Assembly (NCBI RefSeq): GCF_900187265.1 | Contig: NZ_LT906450.1 | Location: forward strand, 4,703,444-4,767,443 | Source of the DNA: Rhodococcus rhodochrous | GTDB lineage: Bacteria > Actinomycetota > Actinomycetes > Mycobacteriales > Mycobacteriaceae | Direction: 5' to 3' | Length of the DNA stretch: 64,000 bases | Shown here: positions 1 to 64,000 of the stretch, piece by piece | Position numbering within the stretch: the first letter of the stretch is position 1 | Layout: the number at the start of each line of letters is the position of its first letter | Program-made: the position numbers and the translations under genes | The notes under the pieces: generated by a model | Databases searched by the model: none | What the model saw: only the letters and a program-made list of their open reading frames with translations | What the model was told of the DNA's origin: nothing

Positions 1-1044
1 GCGATCGCGGGCCTGCAGCTGCGGATGTGCGATCACGTCGCTGGGCAGGTTGTACCGGGAGTTGCCGATACCGGCCTCGTCGGCGATCTTCTGGATGTGC
101 GCGAGGGGGTGCCGGGCGCACCACTGCGCGATCGCCTCGTCGAGCACGGCGCGATGTTCGCAGCGACCGGCATTGGAACGGAAACGCTCGTCGTCGGCCA
201 GATCGTCGCGTTCGATGATCTCCCGCGCGAGTCGCTGCCACTCCCGGTCGTTGGTGGTGCCGAGCACGACCATCTGATCGTCGGCGGTGCGGTACGACCC
301 GTACGGTGAGACGGCCGGCGACGACATGCCCAGGGGTTGCTGGTTCACTCCGGAATAGCGCGTATAGGTCAGCGGATATCCCATGATCTCGGTCATCGTG
401 TCGAACAGGCTCACCGAGACCTTCGACAGGCTGCCGCCGCGGCCGCGGTGCCGTTCCTTGCCGCACAGCAGGGCGAGGATCGACACGGCCGAGTACAGGC
501 CGGTGGTGATGTCGGCGACGGGCGGCCCGGGTTTCGCCGGCATGCCGGGATGGCCGGTGACCGCGCACGCCCCCGACTCCGCTTGGACGAGAAGGTCGTA
601 GGCGCGTTTGTGCGAGAGCGGACCGCCGGGGCCGTAGCCGTCGATCTCGACCGAGATCAGTTCGGGATAGCGTTCCTCGAGCTGATCGGGCGACAGTCCG
701 AGTCGCGCGGTCGCGCCCGGCGCCAGATTCGACACCAGTACGTCGGAGCGGGCGAGGATCCGGTGCAGCACCGCGATCCCGTCATCCGACTTCAGGTCGA
801 GTGTCACCGATTCCTTGCCGCGGTTGGCCCACACGAAGTGTGCGGCCATGCCGCCGACGACGTCGTCGTAGTCGCGCGCGAAGTCACCACCGCGAGGGTT
901 CTCGATCTTGATGACCCGCGCACCGAAGTCGGCGAGCGTCCGCGTGCACATCGGTGCCGACACGGCCTGCTCGAGGGTGACGACGGTGACGCCCGCGAGC
1001 GGGCCGTCCGAGCCCACAGAACCTGTTGTCACCGTCCCGGTCAT
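1..1044 (-). CDS. CaiB/BaiF family III CoA-transferase (3' end outside window)
   Basis: The reverse strand reads MTGTVTTGSVGSDGPLAGVT and stays open to the window edge (348 codons seen). The N-terminus has the family pattern: LAGVxVVxLEQ, then TLADFGARVIKIE, then DLKSDDG, and VSVSLFDT further on. Family members move CoA between a donor acyl-CoA and a carboxylic acid without ATP. Its ATG overlaps the stop of the upstream SDR (TGATG), so the two are translationally coupled. It is the last visible gene of the operon that starts at 3368. The role, activating or transferring CoA to a pathway acid, is inferred from context. The stop codon is not visible. Confidence 0.93.
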   Translation of the reverse strand, partial: MTGTVTTGSVGSDGPLAGVTVVTLEQAVSAPMCTRTLADFGARVIKIENPRGGDFARDYDDVVGGMAAHFVWANRGKESVTLDLKSDDGIAVLHRILARSDVLVSNLAPGATARLGLSPDQLEERYPELISVEIDGYGPGGPLSHKRAYDLLVQAESGACAVTGHPGMPAKPGPPVADITTGLYSAVSILALLCGKERHRGRGGSLSKVSVSLFDTMTEIMGYPLTYTRYSGVNQQPLGMSSPAVSPYGSYRTADDQMVVLGTTNDREWQRLAREIIERDDLADDERFRSNAGRCEHRAVLDEAIAQWCARHPLAHIQKIADEAGIGNSRYNLPSDVIAHPQLQARDR

Positions 1045-1811
1045 CACATCACCATGCCGCCGTCGACCGGCAGGACCTGCCCGGTGACGAACGATGCTGC
1101 GTCGGTGGCGAGGAAGACGAACGCTCCGGCGACCTCCTCCGGGGATGCCCAGCGGCGCAGCGGAATACGGTTGAGCATGTTCGCGGCGAACTTCTCGTTG
1201 GTGCGGATCGTCTCCGTCATGGGAGTCGCGGCGAGCGGGGCCAGCGCGTTGACGAGGATGTTCTTGCGGGCCAGCTCGCGGGCGAGCGACTTGGTGATGC
1301 CGATGATCCCCGCCTTGGCCGCGGAGTAGTTCACCTGTCCGAGAGTGCCTGTGATGCCCGCCGAGGAGGTCACGTTGATGATGCGCCCTTTGCCGTCGGT
1401 GGCGAGGAAGGGCAGCGCCGCCTGCGAGCAGTTGAAGGCACCGAGCACGTGGATGTCGTGGATGCGCTGGAACGAGTCGACGGTGGTGTCGGCGAACATC
1501 GCCGGGTCGGTGACACCGGCATTGTTGACGAGGATGTGGAGCACCCCCTCGGTCAGGCCGGCGGCACGCGCCATCGCGGCGTCGGCCGCCTCCCGGTCGC
1601 GGACGTCGAGCGCGGCGCTGTCGGCCTTACCGCCGTTCACCGAGATCCGTTCGGCGACAGCGGCTGCGGCGTCGCCGTTCACATCGGTGACGAGCACGGC
1701 CGCACCGGCGGCCGCGAGGGCTTCGGCGACGGCCGAGCCGATACCGCCGGCCGCGCCGGTCACCACGGCCGACCGCCCGGTGAGATCGAAGAGAGAATTG
1801 TTCACGGCCAT
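1044..1811 (-). CDS. SDR-family oxidoreductase (3-hydroxyacyl-CoA dehydrogenase/FabG-like)
   Basis: This 255-residue classical SDR starts MAVNNSLFDLTG. Visible motifs are the cofactor loop TGAAGGIG (18-25), NNAG (96-99), the catalytic Ser at about 149-150, and Tyr162/Lys166 in YSAAK. It ends in VDGG. Length and motifs match NAD(P)-dependent dehydrogenases of the FabG/3-hydroxyacyl-CoA type. The ATG is coupled to the upstream ACAD stop (TGATG), and its own stop is coupled to the CoA-transferase. A beta-oxidation-type alcohol oxidation after the ACAD step is likely; the substrate is unknown. Confidence 0.93.
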   Translation of the reverse strand: MAVNNSLFDLTGRSAVVTGAAGGIGSAVAEALAAAGAAVLVTDVNGDAAAAVAERISVNGGKADSAALDVRDREAADAAMARAAGLTEGVLHILVNNAGVTDPAMFADTTVDSFQRIHDIHVLGAFNCSQAALPFLATDGKGRIINVTSSAGITGTLGQVNYSAAKAGIIGITKSLARELARKNILVNALAPLAATPMTETIRTNEKFAANMLNRIPLRRWASPEEVAGAFVFLATDAASFVTGQVLPVDGGMVM

Positions 1812-2986
1812 CAGTAGCTCCTCGGCAGTCCCAGAGTGTGTGAGCTCAGGAAATTCAGGATCATCTCCTGGCTGATCGGTGCAATGCGCATGACGCGCGC
1901 TTCGCGGAAGTACCGCGAGACGTTGTACTCCTCCGAGTAGCCCATGCCGCCGTGCGTCTGCAGCGCACGGTCGGCAGCGGTGAATCCCGCATCGGCACAG
2001 AGGTATTTGGCGGTGTTGGCTTCCCGTCCGCACGGCTTGCCGTTGTCGTAGAGCCAGGTCGCCTTGCGCAGGACGAGTTCGGCGGCATCGAGGTGGGCGA
2101 GCGAATCGGCGAGGGGGAACTGGATTCCCTGGTTCATGCCGATCGGGCGGCCGAAGACTTCGCGTTCGTTGCCGTACCTGACCGCCTTGTCGAGCGCCAC
2201 GCGACCGATGCCGAGGGCCTCGGCGGCGATGAGCATGCGTTCGGGGTTGAGGCCGTCGAGCAGGTACTCGAAACCCTTCCCCTCCTCACCCACGCGGTCC
2301 TCCACCGGCACCCGCAGGTCGTCGATGAACAGCTCGTTCGACGTGACGGCGTTGCGCCCCATCTTGCGGATGGGCCGGATGTCGACGCGGCTGCGGTCGA
2401 GATCGGTGAGGAACAACGTCATGCCGTCGGTCTTCTTCTGCACCTCGCCGTACCGCTGGGTGCGGGTCAGCAGCAGGATCTTCTCGGATTCCTGTGCCTT
2501 CGAGATCCACACCTTGCGGCCGTTGACGACGTAGTGGTCGCCGTCCCGCCGGGCGAAGGTCGTGATCCGCGAGGTGTCGAGGCCTGCGCCGGGTTCGGTG
2601 ACACCGAAGCAGACGTGCAGGTCGCCGCTGACGATGCGGGGCAGGGTGCGGGCCTTGAGCTCGTCGGAGCCGTGTTTGACGACCGGCTGCATGCCGAAGA
2701 TGTTGAGGTGGATCGAGCTCGCGGCGTTCATGCCGCCGCCCGAACGCGCGACCTCCTCGAGCAACAGGGTGGCCTCGGTGATGCCGTATCCGTGCCCGCC
2801 GTACTCCTCGGGCATGGTGATACCGAGCCAGCCACCGTCGGCCATGGCCTTGTAGAACTCCGAGGGGAACTCGTGGGCGAGGTCCTTCTCCATCCAGTAC
2901 TGGTCGTCGAACCTCTTCGTCAGTTCGGCCACCGACTTGCGGATGAGCTCCTGATCCTCGCTGAGTTCGAAACTCATTCCGCTCAT
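1811..2986 (-). CDS. acyl-CoA dehydrogenase (single-subunit type)
   Basis: A full-length ACAD of about 390 residues. It has the N-terminal helical domain, the FAD/substrate motif CFGVTEPGAGLDTSRI, VNGRKVWIS, and the C-terminal GGMGYSEEYNVSRYFREARV followed by APISQEM. This ending is that of homotetrameric FadE-type enzymes, unlike the three paired ACADs later in the island. Three in-frame ATGs exist (2995, 2986, 2977). I chose 2986 because its ATG overlaps the stop of a 17-codon ORF with a good ribosome-binding site (ATGA). It oxidises an acyl-CoA to the enoyl-CoA, passing electrons to ETF; the chain specificity is not readable. Confidence 0.93.
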   Translation of the reverse strand: MSGMSFELSEDQELIRKSVAELTKRFDDQYWMEKDLAHEFPSEFYKAMADGGWLGITMPEEYGGHGYGITEATLLLEEVARSGGGMNAASSIHLNIFGMQPVVKHGSDELKARTLPRIVSGDLHVCFGVTEPGAGLDTSRITTFARRDGDHYVVNGRKVWISKAQESEKILLLTRTQRYGEVQKKTDGMTLFLTDLDRSRVDIRPIRKMGRNAVTSNELFIDDLRVPVEDRVGEEGKGFEYLLDGLNPERMLIAAEALGIGRVALDKAVRYGNEREVFGRPIGMNQGIQFPLADSLAHLDAAELVLRKATWLYDNGKPCGREANTAKYLCADAGFTAADRALQTHGGMGYSEEYNVSRYFREARVMRIAPISQEMILNFLSSHTLGLPRSY

Positions 2987-3036
2987 CGTCGGCACCGCCG
3001 GCCCTGCGGGCGGGGCTGCACGTCGTCGAGGTTCAT
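2983..3036 (-). CDS. 17-codon ORF (possible leader peptide), coupled to the ACAD start
   Basis: On the reverse strand AAAGGGACCACC precedes an ATG that opens MNLDDVQPRPQGRRCRR and stops. The TGA overlaps the ATG at 2986 of the acyl-CoA dehydrogenase (ATGA). The ribosome-binding site here is better than any directly ahead of the dehydrogenase, so ribosomes probably enter here and re-initiate. The peptide ends in an Arg-Cys-Arg-Arg cluster, which resembles short Cys-containing leader peptides known in actinobacteria. A sensing role is speculation; it may only be a coupling device. Confidence 0.45.
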   Translation of the reverse strand: MNLDDVQPRPQGRRCRR

Positions 3037-3056
3037 GGTGGTCCCTTTCGTGTCGG

Positions 3057-3368
3057 TCAGTCGGAGGCGGGAAGCGGCTTCGCGGCCTTGAGAGTCATGG
3101 GGATACCGCCGTAGCCGAGTTCCCCGGGCCCCGAGGAGGTGCACAGCACCTCGACCGTGTCGTCCGCATCGACGTAGCGCTTGCCGAGAACGGTGACGGC
3201 GTCGCCGGCCGACGGTTCGGGTCGGCCCGGCGGCGCCGGAATCATCGGGGCGCCACCGCATGTGAGTTCCTGTGCGTTCTCCGCAGGGGCGCGGACGACG
3301 ACGACCCTCGTGGAGCCTTCGGCGGCGGCGAGCTGCACTCCTGGACGAAGTGGTGCGGGTGTGGTCAC
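3057..3368 (-). CDS. small conserved-looking protein with duplicated EL-x-[CY]-GG-x-PM motif
   Basis: A 103-residue protein. The GTG at 3368 is preceded by AGAGAGG six bases upstream. It reads VTTPAPLRPGVQLAAAEGST and carries two related segments, ELTCGGAPM (34-42) and ELGYGGIPM (83-91), with Cys37 and Cys76. There is no signal peptide or membrane segment. It is the first gene of the operon continuing with the 17-codon ORF, ACAD, SDR and CoA-transferase. I do not recognise the family; a redox- or metal-related role for the Gly-Gly-Pro-Met repeats is only a guess. Confidence 0.8.
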   Translation of the reverse strand: MTTPAPLRPGVQLAAAEGSTRVVVVRAPAENAQELTCGGAPMIPAPPGRPEPSAGDAVTVLGKRYVDADDTVEVLCTSSGPGELGYGGIPMTLKAAKPLPASD

Positions 3369-3664
3369 GGCGTACCTCTCTTTCGATCGCTCGACGGGCG
3401 AGCGCGACCCCGGGTGGCTCGTGCGATGAAAACTATCCTCTCTTTTGAGGAGAATCAACCTTCGCGACGCGCCGCCCACAAGAGGGGGAGGCTCGTAGAT
3501 CTCATGCCTCCACCGGCAGCGTGGAGCGACAGCCGCTCCGCGCGCGAGCTTCCCACCAGCAGAAACGGGCCATTTCTCGCGGAACGTTGACTATCCGGCG
3601 CGGACGTGGAAATCTATCGATCAGAAATGAGAATGCAATTCTCTCGAACAGGGAGGAGGTTGAT
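3369..3664. promoter_or_regulatory. divergent promoter region between the 103-aa gene operon and the CMD-Rieske operon
   Basis: This 296-base non-coding stretch holds a possible leftward promoter, TTGATT, 17 bases, then TAGTTT (reverse strand, about 3427-3455). A half-operator ATTCTC overlaps its -35. At 3629-3643 lies a perfect copy of the island palindrome, ahead of the rightward operon. I see no ORF of its own here with a credible ribosome-binding site. Confidence 0.5.
3629..3643. promoter_or_regulatory. island operator, perfect copy (GAGAAT GCA ATTCTC)
   Basis: A perfect 6-3-6 inverted repeat. It ends 21 bases before the GTG of the CMD-family gene, so a bound protein would block transcription or entry to the ribosome-binding site. 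It shares its consensus with six other sites in this window. Confidence 0.7.
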
Positions 3665-4201
3665 GTGGCACTGCTATCCCCGCTGCCGGCGGAACTCTGG
3701 GACGAGGACGTCGACGCAGCACTGAAAGGTCTTATGCCCCGGCACATGAGGAATCCGGAGCAGGCCGGCACCGCGATGGCGACGCTCGTCCACCATCCGG
3801 AGTTGACCAAGGCCTTTCTCGGCTTCAGCGTGCATCTTCTGTTCCGATCCACACTCCCGGCCAGGCTGCGCGAACTCGTGATCCTGCGGGTCGCCGCACT
3901 GCACGACTGCTCGTACGAGCGGGAGCACCACATCGAGATCGCGCGCACCGAGGCCGGCCTCACGCCGGACGAGATCGCCGCGGCCGTCGACGGGTCGGCC
4001 GAGGATCCGTTCGAGCAGCGCCTGCTCGACTCCGTTCGGGAGTTGACCGAGACTTCGCGCCTGTCCGAGGAGACCTGGACAGCGCTCTCGGAGCATCTCA
4101 CCACCAAACAACTGATGGACCTCATCTTCACCGTGGGTGGCTACAGCCTGATGGCCATGGCCTACAACACCTTCGGTATCGAGTTCGAAGACGAAAGGTA
4201 G
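3665..4201 (+). CDS. carboxymuconolactone decarboxylase/AhpD-fold protein
   Basis: A 178-residue protein starting at a GTG that follows GGGAGGAGG by five bases (earlier starts have no such site). The core CSYEREHHIEIARTEAGLT (82-100) carries the CMD/AhpD helix with one Cys (82) and His88/His89, and LRELVILRVAAL precedes it. True AhpD has a CxxC pair, so peroxidase-type chemistry is less likely. Family members act as lactone decarboxylases or isomerase-like enzymes. It lies four bases ahead of the Rieske oxygenase gene and has an island operator just upstream, so it belongs to the catabolic regulon. The exact reaction is unknown. Confidence 0.9.
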   Translation: MALLSPLPAELWDEDVDAALKGLMPRHMRNPEQAGTAMATLVHHPELTKAFLGFSVHLLFRSTLPARLRELVILRVAALHDCSYEREHHIEIARTEAGLTPDEIAAAVDGSAEDPFEQRLLDSVRELTETSRLSEETWTALSEHLTTKQLMDLIFTVGGYSLMAMAYNTFGIEFEDER

Positions 4202-4205
4202 AACC

Positions 4206-5474
4206 TTGCCCCACTTCACCAAGCCGGCCGAGGGAAGCTGGACCGAGCACTATCCCGAACTCGGCACCGCACCCGTCGACTACACCGACTCCATCGATCC
4301 CGCCTTCTTCGAGGCGGAGCGCGAGGCGATCTTCAAGCGCACGTGGCTCTACATGGGTCGCGTCGAGCAGCTGCCGCGCGTCGGCAGCTACTTCACCAAG
4401 GAGATCCCGTCGGCCGGGCCCGGCACCTCGCTGGTCATCGTCAAGGGCAACGACGGCGTCATCCGCGCGTTCCACAACGTGTGCCGCCACCGCGGAAACA
4501 AGCTGGTGTGGAACGACTTCCCCAACGAGGAGACCGCCGGTAGCTGCAAGCAGTTCACCTGCAAGTACCACGCCTGGCGCTACAGCCTCGAGGGCGATCT
4601 GACCTTCGTGCAGCAGGAGGGCGAGTTCTTCGATCTCGACAAGAAGGACTTCGGACTCAAGGCGGTTCGCTGCGAGACGTGGGAAGGGTTCATCTACATC
4701 AACCTCGACGACGATGCGGCACCGCTCGTCGACTACCTCGGCGACTTCGCCAAGGGCCTCGAGGGCTACCCCTTCGACAAGATGACCGAGGTCTACAGCT
4801 ACCGCTCGGAGATCAACGCGAACTGGAAGCTGTTCATCGACGCGTTCGCCGAGTTCTACCACGCACCGATCCTGCACATGAAGCAGGCGGTCAAGGACGA
4901 GGCCGAGAAGCTCGCCGGCTACGGCTACGAGGCACTGCACTACGACATCAAGTCGCCGCACTCGATGATCTCCTCGTGGGGCGGCATGGCCCCGCCCAAG
5001 GACCTCAACATGGTCAAGCCCATCGAGCGCGTCCTGCGTTCGGGTCTGTTCGGTCCGTGGGACGTCCCGGACATCGAGGGCCTGGCCGAGGATCAGCTGC
5101 CGCCCGCGGTCAACCCCACCAAGTTCCACAGCTGGGGCCAGGACAGCTTCGAGTTCTTCCCGAACATGACGCTGCTCATCTGGAAGCCGGGCTGGTACCT
5201 CACCTACACCTACTGGCCCACCGCCGTCGACAAGCACATCTTCGAGACGAGCCTGTACTTCGTCCCGCCGAAGAACGCTCGCGACCGCCTCGCGCAGGAA
5301 CTCGCCGCGGTGACCTTCAAGGAGTACGCGCTCCAGGACGCGAACACCCTCGAAGCGACCCAGACCATGATCGGCACCCGCGCAGTGACCGATTTCCCGC
5401 TCAACGACCAGGAAATCCTCCTGCGCCACCTCCACAAGACCGTCGCCGATTACGTCAAGGAGTACCAGAAGTGA
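4206..5474 (+). CDS. Rieske non-heme iron oxygenase, catalytic (alpha) subunit
   Basis: 422 residues from a TTG start preceded by GAAAGG. The Rieske [2Fe-2S] ligands are Cys93/His95 and Cys119/His122 (CRH...CKYH). The catalytic iron site is in FAEFYHAPILH, with His219 and His224. The residue three before His219, normally the Asp that bridges the two metal sites, is Glu216, as in carnitine/betaine-type oxygenases. The family hydroxylates or dealkylates C-H bonds using O2 and a reductase. A likely reductase is encoded at 34149. Its stop overlaps the next gene (GTGA). The substrate is unknown; it could be the first attack on a ring or side chain. Confidence 0.95.
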   Translation: MPHFTKPAEGSWTEHYPELGTAPVDYTDSIDPAFFEAEREAIFKRTWLYMGRVEQLPRVGSYFTKEIPSAGPGTSLVIVKGNDGVIRAFHNVCRHRGNKLVWNDFPNEETAGSCKQFTCKYHAWRYSLEGDLTFVQQEGEFFDLDKKDFGLKAVRCETWEGFIYINLDDDAAPLVDYLGDFAKGLEGYPFDKMTEVYSYRSEINANWKLFIDAFAEFYHAPILHMKQAVKDEAEKLAGYGYEALHYDIKSPHSMISSWGGMAPPKDLNMVKPIERVLRSGLFGPWDVPDIEGLAEDQLPPAVNPTKFHSWGQDSFEFFPNMTLLIWKPGWYLTYTYWPTAVDKHIFETSLYFVPPKNARDRLAQELAAVTFKEYALQDANTLEATQTMIGTRAVTDFPLNDQEILLRHLHKTVADYVKEYQK

Positions 5475-5797
5475 CGACTCTGCCCACCGAATTCGCCGAC
5501 CTCGAACCGTATGCCGACTGGGCTCTGGCCACCGAGCCCGAGCGCTACGCCAAGCGGCTGGCGTCGAGCATGCCCGAGATGCAGCAGTTCTACGACGCCG
5601 CCTTCGGCCGGCTCGAGGACGCCATCACCTACCTCGACAAGTTCGATCTGGACGACCTCGACGACGATGCCCGCGCGCTCATGCACCTGATGCAGTCGCT
5701 CGTGATGGTCTCGTTCCCCGTCGAGGTCTGGAAGCAGCCCCGCGTGCCGGACAGCGGCGCCGCCTGGGTCACCATCACCAAGGAACCGGTGGTGTGA
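5471..5797 (+). CDS. small companion protein of the Rieske oxygenase (function unknown)
   Basis: 108 acidic residues starting at a GTG that overlaps the Rieske stop (GTGA), so the two are made together. It has no Cys, no signal peptide and no recognised metal motif. Helical segments such as YAKRLASSMPEMQQFYDAAF and ALMHLMQSLVMVSF suggest a small helical bundle. It is too short, and unlike in sequence, to be a classic beta subunit of a ring-hydroxylating dioxygenase. Tight coupling suggests an accessory or structural subunit. It is followed by a strong terminator. Confidence 0.88.
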   Translation: MTTLPTEFADLEPYADWALATEPERYAKRLASSMPEMQQFYDAAFGRLEDAITYLDKFDLDDLDDDARALMHLMQSLVMVSFPVEVWKQPRVPDSGAAWVTITKEPVV

Positions 5798-5834
5798 TGC
5801 CACCCGTCGGGACACTCCGGCGATGAGCACACCT

Positions 5835-5880
5835 CGCGCCCGTACCCGAACCCTCCGGGGTTCGAGTACGGGCGCGTTGT
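5835..5880 (+). terminator. intrinsic terminator after the CMD-Rieske operon
   Basis: An 11-bp outer stem (CGCGCCCGTAC with GTACGGGCGCG, 5835-5876) encloses an inner GAACC/GGTTC stem and is followed by TTGTCGTTT. It ends the 3665-5797 operon and separates it from the P450 gene. Confidence 0.85.
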
Positions 5881-6100
5881 CGTTTCTTCGGTTCCACGCC
5901 GTCCATATTTCAAGATCGAACACAGTTGGTCGATCGTCGTCACATGATCGATCACAAGTCCGATATGCACGAAAGATCCCCTCGCGCCGGACTTTCCGAC
6001 CCATGATTGGATGTGCGGGCGAGAAACGGCTTCGAGCGCGGGACGGCCGCGGGACGAGGCCGGACTCCGCAACAGCCCACCGCCTGCCCCGGGAGGAACC
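5877..6100. promoter_or_regulatory. promoter region of the P450 operon with an inverted repeat
   Basis: Together with the terminator this fills the gene-free 5798-6100 stretch. The palindrome TGATCGATCA (5945-5954) is the right arm of a larger imperfect inverted repeat (5926-5957). This is unlike the island palindrome, so the P450-ferredoxin pair may answer to a different regulator. No coding sequence is supported here. Confidence 0.4.
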
Positions 6101-7393
6101 ATGACCGACATCGAGACGAAGAACTTCTTCACCGATCCGGATCTCGTCGAGGACCCGTACCCCTATTACGACGCCCTGCGCGAGGGATGCCCGGTCAGGC
6201 GCGAACCCCACCACAACGTCATGATGGTCACCGGCTACGAGGAGGCGATCCAGGTCCTCAGCGACGAACAGACCTTCTCGTCGTGCATCTCGGTGACCGG
6301 TCCGTTCTCCGGCCTTCCGGCCTGCCCCGAGAGCGACGACATCACCGACTTCATCGAGGAGCACCGCCCCTCGCTGCCGATGAACGACCAGCTCCCCACC
6401 ATGGATCCCCCGCAGCACACCGACCATCGCGGCCTGCTGATGCGGCTCATCACTCCCAAGCGCCTCAAGGAGAACGAGGCCTTCATCGAGCGCATCGCCG
6501 ATCGCCTCCTCGACGACCTGCTCGCCCGGGGCGAGGGCGACTACATCACCGGCTTCGCCGCGCCGTTCGCGATGCTCGTCATCGCCGACCTGCTGGGCGT
6601 GCCGGAGAGCGACCACCAGGAGTTCATCGAAGGCCTGAACATCCAGGTGGAGAAGGGGTTCTCGCTCGGCAGCACCGAAGGCGAAGCACTGAAGCTCAAC
6701 CCCCTCGAGTTCCTCTACAAGAAGTTCGGCCAGTACATCGAGGACCGCCGCGCGAACCCCACCGACGACGTGCTGACGGGCCTCGCCACCGCGACCTTCC
6801 CCGACGGCACCCTGCCGCCCGTCGACGACGTCCTGCGCATCGCCGCGAACGTGTTCTCCGCCGGCCAGGAGACCACCGTGCGTCTGCTGAGCTCTGCGCT
6901 GCGGATCATCGCCGAGCAGCCCGAACTCCAGAAGACCCTGCGCAGCGAGCCCGACCGCATCCCGAACTTCATCGAGGAGACGCTGCGTTTCGAGAGCCCC
7001 ATCAAGGGCGACTTCCGGCTCGCGAAGACCCCCACCACCATCGGCGGGGTCGACGTCTCGGCCGGCACCATCATGATGCTGGTCAACGGTGCCGCCAACC
7101 GCGACCCGCGTCAGTTCTCCGATCCGAACGACTTCGACATCGACCGCCGCAACGCCCGCACCCACATCGCGTTCGGTCGTGGCGTGCACTCGTGCCCCGG
7201 CGCCCCGCTCGCCCGCACCGAGGGGCGCGTGGGCATCCAACGTCTGCTCGAGCGCACCAGCGAGATCCGGATCTCCGAGAAGGTGCACGGCCCCGAGGAC
7301 GACCGGAAGTTCGGCTACCTGCCGACCTTCATCCTGCGCGGCCTGCTCGCCCTGCACCTCGAGTACGCGCCGGCGGAAGGTGAGTCGAAGTGA
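6101..7393 (+). CDS. cytochrome P450
   Basis: 430 residues from an ATG preceded by GGGAGGA. It carries the I-helix oxygen motif AGQETT (254-259), the ExxR pair E293/R296, and the heme loop FGRGVHSCPG with the ligand Cys365. It is soluble, with no membrane anchor, as in bacterial class I P450s. The stop overlaps the GTG of a small ferredoxin gene, its probable electron donor. It probably hydroxylates a hydrophobic pathway intermediate; the CYP family cannot be assigned by eye. Confidence 0.95.
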   Translation: MTDIETKNFFTDPDLVEDPYPYYDALREGCPVRREPHHNVMMVTGYEEAIQVLSDEQTFSSCISVTGPFSGLPACPESDDITDFIEEHRPSLPMNDQLPTMDPPQHTDHRGLLMRLITPKRLKENEAFIERIADRLLDDLLARGEGDYITGFAAPFAMLVIADLLGVPESDHQEFIEGLNIQVEKGFSLGSTEGEALKLNPLEFLYKKFGQYIEDRRANPTDDVLTGLATATFPDGTLPPVDDVLRIAANVFSAGQETTVRLLSSALRIIAEQPELQKTLRSEPDRIPNFIEETLRFESPIKGDFRLAKTPTTIGGVDVSAGTIMMLVNGAANRDPRQFSDPNDFDIDRRNARTHIAFGRGVHSCPGAPLARTEGRVGIQRLLERTSEIRISEKVHGPEDDRKFGYLPTFILRGLLALHLEYAPAEGESK

Positions 7394-7578
7394 AGGTCTT
7401 CGTCGACGACGACGCCTGTCGCGGACACGGAGTCTGCCTCGCCGCCTGCCCGGAGGTCTTCGACCTGAGCGACGGCGGGTACGCGGTCACGCTCGTCTCC
7501 GAGGTCCCGGCCGAGCACGAGGAATCCGTGCGGGAGGCCGCAGCGGGTTGTCCCGAAAGGGCGATCCGGCTCGACTGA
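7390..7578 (+). CDS. small [3Fe-4S]-type ferredoxin, P450 partner
   Basis: 62 residues; the GTG overlaps the P450 stop. The ligand pattern Cys10-x2-His13-x2-Cys16 with a distal Cys54-Pro is that of single-cluster P450 ferredoxins, where a His replaces the second Cys. Cys20 is an extra residue. It transfers electrons from a ferredoxin reductase to the P450 made just before it. A strong hairpin follows the stop. Confidence 0.93.
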   Translation: MKVFVDDDACRGHGVCLAACPEVFDLSDGGYAVTLVSEVPAEHEESVREAAAGCPERAIRLD

Positions 7579-7599
7579 GTCACGATCGAAACCGAACAC

Positions 7600-7642
7600 G
7601 GGCGTCGGTCCGGACCGAAAGGTCCGGGCCGACGCCCTTTTT
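7600..7642 (+). terminator. intrinsic terminator after the P450-ferredoxin operon
   Basis: GGGCGTCGG (7600-7608) pairs with CCGACGCCC (7629-7637) around an inner CCGGACC/GGTCCGG stem with a GAAA loop, then a run of T. A textbook intrinsic terminator. Confidence 0.9.
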
Positions 7643-7708
7643 CGTTTCTCCCATCGAGGGTCGATTGACGCCGTCCGGGGTTGTGTGAAAACCTCATAAT
7701 CAAGGTAT

Positions 7709-7723
7709 GAGAGTGACATTCTC
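7709..7723. promoter_or_regulatory. island operator (GAGAGT GAC ATTCTC)
   Basis: One mismatch from the 6-3-6 palindrome. It lies 33 bases before the chosen amidohydrolase start and directly abuts an upstream in-frame ATG (7724). Confidence 0.65.
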
Positions 7724-7756
7724 ATGATGTGTCGCTCTCCGATGAAAGGACGAGCG

Positions 7757-8992
7757 ATGCTGACCCTGAAGGCAGCCGGACTGCTCGACGTCGACACGGG
7801 CGAGATCGTCCGCCCGGGAATCATCCGCGTCGACGGCGACCGCATCGCCGGAGTGGGCGGAACCTACAGTGATAATTCGGGCGACACGCCCGAGGGTGAC
7901 GTCATCGACCTCGGCGACCTGATCCTCATGCCCGGCCTGATGGACATGGAGGTCAACCTCCTCATGGGTGGACGCGGCGAGAAGCCCGTCTACTCGACGG
8001 TCCAGGACGACCCGCCCCTGCGCATGCTGCGTGCCGTCGGAAACGCCCGCCGCACCCTGCGCGCGGGATTCACCACCGTCCGCAATCTCGGACTGTTCGT
8101 CAAGACCGGCGGATACCTCCTCGACGTGGCCCTCGGAACGGCCATCGACAAGGGCTGGGTGGACGGCCCGCGCGTCGTCCCCGCCGGTCACGCCATCACC
8201 CCCACCGGCGGACACCTCGATCCGACGATGTTCGCGGCGTTCGCGCCCGGCGTCCTCGACCTCACGATCGAGGAGGGCATCGCCAACGGCGTCGACGAGG
8301 TCCGCAAGGCGGTGCGCTACCAGATCAAGCACGGCGCCCAGCTCATCAAGGTGTGCGTCTCGGGCGGCGTCATGTCGATGACCGGATCCGCAGGTGCCCA
8401 GCACTATTCGGACGAAGAGCTGCGCGCGATCGTCGACGAGGCACATCGTCGCGGGATGAAGGTCGCCTCGCACACGCACGGCGCCGAAGCCGTGCGACAC
8501 GCGATCGAAGCCGGAATCGACTGCATCGAACACGGATTCCTCATCGACGACGACACCATCGACCTCATGGTCGAGCGCGGAACATGGCTCGTGCCCACCA
8601 CCCGTCTCGCCGACGCGATGGACACCTCCCACGCGCCGCCGGAGCTGCAGGCCAAGGCCGCCGAGATGTTCCCCAAGGCACGCACCTCGGTGCTCGCCGC
8701 ATACAAGGCCGGGGTGAAGATCGCGGTCGGCACCGACGCGCCGGCCATCCCCCACGGCAAGAACGCCGACGAGATCGTTGCCCTCGTCGACCGCGGAATC
8801 CCTCCCCTCGCGGTGATCCAGGCCGCCACGATCAATGCGGCAGAACTCATCGGCGTCGACGACCGCGGTCGCCTCGCCGAAGGTCTGCTCGCCGACATCA
8901 TCGCCGTCCCCGGCGATCCCACCGAAGACATCACCGTCACCCAGAACGTGCGGTTCGTGATGAAAGGCGGAAAGGTCTATGTCCACAACTGA
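7757..8992 (+). CDS. amidohydrolase-superfamily protein lacking the N-terminal HxH
   Basis: 411 residues. ATG 7757 is preceded by AAAGGACGAGCG; an in-frame ATG at 7724 abuts the operator and is less likely. The fold matches imidazolonepropionase/prolidase-like amidohydrolases: MPGLMDM, Lys198 in LIKVCVSGG (the carboxylated-Lys position), His239/His241, His259, and Asp327 in VGTDAPAIPHG. The first metal pair, normally DxHxH after PGL, reads Glu65-Val-Asn67. The metal site is therefore altered, either mononuclear or with different ligands. It may open a ring or hydrolyse a lactone or amide; this is inference. It heads an operon with a SnoaL protein and two ACADs. Confidence 0.92.
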   Translation: MLTLKAAGLLDVDTGEIVRPGIIRVDGDRIAGVGGTYSDNSGDTPEGDVIDLGDLILMPGLMDMEVNLLMGGRGEKPVYSTVQDDPPLRMLRAVGNARRTLRAGFTTVRNLGLFVKTGGYLLDVALGTAIDKGWVDGPRVVPAGHAITPTGGHLDPTMFAAFAPGVLDLTIEEGIANGVDEVRKAVRYQIKHGAQLIKVCVSGGVMSMTGSAGAQHYSDEELRAIVDEAHRRGMKVASHTHGAEAVRHAIEAGIDCIEHGFLIDDDTIDLMVERGTWLVPTTRLADAMDTSHAPPELQAKAAEMFPKARTSVLAAYKAGVKIAVGTDAPAIPHGKNADEIVALVDRGIPPLAVIQAATINAAELIGVDDRGRLAEGLLADIIAVPGDPTEDITVTQNVRFVMKGGKVYVHN

Positions 8993-9404
8993 CCGTTCGA
9001 TCACCGACGACCTCGTCGAGATCAACCAGCTGCTCGCCCGCTACGCGGTGAACATGACGAAGAACGACGTCGAAGGCGTCGTGGCGGTGTTCACCCCCGA
9101 CGGCACCTACAGCGCCTTCGGCGACGCATTCCCCCTCGATCGGTTCCCCGAGCTCGTCGCGGCCGCACCGAAGGGCCTGTTCATGACGGGCACGGCCCTC
9201 ATCGAGATCGACGGCGACACCGCGACCGGCACCCAGCCGCTGTGCTTCGTCGAGCATTCCACGCACGACATGCGCATCGGCTACTACAACGACACCTACG
9301 TCCGCACGGCCGAGGGCTGGCGTCTGCGCACCCGCGCGATGACCTTCATCCGCCGCAGCGGAACCCACGACTCCGGCATCCCCCACGCCTTCGAACCGGC
9401 ATGA
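8979..9404 (+). CDS. SnoaL-like/NTF2-fold protein
   Basis: 141 residues, overlapping the amidohydrolase end by 14 bases. The opening DDLVEINQLLARYAVNMTKND, then FTPDGTYSAFG, and the closing YVRTAEGWRLRTRAMTFIRR, are the hallmarks of the nuclear-transport-factor-2/SnoaL alpha+beta barrel. Members include isomerases, dehydratases and cyclases as well as proteins of unknown role. Its ATGA overlap with the next ACAD gene ties it to the pathway. No specific reaction can be assigned. Confidence 0.9.
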   Translation: MSTTDRSITDDLVEINQLLARYAVNMTKNDVEGVVAVFTPDGTYSAFGDAFPLDRFPELVAAAPKGLFMTGTALIEIDGDTATGTQPLCFVEHSTHDMRIGYYNDTYVRTAEGWRLRTRAMTFIRRSGTHDSGIPHAFEPA

Positions 9405-10489
9405 ACGTCACCGAGTTCAGGACCGCCGTCCGCACCTGGCTCGACGAGAACGATCTGACCCCCGGACCGGATCACTCGTTCGACGCACAGGTCGAACAAC
9501 TCGCCCGCGTGCGGCGGGACCTCTACGACGCGGGCTGGATGCGCTACGGCTGGCCCGAGGAGGTCGGCGGACTCGGCGGCGAGGCCGTCCTGCGTGCCGT
9601 GCTCGGCGAGGAGGTCGCGACCCGCGACCTCGCCGAGCCGGGCATCTACTCGATGATCGAGGTGCTCGCGCCCACCATGATCTCCTACGCGCGACCCGAA
9701 CTCGCCGCGGAGATGGTGCCGAAACTGCTCCGCGGCGAGGAACAGTGGTGCCAGGGCTTCTCGGAACCCGGCTCGGGCAGCGACCTCGCGTCGCTGTCCA
9801 CCCGGGCCGAGCAACGCGGCGACGAGTGGGTGATCAACGGGCAGAAGGTCTGGACGTCGCTCGCCCAGTTCGCCTCCCGCTGCGTGCTGCTCACCCGTAC
9901 CGCGCCGGGGCACAAGGGCATCACCGCCTTCTTCGTCGACATGGACACCCCGGGCATCACCGTCCGGCCGCTGCGCACGATGCACGGCGTCGACGAGTTC
10001 GCCGAGGTGTACTTCGACGACGTCGTCGTGCCGGCCGACCGCATGCTGGGCAATCCCGGCGACGGCTGGAAGCTCGCGATGGATCTGCTGCCGCACGAAC
10101 GGTCGACATGCTTCTGGCACCGCATCGCCTACCTGTTCACCCGGTTGGATCGCCTTGTGGACGAGACCGATTCGACGGCGGACGACGAACTCGGCGCGGC
10201 CTACCTCGCGCTGCACACCGTGCGGTGCCGGTCGCTCGCCACCCAGCAGCGACTCGCGTCGGGCGCCTCGCTCGGCCCCGAGACCTCCGTCGACAAGATC
10301 CTCCTCGCGACCGCCGAACAGCAGTTGTTCGACACCGCACGGGATCTGCTTCCCGGCGTGCTCGAACTGTCCGATACCGAATGGCGGACCGAATTCCTGT
10401 ATTCCCGTGCGGCGACGATCTACGGCGGCACCGCCGAGATCCAACGCAACATCGTCGCGCGCCGACTTCTCGATCTGGGGGCGGAGTGA
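9401..10489 (+). CDS. acyl-CoA dehydrogenase, alpha-type partner of a pair
   Basis: 362 residues, with the ATG overlapping the SnoaL stop (ATGA). FAD/substrate motifs are WCQGFSEPGSGSDLASL and INGQKVWTS, and the C-terminus reads IYGGTAEIQRNIVARRLLDLG. The Glu of the YEGT motif of human-type ACADs is Gly here, as in actinobacterial heteromeric ACADs. A second, shorter ACAD-like gene follows with a GTGA overlap. Such pairs form alpha2beta2 enzymes in steroid side-chain degradation, where they accept bulky ring-bearing acyl-CoAs. The same architecture is likely here. Confidence 0.94.
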   Translation: MNVTEFRTAVRTWLDENDLTPGPDHSFDAQVEQLARVRRDLYDAGWMRYGWPEEVGGLGGEAVLRAVLGEEVATRDLAEPGIYSMIEVLAPTMISYARPELAAEMVPKLLRGEEQWCQGFSEPGSGSDLASLSTRAEQRGDEWVINGQKVWTSLAQFASRCVLLTRTAPGHKGITAFFVDMDTPGITVRPLRTMHGVDEFAEVYFDDVVVPADRMLGNPGDGWKLAMDLLPHERSTCFWHRIAYLFTRLDRLVDETDSTADDELGAAYLALHTVRCRSLATQQRLASGASLGPETSVDKILLATAEQQLFDTARDLLPGVLELSDTEWRTEFLYSRAATIYGGTAEIQRNIVARRLLDLGAE

Positions 10490-11292
10490 CGACCTACAGC
10501 ACTGCACCGGCGCCCGATTCGGACCTCGGCCTGCTCGAGGACGCACTGCGCAAGACCATGGAGAGCACGACCGGTGCCACACTCGACGCGGCGCTGGTCG
10601 ATCTGGGCTGGCACGACATGCTCACCGAGATGCCCGACGACACGATCCCCATGGTGTTCCGACTGCTCGGCGAGACCGGCGCGCACGCCCCGGTGATCAA
10701 CGACGTCGTGCTCGTCGACGCGGGTCGTGAGGCCGGTGGGGTCGTACCCCTCCCCTACACCGGCCGACAGTGGATCGAGTGGGCACGCGAGGACCGGGAC
10801 ACCACCGCGCTCGACGCGGAACTGCCGATCGCGACGGTCGGATCCGGTGATCCGGTGCCGGTCGCAGCGGCACGTCGTGCGCTCGGCTGGTGGCTGGTCG
10901 GAACGAGCCGAGCGATGCTCGACTCGGCCCGTACCCACGCTCTCGACCGCACGCAGTTCGGCAAGCCGATCGCCGGCTTCCAGGCGGTGCGGCACCGGCT
11001 CGCGGAGACGTACGTCGCCGTCGAGGGCGCGGAGGCCACCCTGCGTGCCGCCACCGACGAGCTCGGTTCCCTGCTCGCGAAGGCCGCCGCGGGTCGCGCG
11101 GCGATCATCGCGGCACGGCACTGCCAGCAGGTCCTCGGCGGTATCGGCTTCACCGCCGAGCACGACCTGCACCGACACATCAAACGGGCACTGGTGCTCG
11201 ACGGTCTGCTCGGCAGTTCACGGGAACTGACCCGCGAGGCCGGTGCCCTCATCCGCGCGGAGGGTTCGGCGCCGCGCCTGGTGCACCTCTGA
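10486..11292 (+). CDS. acyl-CoA dehydrogenase, short beta-type partner
   Basis: 268 residues from a GTG overlapping the previous stop. Only the C-terminal ACAD helical domain is well kept: DRTQFGKPIAGFQAVRHRLAE and then CQQVLGGIGFTAEHDLHRHIKRA. The N-terminal half is shortened and lacks the EPGAGSD motif. It fits the beta subunit of an alpha2beta2 ACAD, which contributes to FAD binding rather than acting alone. It ends the 7757-11292 operon; a bidirectional hairpin follows. Confidence 0.92.
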   Translation: MTTYSTAPAPDSDLGLLEDALRKTMESTTGATLDAALVDLGWHDMLTEMPDDTIPMVFRLLGETGAHAPVINDVVLVDAGREAGGVVPLPYTGRQWIEWAREDRDTTALDAELPIATVGSGDPVPVAAARRALGWWLVGTSRAMLDSARTHALDRTQFGKPIAGFQAVRHRLAETYVAVEGAEATLRAATDELGSLLAKAAAGRAAIIAARHCQQVLGGIGFTAEHDLHRHIKRALVLDGLLGSSRELTREAGALIRAEGSAPRLVHL

Positions 11293-11304
11293 CCGTCCGC
11301 ATGC

Positions 11305-11352
11305 GACGAAGGCGTGGACACCCTGGAGTACGGGATGTCCACGCCTTTCGTC
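11305..11352. terminator. bidirectional terminator between convergent genes
   Basis: GACGAAGGCGTGGACACCC (11305-11323) is mirrored by GGGATGTCCACGCC and TTTCGTC (11332-11352). It serves the ACAD operon from the left and the SnoaL-like gene from the right. Confidence 0.8.
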
Positions 11353-11365
11353 TACGGACGCGTCG

Positions 11366-11800
11366 CTACATGTTCTTCGACGGATCGGGATGGTTCGAGA
11401 ACCACAGGCTCTCCTCGGTGAGCCGGCAACTCTTCCATCCGTCTTCCGTGCGCACGACCTCATGGTGGTAGTTGCCCCCGCAATAGGTCAGGCCGTCGAC
11501 GCCGGGGAGTTGCATGGGGTTGTAGAACATCGCCCGCACCGTCGCCCGGTCGCCGTCGAGGTCGACCTCGACGTTGGTGACGAAGTGCTGCGACATCGGC
11601 AGGTACGACAACGCCTTCTGCAGCTGCGCGAGCACTTCGTCCCTCGGTCCGGGCCGGTATCCCACGGAGCTGTAGTCGAGATGGGCATCCTCGGTGAAGA
11701 CCGATTCCATCTTCTTCCAGTCCTTGGTGTCCACCGCCGTTGCATAGCGGTAGAGGAGTTCGGTGATGGCGTACTTGTCGCACAGCTCGTCGGGCGTCAT
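11366..11800 (-). CDS. SnoaL-like/NTF2-fold protein
   Basis: 144 residues, with AAGGAG upstream of the ATG. The sequence opens DELCDKYAITELLYRYATAV, with DTKDWKKMESVF after it and the C-terminal VVRTEDGWKSCRLTEESLW. This is the pattern of SnoaL_4-type proteins, often found beside ring-hydroxylating enzymes. His residues (HFVTN, NYHHE) may line a pocket. It is transcribed away from an SDR gene. The reaction is unknown; isomerisation or dehydration of a pathway intermediate is possible. Confidence 0.9.
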   Translation of the reverse strand: MTPDELCDKYAITELLYRYATAVDTKDWKKMESVFTEDAHLDYSSVGYRPGPRDEVLAQLQKALSYLPMSQHFVTNVEVDLDGDRATVRAMFYNPMQLPGVDGLTYCGGNYHHEVVRTEDGWKSCRLTEESLWFSNHPDPSKNM

Positions 11801-11886
11801 GAGGCTCCTTCGACTTCGTCCGGAATTTCATTCTTTCAGAAGAGAACCCCCTTTCCAATACCCTTGTTCTGAGGCATGATCCGTAT

Positions 11887-12654
11887 ATGGGACAACTTGA
11901 CTCTCTTCACGATTTGAGCGGGAAAACTGCTGTCGTCACAGGTGGTTCGCGTGGCATCGGCCGCGCCATCGCGCAGATCCTCGCCGAACACGGCGCCGAC
12001 GTCGTCGTCGCCTCCCGCAAGCTCGACGCGTGCGAACTCGCCGCGAAGGAGATCGAGGCATCGACCGGCAGCAAGGTGCTCCCCGTCGCCTGCCATGTCG
12101 GACAGTGGGACGACTGCAACACGCTCGTCGACACGACCCTCGACCATTTCGGGCGCCTCGACATCCTCGTCAACAATGCCGGAATGTCGCCGCTCTACCA
12201 GGATCTCGAATCCATCACCGAAGAGCTGTACGACAAGACCTTCGGCGTGAACCTCAAGGGACCGTTCCGGCTCGCGGTCCGCGCCGGCACGTACATGGCG
12301 GAGCACGACGGCGGGTCGATCGTCAACATCGGCACCGCCGGGTCGCTCACGGCGAGCGTGCGCGAACTCCCCTACGCATGCGCGAAGGCCGGCCTGAACG
12401 CCCTCACGGTGGGCCTGGCAGAGGCTTACGCACCGAAAGTGCGTGTCAATTCGATCCTTCCAGGTCCGTTCCGCACCGACCTGTCGAAGGCATGGGCTCC
12501 GCCGGAAGGCGAGGAGGCATCCTTCGTGCCGTTGCGTCGCATGGGCCGGCCCGAGGAGGTCGCGCCACTCGCACTCCATCTGGCCAGCGACGCGTCGAGT
12601 TTCACCACCGGCGCGATCATCCGCGTCGACGGTGGTGTCACCCGTAAGGTCTGA
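11887..12654 (+). CDS. SDR-family oxidoreductase
   Basis: 255 residues with the cofactor loop TGGSRGIG (18-25), NNAG (96-99), Ser153, and Tyr163/Lys167 in YACAKAG, ending RVDGG. It is a classical NAD(P)-dependent SDR, FabG-like. There is no ribosome-binding site before the ATG, but CATGAT lies about seven bases upstream and could be a -10, giving a leaderless mRNA. It is divergent from the SnoaL-like gene; the shared gap (11801-11886) holds only half-site resemblance to the island palindrome. It is followed by a perfect hairpin. Confidence 0.93.
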   Translation: MGQLDSLHDLSGKTAVVTGGSRGIGRAIAQILAEHGADVVVASRKLDACELAAKEIEASTGSKVLPVACHVGQWDDCNTLVDTTLDHFGRLDILVNNAGMSPLYQDLESITEELYDKTFGVNLKGPFRLAVRAGTYMAEHDGGSIVNIGTAGSLTASVRELPYACAKAGLNALTVGLAEAYAPKVRVNSILPGPFRTDLSKAWAPPEGEEASFVPLRRMGRPEEVAPLALHLASDASSFTTGAIIRVDGGVTRKV

Positions 12655-12662
12655 GACACACG

Positions 12663-12703
12663 CGTGTGGGGCCGCCTCCGGGATTCGGAGGCGGCCCCAC
12701 ACG
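12663..12703. terminator. perfect 17-bp hairpin between convergent genes
   Basis: CGTGTGGGGCCGCCTCC (12663-12679) pairs exactly with GGAGGCGGCCCCACACG (12687-12703) around a 7-base loop. It sits between the convergent SDR and enoyl-CoA hydratase genes. Confidence 0.85.
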
Positions 12704-12793
12704 TAACTGCGTTGTCCATCGGCTACAGGAATCACCATGCGCTACAACAATTTCCGCGGCGAATGGCGAAAGCGGTAGCGAATGCCCCGTGCG

Positions 12794-13585
12794 CTAGCGG
12801 ATGTTGTCCTTCATCTCGTCGAGATTCATCAGGACCGGCCACCCACTGTCGCTGAGAGCGTTGCCGTGGCCCGTCTGGTGGATGTCGAAGACCGACTGGA
12901 TCGCGGCGTAGAAGCCCTGCACGTCGAGGGTCTGGTTGACGGCCCGCTTGGCCTGCCGCAGGCCGAAGGGATGCATCTTCGCGATCTGCTCGGCGAGCGT
13001 GCGTACTTCGGTGTCGAGATCGGCGCGGGGCACGACGCGGTTCACCATGCCCGTCTGCTCCGCTTCCTCCGCGGTGACCGGCCGGCCGGTGAAGAGGATC
13101 TCCTTGGCCTTGCGTGGGCCGAGTTCCCACGTGTGCCCGTGATATTCGACGCCGCCGATACCCATGAGGACCACAGGATCGGAGAACGACGCGTCGTCGG
13201 CCGCGACGATGAGATCGCACGGCCAGCACAGCAGGAGGCCACCGGAGATGCACCGGCCCTGCACCGCGGCGATGGACGGCTTCGGGATGTTGCGCCACCG
13301 CAGCGAATACTCGAGATAACGCCGGGACTCGTTGCGGTAGATCATCTCGAGGGTGATCTTGTCCGGAACCGGTTCCCCGCTGCGGAGATCGTGCCCGGCC
13401 GAGAAGTGCTTGCCCTCGGCGCGGAGCACGATCACGGAGACCTCGGGATCGTCGCCGGCGCGGGTCCAGGCGGCGTCCAGTTCGTCCAGGAGGGCGCCGT
13501 TCTGCGCGTTGGCGACCTCCGGCCGGTTCAGCGTGATGGTCGCGATCCGGTCGGAGGTCTCGTACCCGATGTACTTGTCAGCCAC
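12794..13585 (-). CDS. enoyl-CoA hydratase/isomerase family protein
   Basis: 263 residues from a GTG overlapping the ACAD stop by 8 bases. Crotonase-fold features are GKHFSAGHDL (first oxyanion-hole loop) and AAVQGRCISGGLLLCWPCDL (second). The usual acidic pair is not obvious: the region after the second loop reads FSDPVVLMGIGGVEYHG. It could be a hydratase, a C-C hydrolase or an isomerase. It is the last gene of an operon with an ACAD pair under the 15778 operator. Confidence 0.93.
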   Translation of the reverse strand: MADKYIGYETSDRIATITLNRPEVANAQNGALLDELDAAWTRAGDDPEVSVIVLRAEGKHFSAGHDLRSGEPVPDKITLEMIYRNESRRYLEYSLRWRNIPKPSIAAVQGRCISGGLLLCWPCDLIVAADDASFSDPVVLMGIGGVEYHGHTWELGPRKAKEILFTGRPVTAEEAEQTGMVNRVVPRADLDTEVRTLAEQIAKMHPFGLRQAKRAVNQTLDVQGFYAAIQSVFDIHQTGHGNALSDSGWPVLMNLDEMKDNIR

Positions 13586-14753
13586 GGGGCAGGCCAAGGA
13601 CGCGTTCGGCGATGATGTTGCGCTGGATCTCCGACGTGCCACCCGCGATGGTGCCGGCGAAGCTCCGCACGAACCTCTCGAACCAGCTCGACGAGAAGTT
13701 GTCGAGATTCCACGGCACGTATGCCGACGTCGTCGCCGGATGGACGAGACCGTCCGGGCCCGCCGCGTCGAGGGCGTGTTCGGCGGCGGTCTGGACTGCC
13801 TCGGAGCCGAGGAGCTTGAGCACCGACAGGGCAGGAACGTCCTGCGCTCCGCGGGATTCGCGGACGAGGGCAGCCGAGCCGAGCAGCTTCAGTGCCTGGT
13901 GGTCCATCACGAGTGTGGCGTAGCGGTCGCGGTCGAGCACCGTGCGGGGGTGGAAGTCCTCGACGAGGTCCTGCAGCCGGTCGGCGAAACTGAGCCACAG
14001 CAGGGTGCGTTCGTGCCCGAGCGATCCGTTCGCGACCGACCAGCCGCCGTTCAACTCACCGATGAGGTTCTCGGTGGGCACGTGCACGTCGGTGAAGAAC
14101 ACCTCGTTGAAGTCGCGGTCGTCGCCGTCGGCGACCGACGGGAACGGCCTGCGGACGACGCCGGGCAGATCGGTGGGGATGAGCAGGACGCTGATCCCCT
14201 TGTGCTTCGGAGCATCCGGGTCGGTACGGACGAAGGTCAGCAGCACGTCGGCGTCGTGGGCACCGGAGGTCCACACCTTCTGGCCGTTGACGACGAAGTG
14301 GTCGCCGTCGCGCACCGCCCGGGTGCGCAGGGAAGCGAGGTCGGAACCCGCGCCGGGCTCGCTCATTCCGAGGGCCGCGGTGATCTCCGCTCGGAGGATG
14401 GGCACCGCCCAGCGTTGCTTCTGTTCGTCCGTGCCGAACGACAGCAGCGAGGCCGCGATGATGCCGAGCCCCTGCGGGTTGAAGCTGTGGTAGATCCGCC
14501 GCTTCGACAGTTCCTCGAGGTGGACGTACTGCTGCAGGATCGTCGCGTTGCGGCCGCCGAACTCGGGTGGGTTGCCGGGCAGTAGCCAACCGTGGTCGAA
14601 CTGGACCCGCTGCCAGCGGCGTGCCCATTCGGGGACGTCGGCGCTCGACCGGGCGCGGACTGTGGCCTCGGACGGATCGGGCAGGTGCTCGTCGAGGAAG
14701 GCCACGAACTCGGCGCGGAACTCCTCGACGTCGGAATCAAACGAGAGTTGCAC
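13578..14753 (-). CDS. acyl-CoA dehydrogenase, alpha-type partner of a pair
   Basis: 391 residues with LGMSEPGAGSDLASL, VNGQKVWTS, and the C-terminal IAGGTSEIQRNIIAERVLGLP. Gly replaces the YEGT Glu, as in the other alpha-type subunits here. The start overlaps the end of the upstream beta-type gene by 17 bases. With that gene it probably forms an alpha2beta2 ACAD for a bulky acyl-CoA. Electrons would go to ETF. Confidence 0.94.
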   Translation of the reverse strand: MQLSFDSDVEEFRAEFVAFLDEHLPDPSEATVRARSSADVPEWARRWQRVQFDHGWLLPGNPPEFGGRNATILQQYVHLEELSKRRIYHSFNPQGLGIIAASLLSFGTDEQKQRWAVPILRAEITAALGMSEPGAGSDLASLRTRAVRDGDHFVVNGQKVWTSGAHDADVLLTFVRTDPDAPKHKGISVLLIPTDLPGVVRRPFPSVADGDDRDFNEVFFTDVHVPTENLIGELNGGWSVANGSLGHERTLLWLSFADRLQDLVEDFHPRTVLDRDRYATLVMDHQALKLLGSAALVRESRGAQDVPALSVLKLLGSEAVQTAAEHALDAAGPDGLVHPATTSAYVPWNLDNFSSSWFERFVRSFAGTIAGGTSEIQRNIIAERVLGLPRG

Positions 14754-15735
14754 GGTACTCCTCGGCGATCAGTGCGCGGTGCTCCGCGGCGGATCCGAGC
14801 ATGTGCTCCCCCGCCCGGGCACGCTTGAGCGCGAACTGCAGGTCGTTCTCCCAGGTGAAGCCCATGGCACCGAACAACTGCAGACCGCTGCGGAAGACCG
14901 TCGACTGGCATTCTCCCGCAGCAGCTTTGGCCATGGAGGCGGCGAGACGACGACGCGGGTCGTCCTCCGCGATCGTCAGTGCCGCGAAATACGCGAGGGC
15001 GCGGGCACGTTCGACGGCGACGTGCATGTCGGCGGCGCGATGCTTGACGGCCTGGAACGACCCGATCGGCACACCGAACTGCTGGCGGTTGCGCACGTGG
15101 TCGAGCGCGAGATCCAGGATGCGGCGACAGGCACCGACCATGGTGACGGCGAGTCCCGCGAGGGCGACGTGCCGTGCCTTCTCCACGTCGACGTCGGTGT
15201 CCGGGTCCGCCTCGACCCGCACGTCGTCGAAGACGATGTCGGCCAGGTGCAGGACCGGATCGAAGGCGGAGGTACGGCGGGCCGACACCTGATCGGCCCG
15301 AACGGTGAACACACCTGCCTCGGTGACGACGGCGATGTCGTCGGCACGGTCGCCGTCGAGCACGCGGTGCGCGGTGCCGCGGAGCAGCCAGCCGTCCGCG
15401 TCGCGTACGGCGGAGACACCTTCGTAGACGGCGGCGCCCGCACGGTCCGGCTGCGTCCGGCCGGCGACGAGCGGGGCGAACTGGGTGGTGGTGGCCAGGA
15501 AGGGGGTGGGGTCGGTTGTCCGGCCGAGTTCCTCCAGGACGATCGCGAGCTCCACTGCGGCCTCGGACTCGACCAGTTCCGTCCATCCCAGGCCCACATA
15601 GGTCTTCCACAACGGGGCCGGATCGGCGCCGTTGTCGACGACGGTGCGGACGAGTGTCGACGGGCATTCCTTCGCCGTCACTTCCCGGACGGTCTTCTGC
15701 CACAACTGCTGATCGGAGTCGAACTCGAAAAGCAT
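14737..15735 (-). CDS. acyl-CoA dehydrogenase, beta-type partner
   Basis: 332 residues starting MLFEFDSDQQLWQKTVREV. The ATG follows GGAAGGAGG with nine bases between; longer in-frame starts run into the operator. It keeps the C-terminal ACAD helices (NRQQFGVPIGSFQAVKHRAAD and LQLFGAMGFTWENDLQFALK) but has lost the EPGAGSD loop. It is the first gene of the ACAD-ACAD-hydratase operon, 43 bases from an island operator. Confidence 0.93.
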   Translation of the reverse strand: MLFEFDSDQQLWQKTVREVTAKECPSTLVRTVVDNGADPAPLWKTYVGLGWTELVESEAAVELAIVLEELGRTTDPTPFLATTTQFAPLVAGRTQPDRAGAAVYEGVSAVRDADGWLLRGTAHRVLDGDRADDIAVVTEAGVFTVRADQVSARRTSAFDPVLHLADIVFDDVRVEADPDTDVDVEKARHVALAGLAVTMVGACRRILDLALDHVRNRQQFGVPIGSFQAVKHRAADMHVAVERARALAYFAALTIAEDDPRRRLAASMAKAAAGECQSTVFRSGLQLFGAMGFTWENDLQFALKRARAGEHMLGSAAEHRALIAEEYRATLV

Positions 15736-15777
15736 TCCGACTTGCCTCCTTCCTGGCGCTGAGCCTGGTATCGCGAT

Positions 15778-15792
15778 GAGAATAACATTCTC
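15778..15792. promoter_or_regulatory. island operator, perfect copy (GAGAAT AAC ATTCTC)
   Basis: A perfect 6-3-6 palindrome in the divergent gap between the ACAD operon and the TetR gene. On the reverse strand a possible -10, TATTCT, lies inside it. Its position suggests the TetR protein controls both itself and the ACAD operon. Confidence 0.75.
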
Positions 15793-15794
15793 TT

Positions 15795-15817
15795 TTCGAG
15801 ATAGTAATAGTCTCGAA
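15795..15817. promoter_or_regulatory. second palindrome, TTCGAGA-N9-TCTCGAA
   Basis: A perfect 7-bp inverted repeat two bases beyond the island operator and upstream of the TetR gene. It shares the GAGA/TCTC core with wider spacing, so it may be a second, autoregulatory site. Confidence 0.45.
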
Positions 15818-15848
15818 TCAGTGCGGGGAACGGAAGGACAGTCCCGCA

Positions 15849-16565
15849 ATGCGTCCCTACTCTCCGGTACAGTGCTCCTATGTCCACTCCACGCGACACA
15901 GGGCGATCCGGGCAGTGACGGGCGCCAGCGAAGAACCGGCCTGGAAGCAACGCGCAGTCGAGCGCTCCATCCGGACCGCCAAACTGCGCGCCGAGCAGCG
16001 CGTACAGCGCTTCCTCGACGCAGCGCAGGCGATCATCACGGAAAAGGGCAGCACCGACTTCACGGTCCAGGAGGTCGTCGACCGTTCGAAGCAGTCGCTT
16101 CGCAGCTTCTACCTGCAGTTCGACGGTAAGCACGAGCTGCTGCTCGCGCTCTTCGAAGATGCCCTGAGCCGCTCTGCCGATCAGATCCGTGCCGCTGCCG
16201 CCGGCGAGAAGGCCCCTCTCGACCAATTGCGCGTCGCGGTGGAACTGCTGTTCGAGTCGTCCCGGCCCGACCCGACGGCCCAGCGACCGCTGTTCACCGA
16301 CTTCGCGCCGCAGCTGCTGCTCACCCATCCTGCCGAGGTGAAGGTCGCGCATGCACCGATGCTCGCGCTGTTCACGGAGCTGATGGAGAAGGTCGACGCC
16401 GAGGGCAGCCTCCGCGAGGGGCTGAACCCGAAGCGGATGGCCGCCATGACGATGCAGACCGTGATGTTCATCGCTCAGTCGAGCGGAGGCGACGACAGCA
16501 CGACCCGTCCCATCACGGCCGACGAGGTCTGGAACTTCTGCTCGCAGGGATTCGCCGCCCGCTGA
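15849..16565 (+). CDS. TetR-family transcriptional regulator (candidate island regulator)
   Basis: Up to 238 residues. The helix-turn-helix is typical: RVQRFLDAAQAIITEKGSTD, FTVQEVVDRSKQSLRSFYLQF, then GKHELLLALFEDAL. The C-terminal ligand domain is unrelated to anything I can name. Three starts are possible: ATG 15849 (GGAAGGA ten bases upstream), ATG 15880 in another frame (12 codons, its stop overlapping GTG 15915), and GTG 15915 itself. All give an intact DNA-binding domain. Two palindromes lie just upstream. Position inside the island and next to the operator makes it the best candidate repressor of the regulon, to be relieved by a pathway acyl-CoA (inference). Confidence 0.9.
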   Translation: MRPYSPVQCSYVHSTRHRAIRAVTGASEEPAWKQRAVERSIRTAKLRAEQRVQRFLDAAQAIITEKGSTDFTVQEVVDRSKQSLRSFYLQFDGKHELLLALFEDALSRSADQIRAAAAGEKAPLDQLRVAVELLFESSRPDPTAQRPLFTDFAPQLLLTHPAEVKVAHAPMLALFTELMEKVDAEGSLREGLNPKRMAAMTMQTVMFIAQSSGGDDSTTRPITADEVWNFCSQGFAAR

Positions 16566-16566
16566 C

Positions 16567-16581
16567 GAGAACACCATTCTC
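16567..16581. promoter_or_regulatory. island operator (GAGAAC ACC ATTCTC)
   Basis: It sits between the TetR stop and the thioesterase start. TACACT (16600-16605) is a probable -10 with its -35 position falling on this palindrome; the GTG at 16612 is six bases beyond the -10, so a leaderless mRNA is likely. Confidence 0.65.
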
Positions 16582-16611
16582 AAATCGGAGTAGTTCACTT
16601 ACACTCGGCTC

Positions 16612-17427
16612 GTGACCGAGTTGTGGAACGACCTCCTCGCCTGTCTCGATCTGCGCTCGTCCCCCGTGGACGAGGAGCGCCCCGAGTCGGTGGTGTTCGA
16701 GGGCAGCAATCAGCACCTCGAATACCACCGGCTCTTCGGGGGCCAGCTGCTCGGTCAGTTCGTGCGTGCCGCCGAGCTGACCTGCCCCGAGAAGAGCATC
16801 AAATCCCTGCACACCGTCTTCGCCCGTGAAGGACGCGCCGACGAGCCCGTCCGCTACGAGATCACCCGCCTGCACGAGGGCCGGACATTCGCCACGTTGA
16901 CGGCGGTCGCGCGCCAGTCGAAGGGCGTCCTTGCCACGGCATCGGTGTCCATGCACGTCGGCGAGGACGGCCCCGAGGTGCAGACCGTGCCGTCCGTACC
17001 CCAGGTGTTCGACGAGAGCACGCGCGCCCCGTTCTCGTTGATCCCGTGGGAGACCCGCGCGACGACCGACCTCGAGGATCGCGGAGTCTCGGCGCCCGAG
17101 TTCGAGATGTGGATGCGCACTCCCGAGGTCGACGAGGCGTACGCGCCGGCACTCGCCGCCTACGCCACCGACCTCAACCTCATCGGTACCGCACTTCTTG
17201 CCGTCGACGGCTTCGACCACACCGGCAACGGAACGGCTTTCACGTCCGCGGTCACCTCGCACAATCTGTGGTTCCACCGCCCGTTCCGCAGCGACGACTG
17301 GTTGCTGCTGCGTCAGCACAGTCCCCTCGTCGCCCACGGACGGTGCTTCGGCCGCGGCGACCTGCTCACCGAGAAGGGCTCTCTCGTCGCCTCTTTCGCC
17401 CAGGAAGCCCTGTTGCGCCTGCCCTGA
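16612..17427 (+). CDS. acyl-CoA thioesterase II (TesB-like, double hotdog)
   Basis: 271 residues from a GTG that is probably also the transcript start. The N-terminal hotdog has RLFGGQLLGQFVRAA and KSLHTVFAREG. The C-terminal hotdog has YATDLNLIGTALL (Asp of the TesB Asp-Thr/Ser-Gln site), HNLWFHRPFRSDDWLL, and a final FAQEALLRL with the Gln. TesB enzymes release free acids and CoA from medium or branched acyl-CoAs. Here it may drain a stalled CoA ester. It is under its own island operator. Confidence 0.93.
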   Translation: MTELWNDLLACLDLRSSPVDEERPESVVFEGSNQHLEYHRLFGGQLLGQFVRAAELTCPEKSIKSLHTVFAREGRADEPVRYEITRLHEGRTFATLTAVARQSKGVLATASVSMHVGEDGPEVQTVPSVPQVFDESTRAPFSLIPWETRATTDLEDRGVSAPEFEMWMRTPEVDEAYAPALAAYATDLNLIGTALLAVDGFDHTGNGTAFTSAVTSHNLWFHRPFRSDDWLLLRQHSPLVAHGRCFGRGDLLTEKGSLVASFAQEALLRLP

Positions 17428-17465
17428 CGGTTCCTCCCACGAACACCGATCGAGATCGAGGTGTC

Positions 17466-18545
17466 ATGCAACGACAGTCCGCCCCCGACGATGCCGCCGT
17501 CGAGACTCCGTCACCCCGCCCTCTGCGCGTGGTGCAGTGGGCGACCGGAACGATCGGCACCCGCGCGCTGCGCGCGGTGATCGACCATCCCTCCGTCGAA
17601 CTCGTCGGCGTGTACGTGCACAGCGACGACAAGGCCGGTCGCGACGCGGGCGAGTTGTGCGGACGCGACCCGGTCGGTGTGCGCGCCACGAACGATGCCG
17701 ACGAGATCATCGATCTCGGGGCCGACTGCGTGCTGTACATGCCGCTGCTGTTCGACCTCGACGAAGTGTGCCGAATCCTCGCCTCCGGCACGAACATCGT
17801 CACCACCCGGGGAGAGTTCCACCGCCCGGCGGGTATGGATCCGGTGACGCGTGAAGCCGTGGAGGCCGCGTGTGCACTCGGCGGTACGTCGATCCACAGC
17901 ACCGGCAGCAGTCCCGGTTTCGTCACGGAGGCCGTGCCGCTCGTGCTGACCTCCATCCAGCGGAGGATGGACCACCTCGCCATCGACGAGTACGCCGACC
18001 TCTCTCAACGGGACTCCCCCGGAATCCTGTTCGACGTCATGGGATTCGGCGGCGATGCAGGAGAGTTCGCGGACGTCCGGCTCGCCCACGTGGAGTCCAA
18101 TTTCGGACCGTCGCTGGCCGCCCTGGCCGACGCGCTCGGCCTGACCCTCGACACCATCCGGACCACGGGCGAACTCGCCACGGCACGTTCCACGGTCACC
18201 ATCGCCGCCGGCACTATCGAAGCGGGAACGGTGGCCGCGCAACGCATCACGGTGTCGGGCATCCGCGACGGCCGCGAGCTGATGCGGTTCCGCCCCACCT
18301 GGTACTGCACCGATCAGCTCGATGCCGATTGGGACCTGCACGCGACCGGCTGGCACATCACCGTCGACGGCGACGCGCCCCTCGACATCGACATGCGTTT
18401 CCCTATCCCCCTCGAGCGGATGAGCGAGATCTCCCCGTCCTACACCGCCAACCGCGCGGTGAATTCGATCGCGGCGGTGTGCGCGGCGCGGCCGGGTATC
18501 CGGACGACGGTCGAACTTCCGCTCGTCGTCCCGGTTCTGGCCTGA
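17466..18545 (+). CDS. Rossmann-fold dehydrogenase of the dihydrodipicolinate reductase-like family
   Basis: 359 residues beginning MQRQSAPDDAAVETPSP, with a nucleotide-binding segment VVQWATGTIGTRALRAVI and then VELVGVYVHSDDKAGRDAGE. This arrangement is seen in actinobacterial proteins annotated as dihydrodipicolinate reductase or NAD(P)H-dependent amine dehydrogenase. The conserved STGSSPGFVTEAVPL and HVESNFGPSL segments line the C-terminal domain. The substrate is not known for most relatives. It follows the thioesterase by 38 bases and probably shares its transcript. A long inverted repeat closes the unit. Confidence 0.9.
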   Translation: MQRQSAPDDAAVETPSPRPLRVVQWATGTIGTRALRAVIDHPSVELVGVYVHSDDKAGRDAGELCGRDPVGVRATNDADEIIDLGADCVLYMPLLFDLDEVCRILASGTNIVTTRGEFHRPAGMDPVTREAVEAACALGGTSIHSTGSSPGFVTEAVPLVLTSIQRRMDHLAIDEYADLSQRDSPGILFDVMGFGGDAGEFADVRLAHVESNFGPSLAALADALGLTLDTIRTTGELATARSTVTIAAGTIEAGTVAAQRITVSGIRDGRELMRFRPTWYCTDQLDADWDLHATGWHITVDGDAPLDIDMRFPIPLERMSEISPSYTANRAVNSIAAVCAARPGIRTTVELPLVVPVLA

Positions 18546-18560
18546 GTCGACGAACGTTGA

Positions 18561-18616
18561 CGCGGTGAAACGGGGTAGGCACCGGTTACAGCGGTAGCAA
18601 ACCCCGTTTCACCGCG
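18561..18616. terminator. inverted repeat between convergent operons
   Basis: CGCGGTGAAACGGGGT (18561-18576) and ACCCCGTTTCACCGCG (18601-18616) are perfect complements, 24 bases apart. They lie between the reductase gene and meaB, which converge. Confidence 0.75.
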
Positions 18617-18622
18617 CGAACC

Positions 18623-19504
18623 TCACGACTGTGCGGATACGGCCGCTCCGTCGACGAGTCGTGCGGCCGCCGAGTACGGATCGTCGCGACCCTCGGCGAC
18701 GGCCTCCGCCAGCGCCTCCAACTCCGCGTGGTTGCGCAGGAGGGTGTGTGCCAGCGACAGGATCTGACTGCGGGCCCGCGCCGTGCGGCGTTCTGCGGTG
18801 TCGGCCCGCTGGTGCGCCTCGATCGCGTCGACGAGGTCGTCGACACCCTGGCCGGTCGCGGCGACGAGCTCGAGGATCGGGACCTTCACGTCGCCGCGGA
18901 GGTCGCGCACCGTCTGATCGGCACCGTCGCGGTCGGCCTTGTTGACGACGACGAGATCGGCGACCTCGAGCAATCCGGCCTTGGCGGCCTGGACGGCGTC
19001 TCCCCCACCCGGATTGAGGATGACGACGGTGGGTTCGGCGACCGAGGCGATCTCGATCTCCGACTGACCCACGCCCACGGATTCGAGCAGGATCACGTCG
19101 TAACCCAAAGCTGCCAGCAATCGGATCGACGCAGGGACGGCGGCTGCGAGTCCGCCGAGATGTCCGCGGGAGGCCACCGACCGGACGAACACACCCGAAT
19201 CGCCGACGTGCGCGGCCATGCGGATGCGGTCGCCGAGCAGCGCACCGCCGCTGTAGGGGGACGACGGGTCGACGGCCAGCACCGCGACCCGCAGTCCCCG
19301 TTCGCGGTAGGCGGTGGTGAGCGCCCCGACTGTCGTGGACTTGCCGGCCCCGGGCGGGCCCGTGAATCCGACGACCCGCGCGCGGGCGGGTTCGAGCAGC
19401 GCGAGCACCTCGTCCCGGCGCGGTCCTTCGACGAGGGTCAGCAATCGACCCGCGGCACGCGGGGAGCCCCCGCGTGCCGCGTCGATCAGTTCACCGATGT
19501 TCAC
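18623..19504 (-). CDS. meaB: MeaB/ArgK-type GTPase, chaperone of a B12-dependent mutase
   Basis: 293 residues with Walker A GPPGAGKST (49-57), VDPSSPYSGGALLGDRIRM, ESVGVGQSE and the guanine motif NKAD. MeaB-type GTPases load and protect adenosylcobalamin in acyl-CoA mutases. The only mutase in the window is at 40999-42576, so they probably work together although encoded in separate operons of the island. It follows the thiolase gene after 13 bases in the ligase-thiolase-meaB operon. Confidence 0.93.
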   Translation of the reverse strand: MNIGELIDAARGGSPRAAGRLLTLVEGPRRDEVLALLEPARARVVGFTGPPGAGKSTTVGALTTAYRERGLRVAVLAVDPSSPYSGGALLGDRIRMAAHVGDSGVFVRSVASRGHLGGLAAAVPASIRLLAALGYDVILLESVGVGQSEIEIASVAEPTVVILNPGGGDAVQAAKAGLLEVADLVVVNKADRDGADQTVRDLRGDVKVPILELVAATGQGVDDLVDAIEAHQRADTAERRTARARSQILSLAHTLLRNHAELEALAEAVAEGRDDPYSAAARLVDGAAVSAQS

Positions 19505-19517
19505 GGCGTATCCCGGT

Positions 19518-20657
19518 TCACGGTGCCGGCACCTCGATCACGACGGCCGAGCCCATGCCACCACCCGCGCACATCGACGCGACACCGATGCCACCGCCGC
19601 GGCGACGCAGTTCGTGGGTGAGGGTGACGAGCATGCGGGCGCCGGTCGCGGCGACCGGATGGCCGAGGGAGCAGCCGCTGCCGTTGACGTTGACCTTCTC
19701 GGGGTCGATCTCGAGCAGCTTGATGCACGCGACGCACTGCGCGGCGAACGCCTCGTTGATCTCGAACAGGTCGACGTCGCCGATGGACAGACCGGCGCGC
19801 TGGAGTGCCTTCGGGATCGCTTCGACGGGAGCGAGTCCGGTGATCGCAGGGTCGACACCCACCGACGCCCACGACAGCACCGTGCCGAGCGCGGGCAGAC
19901 CGAGATCGCTGCTGGCGATGGCCAGCGCGGCGGCCGCATCGTTGCCGCCGCAGGCGTTGCCGGCGGTGATGCTGAAGCCCTCGATCTCCGGGTGCAGCAC
20001 CTTGAGCGACGCGAGCTTTTCGAGGCTCGTCTCCCGCCGCGGGTGTTCGTCGGTGTCGAACAGGCCGTGTGGGGTGTCGATCGGGACGATCTCCTCCTTG
20101 AAGCGGCCCTCGTCGATGGCGCGGATCGCGACCTGGTGCGAGCGCAGCGCCCAGGCGTCCATCTCCTCACGGCCGATGCCGGCCTTCACCGCGGCGTTCC
20201 AGCCGACGGTGATGGACATGTCGCGGTTCGGGGCCTCGGGGCTGTCGGGGTGGCTGGGCGACATCCACGGCACCCACTCCTCGCCTTTCCGGATGAGCGA
20301 TCGCGGCGAGGTCGACGCGGAGTTGACGCCACCGGCGATCACGATGCGGTCCATGCCGGAGCGGATGCTCGCCGCGGCGGACTGCACGGTCGACAGGCTC
20401 GCCGCGCAGTGCCGGTTCTGTGCGAGACCGGGCACGTGGGTCAGGCCGGCGGTGAGGGCGGCGTGGCGGGCGATCACACCGCCGCCGTACAGGCCCTCGC
20501 CGAGGATCACGTCGTCGATCAGGCTCTTGTCGAGGTCCTCGGTGGTCGCGGTGACGATGTGCTCCGCGAGGGTGAACGCGTCGGTGTCGCGGAGCGTGCC
20601 CTTGACGGCGGTGCCGACCGGGGTGCGCAGGGCGGAAACGATCACGGCATCAGGCAT
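19518..20657 (-). CDS. thiolase (acetyl-CoA acyltransferase)
   Basis: 379 residues, the normal length. The nucleophile is Cys84 in NRHCAASLSTVQ; FEINEAFAAQ, His333 in CSLGHPVAATGAR and Cys363 in SMCAGGGMG complete the active site. It probably cleaves a 3-ketoacyl-CoA produced by the dehydrogenases here. Its start overlaps the ligase stop by 8 bases. Chain specificity cannot be read. Confidence 0.95.
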   Translation of the reverse strand: MPDAVIVSALRTPVGTAVKGTLRDTDAFTLAEHIVTATTEDLDKSLIDDVILGEGLYGGGVIARHAALTAGLTHVPGLAQNRHCAASLSTVQSAAASIRSGMDRIVIAGGVNSASTSPRSLIRKGEEWVPWMSPSHPDSPEAPNRDMSITVGWNAAVKAGIGREEMDAWALRSHQVAIRAIDEGRFKEEIVPIDTPHGLFDTDEHPRRETSLEKLASLKVLHPEIEGFSITAGNACGGNDAAAALAIASSDLGLPALGTVLSWASVGVDPAITGLAPVEAIPKALQRAGLSIGDVDLFEINEAFAAQCVACIKLLEIDPEKVNVNGSGCSLGHPVAATGARMLVTLTHELRRRGGGIGVASMCAGGGMGSAVVIEVPAP

Positions 20658-22089
20658 GGGTGGCCTCCAGTTCGGCGAGAAGGGTGCGACGCAAGAGCTT
20701 TCCGGTCTCGGTCTTGGGCAGTTCGTCCCGGAAGACGATGTTGTCGGGGGTCTTCGAGGAACGCAGGCGTTCCTTCACCCACTGTCGGATCTCGTCCGGA
20801 TCGCCGTCGCCGACGAGGACGGCGACGATGCGTTGTCCCCATTCGGTATCGGACACGCCGATGACGGCGGCCTCGGTGATGCCCGGGTGGGCGAGCAGGA
20901 CGTCCTCGATCTCGGCGGGGGCGATGTTCTCGCCGCCGCGGATGATGGTGTCGTCGGAGCGGCCCTCGACGTACAGATATCCGTCGGAGTCGAGCCGGCC
21001 GAGATCGCGTGTGGAGAACCACCCCTCAGCGTCGAGGACGCTGCGGTTGCCGTATTCACCCGAGATCTGTTCGCCGCGGACGAAGATCAGGCCGGTCTCG
21101 CCGGACGGGACGGGTTCGCCCTCCTCGGAACGGATCTCGATCTCGATGCCGGGGAGCGGGCGGCCCACCGAACCGAGGCGGTCGCGGACGGCCGGATCGG
21201 TGGAGCCGAAGGCGGTGCGGTGGTCGTCGGGTCCGAGAACCGCCACGGACGACGCGGTTTCGGTGAGACCGTAGGCGTTGACGAAGCCGGTGTCCGGGAA
21301 GGCGCGCAGCGCGTGTTCGAGGACCGGGCGCGGCGTGCGCGACCCGCCGTAGGCGAGACTCGCCAGCGTGGGGGTGTCGGCCGTGTCGTCGCCGAGGGCG
21401 GTCACGATGCGGGCGAGCATGGTCGGGACGAGCATCGCGTGGGTGACGCGTTCGCGTCGGACCGTCTCGAGCCAGACCTGCGGGTCGAAGGCCGGCAGGT
21501 ACACCACCCGGCGGCCGGTGTAGAAGTTCGACAGCAGGTTGGTCAGGCCGGCGATGTGGTACGGCGGAACCGAGACGAGCGATGCGTCGGTCTCGGCGGC
21601 CGAACCGAACTCCATCGTGTTGAGCACGTAGGCGAGCAGGTGCCGGTGCCGCAGGATCGCGGGCTTCGGATCCGAGGTGGTGCCGCTGGTGTAGATGATT
21701 GCGGCGACCGTGTCGCCGTCCCACTGCGGTTCGAGCGGCGGCTCGGGATCGCCTGTGGCGTAGGAGTCGTCGACGAGGACGTCGAGATCCTCCTGCTCGA
21801 GCACGAGTGCGCCGGGGTGCTTGGCCTTCAGCGCGCCGAGCTGTTGTTCGCCGAGCCGGTAGTTGAGCGGCACGAAAGGAACCCCGGCCAGCGCCGAACC
21901 GAACAGCGCCACCGGATACGCGAGGTGGTTGGACCCCAGGTAGAGCACCGCCGGATGATTCCGGAACTGCGCGGCGGCACGACGTGCGAGGGCGTCGAGA
22001 CCGGCAGCGGTGAGGGTCCGGTTCCCGACGGTCGCAACTGCTCGCTCGCCGGTGCTTGCGGCCATTTCTAGAATCATGCTTAGGTTCAT
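20650..22089 (-). CDS. AMP-forming acyl-CoA ligase
   Basis: About 479 residues, with possible starts at ATG 22089, 22077 and 22065. The adenylate-forming signatures are IIYTSGTTSDPKPAILRH, NAYGLTETAS, the hinge GWFSTRDLGRLDSDGYLYVEG and the catalytic Lys in LPKTETGKLLRR. It activates a carboxylic acid with ATP and CoA. The island operator ends one base before ATG 22089, so the promoter (TAATGT on the reverse strand) lies within the operator. First gene of the ligase-thiolase-meaB operon. Confidence 0.94.
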   Translation of the reverse strand: MNLSMILEMAASTGERAVATVGNRTLTAAGLDALARRAAAQFRNHPAVLYLGSNHLAYPVALFGSALAGVPFVPLNYRLGEQQLGALKAKHPGALVLEQEDLDVLVDDSYATGDPEPPLEPQWDGDTVAAIIYTSGTTSDPKPAILRHRHLLAYVLNTMEFGSAAETDASLVSVPPYHIAGLTNLLSNFYTGRRVVYLPAFDPQVWLETVRRERVTHAMLVPTMLARIVTALGDDTADTPTLASLAYGGSRTPRPVLEHALRAFPDTGFVNAYGLTETASSVAVLGPDDHRTAFGSTDPAVRDRLGSVGRPLPGIEIEIRSEEGEPVPSGETGLIFVRGEQISGEYGNRSVLDAEGWFSTRDLGRLDSDGYLYVEGRSDDTIIRGGENIAPAEIEDVLLAHPGITEAAVIGVSDTEWGQRIVAVLVGDGDPDEIRQWVKERLRSSKTPDNIVFRDELPKTETGKLLRRTLLAELEATHA

Positions 22090-22104
22090 GAGAACATTAT
22101 TCTC
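22090..22104. promoter_or_regulatory. island operator (GAGAAC ATT ATTCTC)
   Basis: One mismatch from the palindrome, in the 64-base gap between the divergent ligase and SDR genes. It covers the probable -10 of the ligase operon and lies 49 bases before the SDR ATG, so it can control both directions. Confidence 0.7.
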
Positions 22105-22153
22105 ACAGACAGAGAGCTTTACTTTCAAGAGCTCGGATCTCGAAGGAGGCAGC

Positions 22154-22921
22154 ATGCAGGTAGCAGGAAGCTCCGCGATCGTCGTCGGCGGCACGGGTGG
22201 CCTCGGGCAGGCCACCGTCCGGCGTCTCCACGAGGCGGGCGCGAAGGTCGTCGTCGCCGACGTCAACGACGAGAAGGGCAAGGAACTCGAGCAGGAGCTC
22301 GGTGTGCGATACGTGCGCACCGACGCCGGCAGCGAGGAATCCGTCTCGGCCGCCATCGCGGAAGCGGACTCGCTCGCGCCGCTGCGCATCTCCGTCGACT
22401 GCCACGGCGGCCCGGCCGGCGGCGGACGCCTCGTCGGCAAGGACGGCAGCGCCATGCCGCTCGAGAACTTCACCAAGACCATCGAGTCGTACCTGACGTC
22501 GTCGTTCAACGTCATGCGCCTGGCCGCCGCCGCCATCGCCAAGCAGGACCCCTTCGACGACGAGGGCTCCCGCGGCGTCATCGTGAACACCGCGTCCATC
22601 GCCGGTTACGAAGGGCAGATCGGGCAGCTCCCCTACGCGGCCGCGAAGGGCGGCGTCATCGGCATGACGCTGGTCGCCGCACGCGACCTGTCGCCGCTCG
22701 GTATCCGCGTCAACACCATCGCGCCGGGCACGATCCTCACCCCCGCCTACGGCAAGGCCGGCGACCAGCTCGAGGCGTACTGGGGCCCGCAGATCCCGCA
22801 TCCCAAGCGCATGGGCCGCCCCGCCGAGTACGCGACGCTCGTCGCGTCCATCGTCGAGAACGACTACCTCAACGGCGAGGTCATCCGCCTCGACGGTGCC
22901 CTGAGGTTCCCGCCGAAGTGA
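22154..22921 (+). CDS. SDR-family oxidoreductase (HSD10-like)
   Basis: 255 residues from an ATG with AAGGAGG upstream. It has GGTGGLG (12-18), Ser148, and Tyr161/Lys165 in YAAAKGG. The usual NNAG motif is replaced by DCHGGPAGGG (82-91). The overall pattern resembles type II 3-hydroxyacyl-CoA dehydrogenase/17beta-HSD10, which oxidises branched or steroid substrates. Its stop overlaps the next SDR start (GTGA). The substrate is inferred to be a 3-hydroxyacyl-CoA or ring alcohol. Confidence 0.93.
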   Translation: MQVAGSSAIVVGGTGGLGQATVRRLHEAGAKVVVADVNDEKGKELEQELGVRYVRTDAGSEESVSAAIAEADSLAPLRISVDCHGGPAGGGRLVGKDGSAMPLENFTKTIESYLTSSFNVMRLAAAAIAKQDPFDDEGSRGVIVNTASIAGYEGQIGQLPYAAAKGGVIGMTLVAARDLSPLGIRVNTIAPGTILTPAYGKAGDQLEAYWGPQIPHPKRMGRPAEYATLVASIVENDYLNGEVIRLDGALRFPPK

Positions 22922-23670
22922 GCCCGCTCGCAGGGAAGGTCGCGTTCGTCGCCGGTGCCAGTCGTGGCATCGGCGCTGCGATCGCCGTCGCTCTCGCCGA
23001 GGCGGGGGCCTCTGTGGCGGTCGCGGCACGCTCCGAGCAGGAGGGCAAGCTGCCCGGCACCATCGGCTCGGTCGCCGAGCGGATCACCGACGCCGGAGGC
23101 CGGGCCCTCCCGGTGCCGTGCGACGTCACCGACGAACAGTCCGTCGACTCCGCGATCGCCGCGACGGTCGCCGAGTTCGGCGGGCTCGACATCCTCGTCG
23201 CGAACGCCGGGGTGCTGTGGATGGGGCCGATCGAGACGACCCCGGCGAAACGCTGGCAGTTGTGCCTCGACGTCAACCTCACCGGCGTGTTCACCGTGAC
23301 CAAGGCAGCGATCCCGCACCTGCGCGAGCGCGGCAGCGGGTCGATGATCGCGGTGACCACCAGCGGTGTGACGATGACCGACCACGGCTCGAACGCCTAC
23401 TGGGTGTCCAAGGCCGCGGTGGAACGCCTCTACGTCGGGCTCGCGGCCGACCTGCGGCAGGACAACATCGCGGTCAACTGCCTCGCGCCCTCACGGGTCG
23501 TCCTCACCGAGGGCTGGACCGCCGGCGGTGGCGGACGGGAGATCCCGCCCGAGATGGTGGAACCACCGGAGACGATGGGCGCCGCCGCGGTGCTGCTCGC
23601 GCAGCAGGACGCGAACGGGATCTCCGGCACCGTGCAGCGTTCGGAGAGCCTCGTGTCCGCGAGGGGATGA
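22918..23670 (+). CDS. SDR-family oxidoreductase
   Basis: 250 residues from a GTG overlapping the previous stop. Motifs are GASRGIG (13-19), ANAG (95-98), Ser149, and Tyr161/Lys165 in YWVSK. The C-terminus (GISGTVQRSESLVSARG) lacks the usual DGG ending. A second NAD(P)-dependent dehydrogenase made in equal amount with the HSD10-like one; the two may act on successive hydroxyl groups. A hairpin follows. Confidence 0.92.
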   Translation: MSPLAGKVAFVAGASRGIGAAIAVALAEAGASVAVAARSEQEGKLPGTIGSVAERITDAGGRALPVPCDVTDEQSVDSAIAATVAEFGGLDILVANAGVLWMGPIETTPAKRWQLCLDVNLTGVFTVTKAAIPHLRERGSGSMIAVTTSGVTMTDHGSNAYWVSKAAVERLYVGLAADLRQDNIAVNCLAPSRVVLTEGWTAGGGGREIPPEMVEPPETMGAAAVLLAQQDANGISGTVQRSESLVSARG

Positions 23671-23678
23671 GGTTGCCG

Positions 23679-23714
23679 CACGAAGGGAGGTCCGGCACCG
23701 GGCCTCCCTTCGTG
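23679..23714. terminator. terminator hairpin between convergent SDR and alcohol dehydrogenase genes
   Basis: CACGAAGGGAGG (23679-23690) pairs with CCTCCCTTCGTG (23703-23714) around a 12-base loop. Confidence 0.75.
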
Positions 23715-23742
23715 CTTCCGGGCGCGAATCCGCTTCGACGGT

Positions 23743-24678
23743 TCAGCGGTCCAACCGCGCGACGAGCCGTCCGGTCACTTCGTTGCGACGAAGGCGTTCC
23801 AGGCCATCACCGATCCCCTCGAAGCCGATCTCGGTGTATGCGGGTTCGATCTCCCGTCTCACGAACAGGTCGTACACCTCCTCGATGTCCTCGACGGTCC
23901 CACCGAGGGAACCCACGAGCGTCCTGCCGAGGAGCGTCGGCGTCTTCACGGTGAACGTCGGCAGGCCCAGACCGACCTGCACCACGGTGCCGCCCCGGGC
24001 GACGGCGTCGATCGCCTTCTGTGTGGTGTCGAAACCGGCGTAGTCGACCACGAGGTCGAATCCTCGGCCCGCCCATTCGGCCGCGTCCCGCACGACATCC
24101 GTCGCGCCGGCCTGCCGGGCGAGATCCCATGCCGATTCCTTCGTCTCTGCCACGTGCACCTCCGCACCGGCCAGCACGGCCGCACGAGTCCCGATCTGCC
24201 CCAGACCGCCGTAGCCGATCACACCGACCTTCATCCCCGTCGACGCACCACCGACCTTGATGATGGCGTGGTACGAGGTCATTCCCGCATCCGTCGCGAG
24301 GGCGGCCAGCGACAGGTCCAGCCCTTCGGGCACCCGGGCGAGATCGCGGGCATCGGCGACCAGCTTGTCGGCGAACCCACCGTGGGAGAACATGCCGAGC
24401 GGCGGACGCACGCCCGACGAGCAGACGCCGACGACGTCACCGATGCTCCAGCCCTCGACCCCGTCGCCCAGTGCGCTGATGACGCCGGCGTTCTCGTGTC
24501 CCTGCGTCATGGGCAGGAACGGCATCGTCTCCTCTCCGACCTCCATGTACATCAGGTCGCTGTGACACAGTCCGGCCGCCGCGACGTCGATCACCACCTC
24601 GCCCGGGCCGGGTTCCGGTTCCGGAACCTCGTTCAACGAGATCGGTCGCCCGGCTCCTTCGAACTGCCATGCCCTCAT
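23743..24678 (-). CDS. zinc-type MDR alcohol dehydrogenase lacking the structural-zinc lobe
   Basis: 311 residues. The catalytic zinc motif is AGLCHSD (Cys38, His39) with GHENAG (His61, Glu62), and the NAD-binding GYGGLGQIG lies in the middle. The four-Cys lobe that holds structural zinc in classic enzymes is absent; that region reads VCSSGVRPPLGMFSHGG. The chain is 30-40 residues shorter than usual as a result. It would interconvert an alcohol and an aldehyde or ketone. It is monocistronic, divergent from the ferredoxin-P450 operon. Confidence 0.92.
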   Translation of the reverse strand: MRAWQFEGAGRPISLNEVPEPEPGPGEVVIDVAAAGLCHSDLMYMEVGEETMPFLPMTQGHENAGVISALGDGVEGWSIGDVVGVCSSGVRPPLGMFSHGGFADKLVADARDLARVPEGLDLSLAALATDAGMTSYHAIIKVGGASTGMKVGVIGYGGLGQIGTRAAVLAGAEVHVAETKESAWDLARQAGATDVVRDAAEWAGRGFDLVVDYAGFDTTQKAIDAVARGGTVVQVGLGLPTFTVKTPTLLGRTLVGSLGGTVEDIEEVYDLFVRREIEPAYTEIGFEGIGDGLERLRRNEVTGRLVARLDR

Positions 24679-24877
24679 ATCCGCACCGCCCTCATGCTCT
24701 GCTTCTTCGATCGCACCTCTTGCAGGCCGACACCTGTGACATTACTGTTCTCATCAACCGGAACGGCATTCTTGGAACAAAGATCGTGAGAATGTTTACA
24801 GGGAACACGGATCGAGTCGCGGTGCAGTTCCGAACCGACTGCAGAACAACAGAATTCGCCGACGATCGGAGAACGTC
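24679..24877. promoter_or_regulatory. divergent intergenic region with degenerate operator
   Basis: 199 bases between the alcohol dehydrogenase and the second ferredoxin. GACATTACTGTTCTC (24738-24752) matches 9 of 12 palindrome positions, and GAGAAT (24789-24794) is a lone half-site. I see no other clear signal; regulation by the island regulator is possible but weakly supported. Confidence 0.3.
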
Positions 24878-25069
24878 ATGAAGGTGGAAGTCGATCCTCA
24901 CCGCTGCCAAGGACACACACTGTGCACCATGGCCGCCCCCACGCTCTTCGAACTGAGCGACATCGACGGGCACGCCACGGCCGTCGACACCGAAGTACCC
25001 GTCGATCTCGCAGAATCCGCACGCGAGGCCTACCGCAGTTGCCCCGAACAGGCGATCTCCGTCCTGTGA
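24878..25069 (+). CDS. small [3Fe-4S]-type ferredoxin
   Basis: 63 residues. Cys10-x2-His13-x2-Cys16 and Cys55-Pro give the same ligand set as the ferredoxin at 7390. It precedes a P450 gene by 49 bases, the reverse of the P450-ferredoxin order at 6101-7578. It should feed electrons to that P450. GGAGAACGTC precedes the ATG and serves as a weak ribosome-binding site. Confidence 0.92.
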   Translation: MKVEVDPHRCQGHTLCTMAAPTLFELSDIDGHATAVDTEVPVDLAESAREAYRSCPEQAISVL

Positions 25070-25118
25070 CACCACCCGACCGCACCACCATCCATCGGAC
25101 GCACGAGAGGGCAACACC

Positions 25119-26465
25119 GTGAGCGCTGACGAGGCCGTCGTCGACACCGAGCACCGGACACCGGTCTATCAGTTCGACAGGCACGCACCGGACTACCGGG
25201 GCCGATTCTCGGAAATCACTACCGAGATGCACTCGAAATGCCCCGTGGCATGGTCCGACACGCACGGAGGTCACTGGGTCGCCGCAGGCGGCGAGGCAGT
25301 ATTCACCCTCGCACGCTCGGCGAACATCTCGAACGACCACGACGTGAAGGGAGTACGGCGCGGCTACAAGGGCATCATGATCCCCACGGCCGTCCGGGCA
25401 TCCGGCGTGCGCGGTGGGATCCTGGAGATGGACGACCCCGAACACCGGGAATTCCGAAGCGTACTCAATCCGTATCTGTCTCCCGCTGCCGTGAAGAAAT
25501 GGGTTCCCCTCATCGACGAGGTGATCCGCGCGTGCCTCGACGAGAAGATCGAGACCGGCAGCATCGACTTCATCGACGATATGGTGAACATCGTTCCCGC
25601 CGTCATCACCCTCGCGATGCTCGGGATTCCGGTCGCCAAGTGGAACGTCTACTGCGAGCCCGTCCACGCCGCGATGTACACGCCGCCGGACTCGCCCGAT
25701 GTCCACCGCGTCGCCGAACTGCACCGGTTGATGGGAATGGATCTTCTCGCCAGCCTCCACGAGATCCGGGAAAACCCCCGTCCCGGAATGGTCGATGCCG
25801 TCGCCCGCGCCACCATCGACGGGGAGACACCCGACGATCTCGAACTGCTCGGTGTGCTGAGCCTGCTCATCGGCGGTGGTTTCGACACGACGACGGCGTT
25901 GACCTCGCACGCGCTCGAGTGGCTGTCGCAGAACCCCGATCAGCGCGAAATCCTCAGCGCCGAGCGGGACACGCTGCTGGATTCGGCAACAGAAGAATTC
26001 CTGCGCTTCTATTGTCCGTCGGCCGGGGACGGCCGCACGTTCTCCGCCGACACCCAACTCGACGGCGTCGAGTTCAAGGAGGGCGAACGTATCTGGCTGT
26101 CGTGGGCGATGGCGAACCGGGATCCCGAACTGTTCACGGATCCGAACGAGATCGACCTGGAACGCAAGGGCAACCGGCACTTCAGCTTCGGACTCGGAGT
26201 GCACCGCTGCATCGGATCCAATCTGGCGCGAACCATGTTCAAGCGGATGTTGCTCGCGGTACTCGACCGGATGCCGGACTATCGCTGCGACCCCGAAGGC
26301 ACGGTCCACTACGAGTCCATCGGCGTCATCCAGGGCATGCGGCAGCTTCCGGCCACCTTCACGCCCGGTCCGCGCCTCGGCGACGGACTCGACGAGACCC
26401 TCGACCGGATCCAGAAGATCGTCGACGAGCAGGGAATCGCAGCGCCGGTGACGGCACAGAAGTAA
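25119..26465 (+). CDS. cytochrome P450
   Basis: 448 residues from a GTG preceded by GAGAGG. It has the I-helix GGGFDTT (252-258), ExxR at E293/R296, and the heme loop FSFGLGVHRCIG with ligand Cys364. The oxygen-activation Thr pair is present. It is clearly distinct in sequence from the P450 at 6101, so the two probably oxidise different intermediates. The next gene is an amidohydrolase-fold protein 28 bases downstream. Confidence 0.95.
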   Translation: MSADEAVVDTEHRTPVYQFDRHAPDYRGRFSEITTEMHSKCPVAWSDTHGGHWVAAGGEAVFTLARSANISNDHDVKGVRRGYKGIMIPTAVRASGVRGGILEMDDPEHREFRSVLNPYLSPAAVKKWVPLIDEVIRACLDEKIETGSIDFIDDMVNIVPAVITLAMLGIPVAKWNVYCEPVHAAMYTPPDSPDVHRVAELHRLMGMDLLASLHEIRENPRPGMVDAVARATIDGETPDDLELLGVLSLLIGGGFDTTTALTSHALEWLSQNPDQREILSAERDTLLDSATEEFLRFYCPSAGDGRTFSADTQLDGVEFKEGERIWLSWAMANRDPELFTDPNEIDLERKGNRHFSFGLGVHRCIGSNLARTMFKRMLLAVLDRMPDYRCDPEGTVHYESIGVIQGMRQLPATFTPGPRLGDGLDETLDRIQKIVDEQGIAAPVTAQK

Positions 26466-26493
26466 CCGGCACCGGCTGCGGAAAGGGATCCTC

Positions 26494-27765
26494 ATGAAGA
26501 CCGAAGACATGGTGATGATCAGCATCGACGACCACGTCGTCGAACCCGCGGACATCTTCGAGAAGCACTTCCCCAAGAGCCTGATGGACCAGGCTCCCAA
26601 ACTCACCACCCATCCCCGCAATCCGAGGGTGCAGGCCTGGCAGTTCCAGGGCACCGTCGTCGGCAGCTCCGGCCTCAACGCCGTGGTCTCGTGGCCCAAG
26701 CACGAATGGGGCATGGACCCCACCGGGTACGCGGAGATGCGGCCCGCCGTCTACGACATGGATATGCGCGTGCGCGACATGGACGCCAACGGCACCCTCG
26801 CCGCGACACTGTTCGCCACCTTCCCCGGCTTCGCCGGCACCCACCTGGCGAGCCTGCCCGACAAGAAGCTCTCCCTCGCCGCGTGCAGGGCTTTCAACGA
26901 CTGGGTCGTCGGTGAGGTCCCGGACGCACACCCGGGCCGGTTCATACCGATCGGCATCATCCCCTTCTTCGATGCGGACGAATCCGTTGCCGAGGTTCAC
27001 CGGATCGCAGCCATGGGATGTCGCTCGATCAGCATCCCCGAAACTCCCTACGGTGTCGGGGAAGGGTTCCCCGACTTCAAGTCCGGCTACTGGGACCCGA
27101 TCTTCAAGGCGTGCGTCGAACACAACATCGTGCTGTCCCTGCACATCGGAGGCGGCATCAACCTGGTCAAGCGGCCCGAGGGATTCGACATCGACAACAT
27201 GCTGATGCTCACGCCGCTCATCTCGACAATCGCGGCCACCGACATGATGCTCAGCGGCGCGTTCAAGAAGTTCCCCGACCTCAAGGTCGCGATGAGTGAG
27301 GGCGGCGTCGGATGGGTGGCGCCGTGGCTGGACCGCCTCGACCGGCACATCGTCAACCAGTCCTGGACCGGAACGAGCTTTCTTCCCGACGGGATGAGCC
27401 CGACCGACGTGTGGCGCAAGAACTTCCTCGCCTGCTACATCACCGAACCCAGCGGACTGAACAACCGTCACCGGCTCGGCATCGACACCATCGCGTGGGA
27501 ATGCGACTACCCGCACTCGGATTCCACTTGGCCGCACTCACCCGAGATCCTGAAGAGCGCGCTGGACGCCGCTCGGTGCACCGACGAAGAGATCGACAAG
27601 ATCACCTTCGCCAACGCCGCGCGGTTCTTCGACTGGGATCCGTTCGCGCACACCCTGCGTGAGCAGGCCACCGTCGGCGCGCTGCGGGCACGCGCCACCG
27701 ATGTGGACATCAGCGAGACCTCCAAGGAGGAGTACCGCCGCCGCTACGAGCTCACCCACTCCTGA
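26494..27765 (+). CDS. amidohydrolase-2 (ACMSD/gamma-resorcylate decarboxylase-like) metal-dependent hydrolase
   Basis: 423 residues. The N-terminal ISIDDHVVEPADIF replaces the classical DxHxH with a DDHxxEP motif that is usual in this actinobacterial subgroup. LSLHIGGGIN supplies a metal His, and WECDYPHSDSTWPHS the catalytic Asp. Relatives decarboxylate or hydrolyse ring-derived acids. It lies in an operon with a P450, an SDR and a small alpha+beta protein, so it may act on the P450 product. The specific reaction is unknown. Confidence 0.92.
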   Translation: MKTEDMVMISIDDHVVEPADIFEKHFPKSLMDQAPKLTTHPRNPRVQAWQFQGTVVGSSGLNAVVSWPKHEWGMDPTGYAEMRPAVYDMDMRVRDMDANGTLAATLFATFPGFAGTHLASLPDKKLSLAACRAFNDWVVGEVPDAHPGRFIPIGIIPFFDADESVAEVHRIAAMGCRSISIPETPYGVGEGFPDFKSGYWDPIFKACVEHNIVLSLHIGGGINLVKRPEGFDIDNMLMLTPLISTIAATDMMLSGAFKKFPDLKVAMSEGGVGWVAPWLDRLDRHIVNQSWTGTSFLPDGMSPTDVWRKNFLACYITEPSGLNNRHRLGIDTIAWECDYPHSDSTWPHSPEILKSALDAARCTDEEIDKITFANAARFFDWDPFAHTLREQATVGALRARATDVDISETSKEEYRRRYELTHS

Positions 27766-27814
27766 GCCGCCCGGAACAACACCACCGACCCGCTTCGACC
27801 GACAAGGAAAACCC

Positions 27815-28576
27815 ATGACAGACACTCCCCAGCTGGCCGGCAAGGTCGCCATCGTCACCGGCGCCGGTGGCGGGATCGGCCGGGCCTACTCCCGCGGCCT
27901 CGCCGAGGCCGGAGCGGCAGTCGTCCTCGCGGACGTCAACCTCGCATCCGCTCAGGCCGCGGCGGACGAACTCGCAGCGGACGGTCACCGTGTCCTGGCC
28001 GTCGGAGTCGACGTCAGCGACGAGGCCAGCACCACCGAGATGGCCGCGACCGCAGCCGAACACTTCGGATCGGTCGACATCCTCGTCAACAATGCGGGAC
28101 TGATGGCCGAGGTCGTCGGCGAGGGATCTCTCACGACGATGGACATCGAGCTGTGGAACCGTACCCTCGCCGTCAACCTGACCGGCCCGCTCCTGTGCAC
28201 CCGCGCCGTGGTGCCGTACATGAAGGAGCGCGGCTACGGCAAGATCGTGAACCAGTCCTCGAGCGGCGCGTTCATGGCCGCGCAGGCCTACGGCATCACC
28301 AAACTCGGACTTGTGAGCATGACGGTCTCGCTGTCGCGTGAGTTGGCGCCCTTCGGCATTCGTGTGAACGCGATCGCTCCCGGCATGGTCAACACCGAAG
28401 CCGGCTCGATCGCCTCACCGCCCGAGCTGAAGGAGATGGTCAAGCACGCCATCCCGTTCCCGTTCGGTGAGCCCGAGGAACTGATCCCCGGCCTGCTGTA
28501 CCTCGTGTCGTCCGGCAGCGACTGGGTCACCGGACACACCCTCAACATCGACGGCGGCTGGGTCGTCCGGGTCTGA
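27815..28576 (+). CDS. SDR-family oxidoreductase
   Basis: 253 residues; the ATG has AAGGAAAA just upstream. Motifs are TGAGGGIG (15-22), NNAG (92-95), Ser149/150, and Tyr159/Lys163 in YGITK, with a C-terminal IDGGW. A canonical NAD(P)-dependent SDR in the ferredoxin-P450-amidohydrolase operon. It probably oxidises an alcohol generated by the P450. Confidence 0.93.
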   Translation: MTDTPQLAGKVAIVTGAGGGIGRAYSRGLAEAGAAVVLADVNLASAQAAADELAADGHRVLAVGVDVSDEASTTEMAATAAEHFGSVDILVNNAGLMAEVVGEGSLTTMDIELWNRTLAVNLTGPLLCTRAVVPYMKERGYGKIVNQSSSGAFMAAQAYGITKLGLVSMTVSLSRELAPFGIRVNAIAPGMVNTEAGSIASPPELKEMVKHAIPFPFGEPEELIPGLLYLVSSGSDWVTGHTLNIDGGWVVRV

Positions 28577-28616
28577 AACACCAGTACACCAACCCTTCTC
28601 ACAGACAGGACCACGC

Positions 28617-28943
28617 ATGAAGCACTACTTGCTCGTCGAGTCGTACCCGTCGCATCCCGAGCGGCTGGAAGAGTTCAACAAGTGGTACGACGAGGTGCAC
28701 ATCCCCGAAGTGGTGGCCCTCGACGGATTCGTCGGTGCCACACGGCTGTCCCCGGCCGACGCGGACGGCGGCCCGTCGGTCACCCTCTACGAACTCGAGG
28801 GTGATCCCGCGGCGGCCAAGGCCAACGTCCACGCCGCGGCGGCAGCGAAGCAGCTGAACATGTCGGACTCGCTCAGCTACGGTCCCATCCCGAAGATGCG
28901 GATCATGGAAGTGAAGTCGGAGTACGTCAAGCCCCGTTCGTGA
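28617..28943 (+). CDS. small dimeric alpha+beta-barrel (EthD/ABM-like) protein
   Basis: 108 residues starting MKHYLLVESYPSHPERLEEF, followed by NKWYDEVHIPEVVALDGF. The Tyr-Asp-x-x-His-Ile-Pro segment and the surrounding strand pattern match EthD/ABM-fold proteins, which act as small monooxygenases, isomerases or chaperones in aromatic and P450 pathways. It is the last gene of the operon that starts at 24878, and a strong hairpin follows. A catalytic role is unproven. Confidence 0.88.
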   Translation: MKHYLLVESYPSHPERLEEFNKWYDEVHIPEVVALDGFVGATRLSPADADGGPSVTLYELEGDPAAAKANVHAAAAAKQLNMSDSLSYGPIPKMRIMEVKSEYVKPRS

Positions 28944-28959
28944 ACGGAGCACGGAATCC

Positions 28960-28994
28960 GTAGGGCCGCTGCCGGGATCCGGCAGCGGCCCTAC
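28960..28994. terminator. terminator hairpin between convergent operons
   Basis: GTAGGGCCGCTGCCGG (28960-28975) pairs perfectly with CCGGCAGCGGCCCTAC (28979-28994) around a 3-base loop. The end of the downstream esterase gene (stop at 28991) overlaps it. Confidence 0.8.
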
Positions 28995-29893
28995 GAGCAT
29001 TCCAGGGAGAGCGCATTTTCCAGGGTGGCGCACTGTTCGTCGAAGAATCCGCGCGCGACCCCCGTGCGCGAGGCCACCGAATCGAAACCGTGGAAGGCTC
29101 CGTCGACGATGTGCAGAATGCACGGGACACCCGAGGCCCGTAGCCGTTCCGCGTACGCGCGGTCCTCGTCGAGGAACAGATCGTGCGTGCCCACCCCGAT
29201 CCAGGCCGGGGGCAGACCCGACAGATCGGTGCGACGCGCCGGCGCCGCGACCTCCGGATCGGCCGAACCCAGGTAACTCGTCCAGCCGAACCGGTTGCTG
29301 AACGCATCCCACATCCGGATGTGCGCGGGACCGTCGCCGGTGCGGTCGTCCAGCATCGGATAGGCCAACAGCTGGAAGGCCGGCGCCGGCAGTTCCCTGT
29401 CCCGGAGCAGAAGTGCCAGTGCCGCAACCAGACCCGCCCCGGCGCTCGCACCTCCGATCGCGATACGCGCCGGATCGACCTCCGGCCGGCTCCGCAACCA
29501 CTCGTAGGCGCGCAGACAGTCCTCGAGCGGAGTCGGATAGGGATGTTCGGGTGCCAATCGGTAATCGACCGAGGCGACGGCGATACCGAGCCGGTCGGCG
29601 AACCGCCGGCACAGCGCGTCGTCCTGCGCGGCCCGGCCGAAGACGTACCCGCCACCGTGGATCCACAACAGGGCCGCACCGGGTTCGGTGCCTGCGCGGG
29701 CCGGAGCACCGAACCAGCGGACCGACACGCCCGGTTCGAAGACGTACACGTCCGGGTCGGTGCCCCGGATCGCGCGGGTGAGCATGCGCATCACCGGCAA
29801 CGATCGCGGGGTCACCGCACGACGTGGGGCGAGCAGCGCCACGGTCCGCAGATCGGGATGGAAGCTCGACAGCGAACGCAACCGTCCGATCAC
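28991..29893 (-). CDS. alpha/beta hydrolase, hormone-sensitive lipase type
   Basis: 300 residues. HGGGYVFG (79-86) is the HSL oxyanion motif; Ser150 in GGASAGAG is the nucleophile, Asp238 in GTHDLFLDE the acid, and His268 in DGAFHGFDS the base. There is no signal peptide, so it is cytoplasmic. It would hydrolyse an ester or lactone. It is the last gene of a five-gene operon (ligase, two ACADs, hydratase, hydrolase), suggesting lactone or ester cleavage in the pathway. Confidence 0.94.
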   Translation of the reverse strand: MIGRLRSLSSFHPDLRTVALLAPRRAVTPRSLPVMRMLTRAIRGTDPDVYVFEPGVSVRWFGAPARAGTEPGAALLWIHGGGYVFGRAAQDDALCRRFADRLGIAVASVDYRLAPEHPYPTPLEDCLRAYEWLRSRPEVDPARIAIGGASAGAGLVAALALLLRDRELPAPAFQLLAYPMLDDRTGDGPAHIRMWDAFSNRFGWTSYLGSADPEVAAPARRTDLSGLPPAWIGVGTHDLFLDEDRAYAERLRASGVPCILHIVDGAFHGFDSVASRTGVARGFFDEQCATLENALSLECS

Positions 29894-29906
29894 ACGGTCT
29901 CTCCGA

Positions 29907-30674
29907 TCACGATTTTCCTGCGGTCATCCTCGCGATGTTCGCACGGAAGTCGTCGCTCTGGAAGGTCATCTCCTCGGCACTCATCGCGTAGTCCAGGCTC
30001 GCGAGCACCGCCCGCTCGAGGTGGATGTTGAGCAGCCGCTTGGTAGCCTCCACGGCCTTCTGCGGTTGCTCCACGAGACGCTTGGCGCACGCGAGTGCCT
30101 CGGCGAGCGGATCGGCGACGACATGGTTCGCCAGGCCGAGTTCGCGGGCCCGCTCGGCGGGGATCCGCTCCCCGAAGAAGGCGAACTCCTTCGCGTGCAA
30201 CAGGCTGATCTGCAGCGGCCAGGTCAGCGGACCACCGTCGGCCGCGACCAGCCCGACCTGCACGTGGGGATCGGCGAGATAGGTGCCCTCCCCCATGTAG
30301 ACGACGTCGCTCAGGGCGACCAGGCTGCACCCGAGTCCCACCGCCGGGCCGTTGACCGCAGCGACCACAGGCACGCGGCAGCGCGCCATACCCAGGACGA
30401 TCTCGCGTCCGTCGGCGATGGTCTTCGCCCGCAGTTCGGCGTCCTGCCCCAGTTCGGCGAGATAGTCGAGATCCCCGCCGGCGGAGAACGCCTTGCCGGC
30501 ACCGGTGAGCACCACGGCGCGGACCTCGCGGTCGGCGCTCAGCTGCGGCCACAGCCGGGCGAGTCCCGCGTGCAGCGGATCGTTGACCGCGTTGTACTTC
30601 GACGGCCGGTTGAGCGTGACGATCCGCAGCGGCCCCTCGGCGCGGACCTCGATCTCGTCGGGCATGCCGTACAT
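29907..30674 (-). CDS. enoyl-CoA hydratase/isomerase family protein
   Basis: 255 residues starting MYGMPDEIEVRAEG. Crotonase features are LNRPSKYNAVND, GKAFSAGGDLDYL (first oxyanion loop) and AAVNGPAVGLGCSLVALSDVVYM (second). One or both catalytic Glu positions of mitochondrial crotonase are changed (YLADPHVQVGL follows), so isomerase or hydrolase activity is possible. It lies one base after the ACAD stop. Confidence 0.93.
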   Translation of the reverse strand: MYGMPDEIEVRAEGPLRIVTLNRPSKYNAVNDPLHAGLARLWPQLSADREVRAVVLTGAGKAFSAGGDLDYLAELGQDAELRAKTIADGREIVLGMARCRVPVVAAVNGPAVGLGCSLVALSDVVYMGEGTYLADPHVQVGLVAADGGPLTWPLQISLLHAKEFAFFGERIPAERARELGLANHVVADPLAEALACAKRLVEQPQKAVEATKRLLNIHLERAVLASLDYAMSAEEMTFQSDDFRANIARMTAGKS

Positions 30675-30675
30675 G

Positions 30676-31764
30676 TCAGACCCCCAATCCGAGGATGCGC
30701 GAAGCGATGATGTTCTTCTGGATCTGCGACGTGCCGCCCATGACGGACTGGGCGCGGCTGTACATGTACGAGCCGAGGAGTTCCTCGTCGCGGCTGCCCG
30801 CGACTGCCAGGGCTGCGTGTCCGACCGACTGGTCCACCCACGTCATGAGCAGCTTGTCGAGCGACCCCTCGGAGCCGTGCGAGACACCGTCGAGCTGCTC
30901 GGACAGTCGCCGCCGCACGTGCAGACGCAGCATCTCCGACTGCACCGCCGCCCAGGCCAGATCCTGCGGGGGCGGACCGTCGACGCGCTTGGCGAGCTGA
31001 CGCACGAGTTTGCCGTAGCGGGCGGCGAATCCGAGGGTGGACGGTTCGCGCTCGTGGCCGACGACGGTCATCGCGACCCGCCAGCCCTCCCCGGGAGCCC
31101 CGACCATGCGGCTTGCCGGCACGCGGGCACCGTCGAACAGCACCTGGCCGAACTCCTTGGTGACGCCGCTGATCATCTTCAACGGTCGCTGCTCGATGCC
31201 GTCCTGGTGCATCGAGACGATGAACGCCGAGATACCGCGGTGCCGCGGCGCATCCGGATCGGTGCGGGCGAGCAGCAGGCACCAGTCGGCGACGTCGGAG
31301 TAACTCGTCCAGACCTTGTGGCCGTGGATGACGTATTCGTCGCCGTCGCGGGTCGCCGTGGTGGTGAGCGACGCGAGGTCGGAGCCGGCACCGGGTTCGC
31401 TGAATCCCTGGCACCACCGTTCGGTGCCGTCGATCATGCCGGGCAGGAACCGTTCGCACAGTTCGTCACTGGCATGGTGACCGAGGCCGACCACGAGATA
31501 TCCCAGACTCGGCCGCGGCGGGCATCCCGCGACGGCGAGTTCCTCGTCGAGGATCACGTCGAAGACGGGCGGAAGATCCTGCCCGCCGTACTTCTTCGGC
31601 CACGACAGACCGAAGAACCCTGCGCTGTAGAGCGCCTGATGCCATTCACCCTGCCGAGCCCAGTACTCGTCACCCGAGGTGGGGAACTTTCCGGCCTGAT
31701 CGGCGAGCCAGGTCCGCAGCCGGGCGCGGAATGCGGCTTCTTCCGGCGAGTCACGAAAGTCCAA
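30676..31764 (-). CDS. acyl-CoA dehydrogenase, alpha-type partner of a pair
   Basis: 362 residues with WCQGFSEPGAGSDLASL, IHGHKVWTS and the C-terminal VMGGTSQIQKNIIASRILGLGV. It closely parallels the ACAD at 9401 in length and motif order. The start overlaps the upstream beta-type gene by 14 bases. Third alpha/beta ACAD pair of the island. Confidence 0.94.
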   Translation of the reverse strand: MDFRDSPEEAAFRARLRTWLADQAGKFPTSGDEYWARQGEWHQALYSAGFFGLSWPKKYGGQDLPPVFDVILDEELAVAGCPPRPSLGYLVVGLGHHASDELCERFLPGMIDGTERWCQGFSEPGAGSDLASLTTTATRDGDEYVIHGHKVWTSYSDVADWCLLLARTDPDAPRHRGISAFIVSMHQDGIEQRPLKMISGVTKEFGQVLFDGARVPASRMVGAPGEGWRVAMTVVGHEREPSTLGFAARYGKLVRQLAKRVDGPPPQDLAWAAVQSEMLRLHVRRRLSEQLDGVSHGSEGSLDKLLMTWVDQSVGHAALAVAGSRDEELLGSYMYSRAQSVMGGTSQIQKNIIASRILGLGV

Positions 31765-32656
31765 GGTCGATCTCCTCCAGGCTCACGGGGAACAGTTCGG
31801 TGGACGTCAGGGCCCGCCGCAGGTACACGTGCTCGATGCACTCCCAGGTGTTGCCGATCCCGCCGTGCACCTGAACGGCGGTCTCGCAGACGGTGCGCGC
31901 GGCGCGCGCGGTGTAGATCTTGGCGATGCGCGCGGCGCGGATCGCTTCCTCGGGCGTCAGCTCGTCGACGGCCCACGCCGCGTGCCGCAGCACGCTGATC
32001 GAGCCTTCGATGAGGGCTTCGCTCTCGGCCAGCATGTGCGCGACCGCCTGGTACGACCCGATCGTGTTTCCGTACTGCTCACGGATCTTCGCGTAGTCGA
32101 CGGCCACCGCCTGCGCGCCCCGTGACACCCCGACGAGGTCGGCGCACGTGACGACGAGCGCGAGAGCATGTGCGCGGTCGGCGTTCTCGGAGGAGAGTTC
32201 GCCGAGCGTCTCGTCCGGTTCGGCGAACGTCGCGAACGAACGGGTCAGGTCCGCACCGGGCGCGGGCTCACCGACGGCCGCGGTCGACACCGTCCGGTCC
32301 CGGAGGACGAGGACGCGATCGAGGCCGTGCGCGTCGAAGGCGTCGGCACCGACGGCGATGGCGCGCGTCGGCTGGTCGTCGGAGAAATGCCGGTGCAGGT
32401 CGTCGGCGAGCACCGGACCGAAGAACGGCACGTCGACGAGTCCGCGCCCGAATTCCTCTGCCACGATGGCGACTTCGACTCCCGACGCGCCGTCGGAGCG
32501 CAGGGAGCGCCAGCCCGTCGAGGCGACGGTCTTCTCCAGCCGTGCCCGGCGTGCCGCGTCGTCCAGATCCGACACCGAGCGGGCACCCAGATCGTCGGCC
32601 AGTTTGGCGGCGGCGTCGCGCAACTGCTGTTGTTCAATGGTCAGACGTACGTCCAT
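31751..32656 (-). CDS. acyl-CoA dehydrogenase, beta-type partner
   Basis: 301 residues starting MDVRLTIEQQQLRDAAAKLA. The ACAD C-terminal region is kept (IREQYGNTIGSYQAVAHMLAE and VQVHGGIGNTWECIEHVYLRR), while the EPGAGSD loop is absent. It overlaps the ligase end by 23 bases and the alpha partner start by 14, so all three are translated in a chain. Beta subunits of this type complete the FAD site of alpha2beta2 ACADs. Confidence 0.93.
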   Translation of the reverse strand: MDVRLTIEQQQLRDAAAKLADDLGARSVSDLDDAARRARLEKTVASTGWRSLRSDGASGVEVAIVAEEFGRGLVDVPFFGPVLADDLHRHFSDDQPTRAIAVGADAFDAHGLDRVLVLRDRTVSTAAVGEPAPGADLTRSFATFAEPDETLGELSSENADRAHALALVVTCADLVGVSRGAQAVAVDYAKIREQYGNTIGSYQAVAHMLAESEALIEGSISVLRHAAWAVDELTPEEAIRAARIAKIYTARAARTVCETAVQVHGGIGNTWECIEHVYLRRALTSTELFPVSLEEIDLGLS

Positions 32657-34043
32657 GGCGCTCCTCGAGTTGTCGGCGCAAGACCTTGCCGGACGGCAGG
32701 CGGGGAATGTCGGGCACGAAGATCACGCGTCCCGGTCGCTTGTACGACGCGAGTCGTTCGGCCACATAGGTGGAGATGTCGTCGGGATCGAGTGTCGCGG
32801 TGGTGGCGATCGCCGCGACGACCGTCTCGCCGGCCGCACCGTTCTTCGTTCCGAAGACGGCGCAGTCGGCGATGTCGGGGTGGCCGTGCAGCACCGCTTC
32901 GACCTCGGCGGGAGCGACCTGGAATCCGTTGACCTTGATCATGTCCTTGGCACGGTCGGTGATCCGCAACCGGCCGTCGGCGTCGAGCCATCCGACGTCG
33001 CCGGTGCGGTACCAGCCGTCGCAGAACGCCCCGGCGGTCGCGTCGTCGGGCAGGTATCCGGCCATGGCCGAGGCCGACCGCACCTGGATCTCTCCGGTCT
33101 CGCCGGCCGGGACCTCCCGGCCGGTCCCGAGTTCGACGATCCGCAGTTCGAGGCCGGGCGCAGGTACGCCGACGCTGTCGAGGCGGGCGTCGCCCACCGG
33201 ATTGCAGGTGATGACGGGGACCTCGCTGGCTCCGTAGGCCGGCAACCAGGTCACGCCGGTGCGCCGGGTGACGGTCTCCGCGACACTCGCGGTGACGGGT
33301 GTGGCGCCCCACATGATGTAGCGCAGCGACGACAGGTCGAACGATTCGAGATCCGGATGCGAGGCGATCGCGAGGGCGATCGGTGCGACGGCCATCTCGA
33401 CGGTGATCCGGTCGCGCTCGATGGATTTCAGCATCGCGTCGAGGTCGAATCGCCGGTGCAGCCGCATCCATCCGCCGGCGTCGAGCACGGTGGCGATGTT
33501 GAGCAGGCCGAGGATGTGCGAGGGAGGGGTGACGATCTGGAGCCGGTCGCCGGCGGTGAGTCCGAGGACCTGCCGCCAGTGCGCCACGGCCGCGGCGAAC
33601 GAGGAGCGGGTGTGCCGCACGGCCTTCGGCAGGCCCGTCGTACCGGAACTGAAGACGAGCAGTGCATCGGCGTCGGGGTCCACGGGGGTTGCGGTGAAGT
33701 CGCCGTGATCGGGTTCGATCGGGTCGTCGAGGTAGAGCATCGGCATCGCGGCGGCGAGGACGGGGTTGTCGCCGACGGCGAAGGCCGGTTCGGTGAGCCG
33801 GAGGGCGTGCTCGACCTCGCCGCTTTTCCAGGCCGGGCTCAGCAGGACGACGACGGCGCCGAGCCTGTCGATGGCCCGGTAGGCCACGACGAATTCGGGG
33901 CGGTTGGACGACATGAGTGCCACGCGGTCGCCGGGACCCACGCCGCGATCTGCCAGGACACGAGCGAGTCCGCAGGTGAGCGCATCGAGTTCCGCGAGGG
34001 TGTACTCGCGGTCTTCGAAGGCCAACACGGTGGGCTCTGTCAT
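32634..34043 (-). CDS. AMP-forming acyl-CoA ligase
   Basis: 469 residues from ATG 34043, with GAGAGAG nearby upstream. Signatures are LVFSSGTTGLPKAVRHT, LPAYGASEVPV, the hinge GWYRTGDVGWLDADGRLRITD and the catalytic Lys in LPSGKVLRRQL. It is shorter than typical long-chain ligases. It activates a second pathway acid, one that is then dehydrogenated by the co-encoded ACAD pair. First gene of the 34043-28991 operon, with an island operator 54 bases upstream. Confidence 0.95.
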   Translation of the reverse strand: MTEPTVLAFEDREYTLAELDALTCGLARVLADRGVGPGDRVALMSSNRPEFVVAYRAIDRLGAVVVLLSPAWKSGEVEHALRLTEPAFAVGDNPVLAAAMPMLYLDDPIEPDHGDFTATPVDPDADALLVFSSGTTGLPKAVRHTRSSFAAAVAHWRQVLGLTAGDRLQIVTPPSHILGLLNIATVLDAGGWMRLHRRFDLDAMLKSIERDRITVEMAVAPIALAIASHPDLESFDLSSLRYIMWGATPVTASVAETVTRRTGVTWLPAYGASEVPVITCNPVGDARLDSVGVPAPGLELRIVELGTGREVPAGETGEIQVRSASAMAGYLPDDATAGAFCDGWYRTGDVGWLDADGRLRITDRAKDMIKVNGFQVAPAEVEAVLHGHPDIADCAVFGTKNGAAGETVVAAIATTATLDPDDISTYVAERLASYKRPGRVIFVPDIPRLPSGKVLRRQLEERHGRTSDH

Positions 34044-34096
34044 GGTGCTCTCTCGCGTCGCAGCAATACCGGTCGAGAGGTCTTGCTCTCCTGAAT

Positions 34097-34111
34097 GAGA
34101 ATAGTACTCTC
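34097..34111. promoter_or_regulatory. island operator (GAGAAT AGT ACTCTC)
   Basis: One mismatch from the palindrome. It sits between the divergent ligase operon and the Rieske-type reductase gene, 54 and 38 bases from their starts. On the reverse strand TACTAT, a possible -10, overlaps it. Confidence 0.65.
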
Positions 34112-34148
34112 GTTCTTGCAGAACATTGATACCAGGAGGAGACGGTCC

Positions 34149-35168
34149 ATGGCGAGACCACCTTTGTTTCAACGCGCGACCGTGACCCGGATCGTGAAGG
34201 AGACCGACGACGCCCGCACCTATGTGCTCGCTCCCCTCGACGGGCCCTTCACCTACAAGTCAGGGCAGTTCTGCACCTTCAAGGTGAAGGTCGACGGCAC
34301 CGATCTGTATCGCTCGTACTCGATGTCGAGCGCGCCCGAGACCGACACCGAGATGATGACCACCGTCAAGCGGGTCACCGGCGGAGCCGTCTCGAACTGG
34401 CTGCACGACAACATCGCGGAAGGCGACGAGGTCGAGATCACCCGACCCGCAGGCACTTTCCTTCTCCGCGACGCAGCCGGTCCGGTGCTCGGCTTCGCCG
34501 GCGGAAGCGGCATCACGCCGATCCTGTCGCTCGCCAAGAGCGCACTCGCGACGACCGACCGGCCGGTGCGCCTGCTGATCGCCGACCGCGACCGCGCGTC
34601 CGCGATCTTCGCGAGCCTCACCGACGAACTCGCCGACCGGTACGCAGGTCGCCTCGAGGTAGTGCGGCACTTCGACGACGAGAGCGGACTGCTCACTCCC
34701 GACGCCGTGCGCGCCTTCGTCGGATCCGACGGCGGCGCCGACAGCTACCTGTGCGGCCCGGAAGCGTTCATGGACATGGTCGAGGCCGCGCTCCCCGGCC
34801 CCGGCAACATCTACAGCGAACGGTTCGGCAGCGCAGCCGAACCCATCAAGGCCGAGGACGCCCAGGAGGCGGAGTCCGCCCCGAGCGGGGAGGTGAGGGG
34901 CACCGTCTCGATCCGCCTCGGCAACCAGCGCGTCTCCGTGCCCCGGCACGCCGGTGAGACACTGCTCGAGAGCGCGCGTCGCGCGGGCCTGGCGCCGCCG
35001 TTCTCGTGCGAGGCCGGCAACTGCGCGACCTGCATCGCGAAGATCACCCACGGCAGCGCGACGATGCGCGTCAACGACGCATTGTCCGAGGAGGAGATCG
35101 CCGACGGCTACATCCTCACCTGCCAGGGCGTGCCCGACAGCGAGGACATCAAGGTCAAGTACGTCTGA
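34149..35168 (+). CDS. FAD/[2Fe-2S] oxygenase reductase (KshB-like)
   Basis: 339 residues; AGGAGGAGAC precedes the ATG. The FNR-like half has RSYS (55-58, FAD binding) and GGSGITP (118-124, NAD(P)H binding) with LCGPEAF near 201. The C-terminal plant-type ferredoxin domain has Cys287-x4-Cys292-x2-Cys295 and Cys325. This order and length match KshB-type reductases, which power Rieske monooxygenases such as 3-ketosteroid 9alpha-hydroxylase. It is the most likely electron donor for the Rieske protein at 4206, though 30 kb away; both genes carry the island operator. Confidence 0.95.
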   Translation: MARPPLFQRATVTRIVKETDDARTYVLAPLDGPFTYKSGQFCTFKVKVDGTDLYRSYSMSSAPETDTEMMTTVKRVTGGAVSNWLHDNIAEGDEVEITRPAGTFLLRDAAGPVLGFAGGSGITPILSLAKSALATTDRPVRLLIADRDRASAIFASLTDELADRYAGRLEVVRHFDDESGLLTPDAVRAFVGSDGGADSYLCGPEAFMDMVEAALPGPGNIYSERFGSAAEPIKAEDAQEAESAPSGEVRGTVSIRLGNQRVSVPRHAGETLLESARRAGLAPPFSCEAGNCATCIAKITHGSATMRVNDALSEEEIADGYILTCQGVPDSEDIKVKYV

Positions 35169-35176
35169 TGCCGATT

Positions 35177-35219
35177 CGGTTGTTTCGACGGCGTCATACG
35201 CGGTGGAAACAACCGGATT
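35177..35219. terminator. terminator between the reductase and a convergent TetR gene
   Basis: CGGTTGTTTC (35177-35186) and GAAACAACCG (35206-35215) form the stem, followed by GATTTT. Confidence 0.75.
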
Positions 35220-35220
35220 T

Positions 35221-35793
35221 TCACTGGTAGGTCAGGGCGGCCGAATGCGCCACCCTGCGACCCACCTCGATCGGTGACGACGGCCGGCCGCGCAGGAAGC
35301 TCGCGAGGGTTCCGTTGTAGGCGGTGAGCACGTCGTCGGCGAGGTCCTGCGCGTTCGCCCCGGCCACCGGTTTCGCAAGGTGCAGGAGTCGCTCGGCGAG
35401 CAGGTCGCTGTCCGCCGCGAGCATCTCGCCGATCTCGTCGGTGGGTTCGGCGAACTCCGTCGCTGTCGCGAGGAAGGCGCACCAGCGGGCGGGTGATTCC
35501 GAATCGTCGCGGTACGCGGCGAGGGCGTCGAAGATGGCCAGCAGACGTCCGATGTCGTCGTCGGCATCGACCACGTGCCGGTCCCACACCGCGCGCCACT
35601 CCGCCAACCGGACCCGCAGCGCCTCGGCGACCAGGGATTCCTTGCTGCCGAAGTGCGTGTACAGGGACGCTGCCGAGACTTCGGCCCGGCGGAGCAGGTC
35701 GTCGACGGGTGTCGCCCGGATCCCGCGGTCGAAGAGCATCTCCTCGGCGGCCCGGAGCAGACGGGTGCGGGCAGCAGGACGAGCCGTGGACAT
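35221..35793 (-). CDS. TetR-family regulator of the adjacent MFS transporter
   Basis: 190 residues starting MSTARPAARTRLLRAAEEML. The helix-turn-helix reads GIRATPVDDLLRRAEVSAAS and LYTHFGSKESLVAEAL. The C-terminal ligand domain is of the small AcrR kind (FLATATEFAEPTDEIGEML). It is divergent from an MFS gene, and the shared gap has a 14-bp palindrome flanked by direct repeats. It probably represses itself and the transporter; the inducer is unknown. Confidence 0.92.
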   Translation of the reverse strand: MSTARPAARTRLLRAAEEMLFDRGIRATPVDDLLRRAEVSAASLYTHFGSKESLVAEALRVRLAEWRAVWDRHVVDADDDIGRLLAIFDALAAYRDDSESPARWCAFLATATEFAEPTDEIGEMLAADSDLLAERLLHLAKPVAGANAQDLADDVLTAYNGTLASFLRGRPSSPIEVGRRVAHSAALTYQ

Positions 35794-35802
35794 GACCACA
35801 CT

Positions 35803-35855
35803 GTAACGCTCGTTCTTCTGAAACGATCGTTTCGGAGTAGAGTAACGGTCGTTCT
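35803..35855. promoter_or_regulatory. TetR/MFS operator: 14-bp palindrome between two direct repeats
   Basis: GAAACGATCGTTTC (35820-35833) is a perfect palindrome. On each side lies GTAACGSTCGTTCT (35803-35816 and 35842-35855), a repeat spaced 39 bases. This fits one or two TetR dimers over the divergent promoters. Confidence 0.6.
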
Positions 35856-35881
35856 GGTCTTCGATCCGTTCGGGGGACGCG

Positions 35882-37024
35882 ATGCATCCACTCGTCATCG
35901 CCGGCACAGCTCTGATCGCGACCACCTACGGGCTGGCGCGGTTCGGCTACGGACTCTTCCTGCCCCAGTTCACCGACTCGTTCGGGATGGGCTCGACGGT
36001 CGCCGGTGCCGTCCAGGCCGGCAGTTTCCTCTCGTACTGTCTCGCGGCGATCGTCGCGTCGAGGACGAGCGGACGCCCACGTCTCGTCGTGGCCTGCGCC
36101 GGAGCCACGGCGGCGATCGGTGCGCTGGGGGTGGCGGCGTCGACGCACACGATCGTCTTCGCGCTGAGCGTGATTGTCGCCGGAGCCGGGGCCGGTTTCG
36201 CCACTCCCGGGCTGGTGACGCTCGTCGAACGCAATGTCGCTCCCGATCGGCAGGAGAACGCGCAGACGATCGTCAATTCGGGAACGGGGGTGGGACTCGT
36301 CGCCGCCGGAGCTCTGGTGTTCGCCACCGCAGGCCAGTGGCGTGTGGGATGGGTCGTCATCGCGATCCTCACCGCCGGGGTCGCTTTCACCGTCCTCCGC
36401 ACCGACCGACGTTCCGACGATCGACGGGATCGTTCACACACCACGCCTGTGCGGATCGGCGAACTGTCCCCGCTGATCCGTCCCCTCCTCGCCGCAGCAC
36501 TGGCCGGTGCGTCGAGCGCGGCGATCTGGACGTTCGGCCGGTCCGTCATGAGCGACGGCACCGGCGGGGAGACCTACTCGGTGCTCGCGTGGATGGTCCT
36601 GGGCGCCTTCGGGGTGCTGGGGGCGACCGCGGGCCGGATCGTGCAGACCTGGAACCTGCCGGTCGCGTGGACGTTCACCACCACCGCCATGTCGGTGGCC
36701 ACCGTTCTGCTGGGGTTGCTGCCCGGAACACCGATCCCCGCCTACCTCTCCGTCGCCTTGTTCGGCGCGAGCTACATCGCGATGAGCGGGGTGCTCATCG
36801 TGTGGGCCGTGCGGTCGGTCGCCGAACGCGCAGCCGAGGGCACCGTGGCGTTGTTCATCGCCCTGGCCGTGGGCCAGGCCGCCGGATCGGTCGTGTTCGG
36901 AGCCCTGCTGGGTTCGACGTCGACCGCGACCGCCTTCGTGGTGGCGGGCATCGTCGGTCTCCTCGCGGTGGCGCCGGCGGTATCGCTCCCCCGGTCCCGC
37001 ACTCTCACGCCTGTCGGTCGGTGA
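35882..37024 (+). CDS. MFS transporter, YbfB/YjiJ-like
   Basis: 380 residues with about twelve hydrophobic segments. The opening YGLARFGYGLFLPQF and the later GSGITS-like NSGTGVGLVAAG resemble the YbfB/YjiJ family of MFS carriers. GGGGGAC precedes the ATG. The substrate is unknown; efflux is the commonest role of a TetR-controlled MFS carrier. Its 3' end overlaps the convergent lipoprotein gene by 20 bases, so no terminator separates them. Confidence 0.92.
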   Translation: MHPLVIAGTALIATTYGLARFGYGLFLPQFTDSFGMGSTVAGAVQAGSFLSYCLAAIVASRTSGRPRLVVACAGATAAIGALGVAASTHTIVFALSVIVAGAGAGFATPGLVTLVERNVAPDRQENAQTIVNSGTGVGLVAAGALVFATAGQWRVGWVVIAILTAGVAFTVLRTDRRSDDRRDRSHTTPVRIGELSPLIRPLLAAALAGASSAAIWTFGRSVMSDGTGGETYSVLAWMVLGAFGVLGATAGRIVQTWNLPVAWTFTTTAMSVATVLLGLLPGTPIPAYLSVALFGASYIAMSGVLIVWAVRSVAERAAEGTVALFIALAVGQAAGSVVFGALLGSTSTATAFVVAGIVGLLAVAPAVSLPRSRTLTPVGR

Positions 37025-38426
37025 TCACGGGAAGCCAGTCCTCGTCTCCGTCCGTGTTCGGCCCCGGTGTGGAGATATCGCCGTTCCCGTCGGGAGTGGC
37101 CGGCTGCCGAGGCCCGGTCGCGTCGGCGGGGTCGATCCACTCGAGGGTCGCCGACTCCGGTACCAGGGCAGGATCGAGCCGGATCGTGCGCTGCGTCGGA
37201 ACATAGACGACGGCGAGTGAACCGTCCGGTGTCCGGGCGGCGGTGACGTACTCGTCGTCGAGGACGTCGATCATCTCGTCGCTCGTCCACGGGGTGCCGC
37301 GACCTGCGACGACGAGCGGTTCGTCGATGTCCGGCACGAGTTCCCACCACGGCCACGACTGCCACAGTTCGCGTATCGCCCGCAGTTGCGCGACGGCGGA
37401 GGTGTCCAGTCGGGATTCCCACCCGTCCGGGAACTCCCAGTCGTCGGAACCCCGGAACTCGCCGGGCGAACCGGAGGTCAGTGCCCACAACGCCTGACGT
37501 CGGAGCGTCTCGTCGGTGGTCGGCGCCGTGTCCTCCTGGTTGTTCTCGCCTTCGTAGTTGCCCTCCGAGAACAGTGCGGGTCGCGGGTCGCGGGTCCCGT
37601 CGGCACGCTCGTAGGCCTGCAGGACCGCCTGATAGGTCGGCGCGTAGGTGTAGACGAAGTTCCAGTCCACGATCGGCTCCCAGAACGGATGATCCGTCGA
37701 GAGCAGCTTGTCCCAGCCCAGCTGGATCGTGAACGGTGCGTCGGAGCCGGCATCACGGATCCCATCGAGCATCGCGCGCAGCACGAGGTCCGACTCGGCA
37801 CCGGCCGCGAGATCCTCCGCCTCCGGTGAATAGTCGCCGCCGGTCATCCAGACGATGTTCGGGAACTCCGCGTACCGCTGCGCGAATCTCCGCCCGTATT
37901 CGAAGGCTTCCTCGGGTGTGGTCGAGGCGAAGACGTGGGTGAGATTCCATCCGTCCATCGGATACAGGAACACCGTGTTCCCGTGGCGGCACGCGATCCG
38001 GAGATAGTCGTCGACGCGCGACCAGTACGCCTCGTTCCACTGCGTGATGTCGCCGTCGACGAACGGTTCGATGCCGTCGAAGGTGGCGCCTTCGTAGCTC
38101 GGCCCGCCGTTCACCGGCACGACGATCGCCGACATGATCGACGCGTCGAACCCGTTGCTCTCGCGGTCGGTGAAGTACAACTCGGCCTGCTCGGGCGACC
38201 AGTCGGCCATCCCCGACCACGGCGAGTCGCCGCGGACGAGGACGGGATCACCGTACTGATCCTCGAAATAACGACCGTCGGCGCTGACGGACGAGACGAA
38301 GCGATGGTCGGCGGCGTCGCATTCCGCATCCACCGCCGGGACGTTCGTCGGCTGCTGCTCTTGGTCTCCGGCATCGGAACAGGCCGCGACCAGAAGCAAC
38401 ACCGTCGCCAGGACTGCTCGCTTCAT
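37005..38426 (-). CDS. lipoprotein with apiosidase-like (DUF4038-type) glycoside hydrolase fold
   Basis: About 473 residues from ATG 38426 (GGTGGGGGTGG upstream; GTG 38438 is an alternative). The signal peptide ends in the lipobox LVAAC, so the protein is a membrane-anchored exported lipoprotein. The body has RYFEDQYGDPVLVRGDSPWS, YPMDGWNLTH, WMTGGDYSPE and LFSEGNYEGENN, consistent with a TIM-barrel of the DUF4038 (apiosidase-like) family. A role in external glycan cleavage is likely but the sugar is unknown. It has no evident link to the catabolic genes around it. Confidence 0.9.
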   Translation of the reverse strand: MKRAVLATVLLLVAACSDAGDQEQQPTNVPAVDAECDAADHRFVSSVSADGRYFEDQYGDPVLVRGDSPWSGMADWSPEQAELYFTDRESNGFDASIMSAIVVPVNGGPSYEGATFDGIEPFVDGDITQWNEAYWSRVDDYLRIACRHGNTVFLYPMDGWNLTHVFASTTPEEAFEYGRRFAQRYAEFPNIVWMTGGDYSPEAEDLAAGAESDLVLRAMLDGIRDAGSDAPFTIQLGWDKLLSTDHPFWEPIVDWNFVYTYAPTYQAVLQAYERADGTRDPRPALFSEGNYEGENNQEDTAPTTDETLRRQALWALTSGSPGEFRGSDDWEFPDGWESRLDTSAVAQLRAIRELWQSWPWWELVPDIDEPLVVAGRGTPWTSDEMIDVLDDEYVTAARTPDGSLAVVYVPTQRTIRLDPALVPESATLEWIDPADATGPRQPATPDGNGDISTPGPNTDGDEDWLPVITDRQA

Positions 38427-38483
38427 CGCCACCCCCACCGCGCCCGTGGTACGTCCAGGCTACGGAGGAGGCGGCGGTTCGGA

Positions 38484-38528
38484 GCAGAATCACGGAACGC
38501 AGTATCACCGAACGCAGAATCACGGAAC
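38484..38528. repeat. three tandem 15-bp repeats upstream of the lipoprotein gene
   Basis: GCAGAATCACGGAAC (38484-38498), GCAGTATCACCGAAC (38499-38513) and GCAGAATCACGGAAC (38514-38528) lie head to tail with two changes in the middle copy. They are 58 bases ahead of the lipoprotein ATG and may be a repeated protein-binding site or slipped DNA. Confidence 0.85.
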
Positions 38529-38536
38529 CTGTCGGA

Positions 38537-39598
38537 TCAGGCAGGTCCCACGGTCACCGGCGCGTCGGTGTGCTCACCCAGCTTCGGAGGCGGTCCGTAC
38601 TGCGGTTCGTACCCGATCACCCGGATCGGGCTGCCTACCAGACGGAAGTCACCGGCGGTGACGACCATCTCGGGAGTCGCGTCGAGCGCGTCGGGCAGTG
38701 ATCGGACCGCGGCCGCCGGCACCCCGAGCGGACGGAGACGGGCCTCCCAGCCGGCAGCGGTGTCGCGCGAGAGCGCCTCGGTGACCACCGCGAGCACCTC
38801 GTCGCGCCGCTGTGCGCGTTCGGCCATGGTCGGAAACCCGTCGATCTCGGCCTCGGCAGCGAAGATCCGCCAGAAACCGTCGTGCGTGACGAACAGCGCG
38901 AGCGTGCCCTCGGCGGTCGGGAACAATTGCGCGGGAACGTAGTACGAGTGTGCCCCGTTCGGCATGCGTCGCGGCTCGGTGCCCTCGTTCAGATACGCCG
39001 AGGCACGGTAGTTCAGCTGCGACAGCATGACGTCGCGCAACGACACGTCGACCTGGCCCCCGCGACCGGACACGATCTGCGCGAGCAGACCGAGCGCGGC
39101 GGTCATACCCGTCGAGTTGTCGGCCGCCGAGTAACCGGGCAGCATGGGCGGGCCGTCGGGGTCGCCGGTCAACGCCGCGACACCGGTCTGGGCCTGCACC
39201 ACGTAGTCGAAGGCCGGGTCGTCGCCGCCGTCGAGCCCGTATCCCGTGATCGCGACGCAGACGATCGTCTCGTTCCATCTGCGCAGCGCGTCGTAGGTCA
39301 GGCCGAACTTCCGGATGGCCGACGGCTTGAGATTGACCAGTAGCGCATGGGATTCGGCAGCGAGCTCGCCGAGGCGGCGCATGCCGTCGTCGGTCGTCAG
39401 GTCGAGGCAGATGCTGCGCTTGCCCCGGTTGAGGCTCGCGAAGTAGGCGTCGCTCACCTGGCGGGAGAGATCCCCGGTGGGCGGCTCGATCTTCGTCACC
39501 TCGGCCCCGAGATCGGCCAGCAGCATCGTCGCGTACGGGCCCGCGAGGATGTGACCGACCTCGAGGATCCTGATCCCCGCGAGCGGACCTGCCGTCAC
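38537..39598 (-). CDS. CaiB/BaiF family III CoA-transferase
   Basis: 353 residues from a GTG overlapping the luciferase-like gene's stop (GTGA). Family motifs are LAGIRILEVGHILAGPYATM, LLADLGAEVTKIEPP, CLDLTTDDG and VDVSLRDVMLSQLNY. It transfers CoA between acids. Position in the mutase operon suggests it activates or recycles the acid whose CoA ester the mutase rearranges. Confidence 0.94.
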   Translation of the reverse strand: MTAGPLAGIRILEVGHILAGPYATMLLADLGAEVTKIEPPTGDLSRQVSDAYFASLNRGKRSICLDLTTDDGMRRLGELAAESHALLVNLKPSAIRKFGLTYDALRRWNETIVCVAITGYGLDGGDDPAFDYVVQAQTGVAALTGDPDGPPMLPGYSAADNSTGMTAALGLLAQIVSGRGGQVDVSLRDVMLSQLNYRASAYLNEGTEPRRMPNGAHSYYVPAQLFPTAEGTLALFVTHDGFWRIFAAEAEIDGFPTMAERAQRRDEVLAVVTEALSRDTAAGWEARLRPLGVPAAAVRSLPDALDATPEMVVTAGDFRLVGSPIRVIGYEPQYGPPPKLGEHTDAPVTVGPA

Positions 39599-40551
39599 CG
39601 CAGTTCCTTCACGAGTTCGGCGACGACCTCGCGGGTGCGGTACTTCGACGCGACCAGCTCGTCGCGGGTGTTGCCGATGGGCAGCAGCCGCATCGACAGG
39701 TCGGTGACGCCGGCCTCCTCGTAGCGGCGGAAACCGGCGAGGATCGCGTCCTCGTCGCCGACGATGGCCATGTCGCCGATGTCCTTCGCCTGTCCGTGTT
39801 CGAGGAGCCGCTGGTAGTTGGGCGAGATCTCCGCTTCGGCGAGAATGCGATTGGCGCGCTCGCGGGCGACGTCGACCTCCGACGGTGCGCACAGGCAGAC
39901 CGGTACGCCGGCGACGATCCGCGGTTTCGGCTTACCCGCTTCCTCCGCGGCCTTGGTGATGCGCGGCGCGATGTGTTCGGCGATGGCGCGTTCGTCGGCC
40001 ATCCACAGCACGGTGCCGTCGGCGAGTTCGCCGGCGATCTTCAGCATCACCGGGCCGAGCGCCGCGACGAGCATCGGCATCGGTGCGACCGGCGCGATGT
40101 CGAGGGGATTGTGGACCTTGAAGGTGTCGTTCTCGACGTCGATCGAACCCGGCAGGTCGCGCGCGGCGTTCAGCACCTCGAGATAGTCGCGCGTGTACTT
40201 CGCTGGCTTGTCGTAGGGCAGGCCGAGCATGTCCTGCACGATCCAGTGGTGCGACGGGCCGACACCGAGGGCGAGGCGGCCACCGAGCGCGGCGTGCGTC
40301 GACAGCGACTGCCGCACCAGGTGGACCGGGTGCTGTGCCTGTAGAGGCACGACGGCCGTACCGATCTCGATACGCGACGTCCGCGTGCCCATCAGGGCGA
40401 CGGCCGTCAATGCGTCGAAGTCGGTGGGGATCTGCGGCACCCACACGGTGTCGAGGTCGGCCGACTCGGCCCACTCGACGTCCTTCAGCATGCGGTCGAC
40501 CTTGCGGTTGGTGTCGCCCTGTTCCGGGCCGACCATCACTCCGATACGCAC
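39595..40551 (-). CDS. luciferase-like (LLM) F420/FMN-dependent oxidoreductase
   Basis: 318 residues from a GTG with GGAGGA three bases upstream. It opens VRIGVMVGPEQGDTNRKVDR, with EIGTAVVPLQAQHPVHLVRQ and LALGVGPSHHWIVQDMLGLP after it. This pattern matches actinobacterial F420-dependent LLM reductases/dehydrogenases of the Mer-like group. It lies in the mutase operon, so it may reduce or oxidise an intermediate of that branch. Whether the cofactor is F420 or FMN cannot be decided from the sequence alone, although an F420-reducing Fgd is encoded at 47812. Confidence 0.92.
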   Translation of the reverse strand: MRIGVMVGPEQGDTNRKVDRMLKDVEWAESADLDTVWVPQIPTDFDALTAVALMGTRTSRIEIGTAVVPLQAQHPVHLVRQSLSTHAALGGRLALGVGPSHHWIVQDMLGLPYDKPAKYTRDYLEVLNAARDLPGSIDVENDTFKVHNPLDIAPVAPMPMLVAALGPVMLKIAGELADGTVLWMADERAIAEHIAPRITKAAEEAGKPKPRIVAGVPVCLCAPSEVDVARERANRILAEAEISPNYQRLLEHGQAKDIGDMAIVGDEDAILAGFRRYEEAGVTDLSMRLLPIGNTRDELVASKYRTREVVAELVKELR

Positions 40552-40597
40552 GATTCCTCCAGGTTCCCGAACTCGATGATGTGGGTGTGTACCGGGC

Positions 40598-40998
40598 TCA
40601 GGACGCCTCGGACGTCCCGGTGAGCTTGCGGATCTCGGTGACGAGCACGTCCAGCGGTGTGCTCGTGGGGAACACCGCCGCGGCGCCGGCATCGAGCAGT
40701 TTCGGCACGTCGCCCTGCGGGATCGTTCCACCGACGATGACGTCGATGTCGCCGGCGTCCGCCGCGCGCAGACCTTCGACGACCTTCGTGGTGAGGGCGA
40801 CGTGGGCACCCGACAGGATGCTCAGTCCGACCACCGCGACGTCCTCCTGCACGGCGATCGAGACGATGTCCTCGACCTTCTGGCGGATGCCGGTGTAGAC
40901 GACCTCGAAACCGGCGTCGCGCAGGGCACGCGCGACGATCTTCGCTCCGCGGTCGTGTCCGTCGAGTCCGGGCTTGGCGACGAGAATGCGGGCGCTCA

Positions 40999-40999
<1 letters not shown>
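40598..40999 (-). CDS. B12-binding small subunit of a split acyl-CoA mutase
   Basis: 133 residues starting MSARILVAKPGLDGHDRGAK. The cobalamin-binding DxHxxG motif is Asp13-Gly-His15-Asp-Arg-Gly18, with His15 as the expected cobalt ligand; LSGAH and GGTIPQGD complete the B12 fold. Its ATG overlaps the stop of the large subunit (TGATG). Split mutases (MCM of archaea, Icm, Hcm) use exactly this kind of subunit. Confidence 0.95.
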
Positions 41000-42576
<1,577 letters not shown>

Positions 42577-42583
42577 GCCGGAT

Positions 42584-42612
42584 ACATTACTTGCAGAAAA
42601 AGAGAATGCCAA
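42584..42612 (-). promoter_or_regulatory. promoter of the mutase operon
   Basis: On the reverse strand TTGGCA (42612-42607), a 17-base spacer and TAATGT (42589-42584) make a good sigma-70-type promoter. Seven bases after the -10 is the GTG at 42576, so the mRNA is probably leaderless. Confidence 0.65.
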
Positions 42613-42616
42613 TATC
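42602..42616. promoter_or_regulatory. degenerate island operator (GAGAAT GCC AATATC)
   Basis: One perfect half-site and a second with two changes. It covers the -35 of the mutase promoter and lies 46 bases before the divergent SDR start. The weakest member of the operator set. Confidence 0.4.
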
Positions 42617-42662
42617 ATTGCGGAGAACAGAGCTGGACAATCGAAGGCGACCAGGGAGAACG

Positions 42663-43496
42663 ATGTCGAGTCAGAATGCCCTCAGCGACCGCACCATGGT
42701 CATCTCCGGCGCGAGCCGCGGTATCGGACTGGCCATCGCGGTCGCCGCCGCCCGTCGGGGCGCGAACGTGGTGCTCCTGGCGAAGACCGCCGAACCCCAC
42801 CCCAAACTGAAGGGGACGGTGCACACCGCCGTCGCCGACATCGAGGCCGCCGGCGGCAAAGCTGTCGCGGTGGTGGGCGACGTCCGGAAGGAGGACGATG
42901 TCCAGCGGGCCGTCGACACAGCGCTCGAACGGTTCGGCGGCGTGGACATCTGCGTCAACAACGCCAGCGCCATCGCCACCGAACCCACCGAATCCCTCTC
43001 GGTGAAGAAGTACGACCTGATGCAGGAGATCAACTGCCGCGGAACGTTCCTGCTCTCCAAGGCGGCGCTGCCGCACCTGCGGGAGTCGCCCAACCCGCAC
43101 ATCCTCACCATCGCCCCGCCGGTCAACATGAACCCGCACTGGCTCGGCGTGCACCCCTCGTACACGCTGTCGAAGTACGGAATGTCGCTGCTCACTCTGG
43201 GATTCGCGGCCGAATACGCCGACGCGGGCGTCGCGGCGAACTGCCTGTGGCCCGAGACCTACATCGCGACCTCCGCCGTGGCCAACACCCCCGACGGTGA
43301 AGCGCTGCTCGCCGCCTCCCGCAGCCCGGAGATCATGGCCGACGCCGCGGTCGAGATCCTCTCGCGACCGGCGAAGGAGACCACTGGGCAGTGCTTCGTC
43401 GACGCCGACGTCCTGGCCGAGGCCGGGGTAACGGACCTGTCGCGGTACGGCGGCGGCGACAACCCGCGCTGGGACTTCTTCCTCGACAAGGACTGA
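42663..43496 (+). CDS. HSDL2-like SDR oxidoreductase
   Basis: 277 residues; GGGAG lies near the ATG. It has SGASRGIG (15-22) and NNAS (99-102), with Tyr167/Lys171 in YTLSKYGM. The segment ILTIAPPVNMNPHW corresponds to the SPP loop of hydroxysteroid dehydrogenase-like 2 proteins, but the Ser is Ala151. The catalytic triad is thus incomplete unless another Ser substitutes. It is divergent from the mutase operon, sharing its weak operator. Substrate unknown. Confidence 0.93.
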   Translation: MSSQNALSDRTMVISGASRGIGLAIAVAAARRGANVVLLAKTAEPHPKLKGTVHTAVADIEAAGGKAVAVVGDVRKEDDVQRAVDTALERFGGVDICVNNASAIATEPTESLSVKKYDLMQEINCRGTFLLSKAALPHLRESPNPHILTIAPPVNMNPHWLGVHPSYTLSKYGMSLLTLGFAAEYADAGVAANCLWPETYIATSAVANTPDGEALLAASRSPEIMADAAVEILSRPAKETTGQCFVDADVLAEAGVTDLSRYGGGDNPRWDFFLDKD

Positions 43497-43499
43497 CGT

Positions 43500-44420
43500 T
43501 CAGTTCCGACGGACGCGGACGGCGGTGCCGGCACACAGCACGACGACGGCACCGCCCGCCACCACCGCCCAGGTCAACGGTTCTCCCAGCAGCCAGGCGG
43601 CCCAGCCGACCGTCATGATCGGCTGGGTCAGTTGCACCTGCCCGACCCGCGCCATCGGCCCGATCGCCAGGCCTCGATACCACGCGAAGAACCCGAGGAA
43701 CATGCTGACGATGCCGAGATAGGCGAACGACGCCCAGTGCGTCACCCCGCCCTGCGGCACTCCGTCGGCGAGCGAGACCAGGGTGAGGGTCACCATCAGC
43801 GGCGACCCCAGCACCAGCGCCCACGAGATCGTCTGCCACGCACCGATCTCCCGCGCCAGCAGTCCGCCTTCCGCGTAACCGACGGCTGCGGCGACCACCG
43901 CGCCGAGCAACAGCAGATCGGCTCGCCCGAATCCCGCGACACCTCCGCCGCGCAGCCCCGCGAAGGCCATGACGGCGACCGTCCCTGCACCCGCCGCGAC
44001 CCAGAACGGGATCGGCGGCCGTTCGTGGGCCCGCAACACCGCGACCACCGCGGTCGCGGCCGGAAGGATCGCGATGACGATCGCGCTGTGGTTCGCCGGT
44101 GCCGTGGTCAGGGCGTACGAGGTGAGCATGGGAAATCCGATCACCACCCCACCCGTGACGACGGCGATCCTGCGCCACTGATGCGTGTTCGGGAGTCGTT
44201 GTCCCGTGAGCGCGAGTGCCGGAGCGGCGAGAACCGCCGCGACGACCGCGCGGCCGGCGGCGACGAACAGCGGTGACATCGCTCCACTTTCGACGGCGAT
44301 GCGAGTGAGCGGCACGGTCAGGGAGAAACCTGCGACGCCGAGCAGACCCCAGGCGAGCCCGCGAGGATCGGGCGATAGCACTGGCCGGTCGGATACGATA
44401 GCGCTACTCTTTGCTCTCAT
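43500..44420 (-). CDS. EamA/DMT-family transporter
   Basis: About 306 residues with ten hydrophobic helices in two EamA repeats (GLLGVAGFSLTVPLTRIAVE and the second half after DLLLLGAVVAAAVG). ATG 44420 shares its bases with the divergent regulator start (CATG); GTG 44381 is a more realistic start if a promoter must fit between them. DMT carriers export or import small metabolites. The adjacent MocR-type regulator suggests an amino-acid-like substrate. Confidence 0.88.
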   Translation of the reverse strand: MRAKSSAIVSDRPVLSPDPRGLAWGLLGVAGFSLTVPLTRIAVESGAMSPLFVAAGRAVVAAVLAAPALALTGQRLPNTHQWRRIAVVTGGVVIGFPMLTSYALTTAPANHSAIVIAILPAATAVVAVLRAHERPPIPFWVAAGAGTVAVMAFAGLRGGGVAGFGRADLLLLGAVVAAAVGYAEGGLLAREIGAWQTISWALVLGSPLMVTLTLVSLADGVPQGGVTHWASFAYLGIVSMFLGFFAWYRGLAIGPMARVGQVQLTQPIMTVGWAAWLLGEPLTWAVVAGGAVVVLCAGTAVRVRRN

Positions 44421-45822
44421 GTCGAACAGTAGCAGTTCCCAACTCGTTGCGGAACTGACCCGGTGGATCGCCACTGCCGCACCCGGCGCCCGGTTGCCGT
44501 CGACGAGATCGCTCGTCGCGCAGTACGGCGTCAGCCCCGTCACGGTGCAGAAGGCACTGAAGACACTCCAGACCCGGGGGCTCGTGGAGAGCCGCACAGG
44601 AGTCGGCACCTTCGTCCGGCAGATCCGCACGTCGAACACGATCGACCACAGCTGGCAGACGGAAGCGCTCGGAACGGCACCGCCGCTCCCCCGCGCCTCC
44701 GCCGCCCTGCGCACCGTGCCCAACGACGTGATCACGCTCCACTCCGGCTATCCCGACCGCACACTGCTCCCCGAACGCCTTGTCCGCGGAGCGTATTCAC
44801 GCGCATCCCGCAGCGATGCCGCCGTCGGACGGACACCGGCGGCGGGACTTCCCGAACTGCAGGCGTGGTTCGCCGCGGAACTGACGGAAGCGACGGATGC
44901 ACGCACCGCCCCGCCGTCCGCGGGCGACGTGATCATCACCCCCGGCAGCCAGAGCGGACTCGGGTCGATCTTCCGCGCGCTCGTCGGCGCCGGCAATCCC
45001 CTCGTCGTGGAGTCACCGACCTATTGGGGTGCGATCCTCGCGGCCACGAAGGCGGGTGTGCAGCTCGTCCCGGTTTCCAGCGGACCCAACGGACCCGATC
45101 CCGACGAACTGGCCCGCGCCTTCGACCGGACCCGGGCGCGTGCCTTCTACGCGCAACCGAACTTCGCGAATCCCACCGGGGCGCAATGGTCGTCGTCGAC
45201 CGGTGATCGGGTCCTCGACGTCGTGCGCAATGCGGGAGCATTCGTCATCGAGGACGACTGGGCCCACGACTTCGGGATCTCGACCGAGTCCGTTCCGCTC
45301 TTCGCACGCGACGACTCCGGCCACGTCGTCTACGTCCGCTCACTGACCAAGAGTGTCGCGCCGTCGGTGCGGGTCGCGGCGATCGTCGCGCGAGGACCCG
45401 CTCGCGAACGCATCCTCGCCGACGTGCAGGCCGAATCCGTCTATGTGAGCGGCGTTCTCCAGACGGTCGCGCTCGACGTCGTCACCCAGCCGGCATGGCA
45501 GACCCATCTGCGGGCTGTTCGTCGCGAGCTCGAATCGCGCCGCAACCTCCTGGCGAGCGAACTTCGCGAGCTTGCACCGGATGTGGATGTCGACGGACTG
45601 CCGCCCGGTGGGCTCAACCTGTGGGGCAGGCTCCCGGACGACGTCGACGCCGAGGTCGTCGCGCGCGAGTGCGAGGCAGCCGGGGTGCTCGTCGCGGCGG
45701 GCGGCGAATGGTTCCCGGCGGAGCCCACCGGTCAGTACCTCCGGCTCAACTTCGCAGGACCGAATCCGGCGGCCTTCCGGGAGGCCGCCCGGGTCATCGG
45801 GCGAGTCGTCTCCGGCGGGTGA
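44419..45822 (+). CDS. MocR/PdxR-type GntR regulator with aminotransferase domain
   Basis: 467 residues. The N-terminal GntR winged helix reads GARLPSTRSLVAQYGVSPVT and VQKALKTLQTRGLVESRTGVG. The rest is a fold-type I aminotransferase domain with TPGSQSGLGSIFRALV, YAQPNFANPTG and the PLP Lys in VRSLTKSVAPS. MocR proteins sense PLP or amino compounds. Its ATG overlaps the divergent transporter's ATG, so the two are probably coregulated. TACTCT nine bases upstream could be the -10 of a leaderless mRNA. Confidence 0.93.
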   Translation: MSNSSSSQLVAELTRWIATAAPGARLPSTRSLVAQYGVSPVTVQKALKTLQTRGLVESRTGVGTFVRQIRTSNTIDHSWQTEALGTAPPLPRASAALRTVPNDVITLHSGYPDRTLLPERLVRGAYSRASRSDAAVGRTPAAGLPELQAWFAAELTEATDARTAPPSAGDVIITPGSQSGLGSIFRALVGAGNPLVVESPTYWGAILAATKAGVQLVPVSSGPNGPDPDELARAFDRTRARAFYAQPNFANPTGAQWSSSTGDRVLDVVRNAGAFVIEDDWAHDFGISTESVPLFARDDSGHVVYVRSLTKSVAPSVRVAAIVARGPARERILADVQAESVYVSGVLQTVALDVVTQPAWQTHLRAVRRELESRRNLLASELRELAPDVDVDGLPPGGLNLWGRLPDDVDAEVVARECEAAGVLVAAGGEWFPAEPTGQYLRLNFAGPNPAAFREAARVIGRVVSGG

Positions 45823-45835
45823 GGACGGGCGGTCA

Positions 45836-46135
45836 TCACCGGCTCGTGCGGCGCCGGCGGGTCCTCCTCACCCGAGTGCGTTCGTCCTCCGTGAGCCCGC
45901 CCCAGATCCCGTAGCGTTCACCCGAATCGAGGGCGTACTGCAGGCACTTCTCCCGCACCGGACAACGAGCGCAGACCTTCTTGGCCGAGGCCATGCGGTT
46001 CTCCCTCGCGTCGCCCCGCTCGTTGTCCGGGTGGAAGAACAACGAGCCGTCCGCGTCACGACAAGCCGCGTCCATCTGCCAATCCCATTCCTCGGCAACG
46101 GGAGGCGGCAGATAGAGCAACTTCAGCGCGGGCAT
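45836..46135 (-). CDS. WhiB-family iron-sulfur transcription factor (WhiB3-like)
   Basis: 99 residues. The [4Fe-4S] ligands are Cys25, Cys55, Cys58 and Cys64; the turn is GIWGG (76-80), followed by a very basic tail (RTRRRRTSR). The FFHPDNERGDAR segment is most like WhiB3. WhiB proteins bind sigma factor region 4 and respond to NO and redox state. The ATG comes three bases after the pgi stop (GGAGGGAGG overlaps the pgi end as ribosome-binding site), so fgd, pgi and this gene form an operon. Confidence 0.94.
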   Translation of the reverse strand: MPALKLLYLPPPVAEEWDWQMDAACRDADGSLFFHPDNERGDARENRMASAKKVCARCPVREKCLQYALDSGERYGIWGGLTEDERTRVRRTRRRRTSR

Positions 46136-46138
46136 GTC

Positions 46139-47815
46139 CTACCTCCCTCCGTCGCGCAGGGTGCGATAGATCTCGATCAGGTGATCGGTCGACGCGTCGC
46201 CGGTATCGGGGCTCTCATCACCGGCGAGCACCGTCTGCAGGGCGGTGGCCTGGGTCTTGCCGAGTTCGACACCCCACTGATCGAACGAGTCGATCCCCCA
46301 CACGACGCCTTGGACGAAGGTCTGGTGCTCGTAGAAGGCGATGATCTGCCCCACCACCGAGGGGGTCAGTTCCGGGGCGAGGATCGTCGTCGACGGCCGA
46401 TTGCCGGGCATCACCTTGTGCGCCACCAACGCCTCGTCGACCCCTTCGGCACGCACCTCGTCGGCATCGCGGCCGAAGGCGAGGACTTTGGCCTGGGCGA
46501 ACATGTTCGCCAGCACCAGCGCCTGCATGCTCGTCTGCCCGTCGCGGGCGGGTAGGTCGTCGCCGGAACGCGCGAGGCCGAGGAAGTCGACGGGGACGAT
46601 CTCGGTGCCCTGGTGCAGCAGCTGGAAGAAGGCGTGCTGACCGTTGGTACCGGGTTCGCCCCAGAACACCTCCCCGGTCGGGCACGAGACCGGGGTGCCG
46701 TCGGCGCGCACGGATTTGCCGTTCGATTCCATGGTCAGCTGCTGCAGATAGGCCGGCAACCGCGCCAGATCCTGCGCATAGGGCACCACCGCCCGCGACC
46801 GGTGGCCGAGGATGCTCGCGTTCCACACCCCGATCAACCCCGCCAGCAACGGCGCATTCTGTGCCGGGGCCGCGGTGGCGAAGTGTTCGTCGATCGCGTG
46901 CATGCCGGCGAGGAACTCGGCGAACCGGGCCTTGCCGATGGCGCACATCACCGCCAGCCCGATCGCCGAACCGACCGAATAACGCCCACCGACCCAGTCC
47001 CAGAACTCGAACATGTTCGCCGGGTCGACGCCGAACTCGACCACCCGCTCCGTATGCGTCGAGACGGCGACGAAATGCTGGGCGACGGCGTCTTCGCCGA
47101 GGGCGTCGACGAGCCAGCGGCGGGCGGCGGTGGCATTGGACAGGGTTTCGAGGGTGGAGAAGGTTTTCGAGGCGACGATGAACAGTGTGGTGGCCGGGTC
47201 CAGGTCGGCCAGCGCGGCGGTCAGATCGGCGGGGTCGACGTTGGAGACGAATCGCGTCGCCGGCCCGTCGTGGAAGCGCCGCAGTGCGCGGGTGACCATC
47301 GCCGGGCCGAGATCGGAGCCGCCGATGCCGATGTTGACGACCGTGGCGATCTTCTGTCCGGTGGCGCCGCGCCAGGCGCCGGTGCGGAGGCGGTCGGTGA
47401 ACTCGCCCATCCGGTCGAGCACGGTGTGGACGTCGGCGACGACATCGACCCCGTCGACCACCGACTCCGCGTCGCGGGGTAGGCGCAGGGCGGTGTGCAG
47501 CACCGCGCGGTCCTCGGTGACGTTGATGTGCGCACCCGAGAACATCGCCTCGCGAGCGGTGGCCACACCCATCTGCTCCGCCAGCTGCAGGAGCAGTTCG
47601 AGAGTGCGACCGGTGAGGCGTTGTTTGCTGAAGTCGACCACCAGATCCCCGGCGTGCGCGGTCAACGCTTGCGCCCGCTGCGGTTCGATCGCGAACAGCT
47701 CCCGCAGGGACACCGCGGCGATCTCGTCCCGATGGGTTTCGAGGGCCCGCCAGGCCTCCGTGGTCGTCACATCCCGTGTTTCCGTATCCATGTTTCTGCC
47801 AACGTCTTTCGTCAC
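46139..47815 (-). CDS. pgi: glucose-6-phosphate isomerase
   Basis: 558 residues, the normal length. The signature segments are [42 protein letters not shown] and [14 protein letters not shown]. It interconverts glucose-6-phosphate and fructose-6-phosphate. The GTG at 47815 overlaps the fgd stop (GTGA); ATG 47791 is an alternative. Coupling to fgd links the isomerase with F420 reduction through the shared substrate glucose-6-phosphate. Confidence 0.97.
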
Positions 47816-48816
47816 GCCAGTGCGCGCAGGCGCGGCGCGAGATCGCGTTCGAACAGTTCCAGGAACCGCTTCTGATCATGACCCGGCGCGTGGAACACCA
47901 GATGATTCAACCCGGCATCGACATACGCCTTGACCTTCTCGACCGCCTCGTCCGGATCCGACGCCACGATCCACCGCTTGGCGACCTGCTCGATCGGCAA
48001 CGCATCGGCCGCTGCTTCCATCTCCATCGGATCATCGATGGAATGCTTCTGCTCCGGCGTCAACGACAACGGCGCCCAGAACCGGGTGTTCTCCAAGGCC
48101 TTGTCCGGGTCGGTGTCGTACGAGATCTTGATCTCGATCATCTTGTCGATCCCGGCGACATCCCGCTCGGCCTTCTCCGCACCCTCGGCGACCGCCGGCA
48201 GCAGCTTGTCGGTGTAGAGCTCCATGCCCTTGCCCGAGGTGCAGATGAACCCGTCCCCACCGCGTCCGGCATAGCGGGCCACCACCGGACCACCGGCGGC
48301 GACATAGACCGGAATCCCACCTTCGGGCACGTCGTAGATCGACGCCCCCTTGGTCGTGTAGTACTCGCCCTCGAAATCCACCCGATCCCCGCGCCACAGC
48401 TCGCGCATCAACCGCACCGACTCGCGCAGCCGGGCGAAGCGTTCCTTGAACTCCGGCCACTCCCCGGCATATCCGGTGGCGATCTCGTTCAGCGCCTCGC
48501 CCGTGCCGACACCGAGGAAGATCCGCCCCGGATACAGACACCCCATCGTCGCGAACGCCTGCGCGATCACCGCCGGGTTGTACCGGAACGTCGGCGTCAA
48601 CACCGAGGTCCCGAGCTGCAGGCGTTCGGTGCGCTCGCCCACGGCGGTCATCCACGCCAGCGAGAACGGGGCGTGCCCGCCGTTGTGCCGCCACGGCTGG
48701 AAATGATCCGACACCGTCGCCGAATCCATCCCGTGCGCCTCGGCCAGCACACCCAGCTCGACCAGCTCGCGCGGGCCGAACTGCTCCGCCGACGCCTTGT
48801 ATCCCAACTTCAGCAT
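47812..48816 (-). CDS. fgd: F420-dependent glucose-6-phosphate dehydrogenase
   Basis: 334 residues, close to the 336 of mycobacterial FGD1. The start [40 protein letters not shown] and [20 protein letters not shown] are the diagnostic segments. It oxidises glucose-6-phosphate and reduces coenzyme F420, supplying F420H2 to the LLM-type reductases such as that at 39595. GGAGG lies ten bases ahead of the ATG. It heads the fgd-pgi-whiB operon and is divergent from a DeoR regulator. Confidence 0.97.
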
Positions 48817-48855
48817 TACCGTGCAACCTCCGAACAACGTGGTGCCAGCGAAACG

Positions 48856-48895
48856 ATCACGCACAATCGCGCAAATCCTGCACGAAATCATGCAC
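48856..48895. promoter_or_regulatory. four ATC-N2-GCA repeats between fgd and the DeoR gene
   Basis: ATCACGCAC (48856), ATCGCGCAA (48866), ATCCTGCAC (48875) and ATCATGCAC (48887) are spaced 9-12 bases. Such arrays are typical of DeoR-family operators and lie 40-80 bases upstream of the fgd ATG. Confidence 0.5.
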
Positions 48896-49022
48896 ACTGA
48901 GCGCAGACAGTGTCAATATCCACGCAGAGGTGTGTCGCTTCGTGCGTTATGGTCGTGCACCGACCCCGACCACGGCGTCCGAGTACCCAGAAAATCGAGT
49001 GCCCAGAGCCCTAGGAGCAATC

Positions 49023-49784
49023 GTGTCAGCGACCGCACGGCGACGTGAGATCTTCCACCGAATCCTCGCCGACGGATATGTCGATGCGAAGACCCTCTCG
49101 GCCGATCTCGGCGTCGATGCGTCCACGATCCGTCGCGATCTCGATTCGCTCGCCCGCGAAGGGAAAGTCGAGCGCACACACGGGGGCGCCCGAGCGGTCG
49201 AGGGCGCGGGTCACGAGGTGCCGTACGCCCTCAAGAAGGACGTGCGCCGCGAGGAGAAGGCGGCGATCGCGGCGGTAGCGGCCGCCATGGTGTCCGACGG
49301 CGACAGCGTGGTGCTCGACAGCGGTTCCACGACCTACGAGGTGGCCGTGGCACTGCGCCACAAGGCGTCGCTGACGATCCTCACGAACGACCTGCGTATC
49401 GCGAAGTATGTTGCGGCATTTCCCGACGTCCGGCTCCTCGTGTCCGGAGGCGAGCTCCTCGGTTCGGTGTACACCCTGGTCGGCGACCACGCCGTGCAGT
49501 TCCTCTCGGACTACTCCGCCGACTGGGCGTTCCTCGGCGCCGACGCCGTGCACCCCACCGCCGGCATCACCAACACCAACACGCTGGAGATCCCGATCAA
49601 GCGAGCGATGATCCGGTCGGCCGAGAAGGCGATCGTCGTGACGGATCATTCGAAGTTCGGAGAGCGCGCACTCGCCCGCGTGGCGACTCTCGACGAGATC
49701 ACCTCCATCGTCACCGACGACGGTCTCGACGAGGAGCATCGCGCAGCCTACGGCGACCGACTCGTCATCGCTCCGAAGTCTTGA
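49023..49784 (+). CDS. DeoR-family transcriptional regulator
   Basis: 253 residues from a GTG with AGGAG six bases upstream. The DeoR helix-turn-helix is TARRREIFHRILADGYVDAK and TLSADLGVDASTIRRDLDSL; the sugar-phosphate-sensing domain has DSGSTTYEVAVALRH, LTNDLRIA and GADAVHPTAGITNTN. Regulators of this type sense phosphorylated sugars. Divergent position next to fgd-pgi suggests it controls that operon. Confidence 0.93.
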   Translation: MSATARRREIFHRILADGYVDAKTLSADLGVDASTIRRDLDSLAREGKVERTHGGARAVEGAGHEVPYALKKDVRREEKAAIAAVAAAMVSDGDSVVLDSGSTTYEVAVALRHKASLTILTNDLRIAKYVAAFPDVRLLVSGGELLGSVYTLVGDHAVQFLSDYSADWAFLGADAVHPTAGITNTNTLEIPIKRAMIRSAEKAIVVTDHSKFGERALARVATLDEITSIVTDDGLDEEHRAAYGDRLVIAPKS

Positions 49785-49808
49785 CATACAACCATTCGGT
49801 TGTACATT
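49781..49808 (+). promoter_or_regulatory. ArsR promoter with operator filling the spacer
   Basis: TTGACA (49781-49786), a 16-base spacer and TACATT (49803-49808). The palindrome TACAACC-ATTC-GGTTGTA (49787-49804) occupies the spacer. The GTG at 49816 is 7 bases beyond the -10, so the mRNA is probably leaderless. The -35 overlaps the DeoR stop. Confidence 0.8.
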
Positions 49809-49815
49809 TGGAGAT

Positions 49816-50157
49816 GTGAGCGGAGACGACGAGGACCGGGCCGATGCCCTGTTCCACGCGCTCTCCGACCGGACCCGTCGCGACATCATGCGACGCGTCC
49901 TGGCCGAGGACCACTCGGTGTCCGCTCTCGCAGCGAACTACGACATGTCCTTCGCTGCAGTGCAGAAACACGTCGCCGTGCTGGAGAAGGCCGGTCTGCT
50001 CGTGAAGCGACGCAGCGGTCGCGAGCAGTTGGCCAGTGGTGACGTGACGGCAGTGCGGTCGGTGGCGTCCATGCTCACCGAGCTGGAGCAGGTCTGGCGC
50101 GGTCGCATCGCGCGCATCGACGAACTCATCGCATTCGAATCCCCCGAGGAAGGCTGA
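49816..50157 (+). CDS. ArsR-family repressor
   Basis: 113 residues. The winged helix reads ALFHALSDRTRRDIMRRVLA and SVSALAANYDMSFAAVQKHV, AVLEKAGLLVKRRSG. There are no Cys residues, so it is not a classical metal sensor. It is three bases ahead of an SRPBCC gene, the common arsR-ahsA1 pairing. The promoter carries a palindrome that it very likely binds itself. Confidence 0.93.
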   Translation: MSGDDEDRADALFHALSDRTRRDIMRRVLAEDHSVSALAANYDMSFAAVQKHVAVLEKAGLLVKRRSGREQLASGDVTAVRSVASMLTELEQVWRGRIARIDELIAFESPEEG

Positions 50158-50160
50158 GAA

Positions 50161-50646
50161 ATGCCTGTAACCGACGTCCGGCACGACTCCGACACATTGA
50201 CTCTGACCATCACCGCCGAGTTCGCCGCCCCGGTGGCTCGCATCTGGCAGGTCTACGCCGATCCCCGTCAGCTGGAGAAGATCTGGGGACCCCCGACCTT
50301 CCCCGCGACGGTGGTCGACCACGATCTGAAGCCCGGCACCCGCACCACCTACTTCATGACCGGCCCCGACGGCGAGAAGTACGCCGGCTACTGGGACATC
50401 ACGGCCGTCGACGAACCGACGAGTTTCTCGTTCGCGGACGGTTTCGCAGAGCCGGACTTCACCCCGAAGCCGGAGCTGCCCGTCTCACGCAACGTCTACA
50501 ACTTCGAGGAGTTCGAAGGCGGCACGCGAGCAACCTATGTCAGCACCTACCAGAGCGCCGAAGCACTCCAGCAGGTACTGGACATGGGTGCGGTCGAGGG
50601 TGCCTCGTCCGCGATCAACCAGATCGACGACCTGGTGGCTGCCTGA
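50161..50646 (+). CDS. SRPBCC/AHSA1-domain protein
   Basis: 161 residues of the START/Bet v1-like fold: ITAEFAAPVARIWQVYADPR, QLEKIWGPPTFPATVVDHDL, GYWDITAVDEPTSFSFADGF and a C-terminal long helix. Such proteins bind hydrophobic ligands; many are partners of ArsR repressors. Function unknown beyond likely ligand binding or stress response. Confidence 0.92.
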   Translation: MPVTDVRHDSDTLTLTITAEFAAPVARIWQVYADPRQLEKIWGPPTFPATVVDHDLKPGTRTTYFMTGPDGEKYAGYWDITAVDEPTSFSFADGFAEPDFTPKPELPVSRNVYNFEEFEGGTRATYVSTYQSAEALQQVLDMGAVEGASSAINQIDDLVAA

Positions 50647-50659
50647 CAGCACCGAAAGG

Positions 50660-50713
50660 CCGACGCCCCCTGCCCTTTCCGGACGAGACGAACCGGAGAG
50701 CAGGGGGCGTCGG
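50660..50713. terminator. terminator between convergent SRPBCC and L,D-transpeptidase genes
   Basis: CCGACGCCCCCTGC (50660-50673) pairs perfectly with GCAGGGGGCGTCGG (50700-50713), with an inner CCGG stem in the loop. Confidence 0.8.
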
Positions 50714-50783
50714 AAAGCTTGCTGGCAGTATGACGGAGATCGGGTCGTGCGACGGAGATCAGAGATTCAGTCGCCCAACGGAA

Positions 50784-51737
50784 TCAGAGATTCCAGTCGC
50801 CGAGACCGTCCCAGCCGTTGAGGGTTCCGCCGGCGGTGTTCTGCACGATCACCGGGTCGCCCTTCTTGGCGTTCTCGTAGAACCACTTGCCGTCCTCGGT
50901 GCTCACATTGAGGCAACCGTGGCTGACGTTGGTGTTGCCCTGCGCGCCGACCGACCACGGGGCGGCGTGGAGGAAGATGCCGCTGTTGGACATCCGCGTC
51001 GCGTACTCGACGTAGGTGCGGTACCCCTCGGGGCTGTCGACGGGAACTCCGTAGGTCGACGAGTCCATGTACATGTCGCGGTACTTCTCACCGACGATGT
51101 ACGTGCCGTTGGGAGTGTCGTGGCCGGGCTTACCGAAGGACGTCGGCATGGTGCGGACGACCTCGCCGTTGCGGGTCACGGTGATGGTCTTGGTGTTGTT
51201 GTCGGCCACCGTCACCAGGGCGTCGCCGATGGTGAACGACGACTGCGTGTCGCCGGCCTTCACGGTCACCGCGGTGTTCGCGGGCCAGAACTCGAACGGC
51301 TTCCAGCGGACCTGCGTGTTCGACGCCCAGTAGAAGTGCCCGTCGACGGGCGGCTGCGTGGTGATGCGGATGGCGCGTTCGGCGGCTGCACGATCTCCGA
51401 CGGCCTCGTTGAAGCGGATGATGATCGGCTGCGCGACACCCACTGTCTCCCCGTTCGACGGGTTGACGGACGGAGCGGAGAACGGCGCGGCCGGCTCGGG
51501 AGCGAGCTGAGGCGGAAGCTGCGGCGGCGTCACCCCGGGCGGCGTGAGTCCTTCGATCAGCTCCTGGACACTCGGCACCTCGGGCCCACCGGGCCACAGC
51601 GGTGCCGCGCTCGCAGGACCTGCGGTGGCCAGTGCCACGGCGGCTGCGCCCACGAGTGCAGCACCGATCCGCGCAGATCGGCGGCCCGTGCGGCGACGGT
51701 TCGACAAAGCTCGCTTTTCGAACATTCCACAACCCAT
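50784..51737 (-). CDS. L,D-transpeptidase (peptidoglycan 3-3 crosslinking)
   Basis: Up to 317 residues; ATG 51725 is an alternative start. A twin-Arg-containing basic start and a hydrophobic core ending TAGPASA mark an export signal. An Ig-like domain ([20 protein letters not shown]) precedes the YkuD catalytic domain with [23 protein letters not shown], which carries the catalytic His and the Cys of SHGC. This is the layout of mycobacterial Ldt enzymes that form meso-DAP crosslinks. Confidence 0.95.
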
Positions 51738-51936
51738 CGTTCAGCGGTGCGCCGCGCCTTATTTCCCCTGCGCGGCGTGCTCGTACCCGTTCATTAGATA
51801 CAGGACGGTTACGGACGGGCAATTCGAATGCGGGCCGTCCCGGCGTTTTCCCAGGTCAGCGAACCGAATGGTCTATTACGAATGCAGACGGCCACGGCGC
51901 GGGTGAACGGATATCGCCCGCGCCGCAGACCGGCGG
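51738..51936. promoter_or_regulatory. intergenic region with two hairpins
   Basis: GCGCCGCGC (51749-51757) can pair with GCGCGGCG (51770-51777) in the 5' leader of the L,D-transpeptidase mRNA. GGCGCGGG (51896-51903) and CCCGCGCC (51917-51924) form a terminator-like stem for the gene ending at 51937. No ORF is supported. Confidence 0.45.
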
Positions 51937-52557
51937 TCACACCATTTCGGGCACGTCGAGGTGTGCGATCGCGAGTTCGAACTCACCGGTGTCGAGAACC
52001 GTGGCACCCGCCGCCCGGGTCACCTCGGCACGGATACCATCAACGCGTTCCTTGTTGCGGTCCATCGCCTCGGCGCTGTCGAACGTCAGCGAGGACACTC
52101 CGCGACCGCGGGTGCGGTCGATCATCAGGCTGGCGCTGCAGAAACCCTCGAGTTCCTCCATCCTGGGCAGCGCCGCCATCTTCCACATGTCCGCGCCACG
52201 CTCCAGCTGGGCAGGATCGAGCTCTACCCACGTGACACGGCAGCAGGACCCTCGGCTCGCATGGTGATCGCGGTGCATGACCGCGATCTCCCAATTGGCC
52301 ACGTCCGTGGTGGCGTGGAACATCCGGGCCGCCTCGTCCCGGAGCATGCGTGCCATGCCTTCGCTGGAGCGCAGCACGTCCCCGTCCCGCCAGGAGCTGG
52401 TGGCGATGCATCGGCCCGAGCCGCGGTCGATCAGCAGGGACAGCCCCAGGCAACCGTCGATGTCCGCCAGGGCAGGCATCACGATGTCGCGTACGTGCTT
52501 GATCCCGGCGTCGATATACGACGGATGCGCATGAATTGTGGTGGAGCGTGCAAACAC
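51937..52557 (-). CDS. tandem dimeric alpha+beta-barrel (ABM-like) protein
   Basis: 206 residues from GTG 52557, with GAGGAGAGGGG upstream. Two ABM-like repeats are visible: residues about 1-90 (HVRDIVMPALADIDGCLGLS and the matching SSWRDGD) and about 100-206 (MEELEGFCSASLMIDRTRGR with SLTFDSAEAMDR). It resembles a fused dimer of single-domain ABM proteins. The function is unknown; it lacks identifiable cofactor motifs. Confidence 0.85.
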   Translation of the reverse strand: MFARSTTIHAHPSYIDAGIKHVRDIVMPALADIDGCLGLSLLIDRGSGRCIATSSWRDGDVLRSSEGMARMLRDEAARMFHATTDVANWEIAVMHRDHHASRGSCCRVTWVELDPAQLERGADMWKMAALPRMEELEGFCSASLMIDRTRGRGVSSLTFDSAEAMDRNKERVDGIRAEVTRAAGATVLDTGEFELAIAHLDVPEMV

Positions 52558-52706
52558 GATCGGCACCCCTCTCCTCAGGGCGGCGCCAACACGGCGTCGC
52601 CGGTCGTTTCGGCGCGACCCCCCACCCGAAACCACCCGTGTTCACACTGCTCCCCTACTCGGCCGTAGGCAATAGACGACCGGTCTGCGTCTGCCATCCT
52701 CGAAGG

Positions 52707-54044
52707 GTGGCGGCATCGAGCGGTATCGACCGCATCGGTCCCGGCGACCTGACCGAACTCGTCTCGGACGTGGGACGGGCACCTCTGAATGTCGGTGCTG
52801 CGATCTTCTTCGCCGGTGAGAACCTGCGTGATCCGACGACACTGATGGCGGTGCTCACCGAACGACTCGTCGGGATCCGCCGGCTGCGGCAATGCCTGAT
52901 CGAACCGGCGCTCGGGCTCGGACGTCCCTACTGGATCGACGACGACCACTTCGACGTCGATGCCCATCTCTCGCAGGTGCGATGCCCCGACCCCGGCGAC
53001 AGGGACGCCGCACTGACGCTCGCCGTGGACGCGGTCACCCGTCCACTGTCTCGATCCCGACCGTTGTGGCGCGCGGTTCTCGTCACCGACATCGCGGACC
53101 CGAACGGGCACACGGCGTTGGTGATGGTGCTGCACCACGTCCTGGCCGACGGGATCGGCGGTCTGGCGATCCTGGCGCATCTCGTCGACGGCATGGACAG
53201 CACGCCGTCCATGCGCGAACAGCGCACATCCGGGCAACCGAGTGCGCGAGAACTTCTCTACGACAACGTGATCGGCCGCCTGCACACGCTCCGCCGGGCA
53301 CCGCGAGCCGTCGCACGACTTCCTGCCGCATGGGCGGAACTCGGGCGAGGCGCCGGCGGACGTGCCCCGCGTTGCTCGCTCAACGCGCCCACCGGTGTTC
53401 GTCGTGCGGTCGGGACCGTCGAGGTGGAGCTGGGCACCGTCCGCCGAGCGGGACGCCGATGGGACGCGACGGTCGACGACGTGCTGCTGGTCGCGGTCGG
53501 TGGTGCCCTCGGCACGATTCTGCACGGGCGCGGCGAGTTCCCGCCCGACCTGGTGATCTCGGTACCGGTCTCCGCCCGCACCGTCGACACGAGTGGGCAG
53601 CTGGGTAATCGCGTCGGTGTCATGCCCGTCCGGGTACCGCTGGACGGGACCCCGGAGGGCCGGCTGGTATCCGTCTCCCGCGCCACCCGGCTACAGAAGA
53701 CGAACGTGCGGGGGTTGTCCGCCGAGCTGCTGGGTCCGGTCTTCCGCGCGCTCGCGGCCGCGGGGATGTTCCGTCGGTTCGTGGACCGGCAACGTCGGGT
53801 CAATTCTTTCCTGTCCGACCTGCCGGGACCGTCGTCGACGATCGCCGTGGCCGACGCACCCGTCACGTCGATCGTGCCGTTGATCGTCAGCACGGGGAAC
53901 GTCGCTGTCGCCTTCGCCGCACTGTCGTATGCCGGCACGCTGACGGTCGCGGTCGTCGTCGATCCCGACGTCGCCCCCGAGGTCCGTGACCTCACGGAGG
54001 CCGTGCGAGAACAGTTCCGCTCGATCGTTGCCTCCGCACAGTGA
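52707..54044 (+). CDS. WS/DGAT-family acyltransferase
   Basis: 445 residues from a GTG preceded by GAAGG. It opens with SGIDRIGPGDLTELVSDVG. The catalytic motif is HHVLADGIGG (HHxxxDG), and the C-terminal region contains SVPVSARTVDTSGQLGNRVG and VNSFLSDLPGP. These enzymes make wax esters and triacylglycerol from acyl-CoA and a fatty alcohol or diacylglycerol. Oil-accumulating rhodococci have many paralogues; which lipid it makes is not readable. Confidence 0.93.
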   Translation: MAASSGIDRIGPGDLTELVSDVGRAPLNVGAAIFFAGENLRDPTTLMAVLTERLVGIRRLRQCLIEPALGLGRPYWIDDDHFDVDAHLSQVRCPDPGDRDAALTLAVDAVTRPLSRSRPLWRAVLVTDIADPNGHTALVMVLHHVLADGIGGLAILAHLVDGMDSTPSMREQRTSGQPSARELLYDNVIGRLHTLRRAPRAVARLPAAWAELGRGAGGRAPRCSLNAPTGVRRAVGTVEVELGTVRRAGRRWDATVDDVLLVAVGGALGTILHGRGEFPPDLVISVPVSARTVDTSGQLGNRVGVMPVRVPLDGTPEGRLVSVSRATRLQKTNVRGLSAELLGPVFRALAAAGMFRRFVDRQRRVNSFLSDLPGPSSTIAVADAPVTSIVPLIVSTGNVAVAFAALSYAGTLTVAVVVDPDVAPEVRDLTEAVREQFRSIVASAQ

Positions 54045-54101
54045 CCGCGGGTCGCTCCGATGTGGCGGTCGGGAAGCGAGGATCGGGGTACCTTGCTGGG
54101 C

Positions 54102-54539
54102 ATGTCGGAGGAGATCGCCGAGATCCGTACCCTCGCCGATGCCCGGAAGGTGTTGGCATCGCAGCCGTTCAGCGTCCTGCTCGGAGCTCGTCTGACCGAA
54201 TACGAGCGCGGCCGGGCGGTACTGGAGATACCTTTCAGGGAGGAACTGCTCCAGCAGTTCGGTTTCGCGCACGGCGGGGTTCTGGCCTATGCGGCCGACA
54301 ATGCGCTCACGTTCGCCGCAGGCACGGCCCTCGGACCCTCGATCGTGACGACCGGCATGAGTCTCGACTACCTGCGGCCCGCCGGGGGCACGCTCCTACG
54401 CGCGGTCGCCACCGTCGTCAGCAACAGTCGCAGGCAGGCGTTGTGTCGTTGCGAGATCTACGCCCTCGCGGAGGACGGCGTGGAGAAACTGTGTGCCGCA
54501 GCGCAGGGAAGCGCTCGCGTGATCGACCTGAACGGGTGA
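54102..54539 (+). CDS. PaaI-type hotdog thioesterase
   Basis: 145 residues starting MSEEIAEIRTLADARKVLAS. The hotdog motif LLQQFGFAHGGVLAYAADNA carries the HGG loop with an acidic residue in the following helix, as in 4HBT/PaaI thioesterases. It would hydrolyse acyl- or aryl-CoA esters. It is 57 bases downstream of the acyltransferase and may share its transcript. Confidence 0.92.
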   Translation: MSEEIAEIRTLADARKVLASQPFSVLLGARLTEYERGRAVLEIPFREELLQQFGFAHGGVLAYAADNALTFAAGTALGPSIVTTGMSLDYLRPAGGTLLRAVATVVSNSRRQALCRCEIYALAEDGVEKLCAAAQGSARVIDLNG

Positions 54540-54562
54540 ACGACGGAACCACCGCATGAAGG

Positions 54563-55258
54563 TCAGTCGGGTTGGGGTCCGAGTTCGACGATGCGGGCGG
54601 CGATCGTCGCTACCGGCACATTCGATTCCTGCGACAAGGCGACCATCATCGCGAAGGCACGATCGGCGTCCACGGCGAAGCGTTCCATGAGCATGCCCTT
54701 GGCCTGGCCTATGAGATCCCGAGATGCGATCGCCGAGTGCAATTGCATCTGCCGACGACCCGAGACGAATGCGATCGCGGCGTGGGCTGCGAGCACCTCC
54801 CCGATGTGAATCGCGGCCTCGTCGAAGGCATTTGCTTCGGAGGAGAACAAGTTCAGAGCTCCGGCCTGCATGTCGTGGGTGTAGAGCCGGAACGACACGA
54901 CGCTGCGTACCCCGGCTTCGACGGCTGCAGGCGTGAACATGGGCCAGCGCGACTCGGTGGCCAGATCGTCACTGCGGGTGAACACCGTGTCGACAGCGGA
55001 ATCGACGCACGGCCCTTCCCCGACCCGGGCCTGCAATGCATCGATCTGTGGCGGCAACTGTGACGTCGCTGCGTGCGATTCGAACTTTCCGCGACCGGTG
55101 ATGACGAGGACGTCGGCGCTGTCGGTGCCGGGAATCAGTTCCACGGCGGCGGTCGTGATCCGTTGCAGAGTCGTGTCGAGATCCGTACCCGCACCGTCGA
55201 AGGACCGCGCGAGCTCGGCCATCGTGCGGCTCAGACGGTCGGGGTTCAGGTCGGACAT
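54563..55258 (-). CDS. GAF-ANTAR domain RNA-binding antiterminator
   Basis: 231 residues from ATG 55258 (AAGGTG upstream). An N-terminal GAF domain (DADVLVITGRGK-like strand, RVGEGPCVDSAVDT, VEAGVRSVVSFRLY) is followed by a C-terminal ANTAR domain (SRDLIGQAKGMLMERFAVDA and MMVALSQESN). ANTAR proteins bind paired RNA hairpins and prevent termination. The signal sensed by the GAF domain and the target RNA are unknown. Confidence 0.93.
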   Translation of the reverse strand: MSDLNPDRLSRTMAELARSFDGAGTDLDTTLQRITTAAVELIPGTDSADVLVITGRGKFESHAATSQLPPQIDALQARVGEGPCVDSAVDTVFTRSDDLATESRWPMFTPAAVEAGVRSVVSFRLYTHDMQAGALNLFSSEANAFDEAAIHIGEVLAAHAAIAFVSGRRQMQLHSAIASRDLIGQAKGMLMERFAVDADRAFAMMVALSQESNVPVATIAARIVELGPQPD

Positions 55259-55429
55259 GAGGCACACCTTCCGAAAGGTCGGTGCGCTCGTCGGCGGCAC
55301 CGATGACAGTAGAAGCATCGGCACCGTCACAGCGACACCGAGGTACGGGACCACCAGCCTATCCGCGTGATCGGTCCGGACAAGGGCTCAGCGGCACATG
55401 CAGAGACGCTCAATACCTCGATACGGCGT

Positions 55430-56407
55430 TCAGCCGAGGCCGAAGATCCTGGCCAGGCGCATATCGGAGTCGTACAAAGCGTCGGTGTCGAAGGTGGAGG
55501 CGGAACTGAGCACCTCGTTCGCGCCGGTGGAGGCGATCAGCTTCTCGAGCCCCTCGGCCACCTGATCCTCGGTTCCGGCCAGCGAACCCTTTGCGGCCTC
55601 GTCGACGATGCGGCGCCGACGCTCGGTCATCGGCTGCCGGCGGATCTCCTCGACCGGGGACAGCGGCGGGAACGCACCCGCTTCGCGCGAGACGGCCATC
55701 GCCCAGGCCTCCGGAAGCTGCAACTCCCGAGCTTCGGCTTCGGTGTCGGCGATGAGGATGTCGAGCCCGACGACCACATAGGGCTCCGCGCCGGGTGTGC
55801 CCGGGCGGAAGTCGGCGCGATAACGGTCGAACGGTTCCGATCCCTGCCGCAGAAGAGGCCCGGCGACGACGACGGGCAACCCGAGACGCGCTGCCAGTCG
55901 CATGCCCTGCCGCGTGCCGAGGACGAAGATCGGAGGTGGCTCGGACAGTCGAGGGCGCACCGTCAGTTCGGCGGTGCCGTGTAGATAGCCGCGCAGTTCC
56001 TCGATGTCGGCGGCGAAGTCGTCCGTGTCGGCCTTGTGGGTACGCAGCGCATCGCGCACGGGTGCGGTGAATCCGAGGGAACGACCGACACCCAGATCGA
56101 TCCGCCCCGGGTGCATCGCTTCGAGCATCGCGAACTGTTCGGCGACGACGATCGGTTGGTGATTGGGCAACATCACCCCACCCGATCCCACCCGGATCCG
56201 GCTCGTCCGATCCGCGATCGCACCGATGAGCAGCGGCGGAGCGCCCGACGCGATGCCCGGTACGGCGTGGTGTTCGGCCACCCAGAAGCGGTGGTAACCG
56301 GCCTCCTCGGCGAGTTCGGCGCGACGCAGGGTCTGGCGCAATGCGGCAGCGTCCGGCTGCCCCTCCCGAGTCCGGGAGCGGTCCAGCAACGACAACGCCA
56401 CCTGCAC
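55430..56407 (-). CDS. luciferase-like (LLM) FMN-dependent monooxygenase
   Basis: 325 residues. The opening MQVALSLLDRSRTREGQPDA, then RFWVAEHHAVPGIASGAPP, VGSGGVMLPNHQP and RIDLGVGRSLGF are diagnostic of the FMN-dependent LLM group close to the alkanal-monooxygenase-like MsnO8 proteins. It would reduce O2 with FMNH2. The substrate is unknown. It follows a small Cys-containing protein gene. Confidence 0.93.
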   Translation of the reverse strand: MQVALSLLDRSRTREGQPDAAALRQTLRRAELAEEAGYHRFWVAEHHAVPGIASGAPPLLIGAIADRTSRIRVGSGGVMLPNHQPIVVAEQFAMLEAMHPGRIDLGVGRSLGFTAPVRDALRTHKADTDDFAADIEELRGYLHGTAELTVRPRLSEPPPIFVLGTRQGMRLAARLGLPVVVAGPLLRQGSEPFDRYRADFRPGTPGAEPYVVVGLDILIADTEAEARELQLPEAWAMAVSREAGAFPPLSPVEEIRRQPMTERRRRIVDEAAKGSLAGTEDQVAEGLEKLIASTGANEVLSSASTFDTDALYDSDMRLARIFGLG

Positions 56408-56449
56408 GGTCGTCTCAACACCGCGACCGTCGCGGATCTTCCCTGCAGG

Positions 56450-56761
56450 TCAGGGATCCTCGGGTCCCCAAGCACGTCCGGCTGCGATCCAGTCCCCGTG
56501 GAAGTGGAGTTGCCCGTGCTCCGAGGCCTTCTGCGCCGCGGCGACACCGTGCGCATCGGCGACGTACAGCAGGAGGTTGGCAATGGCGTTTCCGACAGCG
56601 ACGACCTGGTCGCGGGCATCGCTCGCTCGGGTCGCCACCTCGGCGAGTGCGCGCCCGGCACCGATAGCCCCCGCCAGGGACTGGTGCTGGAGCTGGGTGC
56701 AGCCGGGACGACCGCAGGACAGACACAGGTCCGATACGTGATCACCCGTCGGAGTCCTCAT
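56450..56761 (-). CDS. small CxxC-containing protein
   Basis: 103 residues starting MRTPTGDHVSDLCLSCGRPG. Cys13, Cys16 and Cys21 (CLSCGRPGC) make a half zinc-ribbon. A helical segment (DQVVAVGNAIANLLLYVADA) follows and the C-terminus is His- and Trp-rich. I do not recognise the family. It may be co-transcribed with the luciferase-like gene 42 bases downstream. Confidence 0.65.
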   Translation of the reverse strand: MRTPTGDHVSDLCLSCGRPGCTQLQHQSLAGAIGAGRALAEVATRASDARDQVVAVGNAIANLLLYVADAHGVAAAQKASEHGQLHFHGDWIAAGRAWGPEDP

Positions 56762-56919
56762 GTCATTTCCTGCCGAAACATAAAGCCAATTATGTCCGAT
56801 TTCGTTTCGGTGCCGAATGGGAGGCGCCGACGCGCTCGACAATTCCACTCCGAGCGGCGAGCCGAGACAGCCTGCACACGGCATGGAAATGCACCGCTCT
56901 GCGCGTAATGACTTGCGAG

Positions 56920-57234
56920 TCAGCGCAATTCGACGTTCATCATTTCGGTACGAGCGACCGTGCGATCACGCTCGTCGGCAAGAGCGAGACGACGCTCGTC
57001 GTTCATGTAGCCGTCCAGCGCGTCCTGCGATTCGAAGGTGAAGAATTGGATTTCGCGGGGTCGGCCCTCGGGGCCGTCGGTGACGGACCGCTGCACAGCA
57101 CCGTCGGTGACGCCCCGCTGCACGACGCGACCACCGTGGTCGCCGACGAGCCGGAGGACCGCGTCCTCGTACGCGCTCATCGCCTCATCCATACCGGGCT
57201 TCGCCCACAACAGGACACACAGTGAGATCGCCAT
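56920..57234 (-). CDS. DUF1330/EthD-like small protein
   Basis: 104 residues with ISLCVLLWAKPGMDEAMSAY, then the strand REIQFFTFESQDALDGYMND. This is the dimeric alpha+beta-barrel pattern of the DUF1330/ABM group. Function unknown. It is monocistronic between other small genes on the same strand. Confidence 0.82.
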   Translation of the reverse strand: MAISLCVLLWAKPGMDEAMSAYEDAVLRLVGDHGGRVVQRGVTDGAVQRSVTDGPEGRPREIQFFTFESQDALDGYMNDERRLALADERDRTVARTEMMNVELR

Positions 57235-57290
57235 GGCGGCACGCTACCCGACCCGACGCCGCATCCCACTCGGCGTCCCGGACGAACTGT

Positions 57291-57578
57291 TCACGGCCGC
57301 GGGTTCTTCCGGGTCCACCGTGGCCGGTCGCTGCGGGTGGCCGCCGTGCAGCGACGACACGGGACGACTCCGTGCTCGCCCAGTTCCGCCAGGTACAGCG
57401 CGTCGCTCCACGGCACGTGCGGAAAGCGATCGAGGCGGGCGCGGGAGAGTTGCACCCCGCACAGGGTCTGATTGGTGCCGGGCGTCCATGCGTGGGTGTC
57501 GCCGGACGGGTAGCGGATCCCGTCGGTATCGGTCCATCGGCCCGACGCAGCGACCGCCGGGCTGGTGTGCTGAGCCAT
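57291..57578 (-). CDS. small actinobacterial-type protein with LCG...CRRC motif
   Basis: 95 residues. HAWTPGTNQTLCG (29-41) and CRRC (74-77) give Cys40, Cys74 and Cys77 plus His29, a plausible zinc site. No signal peptide or membrane span is present. I recall similar short proteins in related actinobacteria but no function. Codon use (GC at third positions) supports a real gene. Confidence 0.75.
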   Translation of the reverse strand: MAQHTSPAVAASGRWTDTDGIRYPSGDTHAWTPGTNQTLCGVQLSRARLDRFPHVPWSDALYLAELGEHGVVPCRRCTAATRSDRPRWTRKNPRP

Positions 57579-57620
57579 GGGTCCGGATTCCCGCTACCGG
57601 ACGGGATCACGCCCTCGTCC

Positions 57621-57848
57621 CTACGGCTCCTTCGACTCGCTGTCGCTGTCGCTGTCGTGGGAGGTGCGCGGCACGTTCAGCACGATGGTGCCGTTGGGGT
57701 CGGTCGGGAACGGTTCCACCTCGACCACCAACGAACTCTCCGGGGCGTCCGGTTCGACGTCGAACGGATCGTCCCAGGTGCGTCCCACCAGGTCCAGAGC
57801 TCCGATGTTCTCCACCGCGCGCCCCAGCCGGGCCCGACGACTCCTCAC
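57621..57848 (-). CDS. small acidic hypothetical protein
   Basis: 75 residues from a GTG with GGGGGAG six bases upstream. It reads VRSRRARLGRAVENIGALDL and ends in a Ser-Asp repeat tail (SDSDSESKEP). No domain recognised. It is 26 bases after the FprB-like gene's stop on the same strand and may be translated from the same mRNA. Confidence 0.65.
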   Translation of the reverse strand: MRSRRARLGRAVENIGALDLVGRTWDDPFDVEPDAPESSLVVEVEPFPTDPNGTIVLNVPRTSHDSDSDSESKEP

Positions 57849-57874
57849 AGACTCCCCCTTCGGCGACCGGCGGC

Positions 57875-59554
57875 TCACGATTCGATACGGGATGCTGCGA
57901 GCATCTCCTCGATCGAGACGAACTTCAGGCGCGAGCGTCCCACCGCCGAACCGCGGGCCTTCTCCTGCTTGTCGATCTGCAACCAGCCCCGGTAATCGAT
58001 GCGCTCCGGGCGCCGCTCGGCCACCAAGGTGGCGAGCTTCTCCCGATCGGCGACCGGCTCGGGCAGCTTGCCCTCGACGAAATCGTCGAGGATCTTCTCG
58101 ACGGTTTCGGCCGAGCACTGCTTGTTGGTGCCGATCACCCCACTCGGACCGCGCTTGATCCAGCCGGCGGTGTAGACACCGGGCACGGGCGTTCCGGTCT
58201 CGGCGTCGATCACCCGGCCGCAGTCGTTCGGGATGACCCCGCGCCGCTCGTCGAAAGGCAGCCCGGCCAGCGCGGTGCCGCGGTAGCCGATCGAGCGCAG
58301 CACCAATCCCGCTTCGAGGGTTTCGGTCTGCCCGGTCGGGCGGGCCTCGAGACGGCCGTCGACCTCGACGAGTTCGTTGCGTTCGAGCGTGATCGACTCG
58401 ACCACACCGTCGCCGGAGATCTCCACCGGCGAGGCGAGAAAGCGCAGCACGATCCGCTTGTTGCCCTCGGTGGGGGTGCGCTGCGCAAAGCCCTCGACCT
58501 GCCGCACCTTCAGCGCCAGGCGGGGTTCGACCTCCGGATCGTCGATCAGCGCGCGGCTGACCGGATCGAGTTCGACCTCGACCGGATCGACGACCACGTC
58601 GACGCCGGGCAGCGAGCCGAGCGCGAGCAACTCCGGGTTGGTGTAGGCGGCCTGCGCCGGGCCGCGCCGGCCCACCACCACGACCTCACGGATGTTCGAG
58701 GTGCGCAACGCCTCGAGCGCGTGCTCGGCGATGTCGGTGTGGGCCAGATCGTCCGGGTCCATCACCAGCGCCCGCGCCACATCCAGGGCGACGTTGCCGT
58801 TGCCGATGATCACTGCGCGCTCGGCCGACAGGTCGAAGGTGCGGTCGGCGAAATCCGGGTGCCCGTTGTACCAGGCCACGAACTCCGTCGCGGCGTGCGA
58901 ACCCGCGAGGTCTTCACCGGGGATGTTCAGCCTGCGGTCGCCCGCCGCGCCGACGGCGTAGATCACCGCGTGGTGGTGGGCGAGCAGTTCCTCGTGGGTG
59001 ATGTGGGTGCCGACCTCGACGTTGAAATAGCACTGGGTGTTCTTGTGGCCGATGGCGCTGCGGAAGACGTCGCCGACCCCCTTGGTGCTCTGGTGATCGG
59101 GGGCCACCCCGGCCCGCACGAGCCCGTAGGGGGTGGGCAGACGATCGAAGATGTCGACCTGCACCGCCGAGTGCGTCACCAGATCCATCGCCGCGTAACA
59201 GGCGGCCGGACCGGACCCGACGATCGCGACCCGCAGGGTGCCCAGCTCGGCGGGCAGCTTGCGGCGCGTGCGCAGTTCCGGCCAGTCCGGTCCGATCGGG
59301 TACCGCCGGTAGTACTCGGCGTTGATCTCGAGGTAGGGCTCCTGCGCCGGGGTCAGTTCGTTGTCGGCGGCGATCGCATCGACCGGGCACTCGTCGACGC
59401 ATGCCCCGCAGTCGATGCACGTGTCCGGATCGATGTACAGCATCTCCGTCGTGGCGAAGGGTGCTTCGTCGGGCGTCGGGTGGATGCAGTTGACCGGGCA
59501 GACCTCGACACAGGAGACGTCGTTGCAACACGCCTGGGTGATTACATAAGCCAC
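57875..59554 (-). CDS. fprB: ferredoxin-NADP reductase with N-terminal two-cluster ferredoxin (FprB-type)
   Basis: 559 residues. The N-terminal 70 residues are a bacterial 7Fe/8Fe ferredoxin (CCNDVSCVEVCPVNC and then CIDCGACVDECP). After this comes an adrenodoxin-reductase-like domain with FAD loop VAIVGSGPAACYAAM, VRAGVAPDHQSTKG, NADP loop VIIGNGNVALDVAR, and GWIKRGPSGVIGTNK. The fusion matches mycobacterial FprB. It could reduce the P450 ferredoxins of the island with NADPH, since no dedicated P450 ferredoxin reductase is encoded there; this is inference. Confidence 0.95.
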   Translation of the reverse strand: MAYVITQACCNDVSCVEVCPVNCIHPTPDEAPFATTEMLYIDPDTCIDCGACVDECPVDAIAADNELTPAQEPYLEINAEYYRRYPIGPDWPELRTRRKLPAELGTLRVAIVGSGPAACYAAMDLVTHSAVQVDIFDRLPTPYGLVRAGVAPDHQSTKGVGDVFRSAIGHKNTQCYFNVEVGTHITHEELLAHHHAVIYAVGAAGDRRLNIPGEDLAGSHAATEFVAWYNGHPDFADRTFDLSAERAVIIGNGNVALDVARALVMDPDDLAHTDIAEHALEALRTSNIREVVVVGRRGPAQAAYTNPELLALGSLPGVDVVVDPVEVELDPVSRALIDDPEVEPRLALKVRQVEGFAQRTPTEGNKRIVLRFLASPVEISGDGVVESITLERNELVEVDGRLEARPTGQTETLEAGLVLRSIGYRGTALAGLPFDERRGVIPNDCGRVIDAETGTPVPGVYTAGWIKRGPSGVIGTNKQCSAETVEKILDDFVEGKLPEPVADREKLATLVAERRPERIDYRGWLQIDKQEKARGSAVGRSRLKFVSIEEMLAASRIES

Positions 59555-59679
59555 AGTTGTACCTGCCTACAGTGCCGATTCCGGACAACGAACGGGCCTC
59601 AGACTAGTACACGTTCCAGTTTCGGTCGAGAACCAGGTTCTCGAAATAATATCATCGGATTTCCGGCTGCCGAAGCGCG

Positions 59680-59904
59680 TCAGATGTCCGTTTCGGTGCT
59701 CGACTCGATACGGAAACCGATCTTGAGCGTGACCTGCGTATGGGCCACCCGGCCGTCGTCGATGTGACCCCGGATGTTGACCGTCTCGAACCACTCGAGA
59801 TGCCGTGTGGTCTCCGCTGCTCGGGCCACCGCTTTCGCGATCGCGTCGTCGACTCCCGTCGTCGACGATCCGACGACCTCGATCACCCGGTAGACATGGT
59901 TCAT
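59680..59904 (-). CDS. dodecin (flavin-storage protein)
   Basis: 74 residues starting MNHVYRVIEVVGSSTTGVDD. The pattern (AIAKAVARAAETTRHLEWFE followed by VNIRGHIDDGRVAHTQVTLK) is that of actinobacterial dodecin, with Trp38 positioned to stack on flavin. Dodecins assemble into dodecamers that hold FMN/FAD or lumichrome. Monocistronic. Confidence 0.94.
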   Translation of the reverse strand: MNHVYRVIEVVGSSTTGVDDAIAKAVARAAETTRHLEWFETVNIRGHIDDGRVAHTQVTLKIGFRIESSTETDI

Positions 59905-59996
59905 GGCTGAACTCCTCGAATCGGCGATGCTCCGATTCGGATCGTCCCGCCCCCGAGCGACCCCCGTCCCCGGAACCACGAAAATGACAGGAAGAT

Positions 59997-61256
59997 TCAG
60001 GCACGACGCGCGAGCGACCGGGCGAGTTCGCCCAGACGCGCCAGACGCAGGTCCCCGAGCGGGATCGCGCCGGCGCCGAGCCGGTTGGTGACGAAGGCGA
60101 GCGACAGGCCGGTGTCGAGATCGGCGTACGCCCCCGAACCGCCCACTCCGTAGTGCCCGAGCGCACCGCGCGGGCGCTGGATGCTGGCGAAGATGGGCTG
60201 GTGGTAGCCGAGCCGCCACGCCATCGGCACCCCGAGCACGTAGTCCCGGCTGCGCACCCGCACGCGCGACATCTCGTCGATCGTGGTGGCGTCGAGGAAC
60301 TTCACGCCGTCGATCGTCCCGCCGGCGGCGATCGCCCCGTACATACGCGCGAGCGAGCGGGCGGTGAACACACCGTTCCAGCCCGGCATCACCGAGTCGT
60401 GCACGGCCGGGTCGCCGACGAGCCGGTCGAAGCCGTCGGGCATTGCAGCTTCGGCGAGACCGCGGGTCGGTTCGAGTCGCGACAGCACCGCGGCGCTCGC
60501 ACCCCAGTGCAGTCCGACCGGAGCGAGTCGTGGGAACAGCTTCGCGATGCGGCCCCGCTCGTCGTGCGGCACGCGGTACCAGAAGTCGGGATCGCCGAGG
60601 GGCCGAGCGATCTCCTGCTCCACGACCTCCACGAAGGGCAGGCCGGTCACCCGCTGCACGAGTTCGGCGACGAGCCATCCGTAGGTGACGGCGTGATAAC
60701 CCGATCCGCGCCGACGCCGGCGATCCGGCACCGCCTGCTCGAGTGCCGCGACGGTCGCGTCGTAGTCGAGGATCCCGCGCGTCCCCGGAACCAGGCCGCG
60801 CACCCGGTGCAGGCCGGATCGGTGGGTCATGACGTCCGCGACGGTGATGCCTTCCTTGCCGTTCGCGGCGAACTCCGGCCAGTACTGCGCGACGGGCGCG
60901 AAGTAGTCGATCACTCCACGCTCGGCCAGACGGTGCACGACGGTCGACGCCACGCCCTTACCGGTCGAGAACGACAACGCCATGGTGTCGCGGCTCCACC
61001 GGCGGTCGGGAGCCGACCAGCCGGACCAGATGTCGAGGACCTTCTCGCCGTGGAGATAGGCAGTGAGTGCGCCGCCGCCGTCCCGGGGACGCTTGTACAG
61101 CGAGAAGAACGCGTCGGCCAGGCGCAGGAATCGCGGATCGACGACCATCTCGGTGGGCGCCGCCGGACCCGGCCGGGCGTCGATCTGCCCGGGGACGTGC
61201 ACCGGCGCGAACGACGCTGTCGCCCCGGCAGGTTCGAAGACTGCTCCGGTCGTCAT
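59997..61256 (-). CDS. beta-lactamase-fold serine hydrolase (esterase EstB-like)
   Basis: 419 residues. The SxxK motif is FSTGKGVAS (Ser and Lys of the class C fold), the Tyr is in YHAVTYGWL, and HYGVGGSGA supplies the third motif. No signal peptide is visible, so a cytoplasmic esterase or lactonase is more likely than a beta-lactamase. The substrate is unknown. Confidence 0.93.
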   Translation of the reverse strand: MTTGAVFEPAGATASFAPVHVPGQIDARPGPAAPTEMVVDPRFLRLADAFFSLYKRPRDGGGALTAYLHGEKVLDIWSGWSAPDRRWSRDTMALSFSTGKGVASTVVHRLAERGVIDYFAPVAQYWPEFAANGKEGITVADVMTHRSGLHRVRGLVPGTRGILDYDATVAALEQAVPDRRRRRGSGYHAVTYGWLVAELVQRVTGLPFVEVVEQEIARPLGDPDFWYRVPHDERGRIAKLFPRLAPVGLHWGASAAVLSRLEPTRGLAEAAMPDGFDRLVGDPAVHDSVMPGWNGVFTARSLARMYGAIAAGGTIDGVKFLDATTIDEMSRVRVRSRDYVLGVPMAWRLGYHQPIFASIQRPRGALGHYGVGGSGAYADLDTGLSLAFVTNRLGAGAIPLGDLRLARLGELARSLARRA

Positions 61257-61342
61257 GTGCGACAGGCTACGACGACACGGAACGTAAAGGAAGAGTTTAC
61301 GTACAGTCTGTTTGTCGACGATCCCGCCGAGACGCGCCGAAT

Positions 61343-61918
61343 CTACGGCAGGAGCGACGGCGGTGTCTGCGCGCCGGGAGTGAAGTACCGGAAGTCACCC
61401 AGCACGACGCACCCGCGTACGGCCTCGACATCGAACGCGGCCGCCGCCGTGCCCTCGCACAACACCGGATCGTCGGCGTCGCCCACATAGGCCTGCGACT
61501 GCGGACCCGCAGCGACGACCGCCGTGCCCGGACTTTCGAGTACACCGAGCGCCAGGGCCTGCGCGCCCACACCGATCGCGAACAGCCGTCCCGACGTGCT
61601 CTCCCCGGCGCCGACACCACCGTCGAATCCGGCGGCCACCACCTGTGCGGCGCCGCGCGCATCGGCGAATCCCACGCCCCGCTCGCCGTAACTCCACGCC
61701 TCGGCGGTGCCGTCGGTGGACGCGCCGCACGCTTCGTCGCCGTCGATCTGCACGACCTCGGCCGGGGCACCCGGCGGTGCCGTGCAGGTCGTGGCCGCGG
61801 ACGCGGTCTGAGGAACCAGGAATCCGGCACCGATGGCAGCAGCGAACGCTGCTCCGACGCCGAGAACCCGACCGGACGCCCACGAGCGAATCACGACATC
61901 GACCTTTCCGAACCTCAT
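61343..61918 (-). CDS. exported protein with signal peptide (family unrecognised)
   Basis: 191 residues. Residues about 12-41 form a signal peptide ending QTASAA. The mature part has four Cys (two near its start, two in the VLCEGTA and VRGCVV segments) that could form disulfides, and Gly/Ala-rich strands. No catalytic motif seen. Confidence 0.85.
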   Translation of the reverse strand: MRFGKVDVVIRSWASGRVLGVGAAFAAAIGAGFLVPQTASAATTCTAPPGAPAEVVQIDGDEACGASTDGTAEAWSYGERGVGFADARGAAQVVAAGFDGGVGAGESTSGRLFAIGVGAQALALGVLESPGTAVVAAGPQSQAYVGDADDPVLCEGTAAAAFDVEAVRGCVVLGDFRYFTPGAQTPPSLLP

Positions 61919-62010
61919 GCGACTGTTTTCTCGGACAGTTTATGGACTCACGCTGCGGGAGGTCTCATAGTCGAGGTCACGACAGGGACGCGATTCCCCG
62001 AACGTTCCGG

Positions 62011-63063
62011 TCACGCGTCCTTCGCCCGGTCGGTGTCGCGGGACGGTTGGACTCGTTTCGGCTCCCCCGGCATCTTCGGGTGATTGGGTGGGTACGGCAG
62101 GTCGCCGAGACCGTCCGCCGCGTCCCGCTCGGCCATCTCGAGCAGGACGTCCAGCGAGTGCGCGTGTGCGTCGAGATCCGCCATCGGATCGCCGCGCTTC
62201 GCCAGCAGATCCGGCACCGTGGCGATCGTGAAGTCGTCGGGTTCGGCGTCGACCAGTTCGTCCCAGGTCAGCGGGGTCGAGACGGTCGCGATCGGGGTGC
62301 GGCGGACCGAGTAGGCCGATGCGATCGTCTTGTCGCGCGCGTTCTGGTTGTAGTCGAGGAAGAGCCGCTCCCCGCGTTCCTCCTTCCACCACGCCGTCGT
62401 CGCCCGCCCGTCGCTGCGCCGCTCGATCTCACGCATGAGCGCGATCCCGGCGCGACGGACGCCGACGAAATCCCATTCGGGCACGATCCGCAGATAGACG
62501 TGGAGTCCCCGACCACCGGACGTCTTGGGATATCCGGTGAGGCCCAGTTCGTCGAGGAGCGGGCGCACGACCTCCAGCGCCACGGCCCGCGCGTCGCCGA
62601 AGTCGGTTCCCGGTTGCGGGTCGAGGTCGATGCGCAGTTCGTCGGGGCGGTCGGTGTCGCCGCACCGCACCGGCCACGGATGGAAGGTCACGCACCCGAG
62701 GTTCGCCGCCCACACCACGTCGGCGGCCGAACACACACGCAGCGCATCGGCGGTACGTCCCGACGGGAACGTGATCTCGCAGGTCGCCACGTGGTCGGGT
62801 CGCTTGACCGGTGCCCGCTTCTGATAGATCTCCTCCCCCTCGATGCCGTCGGGGAAGCGCTGCAGATGCGTCGGCCGATCGCGCAGAGCCGTCAGGATCG
62901 GGGCGTCGAACTCGGTGGCGATCCTGCGGTAGTACTCCACGAGGTGCCGCTTCGTGCCACCCTCGGCGCCGAGCTGCGGGAAGTAGATCTTGTCGGGATT
63001 CGACAACCGCACGGGCGTGCCGTCGACGTCCAACTCCTCCGCGGGCGAACGCTTCGCGGCCAT
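62011..63063 (-). CDS. LigD-type polymerase/primase (Prim-PolC-like)
   Basis: 350 residues, a stand-alone polymerase domain like mycobacterial Prim-PolC. The metal-binding DxD is in LRIDLDPQPG; SGGRGLHVYL and WWKEERGERLFLDYNQNARD are further conserved segments. It follows an ATP-dependent ligase gene, as polD1 follows ligC in mycobacteria. Role: gap filling in base-excision repair together with the ligase. Confidence 0.94.
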   Translation of the reverse strand: MAAKRSPAEELDVDGTPVRLSNPDKIYFPQLGAEGGTKRHLVEYYRRIATEFDAPILTALRDRPTHLQRFPDGIEGEEIYQKRAPVKRPDHVATCEITFPSGRTADALRVCSAADVVWAANLGCVTFHPWPVRCGDTDRPDELRIDLDPQPGTDFGDARAVALEVVRPLLDELGLTGYPKTSGGRGLHVYLRIVPEWDFVGVRRAGIALMREIERRSDGRATTAWWKEERGERLFLDYNQNARDKTIASAYSVRRTPIATVSTPLTWDELVDAEPDDFTIATVPDLLAKRGDPMADLDAHAHSLDVLLEMAERDAADGLGDLPYPPNHPKMPGEPKRVQPSRDTDRAKDA

Positions 63064-63064
63064 G

Positions 63065-64000
63065 TCAGTCCTCCGTCCGGTCGAGCACATCCGACAGGTC
63101 GTAGCGCACCGGCACCTCCAGTTGGTCGAACGTGCAGCTCTCGGGGTCGCGGTCGGGACGCCACCGCAGGAACTTCGCTGCGTGCCGGAACCGCATCCCC
63201 GCTCCCGACACACCTTCCATCTGGTCGTACGCGACCTCCACGACACGTTCGGGACGCAACGGCACCCAGCTGCGATCCACCGCCGAACGCCACCGCGTCG
63301 GTTCACCCTGCTCGACGACGTCGTCCCCGAGTCGCAGCGGCTGCAGTTCGGCGAGCAGTTCCTCACGTCGCTCCCGCGTGAATGCCGAGGCTCCGCCGAC
63401 CATCGCGAGCTCGCCGTCGTGAAAGAGCCCGAGCAGCAACGACCCGATGCCCCCGACGCTCTTGTGCATGCGGTAACCCATGAGAACGCAGTCGGCGGTG
63501 CGAGCGTGCTTGAGTTTGAGCATCTCCCGCTTGTCGGGCACGTAGAGCCCGTCGAGCCGCTTGGCGATCACGCCGTCGAGCCCGGCGCCCTCGAACTCCT
63601 CGAACCAGCGGCGAGCGGTATCGGTGTCGGTCGTGGCCACCGTGACATGGCAGCTCTTACCCCCGCCGATCTCGGATCGCAGCCGCGCGCGCCGCTCCGC
63701 GAACGGGGTCTCCATGAGGTTCTCGTCGCCGAGAGCGAGCAGATCGAAACCGACGAACACGGCCGGTGTCTGCTCCGCGAGCATCGTGACCCGGCTGGCG
63801 GCCGGATGGATCCGCTCGGACAGCGCCTGCCAGTCGAGCCGGGTGCTGCCGTCGTGGTCGCGCGGGACGACGATCTCCCCGTCGACCACACACCTGCGGG
63901 GCAGTTCGGCGCGCGCGGCATCGGCGAGTTCCGGGAAGTAGCGCACGAGGTCCTTGCCTCCGCGCGAACCGAGAACCACCTCGTCGCCGTCGCGGAAGAC
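63065..64000 (-). CDS. ATP-dependent DNA ligase, LigC-like (5' end outside window)
   Basis: The frame is open to the right edge, reading VFRDGDEVVLGSRGGKDLVR at the window end, so the N-terminus with the adenylated Lys (KxDG) is missing. Visible motifs are LDGVIAKRLDGLYVPDKREM (motif IV/V region) and the C-terminal OB-fold (ERVVEVAYDQMEGVSGAGMR). It seals nicks with ATP. The stop lies one base ahead of the Prim-PolC-like gene start. Confidence 0.95.
   Translation of the reverse strand, partial: VFRDGDEVVLGSRGGKDLVRYFPELADAARAELPRRCVVDGEIVVPRDHDGSTRLDWQALSERIHPAASRVTMLAEQTPAVFVGFDLLALGDENLMETPFAERRARLRSEIGGGKSCHVTVATTDTDTARRWFEEFEGAGLDGVIAKRLDGLYVPDKREMLKLKHARTADCVLMGYRMHKSVGGIGSLLLGLFHDGELAMVGGASAFTRERREELLAELQPLRLGDDVVEQGEPTRWRSAVDRSWVPLRPERVVEVAYDQMEGVSGAGMRFRHAAKFLRWRPDRDPESCTFDQLEVPVRYDLSDVLDRTED

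Follow-up and report, generated by a model that had tools for sequence, protein, structure and literature searches.

Can an amidohydrolase that lacks the signature His-x-His motif of its metal site be a working enzyme, and if so, with how many metals and in which pathway? The question is raised by a gene of Rhodococcus rhodochrous that lies in the window analysed here, a stretch of 64,000 nucleotides from a genome of 5.27 Mb assembled as a single contig. Its reading frame (Table 1) translates without an internal stop, and the product would be 11 residues longer if translation began at an alternative ATG (7724). The original prediction had read Glu65-Val-Asn67 after PGLMDM in place of His-x-His (HxH), with Lys198, His239/241, His259 and Asp327 fitting a metal site; a check of the residue numbering (Pro59-Gly60-Leu61-Met62-Asp63-Met64-Glu65-Val66-Asn67; Lys198, His239, His241, His259, Asp327) confirms each of these positions. 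We refer to the product as the ExN protein.

Table 1. Features of the window discussed in the text (window coordinates; a point marks a feature without strand).
Feature	Position	Strand	Basis or remark
Carboxymuconolactone-decarboxylase-like protein (CMD)	3521..4201	+	Pfam
Rieske oxygenase alpha subunit (Rieske + Ring_hydroxyl_A)	4206..5474	+	Pfam, PDB matches, neighbourhood; conserved partner of the ExN gene
Orphan helical protein, 108 residues	5471..5797	+	GTG start overlapping the Rieske stop; without Pfam or NCBIfam match
Cytochrome P450, nearest solved structure CYP150A6	6011..7393	+	Pfam and PDB match; between orphan and ExN genes
Small 4Fe-4S-type ferredoxin	7390..7578	+	Pfam Fer4_15; overlaps the P450 stop
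Terminator-like hairpin, 17 pairs then TTTTT	7600..7637	+	Between ferredoxin and ExN genes
Palindromic operator-like site TGAGA-N7-TCTCA	7708..7724	.	Upstream of the ExN gene
ExN amidohydrolase, 411 aa	7757..8992	+	E65-V66-N67 replacing HxH; K198, H239, H259, D327 retained
SnoaL/NTF2-like protein	8979..9404	+	Pfam; start inside the 3' end of the ExN gene
Acyl-CoA dehydrogenase	9410..10489	+	Pfam
Acyl-CoA dehydrogenase C-terminal-domain protein	10480..11292	+	Nearest NCBIfam IpdE2, 69.5 bits (cut-off 450)
DitZ-like protein, probably an amidohydrolase-related dinuclear oxygenase	26494..27765	+	D12-x-H14, H217, E269, D338, H341, D343
FAD/NAD/2Fe-2S reductase	34095..35168	+	Pfam, NCBIfam

The ExN protein belongs to the Pfam family Amidohydro_1 (PF01979; 9e-46, 157 bits against a gathering cut-off of 25), and its score of 377 bits for the Xaa-Pro dipeptidase family NF051886 lies below the curated NCBI cut-off of 500. 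Its near full-length relatives in the PDB form the branch of prolidases, arginine carboxypeptidases and ochratoxin amidohydrolases (9kov, 9l36, 8ihq, 3be7, 3mtw, 2qs8 and 4c5y; E 1e-87 to 2e-43), and in all four of the 24 PDB matches that were aligned (9kov, 9l36, 8ihq and 8ihs) HxH stands opposite Glu65 and Asn67. Judged against subtype I of the amidohydrolases, the two-metal type with HxH, Lys, His, His and Asp, the protein departs from the definition at the motif after strand 1 and conforms to it at the four other ligands (K198, H239, H259 and D327, each present throughout its clade). The pattern in which the histidines of the alpha site are replaced and the histidines and aspartate of the beta site retained is that of one-metal hydrolases such as NagA and molinate hydrolase, a class defined by a way of working and not by sequence family. 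An AlphaFold model, built with 25 close homologues aligned, has a mean pLDDT of 64.6 and falls below 50 at residues 64-130 and 133-182; it thus gives no guide to the geometry of Glu65 or to where His145 lies with respect to the metals, and no fold search was based on it. Two other matches in the same genome are distant (37% identity): one carries His-x-His, and the other aligns only from about residue 214. Among the matches listed, the closest named relatives at the ExN gene are from Rhodococcus.

Whether the replacement is an accident of this copy was asked of its homologues. From 190 matches we removed those that aligned over less than some 340 residues of the query, which were split genes or short fragments of paralogues, a locus translated with a stop or an unread base (L180), and identical duplicates; this left 153 unique sequences and, with the target, 154. 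In the alignment of close homologues that had been proposed as a check, ExN proves to be fixed: all 132 unique sequences of the clade have Glu65, 128 have Asn67 and the remaining four have Asp at that position (128 ExN, 4 ExD), although these loci are often closely related and the counts are not of independent events. Lys198, His239, His259, Asp327, His145, His153 and His333 are each invariant in the clade (132/132), while His241 varies (121/132). The 22 outgroup relatives all have both motif histidines together with the Lys, His, His and Asp ligands, and none of these HxH sequences has the clade-specific His145 (132/132 against 0/22). A change from Asp110 to Asn110, considered as a clade-specific alteration of the second shell (all 22 outgroup sequences have Asp and all 56 clade representatives Asn), was rejected, since one of three HxH plasmid relatives, from Pseudoalteromonas, also has Asn110.

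The clade is sharply bounded. Pairwise identities fall into two groups: clade representatives clustered at 90% share at least 53% with one another and at most 47% with any outgroup sequence, and in a class sample of 394 genomes the matches at E <=1e-60 have either 58-100% or 39-42% identity. A tree was computed from 35 sequences of the clade and 22 of the outgroup with columns 64-68 blanked; in it the ExN sequences form a single clade with a support of 100/100 and one change of state, although the program warned of long branches, among them the one that joins clade and outgroup. The window gene compared with 11 relatives has dN/dS values of 0.036-0.159. In this sample the replacement is thus observed to be fixed and of single origin, with the other ligands retained and the gene under purifying selection.

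Among the matches listed, clade members come from Rhodococcus, Nocardia, Mycobacterium, Gordonia, Williamsia and Actinomadura, an undercount because the genome-contig scan covered the best 80 matches. Whole-genome searches covered the phylum of the window, Actinomycetota: of 396 genomes sampled from it, 13 carry a clade member (at least 58% identity) and 17 more match only at 38-44%, and a clade member is present in 13 of 61 relatives (one match at 40% was left out). A plasmid collection yielded no relative of the ExN protein with at least 60% identity at E <=1e-60. Some genomes hold more than one copy: at locus L183 (genome G702) an ExD and an ExN gene stand in tandem (8498 and 9787), and in G134, G449, G790, G833 and other genomes of the same family two clade paralogues on opposite strands are separated by about 30 kb.

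The pathway in which the ExN protein may act is indicated by its neighbours. For linkage counts, clade membership was set at identity above 50% and the motif of every instance was checked (116 ExN, 4 ExD, 17 HxH), and fractions use only instances with 5 kb of sequence on both sides (91 of 120 clade and 11 of 17 HxH instances). The genes for the Rieske oxygenase alpha subunit and for the orphan helical protein both lie within 5 kb of the ExN gene in 80 of the 91 clade instances; one has the orphan without a Rieske match, and ten have neither partner within that distance, although in one of these ten (L147) the Rieske-orphan pair is about 7 kb away. By comparison, neither gene occurs within 5 kb in any of the 11 HxH instances; the controls were the best-scoring non-clade matches from the phylum, class and relatives samples and the window's own genome (18 loci, of which L176, whose motif was not seen, was left out of the 17). 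In 74 of the 91 loci the orphan gene immediately precedes the ExN gene on the same strand; in the window the P450, ferredoxin and hairpin (6011-7637) separate the two. The SnoaL-like gene is found just downstream of the ExN gene in 78 of the best 80 loci. In the phylum sample the orphan is present in exactly the same 13 of 396 genomes as the clade, and among the relatives 12 of the 13 genomes with a clade member have it, the exception (G017) being a genome whose contig ends 10 bases away from the ExN gene.

Searches of Pfam and NCBIfam gave no family match for the orphan, and among 60 of its homologues only two chance-level Pfam matches appeared, in one homologue each. AlphaFold predicts five helices with a pLDDT of 90; structural searches with this model gave no convincing hit, the best being an E of 1.7 with Foldseek and, with VIA-align, a ribosomal protein matched over 63 residues at a Z of 5.6, and a profile search of the PDB reached an E of 0.16 at best; these negatives do not make the fold a new one. 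Weak homologues of the orphan are encoded on eight Pseudomonadota plasmids, and in each of the seven of these loci that were examined the orphan adjoins a relative of the Rieske alpha subunit (nine such pairs in all; in one locus the Rieske relative is split into two annotated genes), which argues that the orphan is primarily a partner of the Rieske oxygenase group. The examined stretches of the same seven loci contain no relative of the ExN protein at E <=1e-3, so the Rieske-orphan pair does not need the ExN protein everywhere. An acetamidase/formamidase gene adjoins the pair in L203 (NZ_CP039697.1, Novosphingobium) and L205 (NZ_CP090068.1, Acinetobacter), and the latter cluster, which also includes a styrene/indole monooxygenase gene, presumably resembles an indole-oxidation cluster.

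How, then, might a protein with this metal site work? Further relatives of the ExN protein are molinate hydrolase and phenylurea hydrolase B (4wgx, 4ub9 and 4whb; 3e-15 to 6e-13, with molinate hydrolase at 3e-15), for which we know of no linkage to a Rieske oxygenase and which have replaced one of the two motif histidines, whereas the ExN protein has replaced both. In molinate hydrolase, as described in PMC4407906 (this and the other papers cited by PMC number are drawn on here from partial text), an Asn stands in the alpha motif, one metal is held by the two beta-site histidines and the lysine is uncarboxylated; zinc had an occupancy of 0.4 in the crystal, and 1.1 metals per monomer were found in solution. 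The NagA enzymes of Escherichia coli and Vibrio cholerae have QxN for HxH and a single metal-binding motif (PMC6016474). NagA differs from the ExN protein in its bridging residue, which is Glu (PMC4407906) where the ExN protein has Lys198, and in its substrate, a sugar phosphate; it is absent from the PDB sequence matches of the ExN protein.

Since the ExN motif together with a complete set of beta-site residues fits the pattern of NagA and molinate hydrolase, the clade is best interpreted as a group of one-metal hydrolases. We hypothesize that the ancestor of the clade lost the alpha-metal site once, by the change from HxH to ExN, and retained the beta site, and that the ExN protein would be an amidohydrolase of the prolidase/ochratoxinase branch acting through the beta site alone. 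One divalent metal would be bound by His239 and His259, with Lys198 beside it, carboxylated or, as in molinate hydrolase, free; Asp327 would serve as general base, and Glu65 may pair with Lys198, balancing the charge of the absent alpha metal. The bond hydrolysed would be amide-, lactone- or ester-like. The enzyme would share a pathway with the Rieske oxygenase, the orphan and the SnoaL-like protein, followed by the acyl-CoA dehydrogenases, and its substrate would be the product of the Rieske enzyme. We give this explanation, as a whole and with the single loss included, a little better than an even chance, an estimate drawn from sequence and from analogy. Against it we count that His145 could be a replacement ligand in an alpha site that is rebuilt and not empty. 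Two experimental results for other enzymes also weigh against it: in a mycobacterial NagA the change from HxH to QxN lowered kcat/Km about 40-fold and reduced stability, with activity kept (a change to AxA abolished it), and both metals are held to be needed there for efficient catalysis (PMC6016474), while ochratoxinase, which follows the HxH, Lys, His, His, Asp scheme (the clade has ExN for HxH, and His145), binds two zinc ions, and its homologue ADH3 needs both metals according to mutagenesis (PMC11342369). So do the ten of 91 loci without the partner genes and the one without a Rieske match, and the clade genes found in pieces in G005, a 75%-complete draft of about 950 contigs; these splits are likely draft errors, decay there being less probable.

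The alternative of a rebuilt alpha site, in which Glu65 (perhaps with Asn67 or His145), a carboxylated Lys198 and Asp327 would coordinate another metal of a harder kind, for example Fe or Mn, and so make the enzyme a two-metal hydrolase whose ligand set is new, agrees with the joint fixation of Glu65 and His145 in the clade and their absence from the HxH sequences, with Lys198 and Asp327 kept, and a carboxylate at the first strand-1 position is a metal ligand in AibH2 (D25-x-H27; PMC7782822). Glu and Asn at the motif closely resemble the Gln and Asn of one-metal NagA (PMC6016474), however, and the poor model does not put His145 near or far from the metals; we consider a rebuilt site unlikely, though worth keeping in view. 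Less probable again is a related scheme in which the alpha subunit, the orphan, the ExN protein and the SnoaL-like protein would form a new multi-part Rieske system of Actinomycetota, with a site rebuilt from Glu65, His145, Lys198 and Asp327 that performs or completes an oxidative and not a hydrolytic step.

Equally doubtful is a non-hydrolytic enzyme. The decarboxylases of PF04909, for example gamma-resorcylate decarboxylase, have a single-metal site of the kind that Glu65, His239 and Asp327 could form between them, and decarboxylation, hydration or isomerisation would suit a surrounding pathway that is CoA- and oxygenase-based and offers no clear amide substrate; the residues required are invariant in the clade. 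Such a reaction leaves the invariance of Lys198 and His259 (132/132) without a clear reason, and the ExN protein sits in the Amidohydro_1/prolidase branch and not in PF04909. A role of the ExN protein as partner of the Rieske oxygenase, non-catalytic or largely structural, has a precedent in AibH1, an amidohydrolase fold with one zinc that serves the oxygenase AibH2 (PMC7782822), and would agree with the tight linkage to the Rieske gene and the orphan; it seems improbable in that all retained catalytic residues are invariant, the general base Asp327 included, and the Rieske-orphan pair occurs without an ExN relative in the seven plasmid loci. That the window gene is a decayed paralogue of an ordinary HxH amidohydrolase, the outcome on which the original prediction would have fallen and one favoured only by the missing histidines and the split copies in G005, is refuted by the clade-wide fixation, the single 100/100 branch and the dN/dS of 0.04-0.16.

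The same prediction had paired the ExN protein with a second family member in the window, said also to lack HxH, and had proposed both as non-standard amidohydrolases for opening rings or lactones. The letters IDDHVVEP of this second protein were read correctly, but nothing has been lost there. Its PDB matches are 8uyr 'DitZ' (7e-293, nearly identical), PtmU3 (5e-32), 6m1w_B (3e-12), which we take to be AibH2 from its length of 378, and SfbO (8sm6; 8e-12). In AibH2 the ligands are D25, H27, H211, E265, D337 and H340, with D342, whose PtmU3 counterpart is E313, in the second shell (PMC7782822), and such proteins have been named amidohydrolase-related dinuclear oxygenases (PMC10811679). The residues of the second protein align with PtmU3 and all seven site residues of the AibH2/PtmU3 type are kept, so that it has both the features that mark this branch (D-x-H, His, Glu and DxxHx(D/E)) and the similarity to PtmU3, AibH2 and SfbO; D12-x-H14 is the ligand pair of the branch. 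Because of the DitZ match and the full set of oxygenase-site residues, the second protein is probably a DitZ-type monooxygenase and not a ring opener. The ExN protein differs from DitZ, PtmU3, AibH2 and SfbO in its Pfam family, its Lys-type site and its want of DxxHx(D/E) at Asp327. In 32 of the best 80 loci, mostly from Mycobacterium and its kin, the neighbourhood of the ExN gene includes a relative of the second protein with about 43% identity, and relatives on plasmids are annotated as amidohydrolase. The literature matches listed for 'DitZ' concerned other subjects, apparently a surname; the available text of PMC13063091 contains neither 'DitZ' nor 'amidohydrolase', and that of PMC10710418 does not contain 'amidohydrolase'.

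The ExN gene is also tied to its island by shared operator-like sites. Palindromes similar to the one upstream of it stand ahead of several gene groups of the island, at 3628 (before the CMD-Rieske group, where the true CMD start is probably near 3670, after the site), 15777, 16566, 22089, 24737 and 34096, with a variant at 59628. With at most one mismatch the window has 7 matches against 1.38 expected, a number reached in none of 100 shuffles, and a pattern made from six sites (without 24737) has 13 matches across the genome, with 7 inside the window, against one match for the reversed pattern, although this enrichment is partly built in as the pattern derives from the window itself. The linkage of the ExN, Rieske and orphan genes and the sharing of these sites are observed; either of two TetR-type proteins (15849-16565 and 35221-35925) may bind them. 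Terminator-like sites number three in 6.3 kb against 2.9 expected, the stem of the hairpin before the ExN gene being much longer than those of the other two.

The reductase is a candidate electron donor for the Rieske oxygenase, and the SnoaL-like protein is possibly a beta-like subunit of the oxygenase. The gene content of the island includes the Rieske oxygenase, P450s, the DitZ-like oxygenase, CoA ligases, enoyl-CoA hydratases, several acyl-CoA dehydrogenases, a thiolase and a reductase; IpdE2, the nearest family of one dehydrogenase-domain protein, is an enzyme of steroid catabolism. From this gene content the island looks like one for the oxidative catabolism of a bulky alicyclic compound, and the name DitZ, if 'Dit' is read in that sense, hints at a diterpenoid. 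A methylmalonyl-CoA-mutase-type protein (41002-42618, minus strand) and a MeaB-type GTPase (18626-19504, minus strand) lie in the same island about 21 kb apart.

Among the titles and abstract beginnings returned by a literature search we recognised no description of the ExN clade or of the Rieske-linked gene group; the metal-site variant is new, and the kind of enzyme is known. An apparently one-time, clade-wide change in a signature metal motif provides a natural test of metal number in amidohydrolases, and the neighbouring 'amidohydrolase' is suggested to be a DitZ-type monooxygenase. The tie to a Rieske oxygenase and a helical orphan points to an uncharacterised catabolic module in six genera, from Rhodococcus to Actinomadura.
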